37,674 nt of DNA, from the NCBI RefSeq assembly GCF_902762735.1, contig NZ_CACWPP010000081.1:1-37674 (forward strand), written 5' to 3'. The notes beneath the pieces are model-generated. The model saw only the letters and a program-made list of their open reading frames with translations, ran no database searches and had not been told where the DNA came from. This DNA comes from an uncultured Ruminococcus sp. Lineage in GTDB: Bacteria; Bacillota; Clostridia; Oscillospirales; Ruminococcaceae. This document shows, piece after piece, positions 1 to 37,674 of the stretch. The position numbers and the translations under genes are program-made. The first letter of the stretch is position 1; every line of letters starts with the position of its first letter.

Positions 1-36
1 TCGCCGTTTTATCGCGAGTGTGTGCGCGGCGAACTT

Positions 37-152
37 TGTGTGCATCTTATTTACTTTGCGCACTTGCATTTTCGGGCTGGCAGTTCTCTTTTTATGGGGG
101 GGTTCCCCGCCCACCCGCCCGCATATTATTGTGCCTTGAATATTGACATTCT
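37..152. repeat. Interspersed intergenic repeat, copy 1 (family R4)
   Basis: This stretch matches 32205-32320 in order and spacing. Shared blocks are GTGTGCATCTTAT, CTTTGCGCAC, CTCTTTTTATGGGG, CCCGCCCGCATA, TGTGCCTTGA and TTGACATTCT, separated by diverged bases. The first 36 bases also resemble the inverse of the GCGATAAAACRGCGAAC module at 2278-2442, so the window opens inside a mosaic of repeats. No ribosome binding site or convincing reading frame is present. Bases 153-332 show nothing recognisable apart from this mosaic character. Confidence 0.6.
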
Positions 153-332
153 ATCGCGGGGGACTGCGCCACGACCGCCGAAGACGCTCCGCTGTTCGGC
201 TGGTGGACGCGGGCAATTCGTCACCCGCACATGGGGAGTGCTGTTCACGGGAATTGAGTACGCACTTTTCTTGGCGAATTGCCCGCTTTTGGCTTGCTTT
301 GGTCGAATGCTTTGACCTCTTTCCGTCGTTTT

Positions 333-510
333 CTTTGTTCGCCCAACTGGTTTTGTTTGTATCGCCGCTTTGCCGTTCCCCGATGCGAGAGGCTCTGCCC
401 CTCGCGCTCCCCGCCACCCTTTCGCGAAAGGGTGGACGGAAAGCTCAACTCGCGCATAGCTTGTTATGCTTACTCCGCTTCGTTGGCGGCACGGCATTCT
501 CCAATGCATG
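333..510. repeat. Long intergenic repeat with central palindrome, copy 1 (family R1)
   Basis: The block is repeated at 18442-18612. The shared core runs from CTTTGTTCGCCC through GCTTTGCCGTTCCCCGATGC and CTCTGCCCCTCGCGCTCCCC to GTTGGCGGCAC and ATTCTCCAATGCATG. At 414-435 lies a perfect 22-base palindrome. The other copy has a different sequence there that also folds (CAAGCCT at 18524-18530, AGGCTTG at 18540-18546), so pairing is kept while bases change. Translations in every frame look like chance open frames without start signals. I read it as a non-coding element. Confidence 0.7.
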
Positions 511-515
511 TCAAT

Positions 516-601
516 AATTATGCATTATGAATTATGAATTATGAATTGACGAAACGTGCATGCCAATAATTATGCATTATGCATTATGAATTATGAATTA
601 T
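516..601. repeat. ATTATG(A/C) heptad repeats, two runs
   Basis: Two runs (about 516-546 and 568-601) of the 7-base unit ATTATGA or ATTATGC follow a conserved leader TGCATG(C/T)CAATA. The second run touches the TAA stop codon (598-600) of the membrane-fusion gene on the minus strand. The same heptads occur at 2101-2136, inside the 2391-2677 array, at 18627-18727 and at 32352-32386. Confidence 0.85.
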
Positions 602-1659
602 TTAAGTACCAGTTCGTCACCCTCAGATACTCCCGAAAGTATCTCCGACTGCGAACCCGTCGATAACCCAACTTCAACAGGTACAGCAACTTTTTCACCG
701 TCTTTTAAAAGGTAGACTACCTGCTCGCCGTCAACTTTTTTGATGAGATTGTTTGAAATGACTACCGCATTCTCAACTCTGTCAAGCACCAATATCACAT
801 CTGCCAGCTGACCCAGCGCATCAGCAGGCGCTTCACCGTCAAAACGAACGTATATGGTGTCAGCTTCATATGCGATGCCCGTCTTGTCCTCTTCCTCATG
901 GCTCGCCTTGACCTCAGCCTGATAGTCTGCCAGAGCGTTCGGGTCCATGAAAACTATGCCGTCATAAAAATCCTGATTTATGCGTATCTGCACTTTCGTG
1001 TCAACAGGGAATTTAGTGAGATCATCAGGCTTCACAGCAATATACAGAGCCGTTGTGTCGATAACAGTAGCGACCGTCTGCCCCGAACTTACATTGTCCC
1101 CTGCGCGTACATCTGCCAGCTGTGATACCACACCGTCTATGGGCGAACGAAGCACTGCGCCCTCTTTGTTGGCTTTTAGCTTGTTCAGCTCGCGTTCTAT
1201 CAGCTGAACATCAACATAAGCCGAGTCTATCTGCGCCTGAGTGCCGCCGCTCTCCCATATCATATCGACATTTAGTTTAGCCTTTTGCAGGTAAAGCTCC
1301 TTTTCGGCTATCTGGTCATCAAGATCGGTGGTATCTATCTCGCAGATGGGATCGCCCTCAGCCACATGATCGCCCGCTCTAACATAGAACTGAGATATGA
1401 CACCGCTCTGTTTTTCATAGCTGAGGTCATACTGCCTTTCAGCAGTGACTGTCCCCGTCGATGTAAGTTTCTTCTCAATATCCTTGCGTTTCGCCGTGAC
1501 TGTGGTATAGCTTACCTCGCTGGCTTTTACAGCGGGCGGTATAGCGGCTTCCTCCTCATCGGGCAGCAGGTAGCACCCCGCCCCCGAAAGCATCACTGCA
1601 ACACACATCACCGCAGGCATGACACGTCGGAACATATCTGTAATTTTATTTGATCTCAT
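598..1659 (-). CDS. Efflux membrane-fusion (HlyD/MacA-like) lipoprotein
   Basis: A 353-residue periplasmic-adaptor family protein. It would link an inner-membrane pump, usually a MacB-type ABC permease in Firmicutes, to the outside. The N-terminus is a lipoprotein signal with lipobox LSGAGC (lipidated Cys29). Two lipoyl/biotinyl-like half motifs, around VISQFYVRAGDHVAEGD and VVSQLADVRAGDNVSSGQ, flank a coiled-coil hairpin, followed by a beta-barrel and a C-terminal domain, the usual family order. I start it at ATG 1659 because GGAGG lies 6 bases upstream; the frame stays open to 1854 but that extension runs through a mobile element. No pump gene lies next to it in the window: downstream are only repeats and the window edge. 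The family is clear, the substrate is unknown. Confidence 0.85.
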   Translation of the reverse strand: MRSNKITDMFRRVMPAVMCVAVMLSGAGCYLLPDEEEAAIPPAVKASEVSYTTVTAKRKDIEKKLTSTGTVTAERQYDLSYEKQSGVISQFYVRAGDHVAEGDPICEIDTTDLDDQIAEKELYLQKAKLNVDMIWESGGTQAQIDSAYVDVQLIERELNKLKANKEGAVLRSPIDGVVSQLADVRAGDNVSSGQTVATVIDTTALYIAVKPDDLTKFPVDTKVQIRINQDFYDGIVFMDPNALADYQAEVKASHEEEDKTGIAYEADTIYVRFDGEAPADALGQLADVILVLDRVENAVVISNNLIKKVDGEQVVYLLKDGEKVAVPVEVGLSTGSQSEILSGVSEGDELVLK

Positions 1660-1748
1660 AACAAGTCCTCCAAGACTGTTTATATTTCTGCATTCAGCGC
1701 TCACAGACGCACCGTTTTTGGTGGCTGTGAGTACGGGATATATATTTA

Positions 1749-1907
1749 TGTGGTTATCCCGCTGACACACCAAAATAAACGATGTTATATCGGGAACCAA
1801 ATACAGTTGGCGGTTATCTTTCCCCCGCCTGCGGCGGGGAAAAGATAACATCAACTCAGTTTTTCCCCATTGATAAAGGTATTTTGCAGTAGTGTGCTAA
1901 AGGGATA
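1749..1907 (-). mobile_element. Small inverted-repeat element with 10 bp target duplication, copy A
   Basis: A 159 bp non-coding element, inverted relative to copies B and C. One end reads TGTGGTTATCCCGCTGACACACC, in two parts TGTGGTTATCCC and GCTGACACACC; the other is GTGTGCTAAAGGGATA. It is flanked by the perfect direct repeat TATATATTTA (1739-1748 and 1908-1917). Inside is a GC-rich hairpin (ATCTTT, C-run, GCC / GGC, G-run, AAAGAT; 1816-1846). It shares its interior with copy C at 17477-17596. The last four bases of the TGAC end seen in B and C are missing. It lies between a candidate promoter and the adaptor gene. Confidence 0.75.
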
Positions 1908-1950
1908 TATATATTTATATTAATGTCGTTCGCTATATCACATACTATTT

Positions 1951-1979
1951 ATTATAGCATTTTTTACCTGATTTTGCTA
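1951..1979 (-). promoter_or_regulatory. Candidate extended -10 promoter for the adaptor gene
   Basis: On the minus strand TGC-TATAAT forms an extended -10 (TATAAT at 1956-1951). The -35 at the 17-base position is weak (TAGCAA). It points to the adaptor gene, giving a leader of about 285 nt that would contain the whole of element A. This is an inference from motif and position only. Confidence 0.4.
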
Positions 1980-2068
1980 TATGCAACAGGACAAAATTAA
2001 ACTAAGATTTTTGGCACAATGCACAAGACTTTTCCATGCGATTTTCGCTTGCTTTAGCGGGAGAGCTA

Positions 2069-2097
2069 TTGAAAAATTCACAAAGATGGTGTATAAT
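2069..2097 (+). promoter_or_regulatory. Strong sigma-A-like promoter pointing into a repeat field
   Basis: TTGAAA (2069-2074) is followed after exactly 17 bases by TATAAT (2092-2097). The next plus-strand gene starts at 2752, about 650 bases on, so this promoter drives either a long leader for the SGNH esterase or a non-coding transcript across the heptads and the tandem array. Confidence 0.6.
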
Positions 2098-2100
2098 AAA

Positions 2101-2210
2101 TTTAATTCATAATTCATAATGCATAATGCATAATTATTGGCATGCACGCGAGAATGCTGTGCCGCCCACAAAGCACAGCAAGAACACAAAGCACAGCGCG
2201 AGTCAAAGCG
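2101..2210. repeat. Heptad run plus inverted partial copy of the R1-type repeat
   Basis: Read on the minus strand, this is a GCTTTGACTCG-like block, GGCGGCACAGCATTCTC, TGCATGCCAATAATTATG and then ATTATG(A/C) heptads. That is the same module order as 18545-18661. Only the part nearest the heptads is retained; the palindrome-bearing half is absent. Confidence 0.65.
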
Positions 2211-2247
2211 GTCGGTCATCTCTCCAAAGGATAAGCCTGTCAATAGT

Positions 2248-2405
2248 GTAGGGCGGGGGCTTGCTCCCGCCGTTCGACCCGCACACACCCGCGATAAAAC
2301 GGCGAACCATCGCGAAAATCCCCGATAATTCGGCGGTGTAACACGGTATAGTAATGTAACACGGTATGGCAATAATCAAGCGGCGGGGGCAAGCCCCCGC
2401 CCTAC
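2248..2405. repeat. Widely spaced 25 bp GC-rich inverted repeat
   Basis: The arm at 2248-2272 (starting GTAGGGCGGGGGCTTGC) matches the inverse of 2381-2405 with one mismatch. Each arm is also close to a palindrome by itself. The module GCGATAAAACRGCGAAC recurs directly after each arm (near 2290 and 2425). I see no coding potential. Confidence 0.6.
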
Positions 2406-2677
2406 CCAAAATTTGCCGCACATACGCGATAAAACAGCGAACTTCCGACCCTGCCAACAATTATGAATTATGAATTATGAATTACAAAAGCCCCCGCCCT
2501 ACCCAAAGTTTGCCAAACCCACGATAAAACAACTCACTTTCGGTCATGTCAACCAATTATGAATTATGAATTATGAATTATGAATTACAAAAGCCCCCGC
2601 CCTACCCAAAGTTTGCCAAACCCGCGATAAAACAGCTCACTTTCGGTCATGTCAACCAATTATGAATTATGAATTAA
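2391..2677. repeat. Three-copy tandem array of about 100 bp units
   Basis: Units begin with AGCCCCCGCCCTACCCAAA at 2392, 2489 and 2592, giving periods of 97 and 103 bases. Each continues with TTTGCC, CGATAAAAC and a CC..TCAACCAA-type segment, then ends in ATTATGA heptads. The second and third units are nearly identical; the first is diverged. Heptad number varies from unit to unit, as expected of slippage. The array ends about 75 bases before the SGNH esterase start. Confidence 0.85.
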
Positions 2678-2751
2678 AAAGGCGGCGTTCGCGTCAATGA
2701 TTATGAGGTATAAATAAAATAGGAAATTATAAAAATGAAAGGAATATTATT

Positions 2752-4116
2752 ATGAAAAAAACTCTCGCTTTATTAATTGCATTATCTGTCTGTGCTTCCG
2801 CTTTTGTCGGCTGTGGTGAAAGCGCTGACAGCTCCGCAAAAGCTGAAAACTCAGCCGCAAATTCTGCCGAAAGTTCAGCAGAAGCTCCCGCTGAAAGCAC
2901 GCCCGAAGAAGCCGAAAGCACCGCAGAAACGGCGGAAACTCCCGCAGATGACTCGCTCTCCGCTCAGCTTCTCGCACAGTACCCCGTCAATGACGGCGCT
3001 TACGATTTTACCAAAGGCGCGACCGAAAATATGCTGGGCAGATCGCTCCTCTATCGCGGCGATACTTCGCGTTTAGCCGCAAAACTCCAACGCGCGGTCG
3101 ATGACCCCAAAGCGATAACCAATATCTGTTATCTGGGCGACTCCATCACAGCAGGTTCGGGCGCGACAGGTTCTGCAAAGCAGTACACCAACCTGATAAA
3201 CGCATGGTGGGAAGAAAATATGGGCTACTATGTGCTGGGCACTAATGCAGGCATCGGCGCGACTGACTCCTACTGCGCGGTACACAGGGCTTCCCGTGAT
3301 GTCCCCGAAGAAAGCGATATTATCTTCATCGAGTTCATCAACGATCAGGACAACGAGCTGTATCAGTCCACTATGGACAGCCTTGTAAGACAGTGCCTTG
3401 CTATGGAAAATCAGCCCGCTGTAATAATTATCGAGCCTTCCACCGAAGGCGGCGGCTCACCACAGAACGCGCATTTAAAGGTCGCACAGACCTACAACAT
3501 ACCGTTCATATCCTACCACGATGCCATCATCCCCGAAATAGATGCGGGCAATTTCCAGTGGAAGGATACCTCCAACGACAACGTTCACCCCAACGATGCG
3601 GGTCACGCTGTTATGGCGCAGTGCGTGCTGAACCTCTTCGAGCAGGTCAAGGAGAACCTCGCCAACGAAAATAAGGAAGTCACCCCCTTTGACCCTGCGG
3701 CGACAGAGTCCCCCACAGGCGACAAATTTGCAGGCGCTTCACTGGGTTCGATGGACACCCCCGAGACCGTCGAGGTGGTCGATGCGGGAACTTTCACCAA
3801 GCGCATACAGTTCGCTAACTTCAACGGCGGCTGGGGCAGTGAGTCGGGCGGCAGTGCGACTTTCAAGATAAACTGCAAAAATCTCGGCATGCTGTATCTC
3901 AAAAATATCAAGGGCGATTTCGGTCAGGTGGCAGTCAAGGTCGATGATAATGAACCCGTCATCATAGACGGCGATTTTCCCGGCGGCTGGGGCAACTACG
4001 CCAAAGCCGATGAGATATTCTCTTCCGATGAAGCCGCAGAACACACCGTCACCGTAGAATTCATCAGCGGCGACGATAAGCCCAACTTCCAGATACTCAA
4101 CTGGCTCATAAGCTGA
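2752..4116 (+). CDS. Secreted SGNH/GDSL-type esterase lipoprotein
   Basis: A 454-residue lipoprotein. The signal peptide ends in lipobox FVGC (Cys21). Residues 22-68 are a low-complexity Ser/Ala/Glu linker, typical of a cell-surface spacer. The SGNH hydrolase core follows: block I CYLGDSITAG with nucleophile Ser131, a glycine block NAGIGA near 165-170, block III INDQDN near 196, and block V DNVHPND with Asp276 and His279. About 130 further residues form a beta-rich C-terminal region (FNGGWGSESGGSATFKI and onward). In rumen and gut Firmicutes such enzymes often remove acetyl groups from plant or host glycans. That substrate is an inference; the fold is clear. An AAAGGA site precedes the ATG, and a terminator follows at 4160. 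Confidence 0.88.
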   Translation: MKKTLALLIALSVCASAFVGCGESADSSAKAENSAANSAESSAEAPAESTPEEAESTAETAETPADDSLSAQLLAQYPVNDGAYDFTKGATENMLGRSLLYRGDTSRLAAKLQRAVDDPKAITNICYLGDSITAGSGATGSAKQYTNLINAWWEENMGYYVLGTNAGIGATDSYCAVHRASRDVPEESDIIFIEFINDQDNELYQSTMDSLVRQCLAMENQPAVIIIEPSTEGGGSPQNAHLKVAQTYNIPFISYHDAIIPEIDAGNFQWKDTSNDNVHPNDAGHAVMAQCVLNLFEQVKENLANENKEVTPFDPAATESPTGDKFAGASLGSMDTPETVEVVDAGTFTKRIQFANFNGGWGSESGGSATFKINCKNLGMLYLKNIKGDFGQVAVKVDDNEPVIIDGDFPGGWGNYAKADEIFSSDEAAEHTVTVEFISGDDKPNFQILNWLIS

Positions 4117-4159
4117 TCTGCTGACTTTTCAGCATGATAAGACCATAAAAACAACAAAA

Positions 4160-4190
4160 CGCTGAAGGCTCACAGTCCCTCAGCGTTTTT
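4160..4190 (+). terminator. Bidirectional intrinsic terminator
   Basis: CGCTGAAGG pairs with CCCTCAGCG around an 8-base loop and is followed by TTTTT. On the minus strand the same stem is followed by TTTTGTTGTTTTT. It separates the esterase from the convergent epimerase-like gene. Confidence 0.88.
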
Positions 4191-4196
4191 CTTATG

Positions 4197-5261
4197 TCAC
4201 CTGTCTGCCTTCATGCTCTCGATAAGCCTGTCAAACATCTCTTTCAGACCTACCTGCGCATGCCAGCCCAGCGCTTCTGCCTTGTCGGTGGCAAGGTTCA
4301 TCTTGACTTTCGGATTGTACCCCAGCTTCGTCACATCTTCCGCTATGTTGAATTTCAGTGAAGTCCCGCTGTCAGGGTAGTTGTCAATAAGCATCTGCGC
4401 CATGTCCTTTATGGAGATGAGCGTGTCCTTGTTGGCAACATTGTATGCCTCCGCACTCTCGCCTTTCAGCAGAACGGTCAGTATGCCCGTCACCGCATCG
4501 CTGATGTAACAGTAGTTGCGTTCGGTCGAACCGTCTGTCATAAGCACTATGTCCGTACCCTCAATAATTGCCCTCGCAAAATGCGCGAAAACTCTGCCGT
4601 CATTATATCCGACACCTGCACCCATGCTCTGGCACAGCCTTGCAACTTTTACAGGCACACCGTATTCGTGCGCATATGAGGTACACAGCGTTTCCACTAT
4701 CCTCTTGCCCTCAGAATAACTGCTTCTCACACTCATCGGGTCGATACTGCCGAATGTCTTTTCGTCCACCGAACTGAGCGCAAAATCCACCACACCGTAG
4801 ACCTCCAGCGATGAAAGGTATACCATGCCCTCCACCTGCTTTGACTTCGCCAGCTCCAGCAGGTTTTTCGTGCCGTTTATCGCCGTGAAGATAGTCTCCA
4901 CAGGGTATTCAACAAACGCCTTTGAACTTGTTATGCTCGCACCGTGTATTATAAAGTCGATGCCGCCCTCATAGCTGTACGGCTCATTCACGTCCTGCAC
5001 CAGCAGTTCCAGCGCCGACTTGTCAGCGTACTTAAAGAGCTTCTCAGCCTTTTCCTTATTGCGCACCGCTGCGATGACTTTCATGCCCAGCCCGCGCTCA
5101 GCATTCGCGTTCAGAAGTGCCATGACCACCTGCCCGCCGATAAGACCTGTCGCGCCTGTCACCAGCACAGTCCTGCCCTTAAATCTCTCCCAGTCGATGA
5201 ACTCAGCCGCCGAAGCACGCTCAACATCTTCCTGCATTATCCTGTTGTCTGATAGCTTCAT
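4197..5261 (-). CDS. NAD(P)-dependent sugar-nucleotide epimerase/dehydratase (extended SDR)
   Basis: A 354-residue extended short-chain dehydrogenase. The Rossmann motif GATGLIGG lies at 36-43. The catalytic set is Ser150/Ser151 in YLSSLEVYG plus Tyr182 and Lys186 in SYSEGK. The family acts on NDP-sugars (epimerases, 4,6-dehydratases, UDP-glucuronate decarboxylases) to make precursors for surface polysaccharides. The substrate cannot be assigned from motifs. I start at ATG 5261, which has GGGAGGA just upstream; the open frame extends 13 codons further without a better site. The neighbours are not sugar genes, so its pathway is not shown by context. Confidence 0.85.
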   Translation of the reverse strand: MKLSDNRIMQEDVERASAAEFIDWERFKGRTVLVTGATGLIGGQVVMALLNANAERGLGMKVIAAVRNKEKAEKLFKYADKSALELLVQDVNEPYSYEGGIDFIIHGASITSSKAFVEYPVETIFTAINGTKNLLELAKSKQVEGMVYLSSLEVYGVVDFALSSVDEKTFGSIDPMSVRSSYSEGKRIVETLCTSYAHEYGVPVKVARLCQSMGAGVGYNDGRVFAHFARAIIEGTDIVLMTDGSTERNYCYISDAVTGILTVLLKGESAEAYNVANKDTLISIKDMAQMLIDNYPDSGTSLKFNIAEDVTKLGYNPKVKMNLATDKAEALGWHAQVGLKEMFDRLIESMKADR

Positions 5262-5378
5262 AGTTATTCCTCCCTCGTTATTTGAACCGAGACCTGTCAC
5301 TTTTATCTGACTTTCGCCCCCGCTGACAGACGCTGCCGCCGTCCGCCGCGCATATCCGATCTATCCATATGATAAACC

Positions 5379-6356
5379 TCATTCACCCATCTGCCCGATG
5401 ACCCTTGCCGCCATCTTCTCAGCCTGCACGTAAGTCGAAAGTTCGCCGCATTCCGCCCTCAGCTTTGCCGAGTTCGGCAGACCTTTCACATACCACGCCA
5501 CATTCTTGCGCGCCTCTTTCATGCCGCGTTCCTCGCCCTTGTATTTGCAGAGATACCCGCAGTGTTTCAGCATTATCTCCATGCGCTCTTTCACCGTCAG
5601 CGGGTGAAGGGCTTCCCCTGTTTCCAGATAATGTCTTATCTCGCGGAACACCCAAGGTCTGCCGTAGCTTCCCCGCGCCAGCATCACAAGGTCACAGCCT
5701 GTCTGCTCGTACATCTGCTTGCAGCTTTCGCCGTCGGTCACATCTCCGTTGCCGAACACAGGCACACTCACCGCCTGCTTCACCTGCCTGATGATCTCAC
5801 GGTCGGCTTCCCCCGAATAGAACTGCGCCCGCGTCCTGCCGTGTACCGCCATAGCCGCCACGCCCGTCTGTTCAAGGGCTTTCGCGAACTCCACCGCGTT
5901 TATGCTAGTGTCGTCCCACCCTGCGCGGAACTTCACCGTCACGGGACACCCCGCGTTCTTCACCGTTTCGCGGGCTATCTCCACCGCTCGCGGAATGTCC
6001 TTCATCAGCGCTGAACCCGAACCGTTCCCGACTATCTTCGGCACAGGACACCCCATGTTTATATCTATGATGTCAGGCTCATACTTTCCCAGCAGATAAG
6101 CCGCCTTGCCCATAAAATACGGGTCTTCACCGAATATTTGCAGTGCATACGGACGCTCCTGCGGCTCTATCTCACACAGCTCACCTGTCTTGCGGTCGCC
6201 GTAGCACAGCCCCTTTGAAGAGATCATCTCGCTTACCATGTAAGCCGCCCCGAATTCTCTGCAAAGCAGTCTGTAAGACTTGTCCGCCACCGAAGCCATC
6301 GGTGCCAGCGCCGCAGTCTTTTCTATCTTCACACCGCCGATGTCAATGTATTCCAT
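5379..6356 (-). CDS. dusB: tRNA-dihydrouridine synthase (DusB-like)
   Basis: A 325-residue flavoenzyme that reduces uridines in the D-loop and nearby positions of tRNA using FMN and NADPH. The N-terminal TIM barrel starts with LAPMASVADKSYRLLCREFG. The signature DINMGCPVPKIVGNGSGSAL carries catalytic Cys103. VKFRAGW, AVHGRTRAQFYSG and FGNGDV are the expected FMN-binding and substrate-site motifs, and a helical tRNA-binding domain follows from about 240. The start is ATG 6356, with GGGAG six bases upstream; a TTG two codons earlier overlaps that site and is less likely. A terminator sits just upstream, so it probably has its own promoter or relies on read-through. Confidence 0.92.
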   Translation of the reverse strand: MEYIDIGGVKIEKTAALAPMASVADKSYRLLCREFGAAYMVSEMISSKGLCYGDRKTGELCEIEPQERPYALQIFGEDPYFMGKAAYLLGKYEPDIIDINMGCPVPKIVGNGSGSALMKDIPRAVEIARETVKNAGCPVTVKFRAGWDDTSINAVEFAKALEQTGVAAMAVHGRTRAQFYSGEADREIIRQVKQAVSVPVFGNGDVTDGESCKQMYEQTGCDLVMLARGSYGRPWVFREIRHYLETGEALHPLTVKERMEIMLKHCGYLCKYKGEERGMKEARKNVAWYVKGLPNSAKLRAECGELSTYVQAEKMAARVIGQMGE

Positions 6357-6366
6357 ATTCAACTCC

Positions 6367-6395
6367 CAAAAACGGAGACCGATACACGGTCTCCG
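6367..6395 (-). terminator. Intrinsic terminator
   Basis: On the minus strand CGGAGACCG pairs perfectly with CGGTCTCCG around five bases and is followed by TTTTT. It lies only about 11 bases before the dusB start and would end transcripts coming from the small conserved gene and possibly the Gld-type operon. Bases 6396-6605 show no other feature. Confidence 0.85.
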
Positions 6396-6605
6396 CTTAT
6401 CATTTTACTATTTCCTTCCATTCAGGGGAACAGTCTCATTCCCGCAAAATATCCGTATAGTCCATTTCGCGCAAAGCAGTCGCCCCGTCAAGCCTTGACT
6501 TTCACCGCGCAGGCAATATCAGGCGCTGAAACCGCCCGCTTTCGTCTTTTCCCCGCTTCACACGCAGGAAAAAATGCCTCAAAGCACTGCCCGCTGCTCA
6601 GCCCC

Positions 6606-6878
6606 TTATGCCTTTACTTTCAGCCACGCGCAGGCAATATCCAGCGCATCATACAGGCTTTCGGTATCGGTCTGCTTGTCTATGGTAGGCTTTGTCAGGT
6701 CGGTGGACATCTTTCTTATCTTCACCTTGTCAGCAACTTCCAGTTCGCCGACTTTCTTGGTGTGCTTTATCTCCATCCAAACCACGAACTCGTCATACAT
6801 ATTGCCGTAATACAGCTGATTTCCCTTTCTCACCAGAGGAAGTCCCTTGTATGTGAAAAATTTCTTTGTTTCGCTCAT
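6606..6878 (-). CDS. Small conserved protein of unknown function
   Basis: A 90-residue soluble protein with a good ribosome binding site (GGAGAGATAA before ATG). The sequence is basic at the N-terminus (KKFFTYKGLPLVRKGNQLYYG), then alternates hydrophobic and charged residues as a small beta-sandwich would, and ends in a helix (ESLYDALDIACAWLKV). It has no signal peptide or membrane segment. I know similar short proteins from Ruminococcaceae only as unnamed conserved proteins. It follows the DUF4340 gene on the same strand and is closed off by the terminator at 6367. Confidence 0.7.
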   Translation of the reverse strand: MSETKKFFTYKGLPLVRKGNQLYYGNMYDEFVVWMEIKHTKKVGELEVADKVKIRKMSTDLTKPTIDKQTDTESLYDALDIACAWLKVKA

Positions 6879-6935
6879 TTATCTCTCCGCCTTTCTGAAT
6901 GTTTGTCGTTTAATGTTTCTCTCCGCCGAACGTTC

Positions 6936-7028
6936 TGACCGCCCTGCGCCTTTTTTCTTATCATTTTGGTGATGACCGACCGCATATCTGCCGAAGTCAG
7001 CCCTTTCCGTGACCGCCCTGCGCCTTTT
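6936..7028. repeat. 19 bp direct repeat flanking the end of the DUF4340 gene
   Basis: TGACCGCCCTGCGCCTTTT occurs at 6936-6954 and again at 7010-7028. The second copy overlaps the stop codon of the DUF4340 gene. The arrangement suggests a short local duplication. Confidence 0.6.
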
Positions 7029-8532
7029 AATAGTTGTCGTTCACCTTGCCGCCGTTGTACAGGCTGTCCATGTTGGTTTTCAGACTGTCCACCCAAGTGC
7101 TTTGTATCCTGAACGAGGTCTTGCCGTTGAGCTTTACGATGTAACGCCTTGCAGTGTCCTTGTACAGCTCTATAACATCTTCGCCGCCGTCCTTGCGTAT
7201 CTCTTTTATGACCACCTGCGGCTCTCCCTCAGGGTCATCAAAGCATATCTCGTTGGTGGGACAACCCATGATGAACTGGTAAAGGCTCTTGTACTGGTAA
7301 ACGTCAAGCTCCTTTCCGCCGACCTTTACAGCCGTCACATCAGCCGCCTTGCCGTTTTCATCGGTGTCGGTGCTGCCGCCGTTGGTGGTCATTTCGTAGA
7401 CCGTTTCCTCGCCGTCGAACTCAATGCTCATTTTTTCCAGGTCAACCAGATAGTTAGAAGTCATCAGATTTGATATAACGTCCTCTATCTTGAAAGTCAC
7501 CCACGGCAGACTCTCTTCGGGTATGATGTACACTGCGTTGCAGCCCGCCACACCTTCGATGGTGCAGTAACAGCCCAGTTTAACGGGAGTATCAGTCTCA
7601 GCTACACTGTCATCAAAGGCATCATTTCCCACTGACAGCTTGTAGTCGTAGTCCTCGCCTTTCAGCGTCACCACGCATCGCGGCTCATCAAGCCCGTACT
7701 CTTTAAGCGTTGCTTCATCGTTCGATGCCGATACGCACTTGTACGCCGTCAGACCCCACATGCCATGTGTCACCGCACTTGAACCCGTAATGTTAAGATA
7801 TGCGAATATCGGCTCGCTTATTACCTGACTTGACATCATGCCCTCGATGTTCTTCGGATCATTCTCGAATACCACCTTGTAGTCCCAGTCGCTTCTTGTG
7901 ACAGTCTCCTTGCCGTACTCAGGCCAGTCGCTGTCACTGGCAGGCTTATCTATCAGCACAAGGTCGGCAAAATCAGTCGCCCCGCTGAGGAAGTATTTCA
8001 GCCGCGAGCCCAGCACCATCTGCACCATATCAGTGCCCTCGACACATACATAGTTGTACTTGCTGTCAGGCGCTTCATCGCCCACCAGCACCTTTACCGC
8101 ACTGCCGTCCTTATAGGTGACAGTGAAGTTCGCCTGCGGTTCTGCCAGACCGTATTTCGCCAGATCATCAGCATGTTCCTCCGCGATCTTTGAAGCCTCC
8201 AGCATCTCGCATTTTGATATAACATCGTCTATCATCGCCTTGTTCTGGTTCACAGAGCTTATCTCCTCTATCGTCCACGAACTTTTGCCCGATGCAGGCT
8301 TATCCAGCGTGAAGCCGCCCGCCGCATTCTCAGCCGCCAGCGATACTACCTCAGCCTCGTCAGAGTAAAGCACGTAATAGTGTTCTGTCTCTGCCGCCGA
8401 AGATGACTCAGCCGCCGACGAACTCTCTTCCTTTTTGGCATCTCCGTCCGTCGCTTTCAGAAAGACCAGCATTCCCGCCAGACTTGCCGCTATAACACCG
8501 CATATGATGATGCCCTGTACCTTACCGTTCAT
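7027..8532 (-). CDS. DUF4340 domain protein of a Gld-type ABC system
   Basis: A 501-residue protein with one N-terminal membrane segment (IIICGVIAASLAGMLVFL, about 8-25), then a Ser/Glu linker and an extracytoplasmic beta-rich body. Repeated segments such as LAKYGLAEPQANFTVTYKDG and LKEYGLDEPRCVVTLKGEDY are the internal repeats typical of DUF4340. The family regularly follows GldG-like genes in ABC systems of unknown cargo. Its ATG shares one base with the TAA of the upstream GldG-like gene (TAATG), so the two are probably translationally coupled. AAGGAG lies 12 bases upstream, inside the preceding gene. Confidence 0.85.
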   Translation of the reverse strand: MNGKVQGIIICGVIAASLAGMLVFLKATDGDAKKEESSSAAESSSAAETEHYYVLYSDEAEVVSLAAENAAGGFTLDKPASGKSSWTIEEISSVNQNKAMIDDVISKCEMLEASKIAEEHADDLAKYGLAEPQANFTVTYKDGSAVKVLVGDEAPDSKYNYVCVEGTDMVQMVLGSRLKYFLSGATDFADLVLIDKPASDSDWPEYGKETVTRSDWDYKVVFENDPKNIEGMMSSQVISEPIFAYLNITGSSAVTHGMWGLTAYKCVSASNDEATLKEYGLDEPRCVVTLKGEDYDYKLSVGNDAFDDSVAETDTPVKLGCYCTIEGVAGCNAVYIIPEESLPWVTFKIEDVISNLMTSNYLVDLEKMSIEFDGEETVYEMTTNGGSTDTDENGKAADVTAVKVGGKELDVYQYKSLYQFIMGCPTNEICFDDPEGEPQVVIKEIRKDGGEDVIELYKDTARRYIVKLNGKTSFRIQSTWVDSLKTNMDSLYNGGKVNDNY

Positions 8533-10229
8533 TACTTATTCTTTCTCCTTAACCACACAACAAGTCCCACTATCAGCACAGCCACAGGTATTATGACGAT
8601 GAATGTCCACATCAGCACGCTCTTCTTGCTCTGGTCAATGTCGAATGCTGTGCCCTTGATGGTCTTAGGCTTTATGAACACGCCGTCTGTCTTGTGAGTG
8701 ATGCCGTTGAGCACACTGAAGAAATACTCGCTGTTGCCGTACTGTTCAGCCGACATTATGTTCGACTGCAATAAATACTCCGAGCCGAAGCACAGCAGAT
8801 TGCTGTAAGTGGTGTCGCCGCTGCCGTCATCGGCAAACTTAGCCTTTGAACCGATGGCGAAATAGCACTGCTGACCTCTCGTCAGCGTGTCAGTCGGCAC
8901 CTGTATATTGTTCTCGTTGTATTCCAGTTCGGCAGTGTAGGCGTTGCCCGTACTCTGTACATACTTCTCGGTGGTGACCATGTTCTGCTCGTCAAACAAT
9001 GTGTTGACAGGTCTTGTGTACATCGAACTTATCACCAGATCCTTTGAAAGTATATCCTGACTGAAATTGTCCGATAACTCGCTCGCCACCGTCACGAACG
9101 GGTAGTTGATATAGTTCTCGCCGTAAGTTTCACAGATAACGCCCTTGCCTATCTCCAGACCGTACTCTGCCAGAAATTCGTCAAGGTTCGGTGTCTTGTC
9201 CTGACTGTATGATGCGATGTAGATGAGCTGCTTGCCCAGTTCACCGCCGTTGTTCATATAGTCGCTGACCTTCTGCACCTCTTCGGGCAGATAGTCAACA
9301 GTAGGCGCACCTATCACAGCAATATCAGTGCCTTCGGGAATATCCTCCTTAGTTATGTCTATCTCGCTGACATTGTAGCCGTTAGCCACCAGCAGTGTCC
9401 TGAAATAACTCAGCGGAGAACCGCCCGAGATCAGGTCTTTCACCTCGCTCCTGCCCGTCAGGAAGCAAACGTCCACAGGGTTCGGGTCGGTGACAGTCAT
9501 CAGTGCAGACGTAAAAGCCTGCTCCGCATTCGATGACTCCACATAACTGCCGTAGTAAGCCAGCAGGTTCATATCATTGCCTGCCTGTTCTCTCAGCATG
9601 TCTATGCTGTAACCCGACTGTGAAAGCTGTGATACCAGCTGATCGTTAAAGGTCAGCAGATCCACCATGCCCAGCTTTCTTGTGCGCTTTACAGTCTCAC
9701 CGTCCACCTCGCTGTCAGTTTCAAAGATTATGTCAAACGACGAGATAGTGTCGCTGTAAGTCTTGATTATGTCAGGGTTCGAGTCTATATCAACGAACCT
9801 GTATGATATGTGGTGGTTGAGCTTGCAATAGTTTTTCAGCAGTTCCACCGCTTGCTTGTTGTACGCCGAATAGTTGATATAGGTGTCCTCGTCGGCAAAT
9901 ATTGTCACCAGCACGTCCCTGTCAACTTTCTTCACATATTCCTCAGACTGTTCGGTCATCGAATATATCTTGTCCTTTGTCAGGTCTATGGTGATGGGAT
10001 ACCTCTCAAACAGCACAGTAGTCACCACGTTCACCAGCACCAGCAGTGCCAGAAATATGCATGTGAACACCGTTGCCATAGTGCCGTGCTTCAGCTTCTT
10101 AGCTGTGCCCTCACTGCGCACTTTCTTAGGCTTTTCGGGCTTTTCTGACTTGTCAGCCTTTTCCTCTTCAACTATCTGTTTCAGCACGTCCTTAACGTCA
10201 GCCGAAACTTTCTCTTCGTTATTTTCCAT
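8532..10229 (-). CDS. GldG-like ABC-associated extracytoplasmic protein
   Basis: A protein of about 565 residues. A charged cytoplasmic N-terminus rich in Lys/Glu leads to a membrane segment (VFTCIFLALLVLVNVVTTVLF). A large outer domain follows (RYPITIDLTKDKIYSMTEQSEEYVKK opens it in two pieces), and the C-terminus has a second membrane helix (VLMWTFIVIIPVAVLIVGLVVWL) and a basic tail. This is the GldG/ABC_transp_aux layout. In Bacteroidetes gliding systems GldA, GldF and GldG form one ABC complex; here the role is unknown. I favour ATG 10229, which has AAGGGGG eight bases upstream, over a GTG three codons earlier that overlaps that site. Confidence 0.85.
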   Translation of the reverse strand: MENNEEKVSADVKDVLKQIVEEEKADKSEKPEKPKKVRSEGTAKKLKHGTMATVFTCIFLALLVLVNVVTTVLFERYPITIDLTKDKIYSMTEQSEEYVKKVDRDVLVTIFADEDTYINYSAYNKQAVELLKNYCKLNHHISYRFVDIDSNPDIIKTYSDTISSFDIIFETDSEVDGETVKRTRKLGMVDLLTFNDQLVSQLSQSGYSIDMLREQAGNDMNLLAYYGSYVESSNAEQAFTSALMTVTDPNPVDVCFLTGRSEVKDLISGGSPLSYFRTLLVANGYNVSEIDITKEDIPEGTDIAVIGAPTVDYLPEEVQKVSDYMNNGGELGKQLIYIASYSQDKTPNLDEFLAEYGLEIGKGVICETYGENYINYPFVTVASELSDNFSQDILSKDLVISSMYTRPVNTLFDEQNMVTTEKYVQSTGNAYTAELEYNENNIQVPTDTLTRGQQCYFAIGSKAKFADDGSGDTTYSNLLCFGSEYLLQSNIMSAEQYGNSEYFFSVLNGITHKTDGVFIKPKTIKGTAFDIDQSKKSVLMWTFIVIIPVAVLIVGLVVWLRRKNK

Positions 10230-10242
10230 CTGCGACACCCCC

Positions 10243-10980
10243 TTAACTCCAGCGGCGCTTTTCCAGCACTCTCACTGTCAGGAACAGGAACGCCACCATA
10301 GCGCTGATGAAAAATACCACGTTCGAGAAATTGAACACGCCGTATGTGAAATCAAAATACCTTTCGCTGAAAGACACCTGCGTCAGCGCAGTCCTTATGC
10401 CCTCAACGACCTTAGTGTACCAGTGTCCCTCGTCCAGCGCAGGCAGAAGTGAGCCTATCACCGACAGAAACGACACCGCTATCAGCACGATAAAGCTGAT
10501 GACCGCCGCCACCACCTGATTTTCGGTGAATGACGAGCAGAAAATGCCGATGGCGATGAACGCACCGCCCACCAGCAGAAGTGCCAGTATGTTGCCGACC
10601 ACCACGTTCCAGTCGGGGTCACCGTATACCGATACCACCACAGCCATCACAGCCGTGATGGATACGCCCACAGCGTACACCAGAAAAGCCGCAAAGAACT
10701 TGCCCGCAACTATCCCGCCCAGACTTACGGGCGCGGTCAGCAGACACTGATCTGTCCTCGTGCGCTTCTCGTCTGCGATGGTGCGCATGGTCAGTATCGG
10801 TATCAGCACGATTATTATGGTCAGCAGTGATGAAAACAGGCTGTCCAGCTTGGTGTAGCCGCTGCTGAGGCTGTCCACCGAGAACATTATGCCCGCATAC
10901 GCGAAAAATGCCGCGATAAATATATAACCTATCGGTGAGGTAAAATAACTCCTCACCTCACGCCTGAATACAGCGCCCAT
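10243..10980 (-). CDS. ABC-2 type permease (GldF-like)
   Basis: A 245-residue integral membrane protein with about six hydrophobic segments. The opening AVFRREVRSYFTSPIGYIF is the signature of the GldF/NosY-type ABC-2 permease group, and LTMRTIADEKRTRTDQCLLT contains the conserved cytoplasmic EKR..T..LLL element. It pairs with the ATPase encoded immediately upstream; its ATG shares an A with that gene's TGA stop. Cargo is unknown. Confidence 0.88.
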   Translation of the reverse strand: MGAVFRREVRSYFTSPIGYIFIAAFFAYAGIMFSVDSLSSGYTKLDSLFSSLLTIIIVLIPILTMRTIADEKRTRTDQCLLTAPVSLGGIVAGKFFAAFLVYAVGVSITAVMAVVVSVYGDPDWNVVVGNILALLLVGGAFIAIGIFCSSFTENQVVAAVISFIVLIAVSFLSVIGSLLPALDEGHWYTKVVEGIRTALTQVSFSERYFDFTYGVFNFSNVVFFISAMVAFLFLTVRVLEKRRWS

Positions 10981-11951
10981 CAGTCATCAGCCCCCTCTTC
11001 CTCATCAAGAGCGGGTATCTGCTCGCCCATCGTCAGTTTCAGGAATATATCTTCCAGATTCATCTCAGCGCTCTTCAGTTCCAGTATCGTGAAACCGTTC
11101 TGCGCCATAACTTTAAAGAGGTCATAGCGTATCTCACTGCCCTCTTTCGCTTCAATGCGGTAGTCGCAGATATGCCCCTTGTGTTCGGCATCGCAGTATA
11201 CCTTGTCAACACCGTCTATCTTCTGCAAAAGTCGCATCACAGTTTCCTTGCCGCCGTCTATCTTGCAGATGAACTTGCTGTCGCCCGTCAGCTTGTGTGA
11301 CAGGTTCTCTTCGGTGTCGTTAGCCACCACTCTGCCCTCGTTTATCACGACTATCCTGTCGCACACCGCCTGCACCTCGCTGAGTATGTGCGATGACAGT
11401 ATCACCGTATGGTTCTTGCCCAGCTTGCGTATCAGCGTCCTTATCTCGATTATCTGCTTCGGGTCCAGTCCAACAGTCGGTTCGTCCAGTATCAGCACCT
11501 TAGGATTGCCCACCAGCGCCTGCGCCAGCCCGACTCTCTGCTTGTAGCCCTTTGACAGGTTCTTTATCAGCCTGTTGTAAACGTGGTCTATCTTCACAAG
11601 ACTGCATATATCCTGCAAATGGGAGATCTTCGGCAGTTTGCACTTTTTCAGATCGTATATGAAATACAGATACTCCTTCACCGTCATATCGAGATACAGC
11701 GGAGGTATCTCAGGCAGATACCCGATGTTCTTCTTAGCCTTCACAGGCTCTTCCAGAATATCCACCCCGTCTATCAGCGCCTTGCCCGATGTGCAGGATA
11801 TGTACCCCGTAAGTATGTTCATCGTGGTGGATTTTCCCGCACCGTTAGGTCCGAGAAATCCCAGCACTTCGCCGTCCTCAGCCTTGAAAGATATGTTGTT
11901 GACGGCTTTTTTGTCGCCGTAATGTTTAGATAATTCTATTACCTCTATCAA
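10980..11951 (-). CDS. ABC transporter ATPase (GldA-like)
   Basis: A 323-residue ATP-binding subunit. Walker A is GPNGAGKST, the ABC signature is LSKGYKQRVGLAQALVG, Walker B is VLILDEPTVGLDP, and the switch histidine is in ILSSHILSEV. A C-terminal extension of roughly 100 residues follows, as in the CcmA/GldA group. It powers the permease encoded next. The best start is TTG 11951, giving the usual IEVIELSKHYGDKKAV N-terminus, with GGGAGG eight bases upstream. A three-codon frame ATG-AGT-TGA lies between that site and the TTG and overlaps it. Element B ends its left target duplication 27 bases upstream, so the promoter must lie in or beyond it. Confidence 0.92.
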   Translation of the reverse strand: MIEVIELSKHYGDKKAVNNISFKAEDGEVLGFLGPNGAGKSTTMNILTGYISCTSGKALIDGVDILEEPVKAKKNIGYLPEIPPLYLDMTVKEYLYFIYDLKKCKLPKISHLQDICSLVKIDHVYNRLIKNLSKGYKQRVGLAQALVGNPKVLILDEPTVGLDPKQIIEIRTLIRKLGKNHTVILSSHILSEVQAVCDRIVVINEGRVVANDTEENLSHKLTGDSKFICKIDGGKETVMRLLQKIDGVDKVYCDAEHKGHICDYRIEAKEGSEIRYDLFKVMAQNGFTILELKSAEMNLEDIFLKLTMGEQIPALDEEEGADD

Positions 11952-11987
11952 CTCATTTTCCTCCCAACGGAAAATCAATTTACTATA

Positions 11988-12135
11988 TGACTATCCCTTT
12001 AGCACACCAACTAAAAATGCGGTGAACAAAAGGATAATTGAGCGCCCCATATCTTTCCCCCGCCTGCGGCGGGGGAAAGATATATTTAGTTCTGTATAGC
12101 CGCTGTTTTTGTGGTGTATCAGCGGGATGATCACA
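11988..12135 (+). mobile_element. Small inverted-repeat element with 10 bp target duplication, copy B
   Basis: A 148 bp non-coding element. The left end is TGACTATCCCTTTAGCACACC and the right end is GGTGTATCAGCGGGATGATCACA, given here as TGACTATCCC..GCACACC and GGTGTATCAGCGGG..ATCACA, imperfect inverse repeats. It is flanked by ATTTACTATA at 11978-11987 and 12136-12145; two more bases (CA) precede both copies. The central hairpin has perfect 14-base arms and a TGC loop. The interior between ends and hairpin differs from copies A and C, so at least two subtypes exist. No transposase frame is present, so it must be mobilised in trans. Confidence 0.78.
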
Positions 12136-12241
12136 ATTTACTATAAGTCGCCGCACGAACAGCACAGCGATGCCCTTCACACCCAATTATACACGCCCGT
12201 TGTGTGCATAGTGTGACAGCAGCCCGAAAAGCCGCCGCTTT

Positions 12242-13066
12242 TTACATCTTCTCCTCGATGTCTGTCAGTACGGTGTCACCGCTCCTGCCCAGCTTTTCCA
12301 GAATATAACTTGTGCTGTACTCGGACAGGTCAGCCTGCTCGCCCATTATCCTGCACCCTGCCGCCGCTGTCATCAACTGCCCGCTGTCATCGGGCGCATA
12401 CAGTGAAAAGCAGTAGTTCTGCGGGCTGACAGTGTATTCGCAGTAATCGCCGCCGAATTTCAGCAGCTTATCCGCAAAGCCGTCAACATCATCAGCATTC
12501 TCCAGCACTATCCTCACCGTAAGCCCGTGATCTTTCTGCTGTGCCCAGCTTTTCAGATCGGTCTTTGCGTAACACATGCCGCTGCTGCTGTCAAGTCCCT
12601 GCGCCAGCATCTCGTCAGTCGGCTCGATAAGTTCATAATGATCTGTCGATATGCTGATAGTAAATCCCTCACCCGTGTACTTGAAAGCATCTTCCTCATC
12701 ACGCACACATTCAAAGTTCTTCTTTATGAGATCGTCAAAAAGCTCATCGCTCACAGCCTTACCACACTGTATCGCCACATAATTAAGCACCGTCCAGTCA
12801 GCTTCGCGCTTCTCATGCTCTTTGTCAGTTTCAATGTCCAGCCTCAGCTCATCACTGTGACTGATGCCCTTTTTATCGGTGTAGCTTACATCCCACACGT
12901 TCTCGATGTCACTGCACTTCGCAGCGTTTTTCTTTATGCTGTGATCCCCTTCAAAGGTGTGATCCCAGAAATCCTTGTAGTCCTTTGCAAGATCAGGCTC
13001 TCTGCCCGCCCCGCAGCCGCCCAGCAGTATCACCGCACAGCATAACGGACAAACAATCTTCCTCAT
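12242..13066 (-). CDS. Lipoprotein of unknown function
   Basis: A 274-residue protein with lipobox LLGGC (Cys18) after a short basic, cysteine-containing signal. The rest is soluble, acidic and has no motif I recognise. Its ATG overlaps the stop of the GT-C-like gene by four bases (ATGA), so it is translated as the last gene of the rimP-ribF transcription unit. The pair of a GT-C-like membrane protein and a lipoprotein suggests a cell-envelope role, which is only an inference. Confidence 0.75.
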   Translation of the reverse strand: MRKIVCPLCCAVILLGGCGAGREPDLAKDYKDFWDHTFEGDHSIKKNAAKCSDIENVWDVSYTDKKGISHSDELRLDIETDKEHEKREADWTVLNYVAIQCGKAVSDELFDDLIKKNFECVRDEEDAFKYTGEGFTISISTDHYELIEPTDEMLAQGLDSSSGMCYAKTDLKSWAQQKDHGLTVRIVLENADDVDGFADKLLKFGGDYCEYTVSPQNYCFSLYAPDDSGQLMTAAAGCRIMGEQADLSEYSTSYILEKLGRSGDTVLTDIEEKM

Positions 13067-14283
13067 TTCTTGTCAACTCCGGTCTTTTTATTTTCAGCCC
13101 TCTCCGAGTACCATCTTGCCGCCGTATACACAAAATATGCACTGAAAACTATCATAAACGGCAGCACGGGCATCCTGTACCTGAAACCGCCATCTATCTC
13201 AAAACACGCCTGTATGATGTTCGTCATAAGTATAAACACGAACAGCGAGTACAGCTCCCTCTTCTTTTTCCTGAAAGCTGTGATGATGCCCAGAAAACCC
13301 GTTATCACCAGCGGCAAAAACAGCGCATATCCCAGCACCGCCTCGTACACCGAGTCGTTCCTGAATGCCACCGACCAGAAGAATACCGCCCTCAGCGCTA
13401 TTATCGCCAGTATATCCAGCGCAAATATCGGCTTGCCGAAATGTGACGGATCTGCCTCATACACAAATGTATTTGTCTCATAAACTATCGTGCCTCTCTC
13501 AAACAGCTCGATATAATATTTTATCCTTGATACCACGCCATGCTCGCCGTGACTTATCTTCAGCAGTATCAGCCCCGCTGCCGCCAGCACCAGCAGCGCA
13601 GAAACGCCGCATATCAGCATCAGCTTCCTGTTCTTCCCGAACTTCTGCTTTATCAGTCCAGCACATATGAATATTATGGTTATCACAGCCGTAGTGCGCT
13701 CAAAATAATAAAGCAGACATACCACGCCCAGTATCACAAGGTCTTTCCGTTTCCTGCTGACCCGTGTATACTTGTAGTAACAGTAAAAGCACACCAGCCC
13801 TATCAGCACCGCTATCGCATCGCTTGTCACAGCGTTGTTCCACTCCATCAGCTTAGGACAGTATACATATTCTATGCCCGCCAGCAGTGCGATAGTCTTG
13901 CTTTTCGTGACTGTCTCAGCCACCTTGTAAAGAAATATCACCGCCGCCGATGTCGCCAGCACATTCACCGCTATCATCGCACCGTATCCGCCGCTTATCT
14001 TTTTCACAGCATGCAGTATCAGCGTAAATCCCCAGTAATAGGGAATGTCATTGTACTCAGCAAAAAATGCCGTGCCCAGTCTGTCAAGTTCCAGCTCCCA
14101 TTCCTTGAACCTTATAAAGTCGCCGCCGTAATGTATGCCTATCGTCTTTATCTCAGTCCATGAAGTGTTCGCCCTTACCAGTAATGATGCAAAAAATAAC
14201 AATGCAAGAAATACACGCTCTTTACCGTTCTCTATCATCTCAACGAGACCTGAAAGCGTTATTTCCTCCCTTGCCTTTTTCAT
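13063..14283 (-). CDS. Polytopic membrane protein, probably GT-C type glycosyltransferase
   Basis: A 406-residue protein with roughly ten hydrophobic segments. The first outer loop contains acidic residues (IHYGGDFIRFKEWELELDRL), which is where GT-C lipid-phosphate-sugar transferases keep their catalytic aspartate. The segment NNAVTSDAIAVLIGLVCFY resembles the conserved loop of the ArnT/PMT superfamily. It ends with a basic tail. The ATG overlaps the ribF stop by four bases (ATGA). Superfamily placement is tentative and rests on topology; donor and acceptor are unknown. Confidence 0.7.
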   Translation of the reverse strand: MKKAREEITLSGLVEMIENGKERVFLALLFFASLLVRANTSWTEIKTIGIHYGGDFIRFKEWELELDRLGTAFFAEYNDIPYYWGFTLILHAVKKISGGYGAMIAVNVLATSAAVIFLYKVAETVTKSKTIALLAGIEYVYCPKLMEWNNAVTSDAIAVLIGLVCFYCYYKYTRVSRKRKDLVILGVVCLLYYFERTTAVITIIFICAGLIKQKFGKNRKLMLICGVSALLVLAAAGLILLKISHGEHGVVSRIKYYIELFERGTIVYETNTFVYEADPSHFGKPIFALDILAIIALRAVFFWSVAFRNDSVYEAVLGYALFLPLVITGFLGIITAFRKKKRELYSLFVFILMTNIIQACFEIDGGFRYRMPVLPFMIVFSAYFVYTAARWYSERAENKKTGVDKK

Positions 14284-15182
14284 TCATCATCAACTCCGTA
14301 AAATTTCCGCACTTTTGCTGTATCTTTCGCTATCTGCGCCCGCAGGTCGTCAAAGCTGTCAAAGCCCTTTTCGGGTCTTATGAACTTGTCCAGCATTATC
14401 TCTATCTCCTGCCCGTAAAGATCGCCCTCATAGTCAAGTATATAAGTCTCAGCCAGCGGAGCATCGTGCGCTTTCAGCGTAGGCTTCACACCGATGTTCG
14501 TCACCCCGTACTTCACTTCGTCCCCCACCGTTACCCGTGTGGCATATACCCCGAATTTCGGCATTATCTGCCCCGCAGGTATCGTCTGGTTTATGGTCGG
14601 GAAATTCCATGTCCTTCCCAGTTTCCTGCCGTGTTCCACCACCAGTCTCAGCCCGAAGATGTAGCCCAGCAGTTCGTTGGCTTTCTCTATCTTGCCCGTC
14701 CTTATACACTCGCGTATCATGGTCGAGCTGACTTCCTCGCCCTTGTAGCTCAGCTTGTCACATATCCTCACGTCCACACCGTATATGCGCCCGTAAAGCT
14801 CCAGCGATGAACAGTCGCCCTCAGCACCTTTCCCGAAACGGAAATCGTCCCCGCAGACCACTGCCCTGCACCCCAGCATTCCCACAAGTATGTCCCGCAC
14901 GAACGCCTCAGCACTCATATCTTTAAGCTCGTCAAAACTCGGCGAATACAGCAGGTCAACGCCCAGATCCTCGAAATGCCTGCGCTTCTCAGCGTCGCTC
15001 AGTATCATCTCGATCCTTCCGTCATGTCCCTTTGAGGTCACCGTATTCGTCTTGAAAGTGAACACCGCAGACTGCGCCCCCAGCTCCTTCGCCAGCGACA
15101 CCGCCGTGTTTATGACCAGCCTGTGTCCTCTGTGTACACCGTCAAACAGCCCCAGCGCACAGACAGTTCCGTTTTCGGGCAT
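14280..15182 (-). CDS. ribF: Bifunctional riboflavin kinase / FAD synthetase
   Basis: A 300-residue enzyme that phosphorylates riboflavin to FMN and adenylylates FMN to FAD. The N-terminal nucleotidyltransferase half begins CALGLFDGVHRGH (the HxGH motif) and contains CGDDFRFGKGAEGD and the ISSTxIR equivalent VSSTMIRECI. The C-terminal kinase half carries GRTWNFPTIN, a variant of the usual GxPTAN, and YGVTNIGVKPT. I start at ATG 15182, just after an AGGGG site; a TTG eight codons upstream is possible. Bases 15183-15372 between truB and ribF show no supported gene. Confidence 0.93.
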   Translation of the reverse strand: MPENGTVCALGLFDGVHRGHRLVINTAVSLAKELGAQSAVFTFKTNTVTSKGHDGRIEMILSDAEKRRHFEDLGVDLLYSPSFDELKDMSAEAFVRDILVGMLGCRAVVCGDDFRFGKGAEGDCSSLELYGRIYGVDVRICDKLSYKGEEVSSTMIRECIRTGKIEKANELLGYIFGLRLVVEHGRKLGRTWNFPTINQTIPAGQIMPKFGVYATRVTVGDEVKYGVTNIGVKPTLKAHDAPLAETYILDYEGDLYGQEIEIMLDKFIRPEKGFDSFDDLRAQIAKDTAKVRKFYGVDDE

Positions 15183-15372
15183 GCTGCCCCTGCCTATCTC
15201 AGTCAATTCAAGTCAGTCCTTCAAACCCATCTTTTGTATCCCGATCCCGATGCGTATCGCTTTTATCGCCAAACAGATGTTTTCACACTGCTTTGCGCTC
15301 ATTCGTTTTGTAAAGCAGCACACAGCCGATCGGGTACTCTTTTATCAGCCCGTGATATTTACGCCGCACCCA

Positions 15373-16278
15373 TCAGCCGTAAAAATTCTTGATGCTTCTG
15401 AATTCGCCGTCCATCATTCTGCCTATCCCGAGAAATTCGCCGCCGTCACCGTATACCCGACGCTCTGCCTCGTCGTCAGCGCCCAGCCCGACCTGCTCAG
15501 CTCTCAGCTTAACTCCGTTTTTATAAAGCCCTGTCAGCCTGCCGTCCAGCCGCACTTCTTCATATTCCCCGAAGCACTTGTCCACAGGCATCACAACGCT
15601 CTCCGCGCCCTCGTTTATGACCCGCATCGCTATCTCTTCTATCCTCATGCACTGCTTTACAGCCAGCCCCGAAGAATACGTCCTTACCAGTGAGGTCATC
15701 GTGCCGCCGCAGCCCAGTTCAGCCCCGATGTCGTTTATCAGTGTACGCACATATGTGCCTTTTTCACAGATTATATGCATCATGCCCTGCGCCGCATAAC
15801 GGTCATAGTTCATTATATTTATGCCGTGTACCACTATGTCACGCGCTTCGCGCTCTATCGTCCTGCCCTCACGCGCCAGCTCGTACAGCTTTTTCCCGCC
15901 GACTTTCACAGCCGAATACATCGGCGGCACCTGCTTTATGTGACCCACATAATTCGGCAGAACTTTCGCTATCTCTTCAGCATCGGGCTTCAAACTGCTC
16001 TGCCTTATCACTTCACCCGTAATATCCTGCGTGTCAGTTGTGATACCGAACCTGAAACCCGCCGTGTACTCTTTAAGTCTGTCAGGCAGAACATCGCACG
16101 CCTTAGTCGCTTTGCCGACAAATACAGGCAGTACGCCCTCAGCCATCGGGTCCAGTGTCCCGCCGTGACCTATCCTGCGTATATGCAGTATCCCTCTCAG
16201 CTTAGCCACCACATCGAATGATGTCCAGTCTCTCGCCTTGTATACGGGTATAACTCCGCTCAATTCTTTCTCGCTCAT
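15373..16278 (-). CDS. truB: tRNA pseudouridine(55) synthase
   Basis: A 301-residue enzyme that converts U55 in the T-arm of tRNAs to pseudouridine. The catalytic motif GHGGTLDPMAEGVLPV places the nucleophile at Asp43. KEYTAGFRFGITTDTQD, PPMYSAVKVGGKKLYELAR and GTYVRTLINDIGAELG are further TruB signatures, and a short C-terminal PUA-like region follows. Length is normal. The start overlaps the nrnA stop by four bases (ATGA). Confidence 0.95.
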   Translation of the reverse strand: MSEKELSGVIPVYKARDWTSFDVVAKLRGILHIRRIGHGGTLDPMAEGVLPVFVGKATKACDVLPDRLKEYTAGFRFGITTDTQDITGEVIRQSSLKPDAEEIAKVLPNYVGHIKQVPPMYSAVKVGGKKLYELAREGRTIEREARDIVVHGINIMNYDRYAAQGMMHIICEKGTYVRTLINDIGAELGCGGTMTSLVRTYSSGLAVKQCMRIEEIAMRVINEGAESVVMPVDKCFGEYEEVRLDGRLTGLYKNGVKLRAEQVGLGADDEAERRVYGDGGEFLGIGRMMDGEFRSIKNFYG

Positions 16279-17225
16279 TTTCCAAGCACCTGTTCGGTCC
16301 TTTCCAGCAGTTTAGCCTTGACTTCTTCCAGCGTACCCTGAATTTCGCAGCCTGCCGCACGTATGTGCCCGCCGCCGCCAAAATAATTGCAGAACGCTGA
16401 TGCGTCCATCTCGTCAGTGGTCCTCACCGAGATCTTGAATACATTCTCATGTCTCTGCTTGACAGTAATGCCTATCACCACACCCTCAGCCGAAAGCGGT
16501 ATCGAAGCCAGCCCGTCAAACTCAGCCGCATCTACCCCGCAGCTCTCCATAAGCTCGGTGGTTATGCATATCATCGCACACCTGTCATTCAGGTGATATT
16601 CCATCTTCCCTGTGACTATCTGCTCTATCTTTATCCGACCCTTGCTCTTCACATCGAACATCTTCCTGTTGACGTTGGCAAAGTCGATGTCATACGCCAT
16701 CAGTTCTGCCGCCGCAATATGCGTGTCGGGTCGGGTGTTCTCATACTTGAAACAGCCCGTATCGGTAGCGATGCCCGTGTACAGGCACTTTGCGGTGATG
16801 TCGCTTATCTTCCGCCCCGATGCCTTGAATATTTTGTAGAGTATGTGTGCCGCCGCCGCAGTGTCGCCCTCAACATGTGACAGCTTTGCAAAGCGCTTGT
16901 TCGAGAAATGATGGTCTATGCAGAGATCCACCACTCCCTTTTCCTGATAAGCTGCCAGACCGCTGCCCATCAGCGTAGGGTCAGCCACGTCCACCGCTAT
17001 GACGTACTCAGGCTCAAACTCCTGCTGATAGTAGTCCGCATACATAAAATCATACCTGTCGGGAAAGCCGTCAGAATTGACAACATTTGCCATTTTGCCC
17101 ATATCGCGCAGAAAATAACACAGCCCGAAGCCGCTGCCCAGCGTGTCGCCGTCAGGGCTTTTGTGTGTGATTATGAGAAACTTGTCATGCGACTCAAAAA
17201 TATCAATGATCTCGCTGTATTCCAT
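16275..17225 (-). CDS. nrnA: DHH-family oligoribonuclease / pAp phosphatase
   Basis: A 316-residue NrnA-type enzyme that degrades short RNA ends and dephosphorylates 3'-phosphoadenosine 5'-phosphate. Metal-site residues are visible: HKSPDGD (His21, Asp25, Asp27), VDVADP (Asp79), DHH at 104-106. The DHHA1 domain ends with GGGHIRAAGC from about residue 284. The ribosome binding site is AAAGGGATC before ATG 17225. It sits between rbfA and truB as in many Firmicutes, but with 644 bases of repeat-bearing DNA separating it from rbfA. Confidence 0.93.
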   Translation of the reverse strand: MEYSEIIDIFESHDKFLIITHKSPDGDTLGSGFGLCYFLRDMGKMANVVNSDGFPDRYDFMYADYYQQEFEPEYVIAVDVADPTLMGSGLAAYQEKGVVDLCIDHHFSNKRFAKLSHVEGDTAAAAHILYKIFKASGRKISDITAKCLYTGIATDTGCFKYENTRPDTHIAAAELMAYDIDFANVNRKMFDVKSKGRIKIEQIVTGKMEYHLNDRCAMICITTELMESCGVDAAEFDGLASIPLSAEGVVIGITVKQRHENVFKISVRTTDEMDASAFCNYFGGGGHIRAAGCEIQGTLEEVKAKLLERTEQVLGK

Positions 17226-17466
17226 CTATGATCCCTTTCTATAAGACCCACGCAGACGCTTACCGCCTGCTGAAACAACATGCCCGATAAAGCTGACAGG
17301 CTCTGCCCCGCCGCGCGAAGCATGCCCGCCTGTTTTATGGATAGTTCCCGACAATTCGCAAAAATTTACGCTCTCACCATCAATACGCCGCACATTGTCC
17401 ATGCACAACAGCTGAGAGCATCTTTTCAGGGTCAGCCCCCGACGTGTCCGAAGCCTTTTATAGTAA
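17226..17466. other. Intergenic stretch with no recognised feature
   Basis: Between nrnA and element C. I found no start with a ribosome binding site, promoter or convincing terminator. A minus-strand open frame reaching into element C exists, but its first codons come from the element end. Confidence 0.5.
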
Positions 17467-17476
17467 TTATATATTA

Positions 17477-17596
17477 TGACTATCCCTTTAGCACACCACT
17501 GCAAAATACCTTTATCAATGAGGAAAAACTGAGTTGATGTTATCTTTCCCCCGCCGCAGGCGGGGGAAAGATTGGTGTATCAGCGGGATGATCACA
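17477..17596 (+). mobile_element. Small inverted-repeat element with 10 bp target duplication, copy C
   Basis: A 120 bp element with left end TGACTATCCCTTTAGCACACC (here TGACTATCCC..GCACACC) and right end GGTGTATCAGCGGG..ATCACA. It is flanked by TTATATATTA at 17467-17476 and 17597-17606. The hairpin at 17541-17571 has perfect 14-base arms and a GCA loop. The interior (CTGCAAAATACCTTTATCAATG) is shared with copy A except for single changes; only the first and last ten bases are cited as markers. It sits inside the rbfA-nrnA gap of the core operon. Confidence 0.78.
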
Positions 17597-17606
17597 TTAT
17601 ATATTA

Positions 17607-17762
17607 TGACTATCCATTCAGCACACCGACTGAAAATGCGGTAAACACAAGATATACGCAAACCGCCTCAGATCCTGTAAGACTGCTGTTATCGTGTTGT
17701 GCCGATGGACCGCCCGCAGATACTGCGCCCGGCATTTACTGTGTCGAATGCACATATCTGAA
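17607..17762 (+). mobile_element. Degenerate copy of the same element (C2), directly after copy C
   Basis: A second left end TGACTATCC(A)TTCAGCACACC begins immediately after the right target repeat of copy C, followed by GAAAATGCGGTRAAC as in copy B (CTAAAAATGCGGTGAAC). The right end is not recognisable, but AATTATATAT at 17762-17771 resembles the left flank. Either an old element was hit by copy C or two insertions share one target. Bases 17772-17869 hold nothing further. Confidence 0.45.
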
Positions 17763-17869
17763 ATTATATATCGTTCACTATAACTGCCCAGCCCGCAGTC
17801 ATCGCACAGCCCTCACAGCCAAACCGCCATAAGCGCACCGCGCAAGTCCTCAGCCAGACCCGCCGACCG

Positions 17870-18268
17870 TCAGCCCTCGCCGTTATCCTCGTCAAGCTCG
17901 TCCTCAGCTTCATCAGCCGTATCTTTGACCAGCTCTCTGAGTTTTTTAGTGATAGCCGCCGAATGCTCGATAGAGTCATCAGCGACAAATTTCAGCTCAG
18001 GGCATTTTTTCAGCCCCAGCACATTAGAGATCTCCCTTTTGAGATACCCCGTAGCCGACTCAAAGCCTTTTACAGCTTTCTTAGCTTCCTCAATACCTTT
18101 AAAGCTCGAAATATAGACCCTGCAAAAAGACCCGTCCCTAGCCACATCGCAGCGCACCACTGTCAGGAACTCGCCGCCGTTTATTCTGGGGTCTTTCAGG
18201 TCTGCCATTTTACCGGATATTATCCGTCTTATATCTTCGGACATACGTCCTGCCTTGTGTGATGCCAT
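17870..18268 (-). CDS. rbfA: 30S ribosome-binding factor A
   Basis: A 132-residue KH-fold protein that matures the 30S subunit and the 5' end of 16S rRNA. Family features are RMSEDIRRIISGKMADLKDPR at the start, VRCDVARDGSFCRVYIS in the middle and LKKCPELKFVADDSIEHS toward the end. An acidic tail (DEAEDELDEDNGEG) follows. The start is ATG 18268 with AGGAG six bases upstream; the open frame extends 12 codons further without signals. Confidence 0.94.
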   Translation of the reverse strand: MASHKAGRMSEDIRRIISGKMADLKDPRINGGEFLTVVRCDVARDGSFCRVYISSFKGIEEAKKAVKGFESATGYLKREISNVLGLKKCPELKFVADDSIEHSAAITKKLRELVKDTADEAEDELDEDNGEG

Positions 18269-18441
18269 TTGAACTCCTATCTTTAATGTGGGACGAAGCC
18301 CCATGCCCCTGTGCTGTGCGCTGATGCGCTCTCAGTCAGGCATTAAGGCTTTGCCGTACCCACGTTATTCTGTTTTATCTTATTTTTGGGGAGCGCCGCG
18401 AAGCCACGCCGACACAGTCGCGTGCGCCGCTTGTAGGCTTT

Positions 18442-18612
18442 CGCTTTGTTCGCCCAAACGGATAGCGCATATCGTTGCTTTGCCGTTCCCCGATGCGAGA
18501 GGCTCTGCCCCTCGCGCTCCCCGCAAGCCTGCTGGCGCGAGGCTTGACCGCGCGCTTTGACTCGGCACTGCTTTGTGTGCTTACTCGGCTCTGTTGGCGG
18601 CACAGCATTCTC
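18442..18612. repeat. Long intergenic repeat with central hairpin, copy 2 (family R1)
   Basis: The second copy of the repeat at 333-510. It shares CTTTGTTCGCCC, GCTTTGCCGTTCCCCGATGC, CTCTGCCCCTCGCGCTCCCC, GTTGGCGGCAC and ATTCTCCAATGCATG. In place of the copy-1 palindrome it has CAAGCCT / AGGCTTG arms around nine bases (18524-18546). It lies in the 458-base gap between infB and rbfA. Bases 18269-18441 show no separate feature. Confidence 0.7.
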
Positions 18613-18626
18613 CAATGCATGCCAAC

Positions 18627-18727
18627 TAATTATGCATTATGCATTATGAATTATGAATTAATAAGCGGCACGTCATTCTCCAATGCATGCCAATAATTAT
18701 GAATTATGCATTATGAATTATGAATTT
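18627..18727. repeat. ATTATG(A/C) heptad repeats, two runs, next to the infB stop
   Basis: Runs at about 18627-18661 and 18694-18727, each preceded by ATTCTCCAATGCATGCCAA. The second run abuts the infB TAA, just as the run at 568-601 abuts the adaptor-gene TAA. Confidence 0.85.
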
Positions 18728-21420
18728 TATTCGCGGTATTCTTCCATCACATAGCCCTCAAAGATGTCGCCTTCCTTGATGTCGGAGAACTTCTCTAAAG
18801 TGATACCGCACTCAAAGCCCTCGCTTACATCCTTTGCATCGTCCTTGAATCGCTTCAATGAACTCATCTTGTCGTCAGCTATGATTATGCCGTCACGTAC
18901 TACTCTTATAAGGTCGTTCCTGCCTATCTTGCCGTTAAGTACATAACAGCCCGCAACTGTGCCGACAGAACTGATCTTGTATACCTGCCTTACCTCAACA
19001 CGCGCTGTCTCTACCTCGCGGAACTTAGGTGCAAGCATGCCCTTCATAGCATCGGTTATCTCTTCTATCGCATCGTAGATTATGCGGTACAGCCTGATGT
19101 CAACACCGTCCTGCTCAGCATTTGCCTTCGCAACAGGGTCTGGTCTTACATTAAAGCCTACGATTATCGCGTTAGATGCGTTCGCCAGCATTACATCGCT
19201 CTCGTTTACCGCACCAACTGCGCCGTGTATAACTCTTACTCTTACCTCTTCGTTCGAGATCTTCTCCAGCGACTGCTTTACAGCTTCCACAGAACCCTGA
19301 ACATCTGCCTTTACGATGATAGGCAGTTCCTTCATCTCGCCTTCGGAGATCTGTGAGAACAGATTGTCCAGCGTTACCTTCTGGAACTTCCTGAACTCGT
19401 CTTCCTTAGCCTCGTGCTTACGCTGTTCTACCAGTTCTCTTGCCAGCTTCTCGTCCTCTACCGCGTTGAAAGTCTCGCCCGCAGTAGGCACTTCGCCCAG
19501 ACCTGTTATCTCCACAGGTGTCGAAGAACCTGCTTCGCTGATGGGTCTGCCCCTGAAATCTGTCATAGTCCTTATCCTGCCGACAGATGTGCCTGCAATA
19601 ATGACATCGCCCGAATGCAGTGTACCGTTCTGTACCAGCAGTGTAGCCACAGGACCCTTGCCCTTGTCAAGCCTTGCCTCGATAACAGCACCCTTAGCCA
19701 GCCTGTGAGGATTAGCTTTCAGTTCCTTTACCTCAGCAACCAGCAGTACGTTTTCAAGCAGTTCATCAATGCCCATGCCCGTCTTTGCAGATACAGGCAC
19801 CGCGATAACATCGCCGCCCCACTCTTCTACTACCAGTTCATGTTCGGTCAGCTGCTGCTTTACTCTGTCAGGGTCAGCGCCCTCTTTATCCATCTTGTTT
19901 ATCGCAACTATCACCGATACGCCTGCCGCCTTAGCGTGGTTTATCGACTCAACTGTCTGCGGCATGATACCGTCGTCAGCCGCAACGACCAGTATGGCAA
20001 TATCGGTTATGTTCGCACCTCTCGCTCTCATCGAAGTAAATGCCTCGTGACCTGGAGTGTCCAAGAAAGTTATCTTCTGTCCGTTGCACTTTACCTGATA
20101 TGCACCGATATGCTGTGTGATGCCGCCTGCTTCACCCTCTGCAACGTTCGCATTTCTTATCCTGTCCAGTATGGAAGTCTTACCGTGATCGACATGACCC
20201 ATTACGACTACAACAGGGCAACGCTCTTCCAGATCCTCAGGCGCATCTGCTTCGTCCTCGATAAGTCTTTCCTCGATGGTGACGTGTACTTCCTTCTCGA
20301 CCTTTGCGCCCAGTTCCTCAGCCACCAGTGATGCGGTATCAAAGTCCACCACTTCATTGATAGATGCGAACACGCCCAGACCCATCAGCTTCTTGATGAC
20401 TTCGGTAGCAGTAACTTTCAGCCTGCTTGCCAGTTCGCTGACAACTATCTCTTCGGGTATCATTACCTTTAGCTGCTGCTTTCTCGCCTTTTCAAGAGCC
20501 ATTCTGTTCAGCTTATCCTGCTCGGTCTCCTTCTTGTGCGAGTGCTGCTGCTTCTTGTACTGCTGCGACTTCTGGGTTATCTTCTGCTTCTTGCGGAAGT
20601 TGTCGTTCTTGTTGCCCTGCTTGCTGGTAGCCATGTTGTCGTACTTTTCGTTGTACTTGTCCAGCTCGATGTAGCTTCCGCGTGTGTCAACAGTTCTTCT
20701 CGAAGAATTCTGCCTGTCATCACTGCTCTCCGAAACGGTGTAGCCCTTGTCATCGCTGCCCCCGAACGAACTGCTGCCGCCCAGCTGCATCTTGACACCA
20801 TGCTCCTGCTTCTTGGCTTCCTTCTTCTCTTTCTTCTTGTCCTGCTTCTTCTCAGCAGACTTCTTTTCCTCAAATTTAGGCTCGAACTTCTTGTCCTCAG
20901 CCTTGACTTCTGCCTTCGGCTTTTCCTCAGCCTTGACCTCTGCCTTAGGCTTCTCCTCAGCCTTAGCCTCAACCTTCGGCTTCTCCTCAGCCTTGACCTC
21001 TGCCTTTGGCTTCTCCTCAGCCTTGACTTCTGCCTTAGGCTTCTCCTCAGCCTTAGCCTCCGCCTTAGGCTTCTCCTCAGCCTTGACCTCCGCCTTAGGC
21101 TTCTCTTCAGCCTTAGCCTCTGCCTTAGGCTTCTCCTGAACCTTAGCCGCTGCCTTCGGCTTCTCCTCAGCCTTAGGCTTGCTTTCAGCCGCAGGCTTTA
21201 CATTGTTGGCGAAATACTCATCAAAGTTTTCCACCTGAGTGTTCTGAGTAAAATACTCAAACACGTAATTCACTTCATCAACGTCCAGTGAAGCCTGATT
21301 TTTCCTGACAACGCTGTCGCGCTTCTCCAGGCACTTTATAATATCATCATTTGTCAGTTCAAGGTTCTTCGCCAGAACATTGAGCTTTATCTTCTTAGTA
21401 GTTTTCGCACTCACAGGCAT
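18727..21420 (-). CDS. infB: Translation initiation factor IF-2
   Basis: An 897-residue GTPase that brings initiator tRNA to the 30S subunit. The N-terminal IF-2N-like segment ([18 protein letters not shown]) is followed at 81-180 by ten decapeptides of the type [10 protein letters not shown], then a Lys/Gln-rich linker. The G domain starts near 400: G1 GHVDHGKT, G3 DTPGHEAF, G4 NKMD and SAK. Domains II-IV follow to the end at [16 protein letters not shown] precedes ATG 21420. The gene lies in its usual place between ylxQ and rbfA, but both junctions are widened by repeats. Confidence 0.97.
20881..21180 (-). repeat. In-gene 30 bp tandem repeat in infB
   Basis: Ten in-frame 30 bp units encode residues 81-180 of IF-2 (consensus [10 protein letters not shown], with E/V and A/V alternations). 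The register is exact across the block. Length change by slippage would keep the frame. The linker is charged and helical or extended. Confidence 0.9.
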
Positions 21421-21633
21421 GATCCTCCTTATCTTGAACGGGCAGCGCAGCCCTGCACCATCACGCCGACAGCTTTTCGCGTCAGCGCAGCGACATCAGC
21501 AGACTTTTTCTTCTCCGCGCACACCCTCTGAGGTCAGCCGCGCACCGCACTGTACTGCACCGCGCCGCCCCTCTTTTTCATTCCCCCGCCGCATATCATC
21601 ACAGCGGGTCGATCTTTTCTAAACTTCGTTCTC

Positions 21634-21723
21634 GGCTATCCCTTCCGCCCACCACACATCAGCGCGGTGTCAGCCGTTCTCCTGTTACGCATATCGTTCG
21701 TTTGGTGAACCAAAGGGATAGCC
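21634..21723. repeat. Degenerate inverted-repeat element (copy D)
   Basis: GGCTATCCCTTCCGCCCACC at 21634-21653 and GGTGAACCAAAGGGATAGCC at 21704-21723 are inverse repeats (15 of 20) with the CTATCCCTT..CACC end signature of copies A-C. There is no GC-rich hairpin and no clear target duplication. It occupies part of the 310-base gap between infB and ylxQ, otherwise featureless. Confidence 0.45.
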
Positions 21724-21730
21724 AAGTCCC

Positions 21731-22066
21731 TTACAGGTCAAATTCTTCCCTGTCAATGGCTATCTCGTCCAGCCCTTTGATGCAGGACTTAGCGAACCCC
21801 GCATCAGTCATAGCCAGCACACCCGTCCGCTTGCCGATGCCCAGCGCTATCTCGTCCATCGTCAGACCCAGCGCGTACAGCTTTGCATCATACTTCGCAC
21901 AAGTGTACCTTACCTCTTTCATCGACTTCTCCGAAAGGTCGCTCGCCACGAACACCGCCCGCGCATTTCCCAGCGCACAAGCGTCCTTTACCATGTCCAT
22001 GCCCATCACGAGCTTTCCCGCCTTGCGGCACATCGAGATAAGTCCCGTCTTGTTCTTGTCACTCAC
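21731..22066 (-). CDS. ylxQ: L7Ae-family K-turn RNA-binding protein YlxQ
   Basis: A 111-residue L7Ae/L30e/S12e-fold protein. LISMCRKAGKLVMGMDMVKDA is the N-terminal RNA-contact region and FVASDLSEKSMKE the next signature. Such proteins bind kink-turns; the cellular target of YlxQ is not settled. The start is GTG 22066, overlapping the rnpM stop by eight bases, with GGGAG upstream inside rnpM. Confidence 0.88.
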   Translation of the reverse strand: MSDKNKTGLISMCRKAGKLVMGMDMVKDACALGNARAVFVASDLSEKSMKEVRYTCAKYDAKLYALGLTMDEIALGIGKRTGVLAMTDAGFAKSCIKGLDEIAIDREEFDL

Positions 22067-22334
22067 CGCCGTTCAGCTCCCTTTCCATCATGTCGTATAT
22101 CTCATCATCTATCCTGCATGCGAAGCTCTTTTCAAGCCGCCTTGCTTTCCTCGCCTTTTTGAGACACTCCGCATCTGCACATATATATGCGCCTCTGCCC
22201 GCTTTCTTGCCTGTCAGGTCAAGGCTTATCCCGCCCTCTTTCGAGCGCACCACCCTGACCAGTTCTTTCTTAGGCTTCATCTCCGAGCAGCCCAGACACA
22301 TTCTCATCGGTATCTTCTTCGGCTTTACAGGCAT
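22059..22334 (-). CDS. rnpM: YlxR/RnpM RNA-binding protein
   Basis: A 91-residue protein of the YlxR family, reported to bind RNase P RNA and modulate its activity in Bacillus. IPMRMCLGCSEMKPKKELVRV is the N-terminal signature and GRGAYIC the second. I start at ATG 22334, one base after the nusA TGA, with GAGG nine bases upstream; the open frame extends into nusA without another signal. Confidence 0.9.
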   Translation of the reverse strand: MPVKPKKIPMRMCLGCSEMKPKKELVRVVRSKEGGISLDLTGKKAGRGAYICADAECLKKARKARRLEKSFACRIDDEIYDMMERELNGGE

Positions 22335-22335
22335 A

Positions 22336-23454
22336 TCACTCAGCCTCGTCCTCAGCCGCTTCTTCGGGCGCATTCTCAGGAACTATGTCGATCTTGTAGC
22401 CCGTCAGACCTGCCGCCAGCTTCGCATTCTGTCCCTTGTTGCCTATCGCCAGCGAGAACTGATTGTTCGGCACTACCACGCGGCACTTCTTGATAACTCT
22501 CTCGAACTCCTTCTCCTCGCCCTTATGCTCTATCCTTATCTCAGGCTCCAGCAGTTCGACTTTCAGCACCTCAGCAGGTGCCAGCGCCTTCGCGATGAAC
22601 TTTTCTTCGTCCTCTACCCAGTTTATAACGTCTATCTTCTCGCCCTTCAGCTCCTGACATACAGCCGTTATCCTCGACTTCTTAGGACCGATGCATGCGC
22701 CCACCGCATCAACGTTCGGGTCTTTCGACCATACCGCTATCTTGCTTCTCACGCCCTCAGTACGCGATATAGCCTTTACCTCAACAGTGCCGTCAGCTAT
22801 CTCGGGAACTTCCAGCTCAAACAGTCTCTTTACCAGATCCTTGTGTGTTCTTGACAGCTTCACAACAGGCTGTCTCTTCTCGCTGTCACCCAGACTCACG
22901 ATGTACACCTTGATCTTGTCGCCCTCTTTCAGCACCTCACCGGGTATCTGCTCGTTGCGGTAGAAATAATGCTCGTTCTTGTCGATGGTGATTATCGCGT
23001 TGCCCGTCGCAGGCTCTACTTTCTGTACAGTAGCAGTGACTATCTCGTGTTCCTTGTCCTTGTACTGCTCTATCAGCTTGTTCCTCTCAAAGTCCTTTAT
23101 GTCGTGCTTTATCGACTGCTTTGCGAACTGCGCCGCAACTCTGCCTATCTTCGCAGGGTTCACAGGTATCTCAACAAAGTCGCCCACCTTTATGTCAGGG
23201 TCATAAGTCTTCGCCTCACCGATGTATATCTCGTTCTCAGGCTCATCAACGAACATTACCTTCATAACTTCCTTGAGGATATACATTTCCAGCTTGCCTG
23301 TGGCAGGGTCTATATCGACTCTCACGTTCTCACTGCCTGTTTCCTTCTTTATCGCCTTGATTATCGCTTCTCTGATCTTCTCGATCAGCACTTCCCTGTC
23401 GATCTCGTTCTCGCTGACCAGATCTGCCAGCGCATTAAAAAACTGCTCGTTCAT
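22336..23454 (-). CDS. nusA: Transcription termination/antitermination factor NusA
   Basis: A 372-residue RNA polymerase-binding factor. The N-terminal domain (MNEQFFNALADLVSENEIDR) is followed by an S1 domain near 130-200 (IVTATVQKVEPATGNAIITI) and two KH domains (RSKIAVWSKDPNVDAVGACIG and FSLAIGNKGQNAKLAAGLTG). It ends in an acidic tail. Length fits Gram-positive NusA without the C-terminal repeats of proteobacteria. The start is ATG 23454; AGGAAGGA is about 13 bases upstream, a long spacing. The frame is open for 54 more codons upstream but that part has no NusA similarity. Confidence 0.95.
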   Translation of the reverse strand: MNEQFFNALADLVSENEIDREVLIEKIREAIIKAIKKETGSENVRVDIDPATGKLEMYILKEVMKVMFVDEPENEIYIGEAKTYDPDIKVGDFVEIPVNPAKIGRVAAQFAKQSIKHDIKDFERNKLIEQYKDKEHEIVTATVQKVEPATGNAIITIDKNEHYFYRNEQIPGEVLKEGDKIKVYIVSLGDSEKRQPVVKLSRTHKDLVKRLFELEVPEIADGTVEVKAISRTEGVRSKIAVWSKDPNVDAVGACIGPKKSRITAVCQELKGEKIDVINWVEDEEKFIAKALAPAEVLKVELLEPEIRIEHKGEEKEFERVIKKCRVVVPNNQFSLAIGNKGQNAKLAAGLTGYKIDIVPENAPEEAAEDEAE

Positions 23455-23746
23455 TTTTAATGACCAATCCTTCCTGAAATGTATCTTTCGGGTCGCCCCG
23501 CATGTATCATCTTTATCCGCGCACACAAGAACTTCATGTACGCTCCGTTCGCCGTCATATCGGGCATATTCTCCGCGCCCGCAGGCAAAAGACCTCTCAC
23601 AGCCGTCCGACTTCACAAGCCGCAGTCTCCCCGCCCGCAGGCAGAGGACAGCCTTTCCGAAAAAGCCCCGTTCGCAGTGCCGTTCCGTTCAGCTCCTATC
23701 AGCCGCACACCGTCACTGCCATATAGCAATCCGCCTTAAAATTCAG
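23455..23746. other. Intergenic stretch between nusA and the long hairpin
   Basis: No gene, promoter or repeat of the window's families was recognised here. Its position is odd because rimP and nusA are usually only tens of bases apart. Confidence 0.5.
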
Positions 23747-23799
23747 ACAAAATCCAGTCACAAAATCCATATATCCGAGCTTTTGCGACTGGATTTTGT
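23747..23799 (-). other. Long near-perfect hairpin in the rimP-nusA gap
   Basis: ACAAAATCCAGTCACAAAA (23747-23765) pairs with TTTTGCGACTGGATTTTGT (23781-23799), 18 of 19 bases, around a 15-base loop. AAATTC and GAATTT extend the stem beyond a two-base bulge. No T-run follows in the direction of transcription, so it is not a classical terminator. ACAAAATCCA is also repeated directly inside the left part. Confidence 0.75.
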
Positions 23800-23819
23800 G
23801 AATTTAAATAGTTGGATTG

Positions 23820-23872
23820 AAGCCCCACGATGAACTCGCGCTCACCGTTCTCAACAGCACTTATCAGCCGCA
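23820..23872 (-). pseudogene. Partial duplicate of an internal rimP segment
   Basis: Bases 23820-23853 are identical to 24076-24109 inside rimP (34 of 34), and similarity continues to 23872 with about six changes. In rimP this encodes the ENGEREFIVGL region. The fragment lies about 40 bases past the rimP stop in the same orientation, has no start and is presumably not translated alone. Confidence 0.75.
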
Positions 23873-23913
23873 GCAGCTCCGCCGCCGCATTCCGCAAACA
23901 CAGCCGCTCCGTC

Positions 23914-24465
23914 CTAGTCGAACTTAGCTCCCGCCAGCTCCGACTCTAAGTCGCCGTCATCGAACAGCTTGACAAACGCGCAGTCGCTCAGCTTAAACCG
24001 AACATTCTCCACACCGTCACCGTTCTCGTCCAGTGTCTGGCAGGCTATCACCTTATTCGTATCGTCATATCCGACAAGCCCCACGATGAACTCGCGCTCA
24101 CCGTTCTCATCGGGTCTTATCAGCCGCACCCTCACCGCATCACCGATGCATACTTCAAAGTGTATCGGCTTTCTCAGCTCTCTTCCCAGTCCGGGACTGC
24201 CGCACTCAAATACATAGCTCTGCGCTATCGGGTCCTCTTCGTCAAGTATCTTGTTGAACGGCCTCGTGAAGTTCTCACAGTCCTCCATAGTAACGCCGCC
24301 GTCCTTGTCGATAAGTACCCTCAGATACCACGTAGCGCCCTCTTTCTCGAACCTTACGTCCCACAGGAAAAGCCCCAGCTCGTCAGCCAGCGGCTGTGCC
24401 AGCTCGGTGATCCTCTCGACCGTACTCCTCTTCGGACGTTCTCCGCCGCCCTTGCCTTTACTCAT
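23914..24465 (-). CDS. rimP: Ribosome maturation factor RimP
   Basis: A 183-residue 30S assembly factor. LAQPLADELGLFLWDVRFEKEG in two parts matches the N-terminal domain, LRVLIDKDGGVTMEDCENFTR the second alpha-beta element, and FECGSPGLGRELRKP the signature of the family. The C-terminal SH3-like domain includes GDAVRVRLIRPDENGEREF. A gluey Gly/Lys start (SKGKGGGERPKRS) precedes it. It is the first gene of the nusA-infB cluster and is preceded by a promoter at 24651-24679. Confidence 0.93.
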   Translation of the reverse strand: MSKGKGGGERPKRSTVERITELAQPLADELGLFLWDVRFEKEGATWYLRVLIDKDGGVTMEDCENFTRPFNKILDEEDPIAQSYVFECGSPGLGRELRKPIHFEVCIGDAVRVRLIRPDENGEREFIVGLVGYDDTNKVIACQTLDENGDGVENVRFKLSDCAFVKLFDDGDLESELAGAKFD

Positions 24466-24594
24466 TCTTCTATTTCGCCCCCGTTTTCAGGAAACTTGTC
24501 ATGCCGACCGCCCCGCGCCTTCTCACCGCACAAAGCACCGAAAGAATGCCGCCGTCTTTTTCAGCCGCATGAACTTTTCCGCATAGTGTCTATA

Positions 24595-24631
24595 CAAACA
24601 CAAAAGACCGGAGGTTTTAATTCCAGTCTTT
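24595..24631 (-). terminator. Hairpin with U-rich tail: terminator or rimP leader attenuator
   Basis: On the minus strand AAAGACTGGA pairs with TCCGGTCTTT (one G-U pair) around nine bases, followed by TTTTGTGTTTG. It lies downstream of the PII-like gene but also about 12 bases after the predicted start of the rimP transcript, so it may end the former or attenuate the latter. Confidence 0.65.
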
Positions 24632-24650
24632 CGTCAAGCCTATTGCATAT

Positions 24651-24679
24651 ATTATACCACATAAAGTAAGAATTTGCAA
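24651..24679 (-). promoter_or_regulatory. Promoter of the rimP-nusA-infB cluster
   Basis: On the minus strand TTGCAA (24679-24674) is followed after 17 bases by TATAAT (24656-24651). The start would be near 24644, giving a rimP leader of about 180 nt. Confidence 0.65.
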
Positions 24680-24742
24680 GGTCTGACGGTAATTTTTACA
24701 GGAAATTTACAAACATACCCCATACAAACGGTAAACAGTCTG

Positions 24743-25147
24743 TTAACTGCCCTCTTTTTTACCCTTTTCACCCTTATTCTCACTCGCTTCACCAAGCTGT
24801 ACAGTTCTGCCCCGCTTGCGCCTGCCCTCAACAAAATCCAGCGGCACCGTAAACAGTATCCCCGTGTTCGGCTGAGAAAGATCCCCCACCGTGTTGTAGA
24901 TGACCCTTCTCGCTATGTCCAGCTGATCGTTCTCTATCACCGAGATGATGGTCTTGTTGTCGTCCTCAACACCGCTGAACATGCTGCGTATCGACGAACT
25001 GAGGAATCTCGAATTCATCTTCAATAAAGTCATAGCCATGCCCGATGACGGTATTATGGTCGCACCGCCTATCCCCGCCGCCGAAAGACCCTCCAGCAGG
25101 TACTCCAGCGATTCGGTCTTGTTCAGTATCAGCACCATCAGCTTCAT
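24743..25147 (-). CDS. PII-like signalling protein
   Basis: A 134-residue protein. The N-terminal 100 residues fit the PII-like ferredoxin fold: MKLMVLILNKTESLEYLLEGL, then GIGGATIIPSSGMA, then NKTIISVIENDQLD. PII relatives bind nucleotides or small effectors and regulate partners; the tyrosine T-loop of GlnB is not present. The C-terminus (EGRRKRGRTVQL and a Lys/Glu/Gly tail) is basic and probably disordered. It follows the LCP-like gene by 27 bases with AAGGAAA upstream, so the two are probably co-transcribed. The ligand is unknown. Confidence 0.7.
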   Translation of the reverse strand: MKLMVLILNKTESLEYLLEGLSAAGIGGATIIPSSGMAMTLLKMNSRFLSSSIRSMFSGVEDDNKTIISVIENDQLDIARRVIYNTVGDLSQPNTGILFTVPLDFVEGRRKRGRTVQLGEASENKGEKGKKEGS

Positions 25148-25174
25148 TAGTAATCACTTTCCTTAAATGTCTTT

Positions 25175-26158
25175 CTATTCCACAATAACTCTGCCTGCCG
25201 CCGCACTGTCCTGTACAGGTGTCTTTTCAATGGCAGTGCCGCCGCCCAGTTCAGGCGTGGTCTCCGCCGCTTTCTCTTTCAGCTTAGTTATAAAATCCTC
25301 GCTTATGGTGAAGTTCTCATCCTTATCCGCCCATACGCCCTCAGGCACCAGCTTCTCGGCAGGCACTATGCCCTCCGAAAGCATATCCTTGATATAGGAT
25401 TTCTGCAATTTGAAATCGTCCATGTTCATGTCAGTGTCACTGTTTGTCGTGATTATATTGTAAAGATTATCCAGATTGTCACTGGTGATGTTTGAATGCA
25501 GGAACATGTTGTTTATCAGCGACTCCATCGCCTCCCCCAAAAACTCGTTGTTGCCCTGCTTGCCCTTCGAGAACACGGGATACTGCGTCAGCAGTCTTAT
25601 CTGCCTTCCGCTCAGCGTTGACATCTCGCCTTTCATTATCGTTATGTCGTTCTCGTCATTGTCTTTCGAGATGTAGTAAAGCTCCTCGGTCGCCATATAG
25701 GTTATGCCGCCGTAAATGTCGCACACTCTCTCAAACGCATCGTTCGACAGCGTCGCATAATTGTCTATCTTCATGCCCAGCGTGCCTTCGACAGCTTCTT
25801 TCACTCCTGCCATGCCCGCCTGCGCAAATGTCTCTCTCATCGTCACCTTGTTCGCACTGTTCAGCGTCAGCGCCGAGATCGGCACCACCAGCACGCTGTT
25901 GTCAGTCGGGTCTATGCGTATCAGCGTCATGTCCGAAAGCACACCCTTGCTGTTCACCCTCGCAAACAGGTCATTGAAGGTCTGCACCGTGACCACAGGC
26001 TCTTCCTCTTTTTTATCGTCAATAATGTGAAATGTTTTCAGAAGATATATCGACAGCATCGAGATCAGTGCCATAAAGATCAACACTGTCACTACGTATA
26101 CCAGCGCAACAGGCGCCTGCGATCTTTTTTTCCTCTTCCTCTTTGCGGCAGATGACAT
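25175..26158 (-). CDS. LCP-like membrane protein lacking conserved arginines
   Basis: A 327-residue protein with a basic cytoplasmic start (KRKRKKRSQ), a membrane helix (about 16-40) and an outer domain. The fold reads as LytR-CpsA-Psr: DMTLIRIDPTDNSVLVVPIS, LGMKIDNYATLSNDAFERVCDIYGG (shown in parts) and LSGRQIRLLTQYP match LCP blocks. LCP enzymes attach polymers to peptidoglycan using conserved Asp and Arg residues, typically SIPRD and LxGxxALxYxRxR. Here these read PISAL and LSGRQIRLLTQYP, so the arginines are lost. I infer a binding or regulatory relative. AAGGAG precedes ATG 26158. Confidence 0.68.
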   Translation of the reverse strand: MSSAAKRKRKKRSQAPVALVYVVTVLIFMALISMLSIYLLKTFHIIDDKKEEEPVVTVQTFNDLFARVNSKGVLSDMTLIRIDPTDNSVLVVPISALTLNSANKVTMRETFAQAGMAGVKEAVEGTLGMKIDNYATLSNDAFERVCDIYGGITYMATEELYYISKDNDENDITIMKGEMSTLSGRQIRLLTQYPVFSKGKQGNNEFLGEAMESLINNMFLHSNITSDNLDNLYNIITTNSDTDMNMDDFKLQKSYIKDMLSEGIVPAEKLVPEGVWADKDENFTISEDFITKLKEKAAETTPELGGGTAIEKTPVQDSAAAGRVIVE

Positions 26159-26243
26159 ATTGCTTTTCTCCTTACCTTATGTTAAAATTTTCCTTCGGCT
26201 CTCTGCGGCGGCGCTCATACACAGTACACCGCCTCAGTCCCGT

Positions 26244-26774
26244 TCACCTTATGTAGAACTGCGGGTTCTTGTCCAGCTCTATGACATGTACAGCCAGCCC
26301 CGCCCTTTTTGCCATGTTGATCGTCTGCAAAGTTCCCGAGCCTGACTGTTTTTCCCTGTAAACAGCTATCAGCCTCGAAGAATTGTCCACCATGAACCTG
26401 TTGCGCTCACGGTATCTTCCCCTGTCACCGATCTTTCCCGTAACGACAACATATTCCGCCTTTTCAAGCAGTATGCTGTGTATATAGCGTTCTCTTGAGT
26501 TCTTTATCTCCCTGCGCTGCTCCGCATACGGCAAAGCGCAGATCAGCCTGACATCAGAGTATTCTCTGTGTCCCATCATATCAAGTATCACCGCACCGCA
26601 TATGATGTCCACACCTTCCGCCATGCCTGTGATAAAGTACCTGCACCCCGCATCATAAGCCGCCGTGCAGTGAAGCTGTACAGTGCTTATCAGATTTTTC
26701 ATGCCCTGAGTGTTTATATCCCCCTCATACGGCAGATCGCGGTTTCTGTGCCCGGTAAAACAGCAGGTGCGCAT
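26244..26774 (-). CDS. SLOG-family (DUF1273/YpsA-like) protein
   Basis: A 176-residue Rossmann-like protein. MRTCCFTGHRNRDLPYEG is the classical start of this family, FITGMAEGVDIICGAVIL the glycine-rich nucleotide site, and RLICALPYAEQR and VDNSSRLIAVYREKQSGSGT further motifs. SLOG proteins bind nucleotides or their derivatives; YpsA-type members have no agreed reaction. I start at ATG 26774 from the family N-terminus; upstream GTG and TTG codons lie almost at the predicted transcript start (about 26842) and are less likely. The ribosome binding site is weak. Confidence 0.8.
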   Translation of the reverse strand: MRTCCFTGHRNRDLPYEGDINTQGMKNLISTVQLHCTAAYDAGCRYFITGMAEGVDIICGAVILDMMGHREYSDVRLICALPYAEQRREIKNSRERYIHSILLEKAEYVVVTGKIGDRGRYRERNRFMVDNSSRLIAVYREKQSGSGTLQTINMAKRAGLAVHVIELDKNPQFYIR

Positions 26775-26848
26775 CTTGTCGATACATATCTGTTCTTTGT
26801 TTACATAATTTGCCAAGCATATCACCGTCCCCGATAGCACATATAGTC

Positions 26849-26877
26849 ATTATAACACACATTTTCCCATTTTTCAA
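26849..26877 (-). promoter_or_regulatory. Promoter of the SLOG gene
   Basis: On the minus strand TTGAAA (26877-26872) is followed after exactly 17 bases by TATAAT (26854-26849). It probably also serves the LCP-like and PII-like genes by read-through. Confidence 0.7.
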
Positions 26878-26914
26878 TACCTTTTTTTCGATTTGTTTTC
26901 AGCCTCCCCCCGCT

Positions 26915-27905
26915 CACCAAAAACACCCGCCACATTCCCCGCTCCTTATTTTATCGAACTCCTTTCCGATGCACACCATTCCTCTCTCCCCCAAAAAGAT
27001 ATTTCCCCTTTTACCATCTCTGCCATTTTTATCGACCTTTTTACCGCCCCACACAAAAAACACCGTCCTAAGCCCCCGCACCGCCAACATCGCCCCGCCC
27101 GATTTTTCTCCCCCCCAGCACAAATAAACATTCCCCGCCCCTAATTTTATCGAACATCTTGCCGACACCCCGCCACATTCCCCCTCGCCCAAACAGATAT
27201 TTCCCCTTTTACCATCTCTGCCATTTTTATCAACCTCTTTACCGCCCCACACCAAAACCACCGTCCTAAGCCCCCCGCACCGCCAACAACGCCAACATCG
27301 CCCCGCCCGATTTTCCCCCAGCACAAATAAACATTCCCCGCCCCTTATTTTATCGAACATCTTGCCGATAAACACCATTCCCCTCTCACCCAAACAGATA
27401 TTTCCCCTTTTACCATCTCTGCCATTTTTTATCGACCTTTTTACTGCCCCCACACAAAAAACACCGTCCTAAGCCCCCGCACACCGCCAACAACGCCAAC
27501 ATCGCCCCGCCCGATTTCCCCCCAGCACAAATAAACATTACCCGCCCCTTATTTTATCGAACATCTTGCCGACACCCCGCCACATTTCCTCTCACCCAAA
27601 CAGAAATTTCCCCTTTTACCATCTCTGCCATTTTTATCAACCGTTTTGCCCCCACACCAAAAACGCCGTCCTAAGAACCCCCGCACCGCCAACAACGCCA
27701 ACACCGCCCCGCCCGAGTTTCCTCCCCCAGCACAAATAAACATTACCCGCCCCTTATTTTATCGAACATCTTGCCGATACACACACCATTCCCCTCCCCC
27801 AAACAGATATTTCCCCGTTTACCATCTCCGCCATTTTTATCAACCGTTTTGCCCCCACACAAAAAACCGTCCTAAGCCCCCCGCACCGCCAACAACGCCC
27901 CCAGT
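26915..27905. repeat. Five-copy tandem array of about 200 bp C-rich, G-poor units
   Basis: The anchor ATTTCCCC followed by TTTTACCATCTC recurs at 27001, 27199, 27400, 27606 and 27809, giving periods of 198, 201, 206 and 203. Other constant blocks are CACAAATAAACATT, TTATTTTATCGAACAT, GCCATTTTTATC, CCGTCCTAAG and CGCACCGCC. The plus strand is very rich in C and A with few G. A variable site alternates: units 1, 3 and 5 have CACACCATTCC-type text and units 2 and 4 have CCCCGCCACATT. Indels are not multiples of three overall, and reading frames have no ribosome binding sites, so I treat it as non-coding. It fills the divergent gap between the SLOG and dockerin genes. Confidence 0.9.
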
Positions 27906-28055
27906 CACACCCCCGTCCCCCAGCGTCAGCCCCCCAACTCGCATCACCCTTGCAAACAAAATTTTTCACTTTCAGCCCGCCTGATATAGTTTTAAACTAT
28001 GCCTACCTATAACGTTTTCATATACGCCAATACCGTCAAGTTGAAATAAGCCCAC

Positions 28056-28084
28056 TTGAAAAAAACAAAGCATTATGATATAAT
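28056..28084 (+). promoter_or_regulatory. Promoter of the dockerin/propeller gene
   Basis: TTGAAA (28056-28061), 17 bases, TATAAT (28079-28084). The transcript would start near 28091, just after the tandem array ends. Confidence 0.75.
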
Positions 28085-28096
28085 TACTTTGTTATC

Positions 28097-28122
28097 GGAC
28101 ATTGAGATGTCCAAAATTTTTT
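28097..28122 (+). promoter_or_regulatory. Short hairpin at the 5' end of the dockerin mRNA
   Basis: GGACAT-TGAG-ATGTCC is a perfect six-base stem with a four-base loop, followed by AAAATTTTTT. It starts about six bases after the predicted transcript start. It could protect the 5' end or act as a weak attenuator. Confidence 0.45.
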
Positions 28123-28143
28123 CAATAGAACGGAGAATGTAAA

Positions 28144-30036
28144 ATGAAAAAAAGATCTGCTAAATTTCTGAGCGCTGTCTGCGCCGCTGTACTGGCTGTC
28201 AATACAGCCGCCGTATCAGCGTTCGCAGAAGATACCACCGATGCAGAAACTGCCCCCTATACCTATGACTGCCCCATCTTCACCGATGCTGATAACGCTG
28301 TGCTGTACTGGGCAACTCAGGTAGGCTGGGATAAAGACTGGTGGACAGATGCACCATCTGGCATAACCGCCGCAGATAACGGCTGCCTCTATGTATGCGC
28401 GGCTGACAGCATCTACAAGCTGGATAAGTACACAGGCGAGATAACAGGCAGCGGCAAGATGGCAGGTCAGGCTTCCTATGCCACCAAAGGACCCGCTTAT
28501 GCCGACGGCAAAGTGTTCATGGCACTGGATAACGGCACTGTTCAGGCTTTTGATGCCGACACGCTCACTTCCCTCTGGATATACAAGAACAAACTGGGCG
28601 GCAGCCCCACCTGCGATATAGCTGTCGATGACGGCAAGATCTACACAGGCTTCTGGAACGGCGAAGAGAACGATGCCGACTACGTCTGCCTCGATACCTC
28701 CGACCCCGATGCGGATACCACCAACGAAGAGATAAATGCTGACTGGGAGTTCACCAACTTAGGCGGCTACTACTGGACAGCTCCCGCTTTCACCGATGAC
28801 TATATCTTCATCGGCAGAGAGAACGGCGTTCCATCTGCCGAAAAAGATGATGCGCTCGGTCTGATAAAGGTAGATAAAAAGACCCGTGAAGCATCACTGC
28901 TCACAGACAGTATAAAGAACGATGTCCGCAGCAAGATAGTAACTTACGGCAATAAGCTGATCTTCACCGACCGCTCGGGCACTCTCTACTCGGTCGATGA
29001 GAAAACAGGTGTCACCTCTTCCTATAAGCTGACAGAACAGCTGGGTCTTGAGGGCTTCACCTGCACCTCCACACCGATAATCGAAAACGACAGAGTATAT
29101 GTTACCCTTAACGGCGCGGGCTGGAACGACTATAACGGCTCGCTGATAGCAGTATTCGACTATGTTGGCGGCGAATTCCCGTTTGAGCTTGCTTATACCG
29201 TTGAAACAAAGAACGCCTGCCAGGCAGACGGCATCTTCGCAGGCGTTGACGCTGACGGCTATAATGTGGTATACTACGTTGAGAACGGCTATCCGGGCAC
29301 TCTCCGTGTGCTGAGGGATAAAAAGGGCATGACAGCCCCCATAAACACAGTCACCGAAACAGATGACAACGGCAAGGAGCATATCTGCCCCGACTTCATT
29401 TTCAAGCCGCAGGGCGAACATGCACAGTACTGCGCGGTAGACCCCGTGTTCGACCCGCAGACAGGTCTTATCTTCGTAAGGAACGACTCATTCAACATTC
29501 TCGCGATAGGTCCTGCCACCGATAAGATAGAGTTCACTGCAAACGACATAGCTACCCACCGCGGCGGCACTGAAACTCTCGTTTACATGGCTGACCAGAC
29601 TCCCACCGACTGCGACTATACGCTGACCGCATGGAACACCACAGGCATATACGACTATGACCCGATGGAGTACACCACTTTCAGCGTTGACAAGTTCACC
29701 ACCGATGACGAGATACTGACTGTTTCTTTCAGATTTGGTCTGTACACAGGCGTGGGCAACGCACCTGAATGCACTACCGATGTTGAAGTGCTGGTAGCCG
29801 AAACAGAAGACCAGTACAAGCGCGCACTGGCACAGCGCGGCGATGTTAACGGCGACGGACGCATAAATGTTACAGATATTTCCATCATCGCTGCAAACGT
29901 CAAGGGTATCAGACCTATCGACAAATACAGCATCAATGCCGCAGATACCAATTCCGACGGCTCGATAAATGTCTCCGACATCGCACTTGCCGCCGCTCAT
30001 GTAAAGAGCATCAGGAAGATAGATAAGGAAAGATAA
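28144..30036 (+). CDS. Secreted beta-propeller protein with C-terminal type I dockerin
   Basis: A 630-residue exported protein. The signal peptide is cleaved after AFA (residue 28). Residues 40 to about 480 are a PQQ-type beta-propeller, seen in repeated blade segments such as GCLYVCAADSIYKLDKYTGE, GKVFMALDNGTVQAFDADTL and GKIYTGFWNGEE. A beta-sandwich-like segment follows. The last 67 residues are a dockerin with two calcium loops, DVNGDGRINVTD (567-578) and DTNSDGSINVSD, each followed by a similar helix. Dockerins plug secreted proteins into cohesin scaffolds. No catalytic motif is visible, so this is probably a binding protein carried on a cellulosome-like complex. GGAG precedes the ATG. 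Confidence 0.88.
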   Translation: MKKRSAKFLSAVCAAVLAVNTAAVSAFAEDTTDAETAPYTYDCPIFTDADNAVLYWATQVGWDKDWWTDAPSGITAADNGCLYVCAADSIYKLDKYTGEITGSGKMAGQASYATKGPAYADGKVFMALDNGTVQAFDADTLTSLWIYKNKLGGSPTCDIAVDDGKIYTGFWNGEENDADYVCLDTSDPDADTTNEEINADWEFTNLGGYYWTAPAFTDDYIFIGRENGVPSAEKDDALGLIKVDKKTREASLLTDSIKNDVRSKIVTYGNKLIFTDRSGTLYSVDEKTGVTSSYKLTEQLGLEGFTCTSTPIIENDRVYVTLNGAGWNDYNGSLIAVFDYVGGEFPFELAYTVETKNACQADGIFAGVDADGYNVVYYVENGYPGTLRVLRDKKGMTAPINTVTETDDNGKEHICPDFIFKPQGEHAQYCAVDPVFDPQTGLIFVRNDSFNILAIGPATDKIEFTANDIATHRGGTETLVYMADQTPTDCDYTLTAWNTTGIYDYDPMEYTTFSVDKFTTDDEILTVSFRFGLYTGVGNAPECTTDVEVLVAETEDQYKRALAQRGDVNGDGRINVTDISIIAANVKGIRPIDKYSINAADTNSDGSINVSDIALAAAHVKSIRKIDKER

Positions 30037-30046
30037 GAAACGTAAT

Positions 30047-30070
30047 ATGCGGCATATCATACAGCCGCAT
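30047..30070 (+). terminator. Weak stem-loop after the dockerin gene
   Basis: ATGCGGC pairs with GCCGCAT around ten bases; TATATAAT follows rather than a T-run. It may end part of the dockerin transcript. A TATAAT at 30073-30078 lacks a good -35 at the proper distance. Confidence 0.35.
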
Positions 30071-30084
30071 TATATAATGCTGAG

Positions 30085-30192
30085 GGCAGAGCGACAAATG
30101 ACTTTACGTGATGCCTGCAAAAACCGTCCCCATCGTGCTTTTGCAGGCTGCGGCAAGGCAGACCTCGTTCTGCCTTTAGGCGTATAAAGGGG
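30085..30192 (+). promoter_or_regulatory. Structured leader with alternative Shine-Dalgarno pairing
   Basis: Hairpin 1 is GCCTGCAAAA (30113-30122) with TTTTGCAGGC (30139-30148). Hairpin 2 is AAGGCAGA (30155-30162) with TCTGCCTT (30169-30176). The CCTTTA at 30173-30178 can instead pair with TAAAGG at 30185-30190, covering the Shine-Dalgarno AAAGGGG (30186-30192). Hairpin 2 and the covering stem use the same CCTT, so they exclude each other. GGGCAGA near 30084-30090 offers a competing partner for TCTGCC. This resembles a translational switch; it matches no riboswitch class I know, and the cobalamin-box core is absent. Confidence 0.5.
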
Positions 30193-30199
30193 CGCTTTT

Positions 30200-32170
30200 A
30201 TGACAAGCTCGAAACAACGCAGAACAACTGTAACAGCTATGGCTGCCGCCGCCGTGCTTATGGTGGGAGGGGTCTGCTTTGGCGCGGGCTTTTACAGAAA
30301 TGCACCACGCTCGCTTGCACCCGCAAAGGTCATTCACCGCGAACCCGACCTGCCTGCGATAACAGTCAGCGGAACTGCCGATAACATCAGCAAAGCCGAT
30401 GAAACGAGCCGTTCACCCGATAGTTCGCGCCCCGACAGCAGTTCACAAGACAGTTCTGAGAAGGAAAGTTCTCTTACGGAGAGCTTTCCCCGCGCAGACA
30501 GCAAAGCGACCGTCCCGACCGACGGCAGCCGCGCCGAGAACATGCAGACAAGCGCCGAAACATTCTATACAGCATCGGAAAGTTCTCACGCCGATAACAG
30601 CACTCTTTCGGACGAAAGCCGCCCCGCTCCAACAGCTGTGCAGGCTGTCCCCGATGCAGGTACACCCGCCAGGACAGCCCCAAGCGGCAAAGAAGCCGAC
30701 CGCGAATACTTCACCACCTCTATAAATGACGGAGAGACTGTCAGCGAAAGCGTGTATTTCTTCACCATCGAGCATCTTGTGAAAGAACTTAAAGTGGTGC
30801 GCTGTGATGTTGAGCTAAACGGCTCTGTGCTGACGGGCTATGCAGGCAAGTGCCGCCTTAAAGACGGCGCGAACAGCATACGTGTCAGCTGTATATATAA
30901 AGACAGCGATAACCGCGTTTACAGAGCATTCCGCGACTACACGGTGAACCTTGTCAGCCCCGACAGCGCCATCTATACCGACCTTACCGACTGCGATGTT
31001 TTTGACAGCACGTTCAGCTTCACAGCCGAATGTGAGGACGGTCTCTCAGTGTGGCTGAACGGTGAACCTGTTGACGGTGACGGGCGCTACACTGTCACCC
31101 TCAGCGAGGGCGAGAACATGATAAGGCTGTCATCGGGCAGGCGCGAGCTGAATTTCTCGGTGACATACATACCCCTGCGCGAACTTGACATCATCACCGA
31201 CCTTACCGACTGCACCGTTTACGGCAGTGAACTTGTTTTCACAGCACAGGCAGTCGGCAGTTCTCCCAAGCTGACCGTACAGCTCAACGGCAAAACACTG
31301 CGCGGTGACGGCGGCATCTATACTGCAAAGCTGAATGACGGTGCGAACAGCATACGTCTGCTTGCCCGTGACGGCGAAAAGCGGGTCGAAAAGACCTTTG
31401 CAGTGACCTGTCTGCCCAAAGCGGAAGAGGGACGTTCGCCCTATATAGCAGATATTAACCTCACAGATAATATGACCGTAAAGGGCAGCAGTTATTCACT
31501 CAGCATCAGAGCTGCCGACTATGAAGGCGGGCGCATCTACGCCGACGGCATAGAAGTTTCCTGCGGCGGCGCATCAGCCGAGCGCAAATGGGAGGACTCG
31601 CAGTCAACGGGCTATCTGCTGAAACTCCGCGCAGGCGAGAACAGCGTGTATATCCGTATAACGGACAGCATCGGCAGAACGTCTGAATTTTACTTCAGCA
31701 TAAACTGCGAAGCGGCAGGCATCGGCGAAGAAGTAGGGCGCATATCCATAAAGGCGCAGGCAGATGTGGTAGGCTTGGGCGTGCTTTGCGAAGATGACAG
31801 CTTTCCCGTTTTAGAGGGCGAAACAGGCTTTGACACTGTGGTGAGATTTCTTGAGAGCAGCGGCTATGAGGTAAGTTCACGCGGCAGCGACAGCAGCAAA
31901 TACCTTGACAGGATATACAAGGAAGGCAGATTTGCGGGCGGTTCACTGACAGATGAAGCACTGGCGTATCTTGAAAGGGCAGGCATAAATGTCAGCAATA
32001 ACGGCACGGCTGATTCGCTGGGCGAATTTGATTATACCGCAGGTTCGGGCTGGCTTTACAGTCGGGGAGGACGAAAGCCGTCCTACGCGATGTCTGCGGC
32101 GGTATTTGCCGACGGCGAAGAGATCGAGCTGAGATTTTCGCTGGACTTCGGCAACGATGTCGGCGGATAA
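30200..32170 (+). CDS. Surface protein with Ig-like modules and C-terminal DUF4430-like domain
   Basis: A 656-residue protein. A basic start and hydrophobic stretch (about 11-31) form a signal or anchor, then a Ser/Asp/Thr-rich linker (50-165). Ig-like modules follow at about 172-251, 258-323, 332-404 and 418-503; the second and third share TDLTDCxVxxSxxxFTA and a LNG..(D)GD..YT pattern. Residues 517-653 resemble DUF4430: GETGFDTVVRFLESSGYEV, YLDRIYKEG, GSGWLYSRGGRKPSYAMS and RFSLDFGNDVGG. DUF4430 is the beta-domain found at the C-terminus of transcobalamin-like proteins. AAAGGGG lies seven bases before the ATG, within a foldable leader. Confidence 0.75.
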   Translation: MTSSKQRRTTVTAMAAAAVLMVGGVCFGAGFYRNAPRSLAPAKVIHREPDLPAITVSGTADNISKADETSRSPDSSRPDSSSQDSSEKESSLTESFPRADSKATVPTDGSRAENMQTSAETFYTASESSHADNSTLSDESRPAPTAVQAVPDAGTPARTAPSGKEADREYFTTSINDGETVSESVYFFTIEHLVKELKVVRCDVELNGSVLTGYAGKCRLKDGANSIRVSCIYKDSDNRVYRAFRDYTVNLVSPDSAIYTDLTDCDVFDSTFSFTAECEDGLSVWLNGEPVDGDGRYTVTLSEGENMIRLSSGRRELNFSVTYIPLRELDIITDLTDCTVYGSELVFTAQAVGSSPKLTVQLNGKTLRGDGGIYTAKLNDGANSIRLLARDGEKRVEKTFAVTCLPKAEEGRSPYIADINLTDNMTVKGSSYSLSIRAADYEGGRIYADGIEVSCGGASAERKWEDSQSTGYLLKLRAGENSVYIRITDSIGRTSEFYFSINCEAAGIGEEVGRISIKAQADVVGLGVLCEDDSFPVLEGETGFDTVVRFLESSGYEVSSRGSDSSKYLDRIYKEGRFAGGSLTDEALAYLERAGINVSNNGTADSLGEFDYTAGSGWLYSRGGRKPSYAMSAAVFADGEEIELRFSLDFGNDVGG

Positions 32171-32204
32171 CTGCAAAGCATGTGCCGCATCACAGACGAT
32201 CTTC

Positions 32205-32320
32205 GTGTGCATCTTATATGCTTTGCGCACTTTCTTTATGGAGTCGGAAGTACTCTTTTTATGGGGCAGCCCCCCTCCCTCCCGCCCGCATAACTCTGTG
32301 CCTTGACCCTTGACATTCTG
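32205..32320. repeat. Interspersed intergenic repeat, copy 2 (family R4)
   Basis: The partner of 37-152, with the same blocks in the same order. It sits between the DUF4430 and toroid genes, followed at 32331 by GATGACCGAATGCATG and heptads. Confidence 0.6.
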
Positions 32321-32342
32321 TCATTATCAAGCGATGACCGAA

Positions 32343-32386
32343 TGCATGTCAATAATTATGCATTATGAATTATGAATTATGAATTT
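32343..32386. repeat. ATTATG(A/C) heptad run before the toroid gene
   Basis: ATGCATGTCAATA leads into a run of ATTATGC/ATTATGA units ending five bases before the CGGAG ribosome binding site of the toroid gene. Confidence 0.85.
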
Positions 32387-32402
32387 ATATCGGAGTGTAC
32401 AT

Positions 32403-33575
32403 ATGAAATTTTTTCCAATAGCATTTTTCTCAGCCCTGCTGTGCCTGTCCCCCCTCAGCGCCGCCGCGCTTGATGTTACTCAGGCAAAAGGCTACGCACA
32501 AGGTATCGTGACCTATGAAAAGGAGATGAACCACATCTCGCCCAACGAAAGCCTGCTGACAGGCAGTATAGCTGAAAACGCAGGCGAGGACAGTTCCGAC
32601 TGGCTGGTAATAGGCGCGGTAAGATACGGGCTGGAGAACGATACTGCCGAATATTACAGCAGCTGGAAAAAGAATATCAATGAAAAGTATACCCATAACG
32701 GAGGTCTGCACCGCATGAAAGCCACCGAATGGCACCGCGCTGTCCTCACATGCCTCTGTCTCGGTGCCGACCCGTCAGACTTGTCTGGGATAGACCTCCT
32801 GCAAGACGGCATTTTCAGCCGCGGAGGTGACAAGCCGCTCGATGCACAAGGGCTTAACGGTCTTGTCTGGGGTCTTATCGCCCTCGACAGCTGTGACTGG
32901 AAAGTTCCCGATGATGCACAGGTCAGCAGACTGGGCATCATCAAGGATATAACGCAGGCGCAGAACAGTGACGGCGGCTTTTCGATGGACAGCGGCGCAG
33001 GCAAAAGCGACCCCGACCTCACCGCGATGGTCTTGCAGTCCCTTGCCCCCTACCGCGAATGCAGTGAGACAAAACAGGTCATATCAGCGGCGCTCAGCTA
33101 TCTTGAAAGTACAAAGGAAGATTTCTCCACCTGCGAAACAAACGCGCAGGTCATCTGCGGGCTGTGCTGTCTCGGCATCGACCCCGACACAGACGAACGT
33201 TTCAGCAGTCTGACAGAAGAACTTGTTAGCTTCGCCAATGACGACGGCGGCTTCGCCCACGAAAAGGGAGGCAAAAGCAGTGAACTTGCATCGGCACAGG
33301 CTCTCATCGCGCTGTGCAGTATCGACAGGCTTCGCGGCGGCGAAAGAAGCATCTACGACATGAACAACGGCGCGCCCGCAGAAATCACCGCCCAAAGCCT
33401 TGTTTCTGCGGCAAACGCCAAAGAGGTCAACACAGAAGCGCCCTGCACAGACGGTCTGCCGTCCCCCATAAAGCATGACAGCGTAAGGTTCAAACTTCTG
33501 CTGATAGCGGCGCTGACCGCAGGAATAACAGTCGCAGTGGTCATCGGCGTGATACTTCGCAGAAAAAGGACCTGA
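32403..33575 (+). CDS. Membrane-anchored alpha/alpha-toroid (prenyltransferase-like repeat) protein
   Basis: A 390-residue protein with signal peptide (KFFPIAFFSALLCLSPLSAAA) and a C-terminal membrane helix (LLLIAALTAGITVAVVIGVIL) with an RRKRT tail, so it is tethered facing outward. The body shows the helix-hairpin repeats of the prenyltransferase/squalene-cyclase toroid: AQNSDGGFSMDSGAGKSDPD, then FANDDGGFAHEKGGKSSELA, each followed by an ALxAL helix. No DxDD or zinc-ligand set is visible, so an enzymatic cyclase role is unlikely. The same fold forms the alpha-domain of transcobalamin and intrinsic factor. I start at ATG 32403, seven bases after CGGAG. Confidence 0.78.
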   Translation: MKFFPIAFFSALLCLSPLSAAALDVTQAKGYAQGIVTYEKEMNHISPNESLLTGSIAENAGEDSSDWLVIGAVRYGLENDTAEYYSSWKKNINEKYTHNGGLHRMKATEWHRAVLTCLCLGADPSDLSGIDLLQDGIFSRGGDKPLDAQGLNGLVWGLIALDSCDWKVPDDAQVSRLGIIKDITQAQNSDGGFSMDSGAGKSDPDLTAMVLQSLAPYRECSETKQVISAALSYLESTKEDFSTCETNAQVICGLCCLGIDPDTDERFSSLTEELVSFANDDGGFAHEKGGKSSELASAQALIALCSIDRLRGGERSIYDMNNGAPAEITAQSLVSAANAKEVNTEAPCTDGLPSPIKHDSVRFKLLLIAALTAGITVAVVIGVILRRKRT

Positions 33576-33581
33576 CGCGGC

Positions 33582-33599
33582 AGTTGTACCGATACAACT
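33582..33599 (+). promoter_or_regulatory. Small perfect hairpin in the toroid-moxR gap
   Basis: AGTTGTA and TACAACT pair around four bases. No T-run follows. It lies in the 83-base gap before the MoxR gene and may be an RNA processing or protein-binding site. Confidence 0.3.
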
Positions 33600-33658
33600 A
33601 AACCCCCGCGACAGGATATACCGCAAACAGCTATCCCCCAAAAAGAAAGGTGAAACTT

Positions 33659-34600
33659 ATGAACGAGATACCCGCAAAGCTGAAAGAAAACCTGACAAGA
33701 GTGATCGTCGGCAAGGACGACACTATCGAAATGCTGATAGCGGCAGTGCTGGCAGGCGGTCATGTGCTTCTGGAAGATGCTCCCGGCACAGGCAAGACCA
33801 CCCTTGCACTGGCACTGGCGAGAAGTCTCGGGCTTAAATTCAAGCGCCTCCAGCTTACCCCAGATACTGTGGCATCAGATATAACAGGCTACTCCGCATA
33901 TGACCCCGCAAAAGGCGAGATGGTCTTTCATGCGGGGGCGGCTATGACAGATCTCCTGCTTGCGGACGAGCTTAACCGCACATCAGGCAGAACTCAGTCT
34001 GCACTGCTGGAAGCTATGGAAGAAGGTCAGCTGACAGTAGACGGCGTGACCTACCCCCTGCCAAAACATTTCACCGTCATCGCCACCCAGAACCCCGTCG
34101 GTACAGCAGGCACAGCGGCTGTCCCCCTATCTCAGCTGGACAGGTTCATGGTGCGGCTGAGTCTTGGTGCGCCCGACAGCAAGTCGCTGAAAAAACTTCT
34201 GACCGACCGCGCATCTGCCGACCCGCTGGACAGCGTGGAACAGGTCTGCGGCGCAGAGGAGCTTTCTGCCATACAGGCAGAAACAGCGGCAGTGGTACTC
34301 AGCGAAGAACTCACCGACTATGTCTGCGCCCTCTGGCAGTCGATAGCCGACAGCCCCGACACCCTCTGCGGGATCTCTCCGCGCGGCGCTCTCGCACTTT
34401 GCAGGATAGCGCGTGCAGGCGCATTCCTTGACGGGCGTGACTACGTTGTACCTTCGGATATAAGGGCATGCTTTGCCGCAGTCTGCGCCCACAGGCTGAC
34501 CCTCACCCGCGAAGCCAAAGCGGCAGGCAGGTCAGCGGAAGATGTGCTTACAGCAGTGCTTAAAGCAGTCCCCTGCCCCGAAAACAGGGGAAATAAATGA
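33659..34600 (+). CDS. MoxR-family AAA+ ATPase
   Basis: A 313-residue MoxR-type chaperone ATPase. Walker A is EDAPGTGKTTLALAL (about 39-53), Walker B is LLLADELNR near residue 100, followed by the sensor region FTVIATQNPVG and the C-terminal lid. MoxR proteins assist assembly or activation of partner proteins and commonly stand before DUF58 genes. I start at ATG 33659 rather than the GTG three codons earlier, because AAAGG lies at proper distance only for the ATG. It overlaps the DUF58 gene by four bases (ATGA). Confidence 0.92.
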   Translation: MNEIPAKLKENLTRVIVGKDDTIEMLIAAVLAGGHVLLEDAPGTGKTTLALALARSLGLKFKRLQLTPDTVASDITGYSAYDPAKGEMVFHAGAAMTDLLLADELNRTSGRTQSALLEAMEEGQLTVDGVTYPLPKHFTVIATQNPVGTAGTAAVPLSQLDRFMVRLSLGAPDSKSLKKLLTDRASADPLDSVEQVCGAEELSAIQAETAAVVLSEELTDYVCALWQSIADSPDTLCGISPRGALALCRIARAGAFLDGRDYVVPSDIRACFAAVCAHRLTLTREAKAAGRSAEDVLTAVLKAVPCPENRGNK

Positions 34601-35511
34601 AGCGGGCGGCATTCATAGCGCTCATCACGGCGGGGCTTATATTGTGGAAGTTTTCTGCGGCAGGGCTTTATCTTGCGGCGGCAGTCATCGCGGCGGGTGT
34701 CATGGCGGCGGCTGAAAATCTGGCTGACAAGGGCGAAGTCAGCGTCAGCTGTGACGAGCTTTTCCCCCAAAAAGGTCACGCCCCCGTGCTGACTTTCGGC
34801 GGCAGAAAACATCTGAAAGGTCGGGTGCTGTGCGAGAACATCGTCACAGGCAAACGCGATGCTTTTGATGTGAAGATCGGCAAAACACGCAGTTTCACCC
34901 TCCCCGCGCAGGCTGACTGCGGCGGGCTGTTCATTCGTTTCGTGCAGTTTTCGCGCTTTGACCTGCTGGGTCTTACGCGGCGCACAGTGGTCTGCCATGC
35001 GGACGGATATATCACCATAATGCCCGAAAACACCGATGTCAGCGCCCTTTTCGACCCGTCATCGGGCGAAGAGGAACTCGACGGCGCACGCGAACTGACA
35101 GGCGGCGAACCTCTGCGGCGGCTGAACTACAAGCTGACCCACCGCTTCGGCAAACCGTATGTGAACATCTACTCGCCCGAAAATGCGGGGGATATATGGC
35201 TTTTCGGTGACTACGGGCTGGCTGGCGGCGCGGCAGATGCGGCAGAAAAACTCTGTGCGCTGGCGGCATTTCTCGAAGAGCGCGGCGTTCCTTACGGGCT
35301 GGCACTGCCCTGCGGCGAAAATGATGTTCAGCTGACCGACCGCGCAGACAGCGAGAGCGTCCTGCAAGAGGTACTGCACTTCCCGCTTTATTCCTGCGAG
35401 GGTCACAGCGTACTGCCCACACTGATGACCCGCCTGCCCGATGATGTGCAGGTGCTTGCATTCACCCGCAATACTGCCTTTGAAGACGACCGCGTGACGA
35501 TACTGCAATAA
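34597..35511 (+). CDS. DUF58 family protein
   Basis: A 304-residue protein. Two closely spaced hydrophobic segments at the N-terminus (about 4-38) anchor it. The DUF58 core is visible at GARELTGGEPLRRLNYKLTHR (shown as its hallmark R-GD-L-R-Y-type block) followed by PYVNIYSPE. The C-terminal part resembles a von Willebrand A-like fold, but the MIDAS residues are not evident. DUF58 proteins accompany MoxR ATPases and are thought to be their clients. Start codon overlaps the MoxR stop. Confidence 0.85.
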   Translation: MKRAAFIALITAGLILWKFSAAGLYLAAAVIAAGVMAAAENLADKGEVSVSCDELFPQKGHAPVLTFGGRKHLKGRVLCENIVTGKRDAFDVKIGKTRSFTLPAQADCGGLFIRFVQFSRFDLLGLTRRTVVCHADGYITIMPENTDVSALFDPSSGEEELDGARELTGGEPLRRLNYKLTHRFGKPYVNIYSPENAGDIWLFGDYGLAGGAADAAEKLCALAAFLEERGVPYGLALPCGENDVQLTDRADSESVLQEVLHFPLYSCEGHSVLPTLMTRLPDDVQVLAFTRNTAFEDDRVTILQ

Positions 35512-35570
35512 GCGTTTTTTCGGCATCTCACAGGGCAGGATCACTCAAAACCGAACTTACAGGAGAAACC

Positions 35571-37361
35571 ATGAAAAACAGGCGTGACTTTCCTGCCGCA
35601 CTGATATTCGCAGTCGCGGCGGGGCTTTTGGTCTATATGCTGTCGGTGGTGACTGCGGGTGCGTCAGCCCTGCTTTTGTGTACCCTCACGGCGGCGGCAT
35701 CTAACAAATTCGGGCGGCTTTGGGGACTTGCACCTGCTGTCTGCGCAGTGGCGGCGGCAGTGGTCTTTCGCGGCGAATTTATGGCAGAATGCGCCCTCTG
35801 CGCCGATGAATTTGCCTACCGCACAGCGGTCAGGGCGCAGACTCTCTATGCCCCCGTTACGGGCGCGGCAGACAGCGCGTGGCTTGTCCTGCTTGCATTC
35901 TGCGGGGCGGCATGTGCGGTGTATGCGGCTTTCGGCGCGAGGGGCTTCTGCCTTACAGCGGCATTGTGCGCGGCGGCGGCAGAATTTTTCATGGACGTTC
36001 CCGCATGGGCGCTGTGTACACTCATCGGGCTGACGGTCGGTGCGTTGTGCTTTGGCGAAAAGGGTGGAAAAGCCTTGCTTTTAACGGCACTGACCGCTCT
36101 GCTGACAGCACCCGCATCACTGCTTGCTTTCCCCGAAACTCCCCCGAAAGGCGAAGTCACCGCATCGGGCGGTCTGCCCCTTTATCTGGCAGAAGAATAT
36201 GAGCGCGCCGACCTGACAAAAAGCGAATACGCGCGTGCTTCTGCCATATTCTTAGCACTTAAAGAACAGGGCTTCGACCCGAACATGCAGTCGGGTCTGC
36301 TTATCGAAGCGGCAGGCGAAGAACTCCCCCTTGACGATGTGACCGCACCCAAGGGTTATCAGCCCGCAAACATCTGCGCGGCTGACAGCGGCAGAACACA
36401 GGTCTGCCGACAGTTCGGTGAGAACGTCTTTCTGCTCATCACAAAGCTGAAAAGCGGCAAATATCTGGACTGTGAGGGGCTTTACAGAGAGTATGTCTAC
36501 TCAGCCTACGGCAAGCTGACCGCTGACGAACAGCGCGAAATGGAAGAAAAATTCGGCATTGACGGCACTCTGCCCCTTGACCGCAAGCTGGCGGCTGTGA
36601 AGTCGGGCATAAACGCGAAAGTCACCGATGAGAGCGAGCGTTCACCCCTTACCGTTAAACTGGCGCGAAGCTGCGGTCTGGCGGCGCGTGAAGTGCGCGG
36701 CGTTTACTTTGGCGCGATGCCTGCAAGCGGCAGGGCTGACCTTTCGGAGGGCGAACAGAGAAGCTGGGTGGAAGTCTACATAGACGGCGCAGGCTGGGCA
36801 GTTTTTGAGAGCAAGCCCGAATATGCGGGCGCATCTCCCCTGCTGCCCGAAGGTGCATCACCTGACAGCGAAAGCACATTCAGTGACAGCGCAGAACAGT
36901 ACATCTACGCCGCCGCGCCGCCCCGCACAGCGGCAGAGATACGTACCCCCGATAAGGCGAAAAAGCCCTCACCGACATGGGCTTTACTGCCTGCGGGCGC
37001 GGTCATTCTTCTTGTCTTTGCGGGTCGTGCAAGGGCTTTTGTGAGATGGCGAAAGCGCTCTTCAAAGGACTTCGGCAAAGCTGTGACAGCCTCGCATTTT
37101 CAGGGCAGAGAACTTCTTTCAGCGGCGCTTTGCATCAGCGAAAACCTCCCCCCCGAAGAAGCCGCATCACAGCTTGACGGTCTCCTGCGCACCCGTTTCG
37201 AGCGCTCGGAGCGGGCATTCGAGCGCATGCGCTTTTCCAACCGCGCCGCAGACGAAGAGTCAGCAAAATGCGCGGCAAAATTCCACAAAGAAGCGCAGAC
37301 AGCCGCAAAAAAATGCGGCTTGCGCAAGCGTTTCGCACTGTGGCTGAAAGGTCTTGTCTGA
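35571..37361 (+). CDS. Membrane transglutaminase-like protein without the catalytic triad
   Basis: A 596-residue protein. About six membrane segments fill the first 195 residues, an outer domain follows, then a single helix near 468-487 (LLPAGAVILLVFAGRA) and a cytoplasmic C-terminus. The outer part aligns with the transglutaminase core: SPLTVKLARSCGLAAREVRG, RSWVEVYIDGAGWAVFESKP. The family pattern there is GxC.., HAWVEVY and FDPTP. Cys is absent from its place, His is Arg and Asp is Glu, so it is probably a non-catalytic relative. AGGAGAAACC precedes the ATG. It closes the MoxR-DUF58-transglutaminase set. Confidence 0.82.
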   Translation: MKNRRDFPAALIFAVAAGLLVYMLSVVTAGASALLLCTLTAAASNKFGRLWGLAPAVCAVAAAVVFRGEFMAECALCADEFAYRTAVRAQTLYAPVTGAADSAWLVLLAFCGAACAVYAAFGARGFCLTAALCAAAAEFFMDVPAWALCTLIGLTVGALCFGEKGGKALLLTALTALLTAPASLLAFPETPPKGEVTASGGLPLYLAEEYERADLTKSEYARASAIFLALKEQGFDPNMQSGLLIEAAGEELPLDDVTAPKGYQPANICAADSGRTQVCRQFGENVFLLITKLKSGKYLDCEGLYREYVYSAYGKLTADEQREMEEKFGIDGTLPLDRKLAAVKSGINAKVTDESERSPLTVKLARSCGLAAREVRGVYFGAMPASGRADLSEGEQRSWVEVYIDGAGWAVFESKPEYAGASPLLPEGASPDSESTFSDSAEQYIYAAAPPRTAAEIRTPDKAKKPSPTWALLPAGAVILLVFAGRARAFVRWRKRSSKDFGKAVTASHFQGRELLSAALCISENLPPEEAASQLDGLLRTRFERSERAFERMRFSNRAADEESAKCAAKFHKEAQTAAKKCGLRKRFALWLKGLV

Positions 37362-37374
37362 ACGCACGAAAATG

Positions 37375-37674
37375 CCCCGATCCATCAACACTCACACCGC
37401 ATAAATGTTGAAAAACAGGCTATGCGCGGCAGTTTCGGGCAGAGTGCAGGCAGTCCGATGATATGCGGGCGCATAACTTCCCAAAACGCCCCGAATTATC
37501 AACATTTGCGGCTGAAAAATGTTGAAAGATCGGCGCATTCGGAAATTCACAATATCGGGCGCATGACAGCCCCACAAAACTCCCCCGATCCATCAACACT
37601 CACATCAAGAAAATGTTGAAAAACAGGCTATGCGCGGCAGTTTCGGGCAGAGTGCAGGCAGTCCGATGATATGC
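37375..37674. repeat. Direct repeat with CAACA/TGTTG stems, running off the window
   Basis: Bases 37375-37466 recur at 37583-37674 with a few changes near CTCACA; both contain GTTGAAAAACAGGCTATGCG and CAGTTTCGGGCAGAGTGC. Between them a diverged third segment (37490-37560) has CAACATTT/AAATGTTG arms. The paired CAACA..TGTTG is kept in all three. The array may continue beyond the edge. No gene is visible from 37362 to the end. Confidence 0.8.

What the first reader, a model, noticed from the sequence alone, without database searches (positions are those of the whole stretch)
28144..33575. Transcobalamin-like surface module split over three adjacent genes, one carrying a dockerin
A beta-propeller with a dockerin, an Ig-like/DUF4430 protein and an alpha/alpha-toroid membrane protein are neighbours on one strand. 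Toroid plus DUF4430-like beta-domain is the two-domain build of transcobalamin and intrinsic factor. I also recall Firmicutes surface proteins that combine this type of propeller with DUF4430 in one chain (unchecked recollection). Here the parts are separate: one released and able to dock on a cohesin, two membrane-held. This could be a corrinoid or other small-ligand capture system linked to a cellulosome. The ligand is conjecture; the domain set is seen.
Basis: partly seen in the sequence, partly recalled or inferred. Interest (0 to 1): 0.82.

Follow-up and report, generated by a model that had tools for sequence, protein, structure and literature searches.

The report
Split transcobalamin-like vitamin B12 uptake operon
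A rumen-type bacterium carries a surface system, built from the same two protein folds that carry vitamin B12 in human blood and stomach, that very probably catches B12-like molecules and hands them to a membrane pump, with one part bearing a plug of the kind used by cellulose-digesting protein complexes.

The parts
27986..28000 (.). Palindrome ATAGTTTTAAACTAT; with its neighbours 15 of 16 positions of the streptococcal MET box TATAGTTTnAAACTATA
   Evidence: core present upstream of 9 of 9 dockerin-type operons; consensus from PMC5359408 and PMC2627894 (passages)
28056..28084 (+). Sigma-70-like promoter TTGAAA-17-TATAAT with TG before the -10 hexamer; would leave a leader of only about 55 nt
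   Evidence: 11 of 12 matches; a consensus match only
28144..30036 (+). Propeller protein, 630 aa, signal peptide, PQQ-type beta-propeller, C-terminal type I dockerin (about aa 566-615)
   Evidence: PQQ_2, Dockerin_1; orthologue alignment
30200..32170 (+). Ig-like/SLBB protein, 656 aa, N-terminal membrane segment, Ser/Thr-rich linker, Ig/cadherin-like domains, C-terminal transcobalamin-type beta-grasp domain
31721..32167 (+). Transcobalamin-type beta-grasp (SLBB/DUF4430) domain, the stretch modelled
32379..33575 (+). Alpha/alpha toroid protein, 398 aa, signal peptide and C-terminal membrane helix (aa about 374-392); the ATG at 32403 is an alternative start
33650..34600 (+). MoxR-type AAA+ ATPase
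   Evidence: AAA_3 166 bits
34597..35511 (+). DUF58-like membrane protein (diverged; no Pfam hit itself)
   Evidence: no hit; 4 of 6 relatives tested reach DUF58, all below its cut-off (best 22.4 of 23.4 bits)
35571..37361 (+). Multi-pass membrane protein with transglutaminase-like domain
   Evidence: (Transglut_core 27.4 bits, cut-off 23)
37592..37674 (.). Contig end inside a direct repeat of about 100 bp; 100% identical over 83 nt to the start of contig C116, which carries DUF4430-EcfT-EcfAA-EcfS

Best explanation
The three genes are the extracellular capture part of a corrinoid (vitamin B12-type cofactor) uptake operon. Toroid and SLBB protein, both membrane-held, would close on one corrinoid between them as the two domains of transcobalamin do, but as two chains. 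The ligand would pass, perhaps through the second small membrane-held DUF4430 protein, to the CbrT-like S-component of the ECF transporter encoded downstream and be imported with ATP. The secreted propeller with its dockerin is an accessory surface part, held by a cohesin or another surface partner, and may itself bind corrinoid, as the unrelated propeller BtuG does in Bacteroides. MoxR, DUF58-like and transglutaminase proteins would mature or assemble the surface complex. The imported corrinoid serves B12-dependent methionine synthase, hence control by a MET box in this clade. Shown by computation: domain identities, operon structure, conservation, riboswitches in relatives, MET box, MetH present, CbiD absent. 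Inferred: corrinoid binding, two-chain closure, hand-over, propeller role, the regulator that reads the MET box, and the role of MoxR/DUF58/transglutaminase.
Confidence: 0.82

Rival explanations
1. Uptake system for another vitamin or cofactor precursor (for example riboflavin or cobalt), with the transcobalamin-like fold reused for that ligand.
For: S-component reaches Pfam's riboflavin S-component family over cut-off (41.8 bits); EcfT is weakly CbiQ-like (20.0 bits, below cut-off). Burroughs 2007 suggests that archaeal SLBB proteins may bind another metabolite.
Against: Riboswitches before homologous operons are of the cobalamin type, and no FMN switch was reported in the loci scanned; best solved S-component is that of ECF-CbrT; the MET box points to methionine synthesis, where B12 is a cofactor.
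Confidence: 0.07
2. The toroid is an enzyme (terpene-cyclase or prenyltransferase type) acting outside the cell, and the neighbours are unrelated surface proteins.
Against: Predicted to be secreted and membrane-held; SLBB contact in 75 of 79 loci and at least two ECF genes in 59 of 79; riboswitch control in relatives; 3 of 67 members match PF01122.
Confidence: 0.03
3. Corrinoid uptake is done by the toroid, SLBB and ECF parts alone; the dockerin-propeller is a cell-wall or polysaccharide-binding tether with no ligand role.
For: Propeller genes occur in only 25 of 79 loci, so capture works without them; Burroughs 2007 reads such domains as tethers; no BtuG chain among the 22 solved sequences matched at E<=0.01.
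Against: The propeller is the first gene of the operon in 12 of 12 genus loci whose contig covers that end; acidic core, pI 4.1, which recalls the negatively charged face of BtuG2 (PMC10404256, passages).
Confidence: 0.45

Closest known systems
SLBB transcobalamin-like clade with CbiO/CbiQ operons (Burroughs et al. 2007, PMC1796856; passages and section 7 part 1 read)
   Same: Toroid+SLBB, Ig+SLBB and propeller+SLBB architectures, second paralogous SLBB protein, ABC/ECF genes, predicted B12 scavenging
   Different: The parts read mention no dockerin, no MoxR/DUF58/transglutaminase genes, no riboswitch and no MET box for this clade; here toroid and SLBB are separate chains
Transcobalamin, intrinsic factor and haptocorrin of animals
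   Same: Alpha/alpha toroid and beta-grasp domain of the same folds
   Different: One secreted chain there; two membrane-held chains here; B12 binding here not tested
ECF-CbrT of Lactobacillus delbrueckii (PMC5997447, passages read)
   Same: Homologous S-component (E 1.1e-7), EcfT and two ATPase domains
   Different: Here a dedicated EcfT-EcfAA set sits in the operon and extracellular capture proteins precede it
BtuG of Bacteroides (PMC6143338 and PMC10404256, passages read)
   Same: Surface beta-propeller linked to B12 uptake
   Different: BtuG is a lipoprotein working with the outer membrane transporter BtuB; this one is a PQQ/BamB-type propeller with a dockerin, in a Gram-positive lineage; analogy only
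Streptococcal MtaR/CmhR MET-box regulon (PMC2627894, PMC5359408, passages read)
   Same: Palindrome TATAGTTTnAAACTATA in front of metE/metF genes
   Different: Here in Ruminococcus and also in front of a corrinoid uptake operon; the regulator was not identified
MetJ regulon of gamma-proteobacteria, predicted to include the cobalamin transporter gene btuB (PMC4239095, passages)
   Same: A methionine regulon that takes in a B12 uptake gene
   Different: Other regulator, other box, other transporter

Membership tests
SLBB transcobalamin-like clade (DUF4430) | Profile match to PF14478 | tested here: inconclusive
   Window domain 13.0 bits, below 23.8; 34 of 40 aligned members hit at E<=0.01; L032 orthologue 27.2 bits, over cut-off
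[quoted passage not shown]
SLBB transcobalamin-like clade (DUF4430) | Extracellular protein in an operon with CbiO/CbiQ-like genes | tested here: met
   (on the adjoining contig in the own genome; unbroken in relatives; extracellular by hydropathy only)
Transcobalamin/intrinsic factor two-domain carrier | Toroid and beta-grasp domain in one chain | tested here: not met
   Separate genes here; one chain in 9 of 79 named loci and in 5 of 18 genus loci (Pfam read in L036 and L038 only, toroid part below cut-off)
Transcobalamin/intrinsic factor two-domain carrier | Toroid related to PF01122 | tested here: inconclusive
Transcobalamin/intrinsic factor two-domain carrier | Binds cobalamin between the two domains | not testable with these tools
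   No complex prediction or binding assay
CbrT-type cobalamin ECF transporter | S-component homologous to CbrT | tested here: met
   Chain A of 6FNP best PDB match, E 1.1e-7 over 165 residues; that chain A is CbrT is taken from its length, the S-component match and the entry being ECF-CbrT
CbrT-type cobalamin ECF transporter | Transports cobalamin | not testable with these tools
   Sequence only
Cobalamin-riboswitch regulated operon | RF00174 upstream of the operon | tested here: not met
   None before the window operon; in relatives met in L031-L033, in 25 of 29 named loci scanned directly, 22 of them preselected, and by placement in 42 of 78
MET-box regulon | TATAGTTTnAAACTATA in the promoter region | tested here: met
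   15 of 16 positions in the window; 9 of 9 dockerin-type operons carry the core
MET-box regulon | LysR-type MtaR/CmhR regulator binds the site | not tested
   Regulator not sought
Cellulosome component | Type I dockerin with two calcium-binding loops | tested here: met
   38.6 bits; DVNGDGRINVTD and DTNSDGSINVSD in the sequence
Cellulosome component | Cohesin-bearing scaffold in the genome that takes this dockerin | tested here: inconclusive
   One secreted cohesin protein (39.3 bits, 35.9) and one membrane-held borderline candidate (25.1 bits, 23.1; cut-off 24.1); pairing not testable
BtuG | Surface lipoprotein propeller of the BtuG family beside btuB | tested here: not met
   No lipobox-like motif in the first 40 residues; no btuB among the neighbours read; sequence profile finds BamB and quinoproteins, not BtuG

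The most novel reading that the evidence does not exclude
A three-part Gram-positive corrinoid trap: a propeller that itself binds corrinoid (convergent with BtuG) is docked through dockerin-cohesin contact on the surface of a fibre-degrading bacterium, next to a transcobalamin split into two membrane-held chains, so that vitamin capture shares the plug-in logic of the cellulosome. Its control has moved from a cobalamin riboswitch to a methionine MET box in the same genus, with R. bicirculans 80/3 perhaps showing both.
Probability: 0.3. Interest if true: 0.8.

Novelty: new variant of a known kind. Interest (0 to 1): 0.63.

Why it matters
B12-type cofactors are contested goods in gut and rumen. 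Surface capture is shown in Bacteroides (BtuG, passages of PMC6143338; BtuH, abstract listing of PMC8941943). For Gram-positive gut bacteria my ten searches listed no experiment on the transcobalamin-like capture predicted in 2007. The evidence here makes it directly testable with defined proteins and a defined ligand, and bears on the proposed bacterial origin of our own B12 carriers. A dockerin on a vitamin-capture protein would extend dockerin use beyond fibre breakdown, and the change from riboswitch to MET box inside one genus would be an instructive case of regulatory replacement.

Tried and rejected
Riboswitch in front of the window operon: searched at gathering and at E<=5, none; the predicted leader of about 55 nt is too short. 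The whole-genome search scored 60 of 130 first-look candidates of the own genome, so absence there is not absolute. The MET-box-for-riboswitch story is not a clean swap: R. bicirculans 80/3 (L034) has a sub-threshold riboswitch (27.7 bits) and a 15 of 16 MET box, L031 a 13 of 16 box.

Riboswitch counts: places were laid on loci by coordinates and strand, without contig names (for the first 50 loci, for 78 of 79; L111 not held). Twenty-two loci were then picked for direct scans because one search had placed a switch there: 21 confirmed over gathering, among them L071, missed and found; L055 gave only an AdoCbl-II match below its gathering score. Seven further loci had not been placed beforehand: 4 found; L095, L096 and L100 not. 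Of the 36 misses, 8 are the R. albus-type loci L040-L047, and several contigs end before the operon.

Toroid as transcobalamin by solved sequences: profiles A1 and A4 found cyclases and transferases, not transcobalamin; profile A5 found transcobalamin only at E 0.082, so the SLBB claim rests on fold and on relatives' Pfam hits. DUF58 name: no Pfam hit for the window protein, relatives only below cut-off. MoxR/DUF58/transglutaminase as assembly factors is inference from recalled knowledge of such clusters. Only one corrin-ring gene (CbiD) was tested for auxotrophy.

Literature: 10 searches. Dockerin + cobalamin + Ruminococcus gave 3 papers, seen as a listing only; cobalamin + ECF transporter + Ruminococcus + riboswitch gave none; four of six combined terms gave none. 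I claim no more absence than that.
Full report

THE OPERON IS LARGER. Three more genes follow on the same strand: MoxR AAA+ (33650-34600), a DUF58-like protein (34597-35511) and a transglutaminase-like membrane protein (35571-37361). The window is C81:1-37674 of the own genome. Its last 83 nt are identical to the first 83 nt of contig C116, inside a direct repeat of about 100 bp that explains the assembly break. C116 goes on with a second DUF4430 protein (55.7 bits), EcfT, a fused double EcfA and an S-component. In R. albus 8 (L042, on a contig of the same length, 209896 bases, as L022 of the unnamed set) the ten genes run unbroken.

CONSERVATION. In the genus, 19 of 29 genomes match the toroid, the own one included. 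I read the 18 other loci. Thirteen (L022-L034) have the operon; the propeller is missing only in L023, whose contig ends there, the downstream ECF genes only in L024, also at a contig end, and in L032 DUF58 and TGase share one ORF. The other five (L035-L039) encode one protein that matches both the toroid query and the DUF4430-type HMM; Pfam, read for L036 and L038, gives DUF4430 over and the toroid below cut-off. ECF genes follow in L036, L038 and L039, and EcfT with the start of EcfA in L035; L037 ends at its contig end. In a wider scan with the toroid alone, 330 stretches encoded a relative and the best 80 were kept, giving 79 loci, mostly Clostridia with a few Bacilli. Of these 79, 75 have an SLBB domain fused (9) or in the next recognised gene within 400 nt; 59 have at least two ECF genes, 33 at least two of MoxR/DUF58/TGase, 25 a propeller. 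Contig ends lower these counts.

LIGAND. (a) Cobalamin riboswitches. Laid on the loci by coordinates and strand, one stands within 700 nt before a recognised operon gene in 42 of 78 named loci (L111 not held; several contigs end before the operon; 8 of the 36 misses are the R. albus-type loci). Scanned directly, 25 of 29 loci have one over the gathering score (distances of 24 of them 8-665 nt). Twenty-two of the 29 were picked because one search had placed a switch there (21 confirmed, L055 not); the other seven were not picked so (4 found; L095, L096, L100 not). In the genus, 5 of 29 genomes have a match at E<=0.1 and 4 of these 5 sites stand before this operon, one of them below the gathering score. 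At genome level 41 of 50 and 26 of 27 genomes reached through the loci have a match. (b) The S-component's best solved match is chain A of 6FNP (E 1.1e-7), the entry being ECF-CbrT, shown to import cobalamin and cobinamide (PMC5997447, passages). (c) The own genome has MetH (B12-binding cap 53 bits; reactivation domain 28.3 bits) and no CbiD; the only genus genome with CbiD, G010, lacks the toroid and holds the fifth riboswitch. (d) The 2007 SLBB paper had already predicted B12 scavenging for such operons on context (PMC1796856, section 7 part 1).

REGULATION IN THIS CLADE. No cobalamin riboswitch was found before the window operon or in the own genome (60 of 130 candidates scored). A 15-bp palindrome, ATAGYTTWAARCTAT, stands upstream of the propeller gene in 9 of 9 dockerin-type operons whose upstream DNA is held; 0 of 18000 shuffled upstream regions had it. 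It is the core of the streptococcal MET box TATAGTTTnAAACTATA (PMC2627894 and PMC5359408, passages); the window has 15 of 16 positions. Exact sites in the 29 genomes number 20, in 12 genomes, against 2 for the reversed control pattern. Nine are these operons. The other eleven lie by metF (6), metE (3, one with an IS1595 transposase gene in between and a LacI-type regulator gene on the other side), metH (1) and a sulfonate/taurine-type transporter (1) (NCBIfam names for five of the eleven loci; the rest by likeness to those). In L034 (R. bicirculans 80/3; L051 in the named set) a 15 of 16 box occurs besides the sub-threshold riboswitch. So the operon appears to have moved into the methionine regulon, which fits a corrinoid used by MetH. 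That a methionine regulon can take in B12 uptake has a precedent: btuB in predicted MetJ regulons of gamma-proteobacteria (PMC4239095, passages).

ANCHORING. Among 13 aligned propellers 9 end in a dockerin and 4 (L031-L034) in an NPxTG-like sortase signal (read from the alignment; checked by profile only for the window's dockerin, and for L032, where NPXTG scores 16.2 bits, below its 23.5 cut-off). The propeller therefore seems to be a surface-held part whose holding device is exchangeable. The genome has 60 dockerin places at E<=0.001, 59 of them over cut-off, but one clear cohesin protein and one borderline (25.1 bits, 23.1; cut-off 24.1), so the dockerin's partner is open, and 'cellulosome' is not shown. 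The acidic propeller core (pI 4.1) recalls the negatively charged face of BtuG2 (PMC10404256, passages), which is analogy only.

MECHANISM AND STATUS. Best reading: toroid and SLBB protein act as a two-chain transcobalamin at the membrane and pass corrinoid to a CbrT-like ECF transporter; the propeller is an accessory capture or tether part; MoxR, DUF58-like and transglutaminase proteins help assembly. Fold, operon, regulation and conservation are computed results; binding, hand-over and assembly are inference. The kind of system is known as a prediction since 2007; this is a new variant.

Noticed in passing
window 26932-27899: Tandem array, 203-bp unit, 4.8 copies, 87% matches, strongly C-rich on the + strand, in the intergenic stretch before the operon.
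   Followed up: no
window 37365-37674 and L153:1-83: Direct repeat of about 100 bp after the transglutaminase gene, at which the assembly breaks between C81 and C116.
   Followed up: partly
   Followed up: no
L147:4085 (own genome C140): MET-box palindrome near a contig end next to a sulfonate/taurine-type ABC transporter, hinting at sulfur supply in the same regulon.
   Followed up: partly
L038:8187-9206 and L036:8096-9145: Before the toroid-DUF4430 fusion lies a predicted secreted protein of about 340 aa with a DTDGDGALTVSDAL stretch that looks like a single dockerin- or EF-hand-type loop.
   Followed up: no
L056, L061-L063, L065, L068, L080, L085: Very large upstream genes (about 1050-2060 aa) that carry another toroid domain stand before the SLBB-toroid pair in these relatives' operons.
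   Followed up: no
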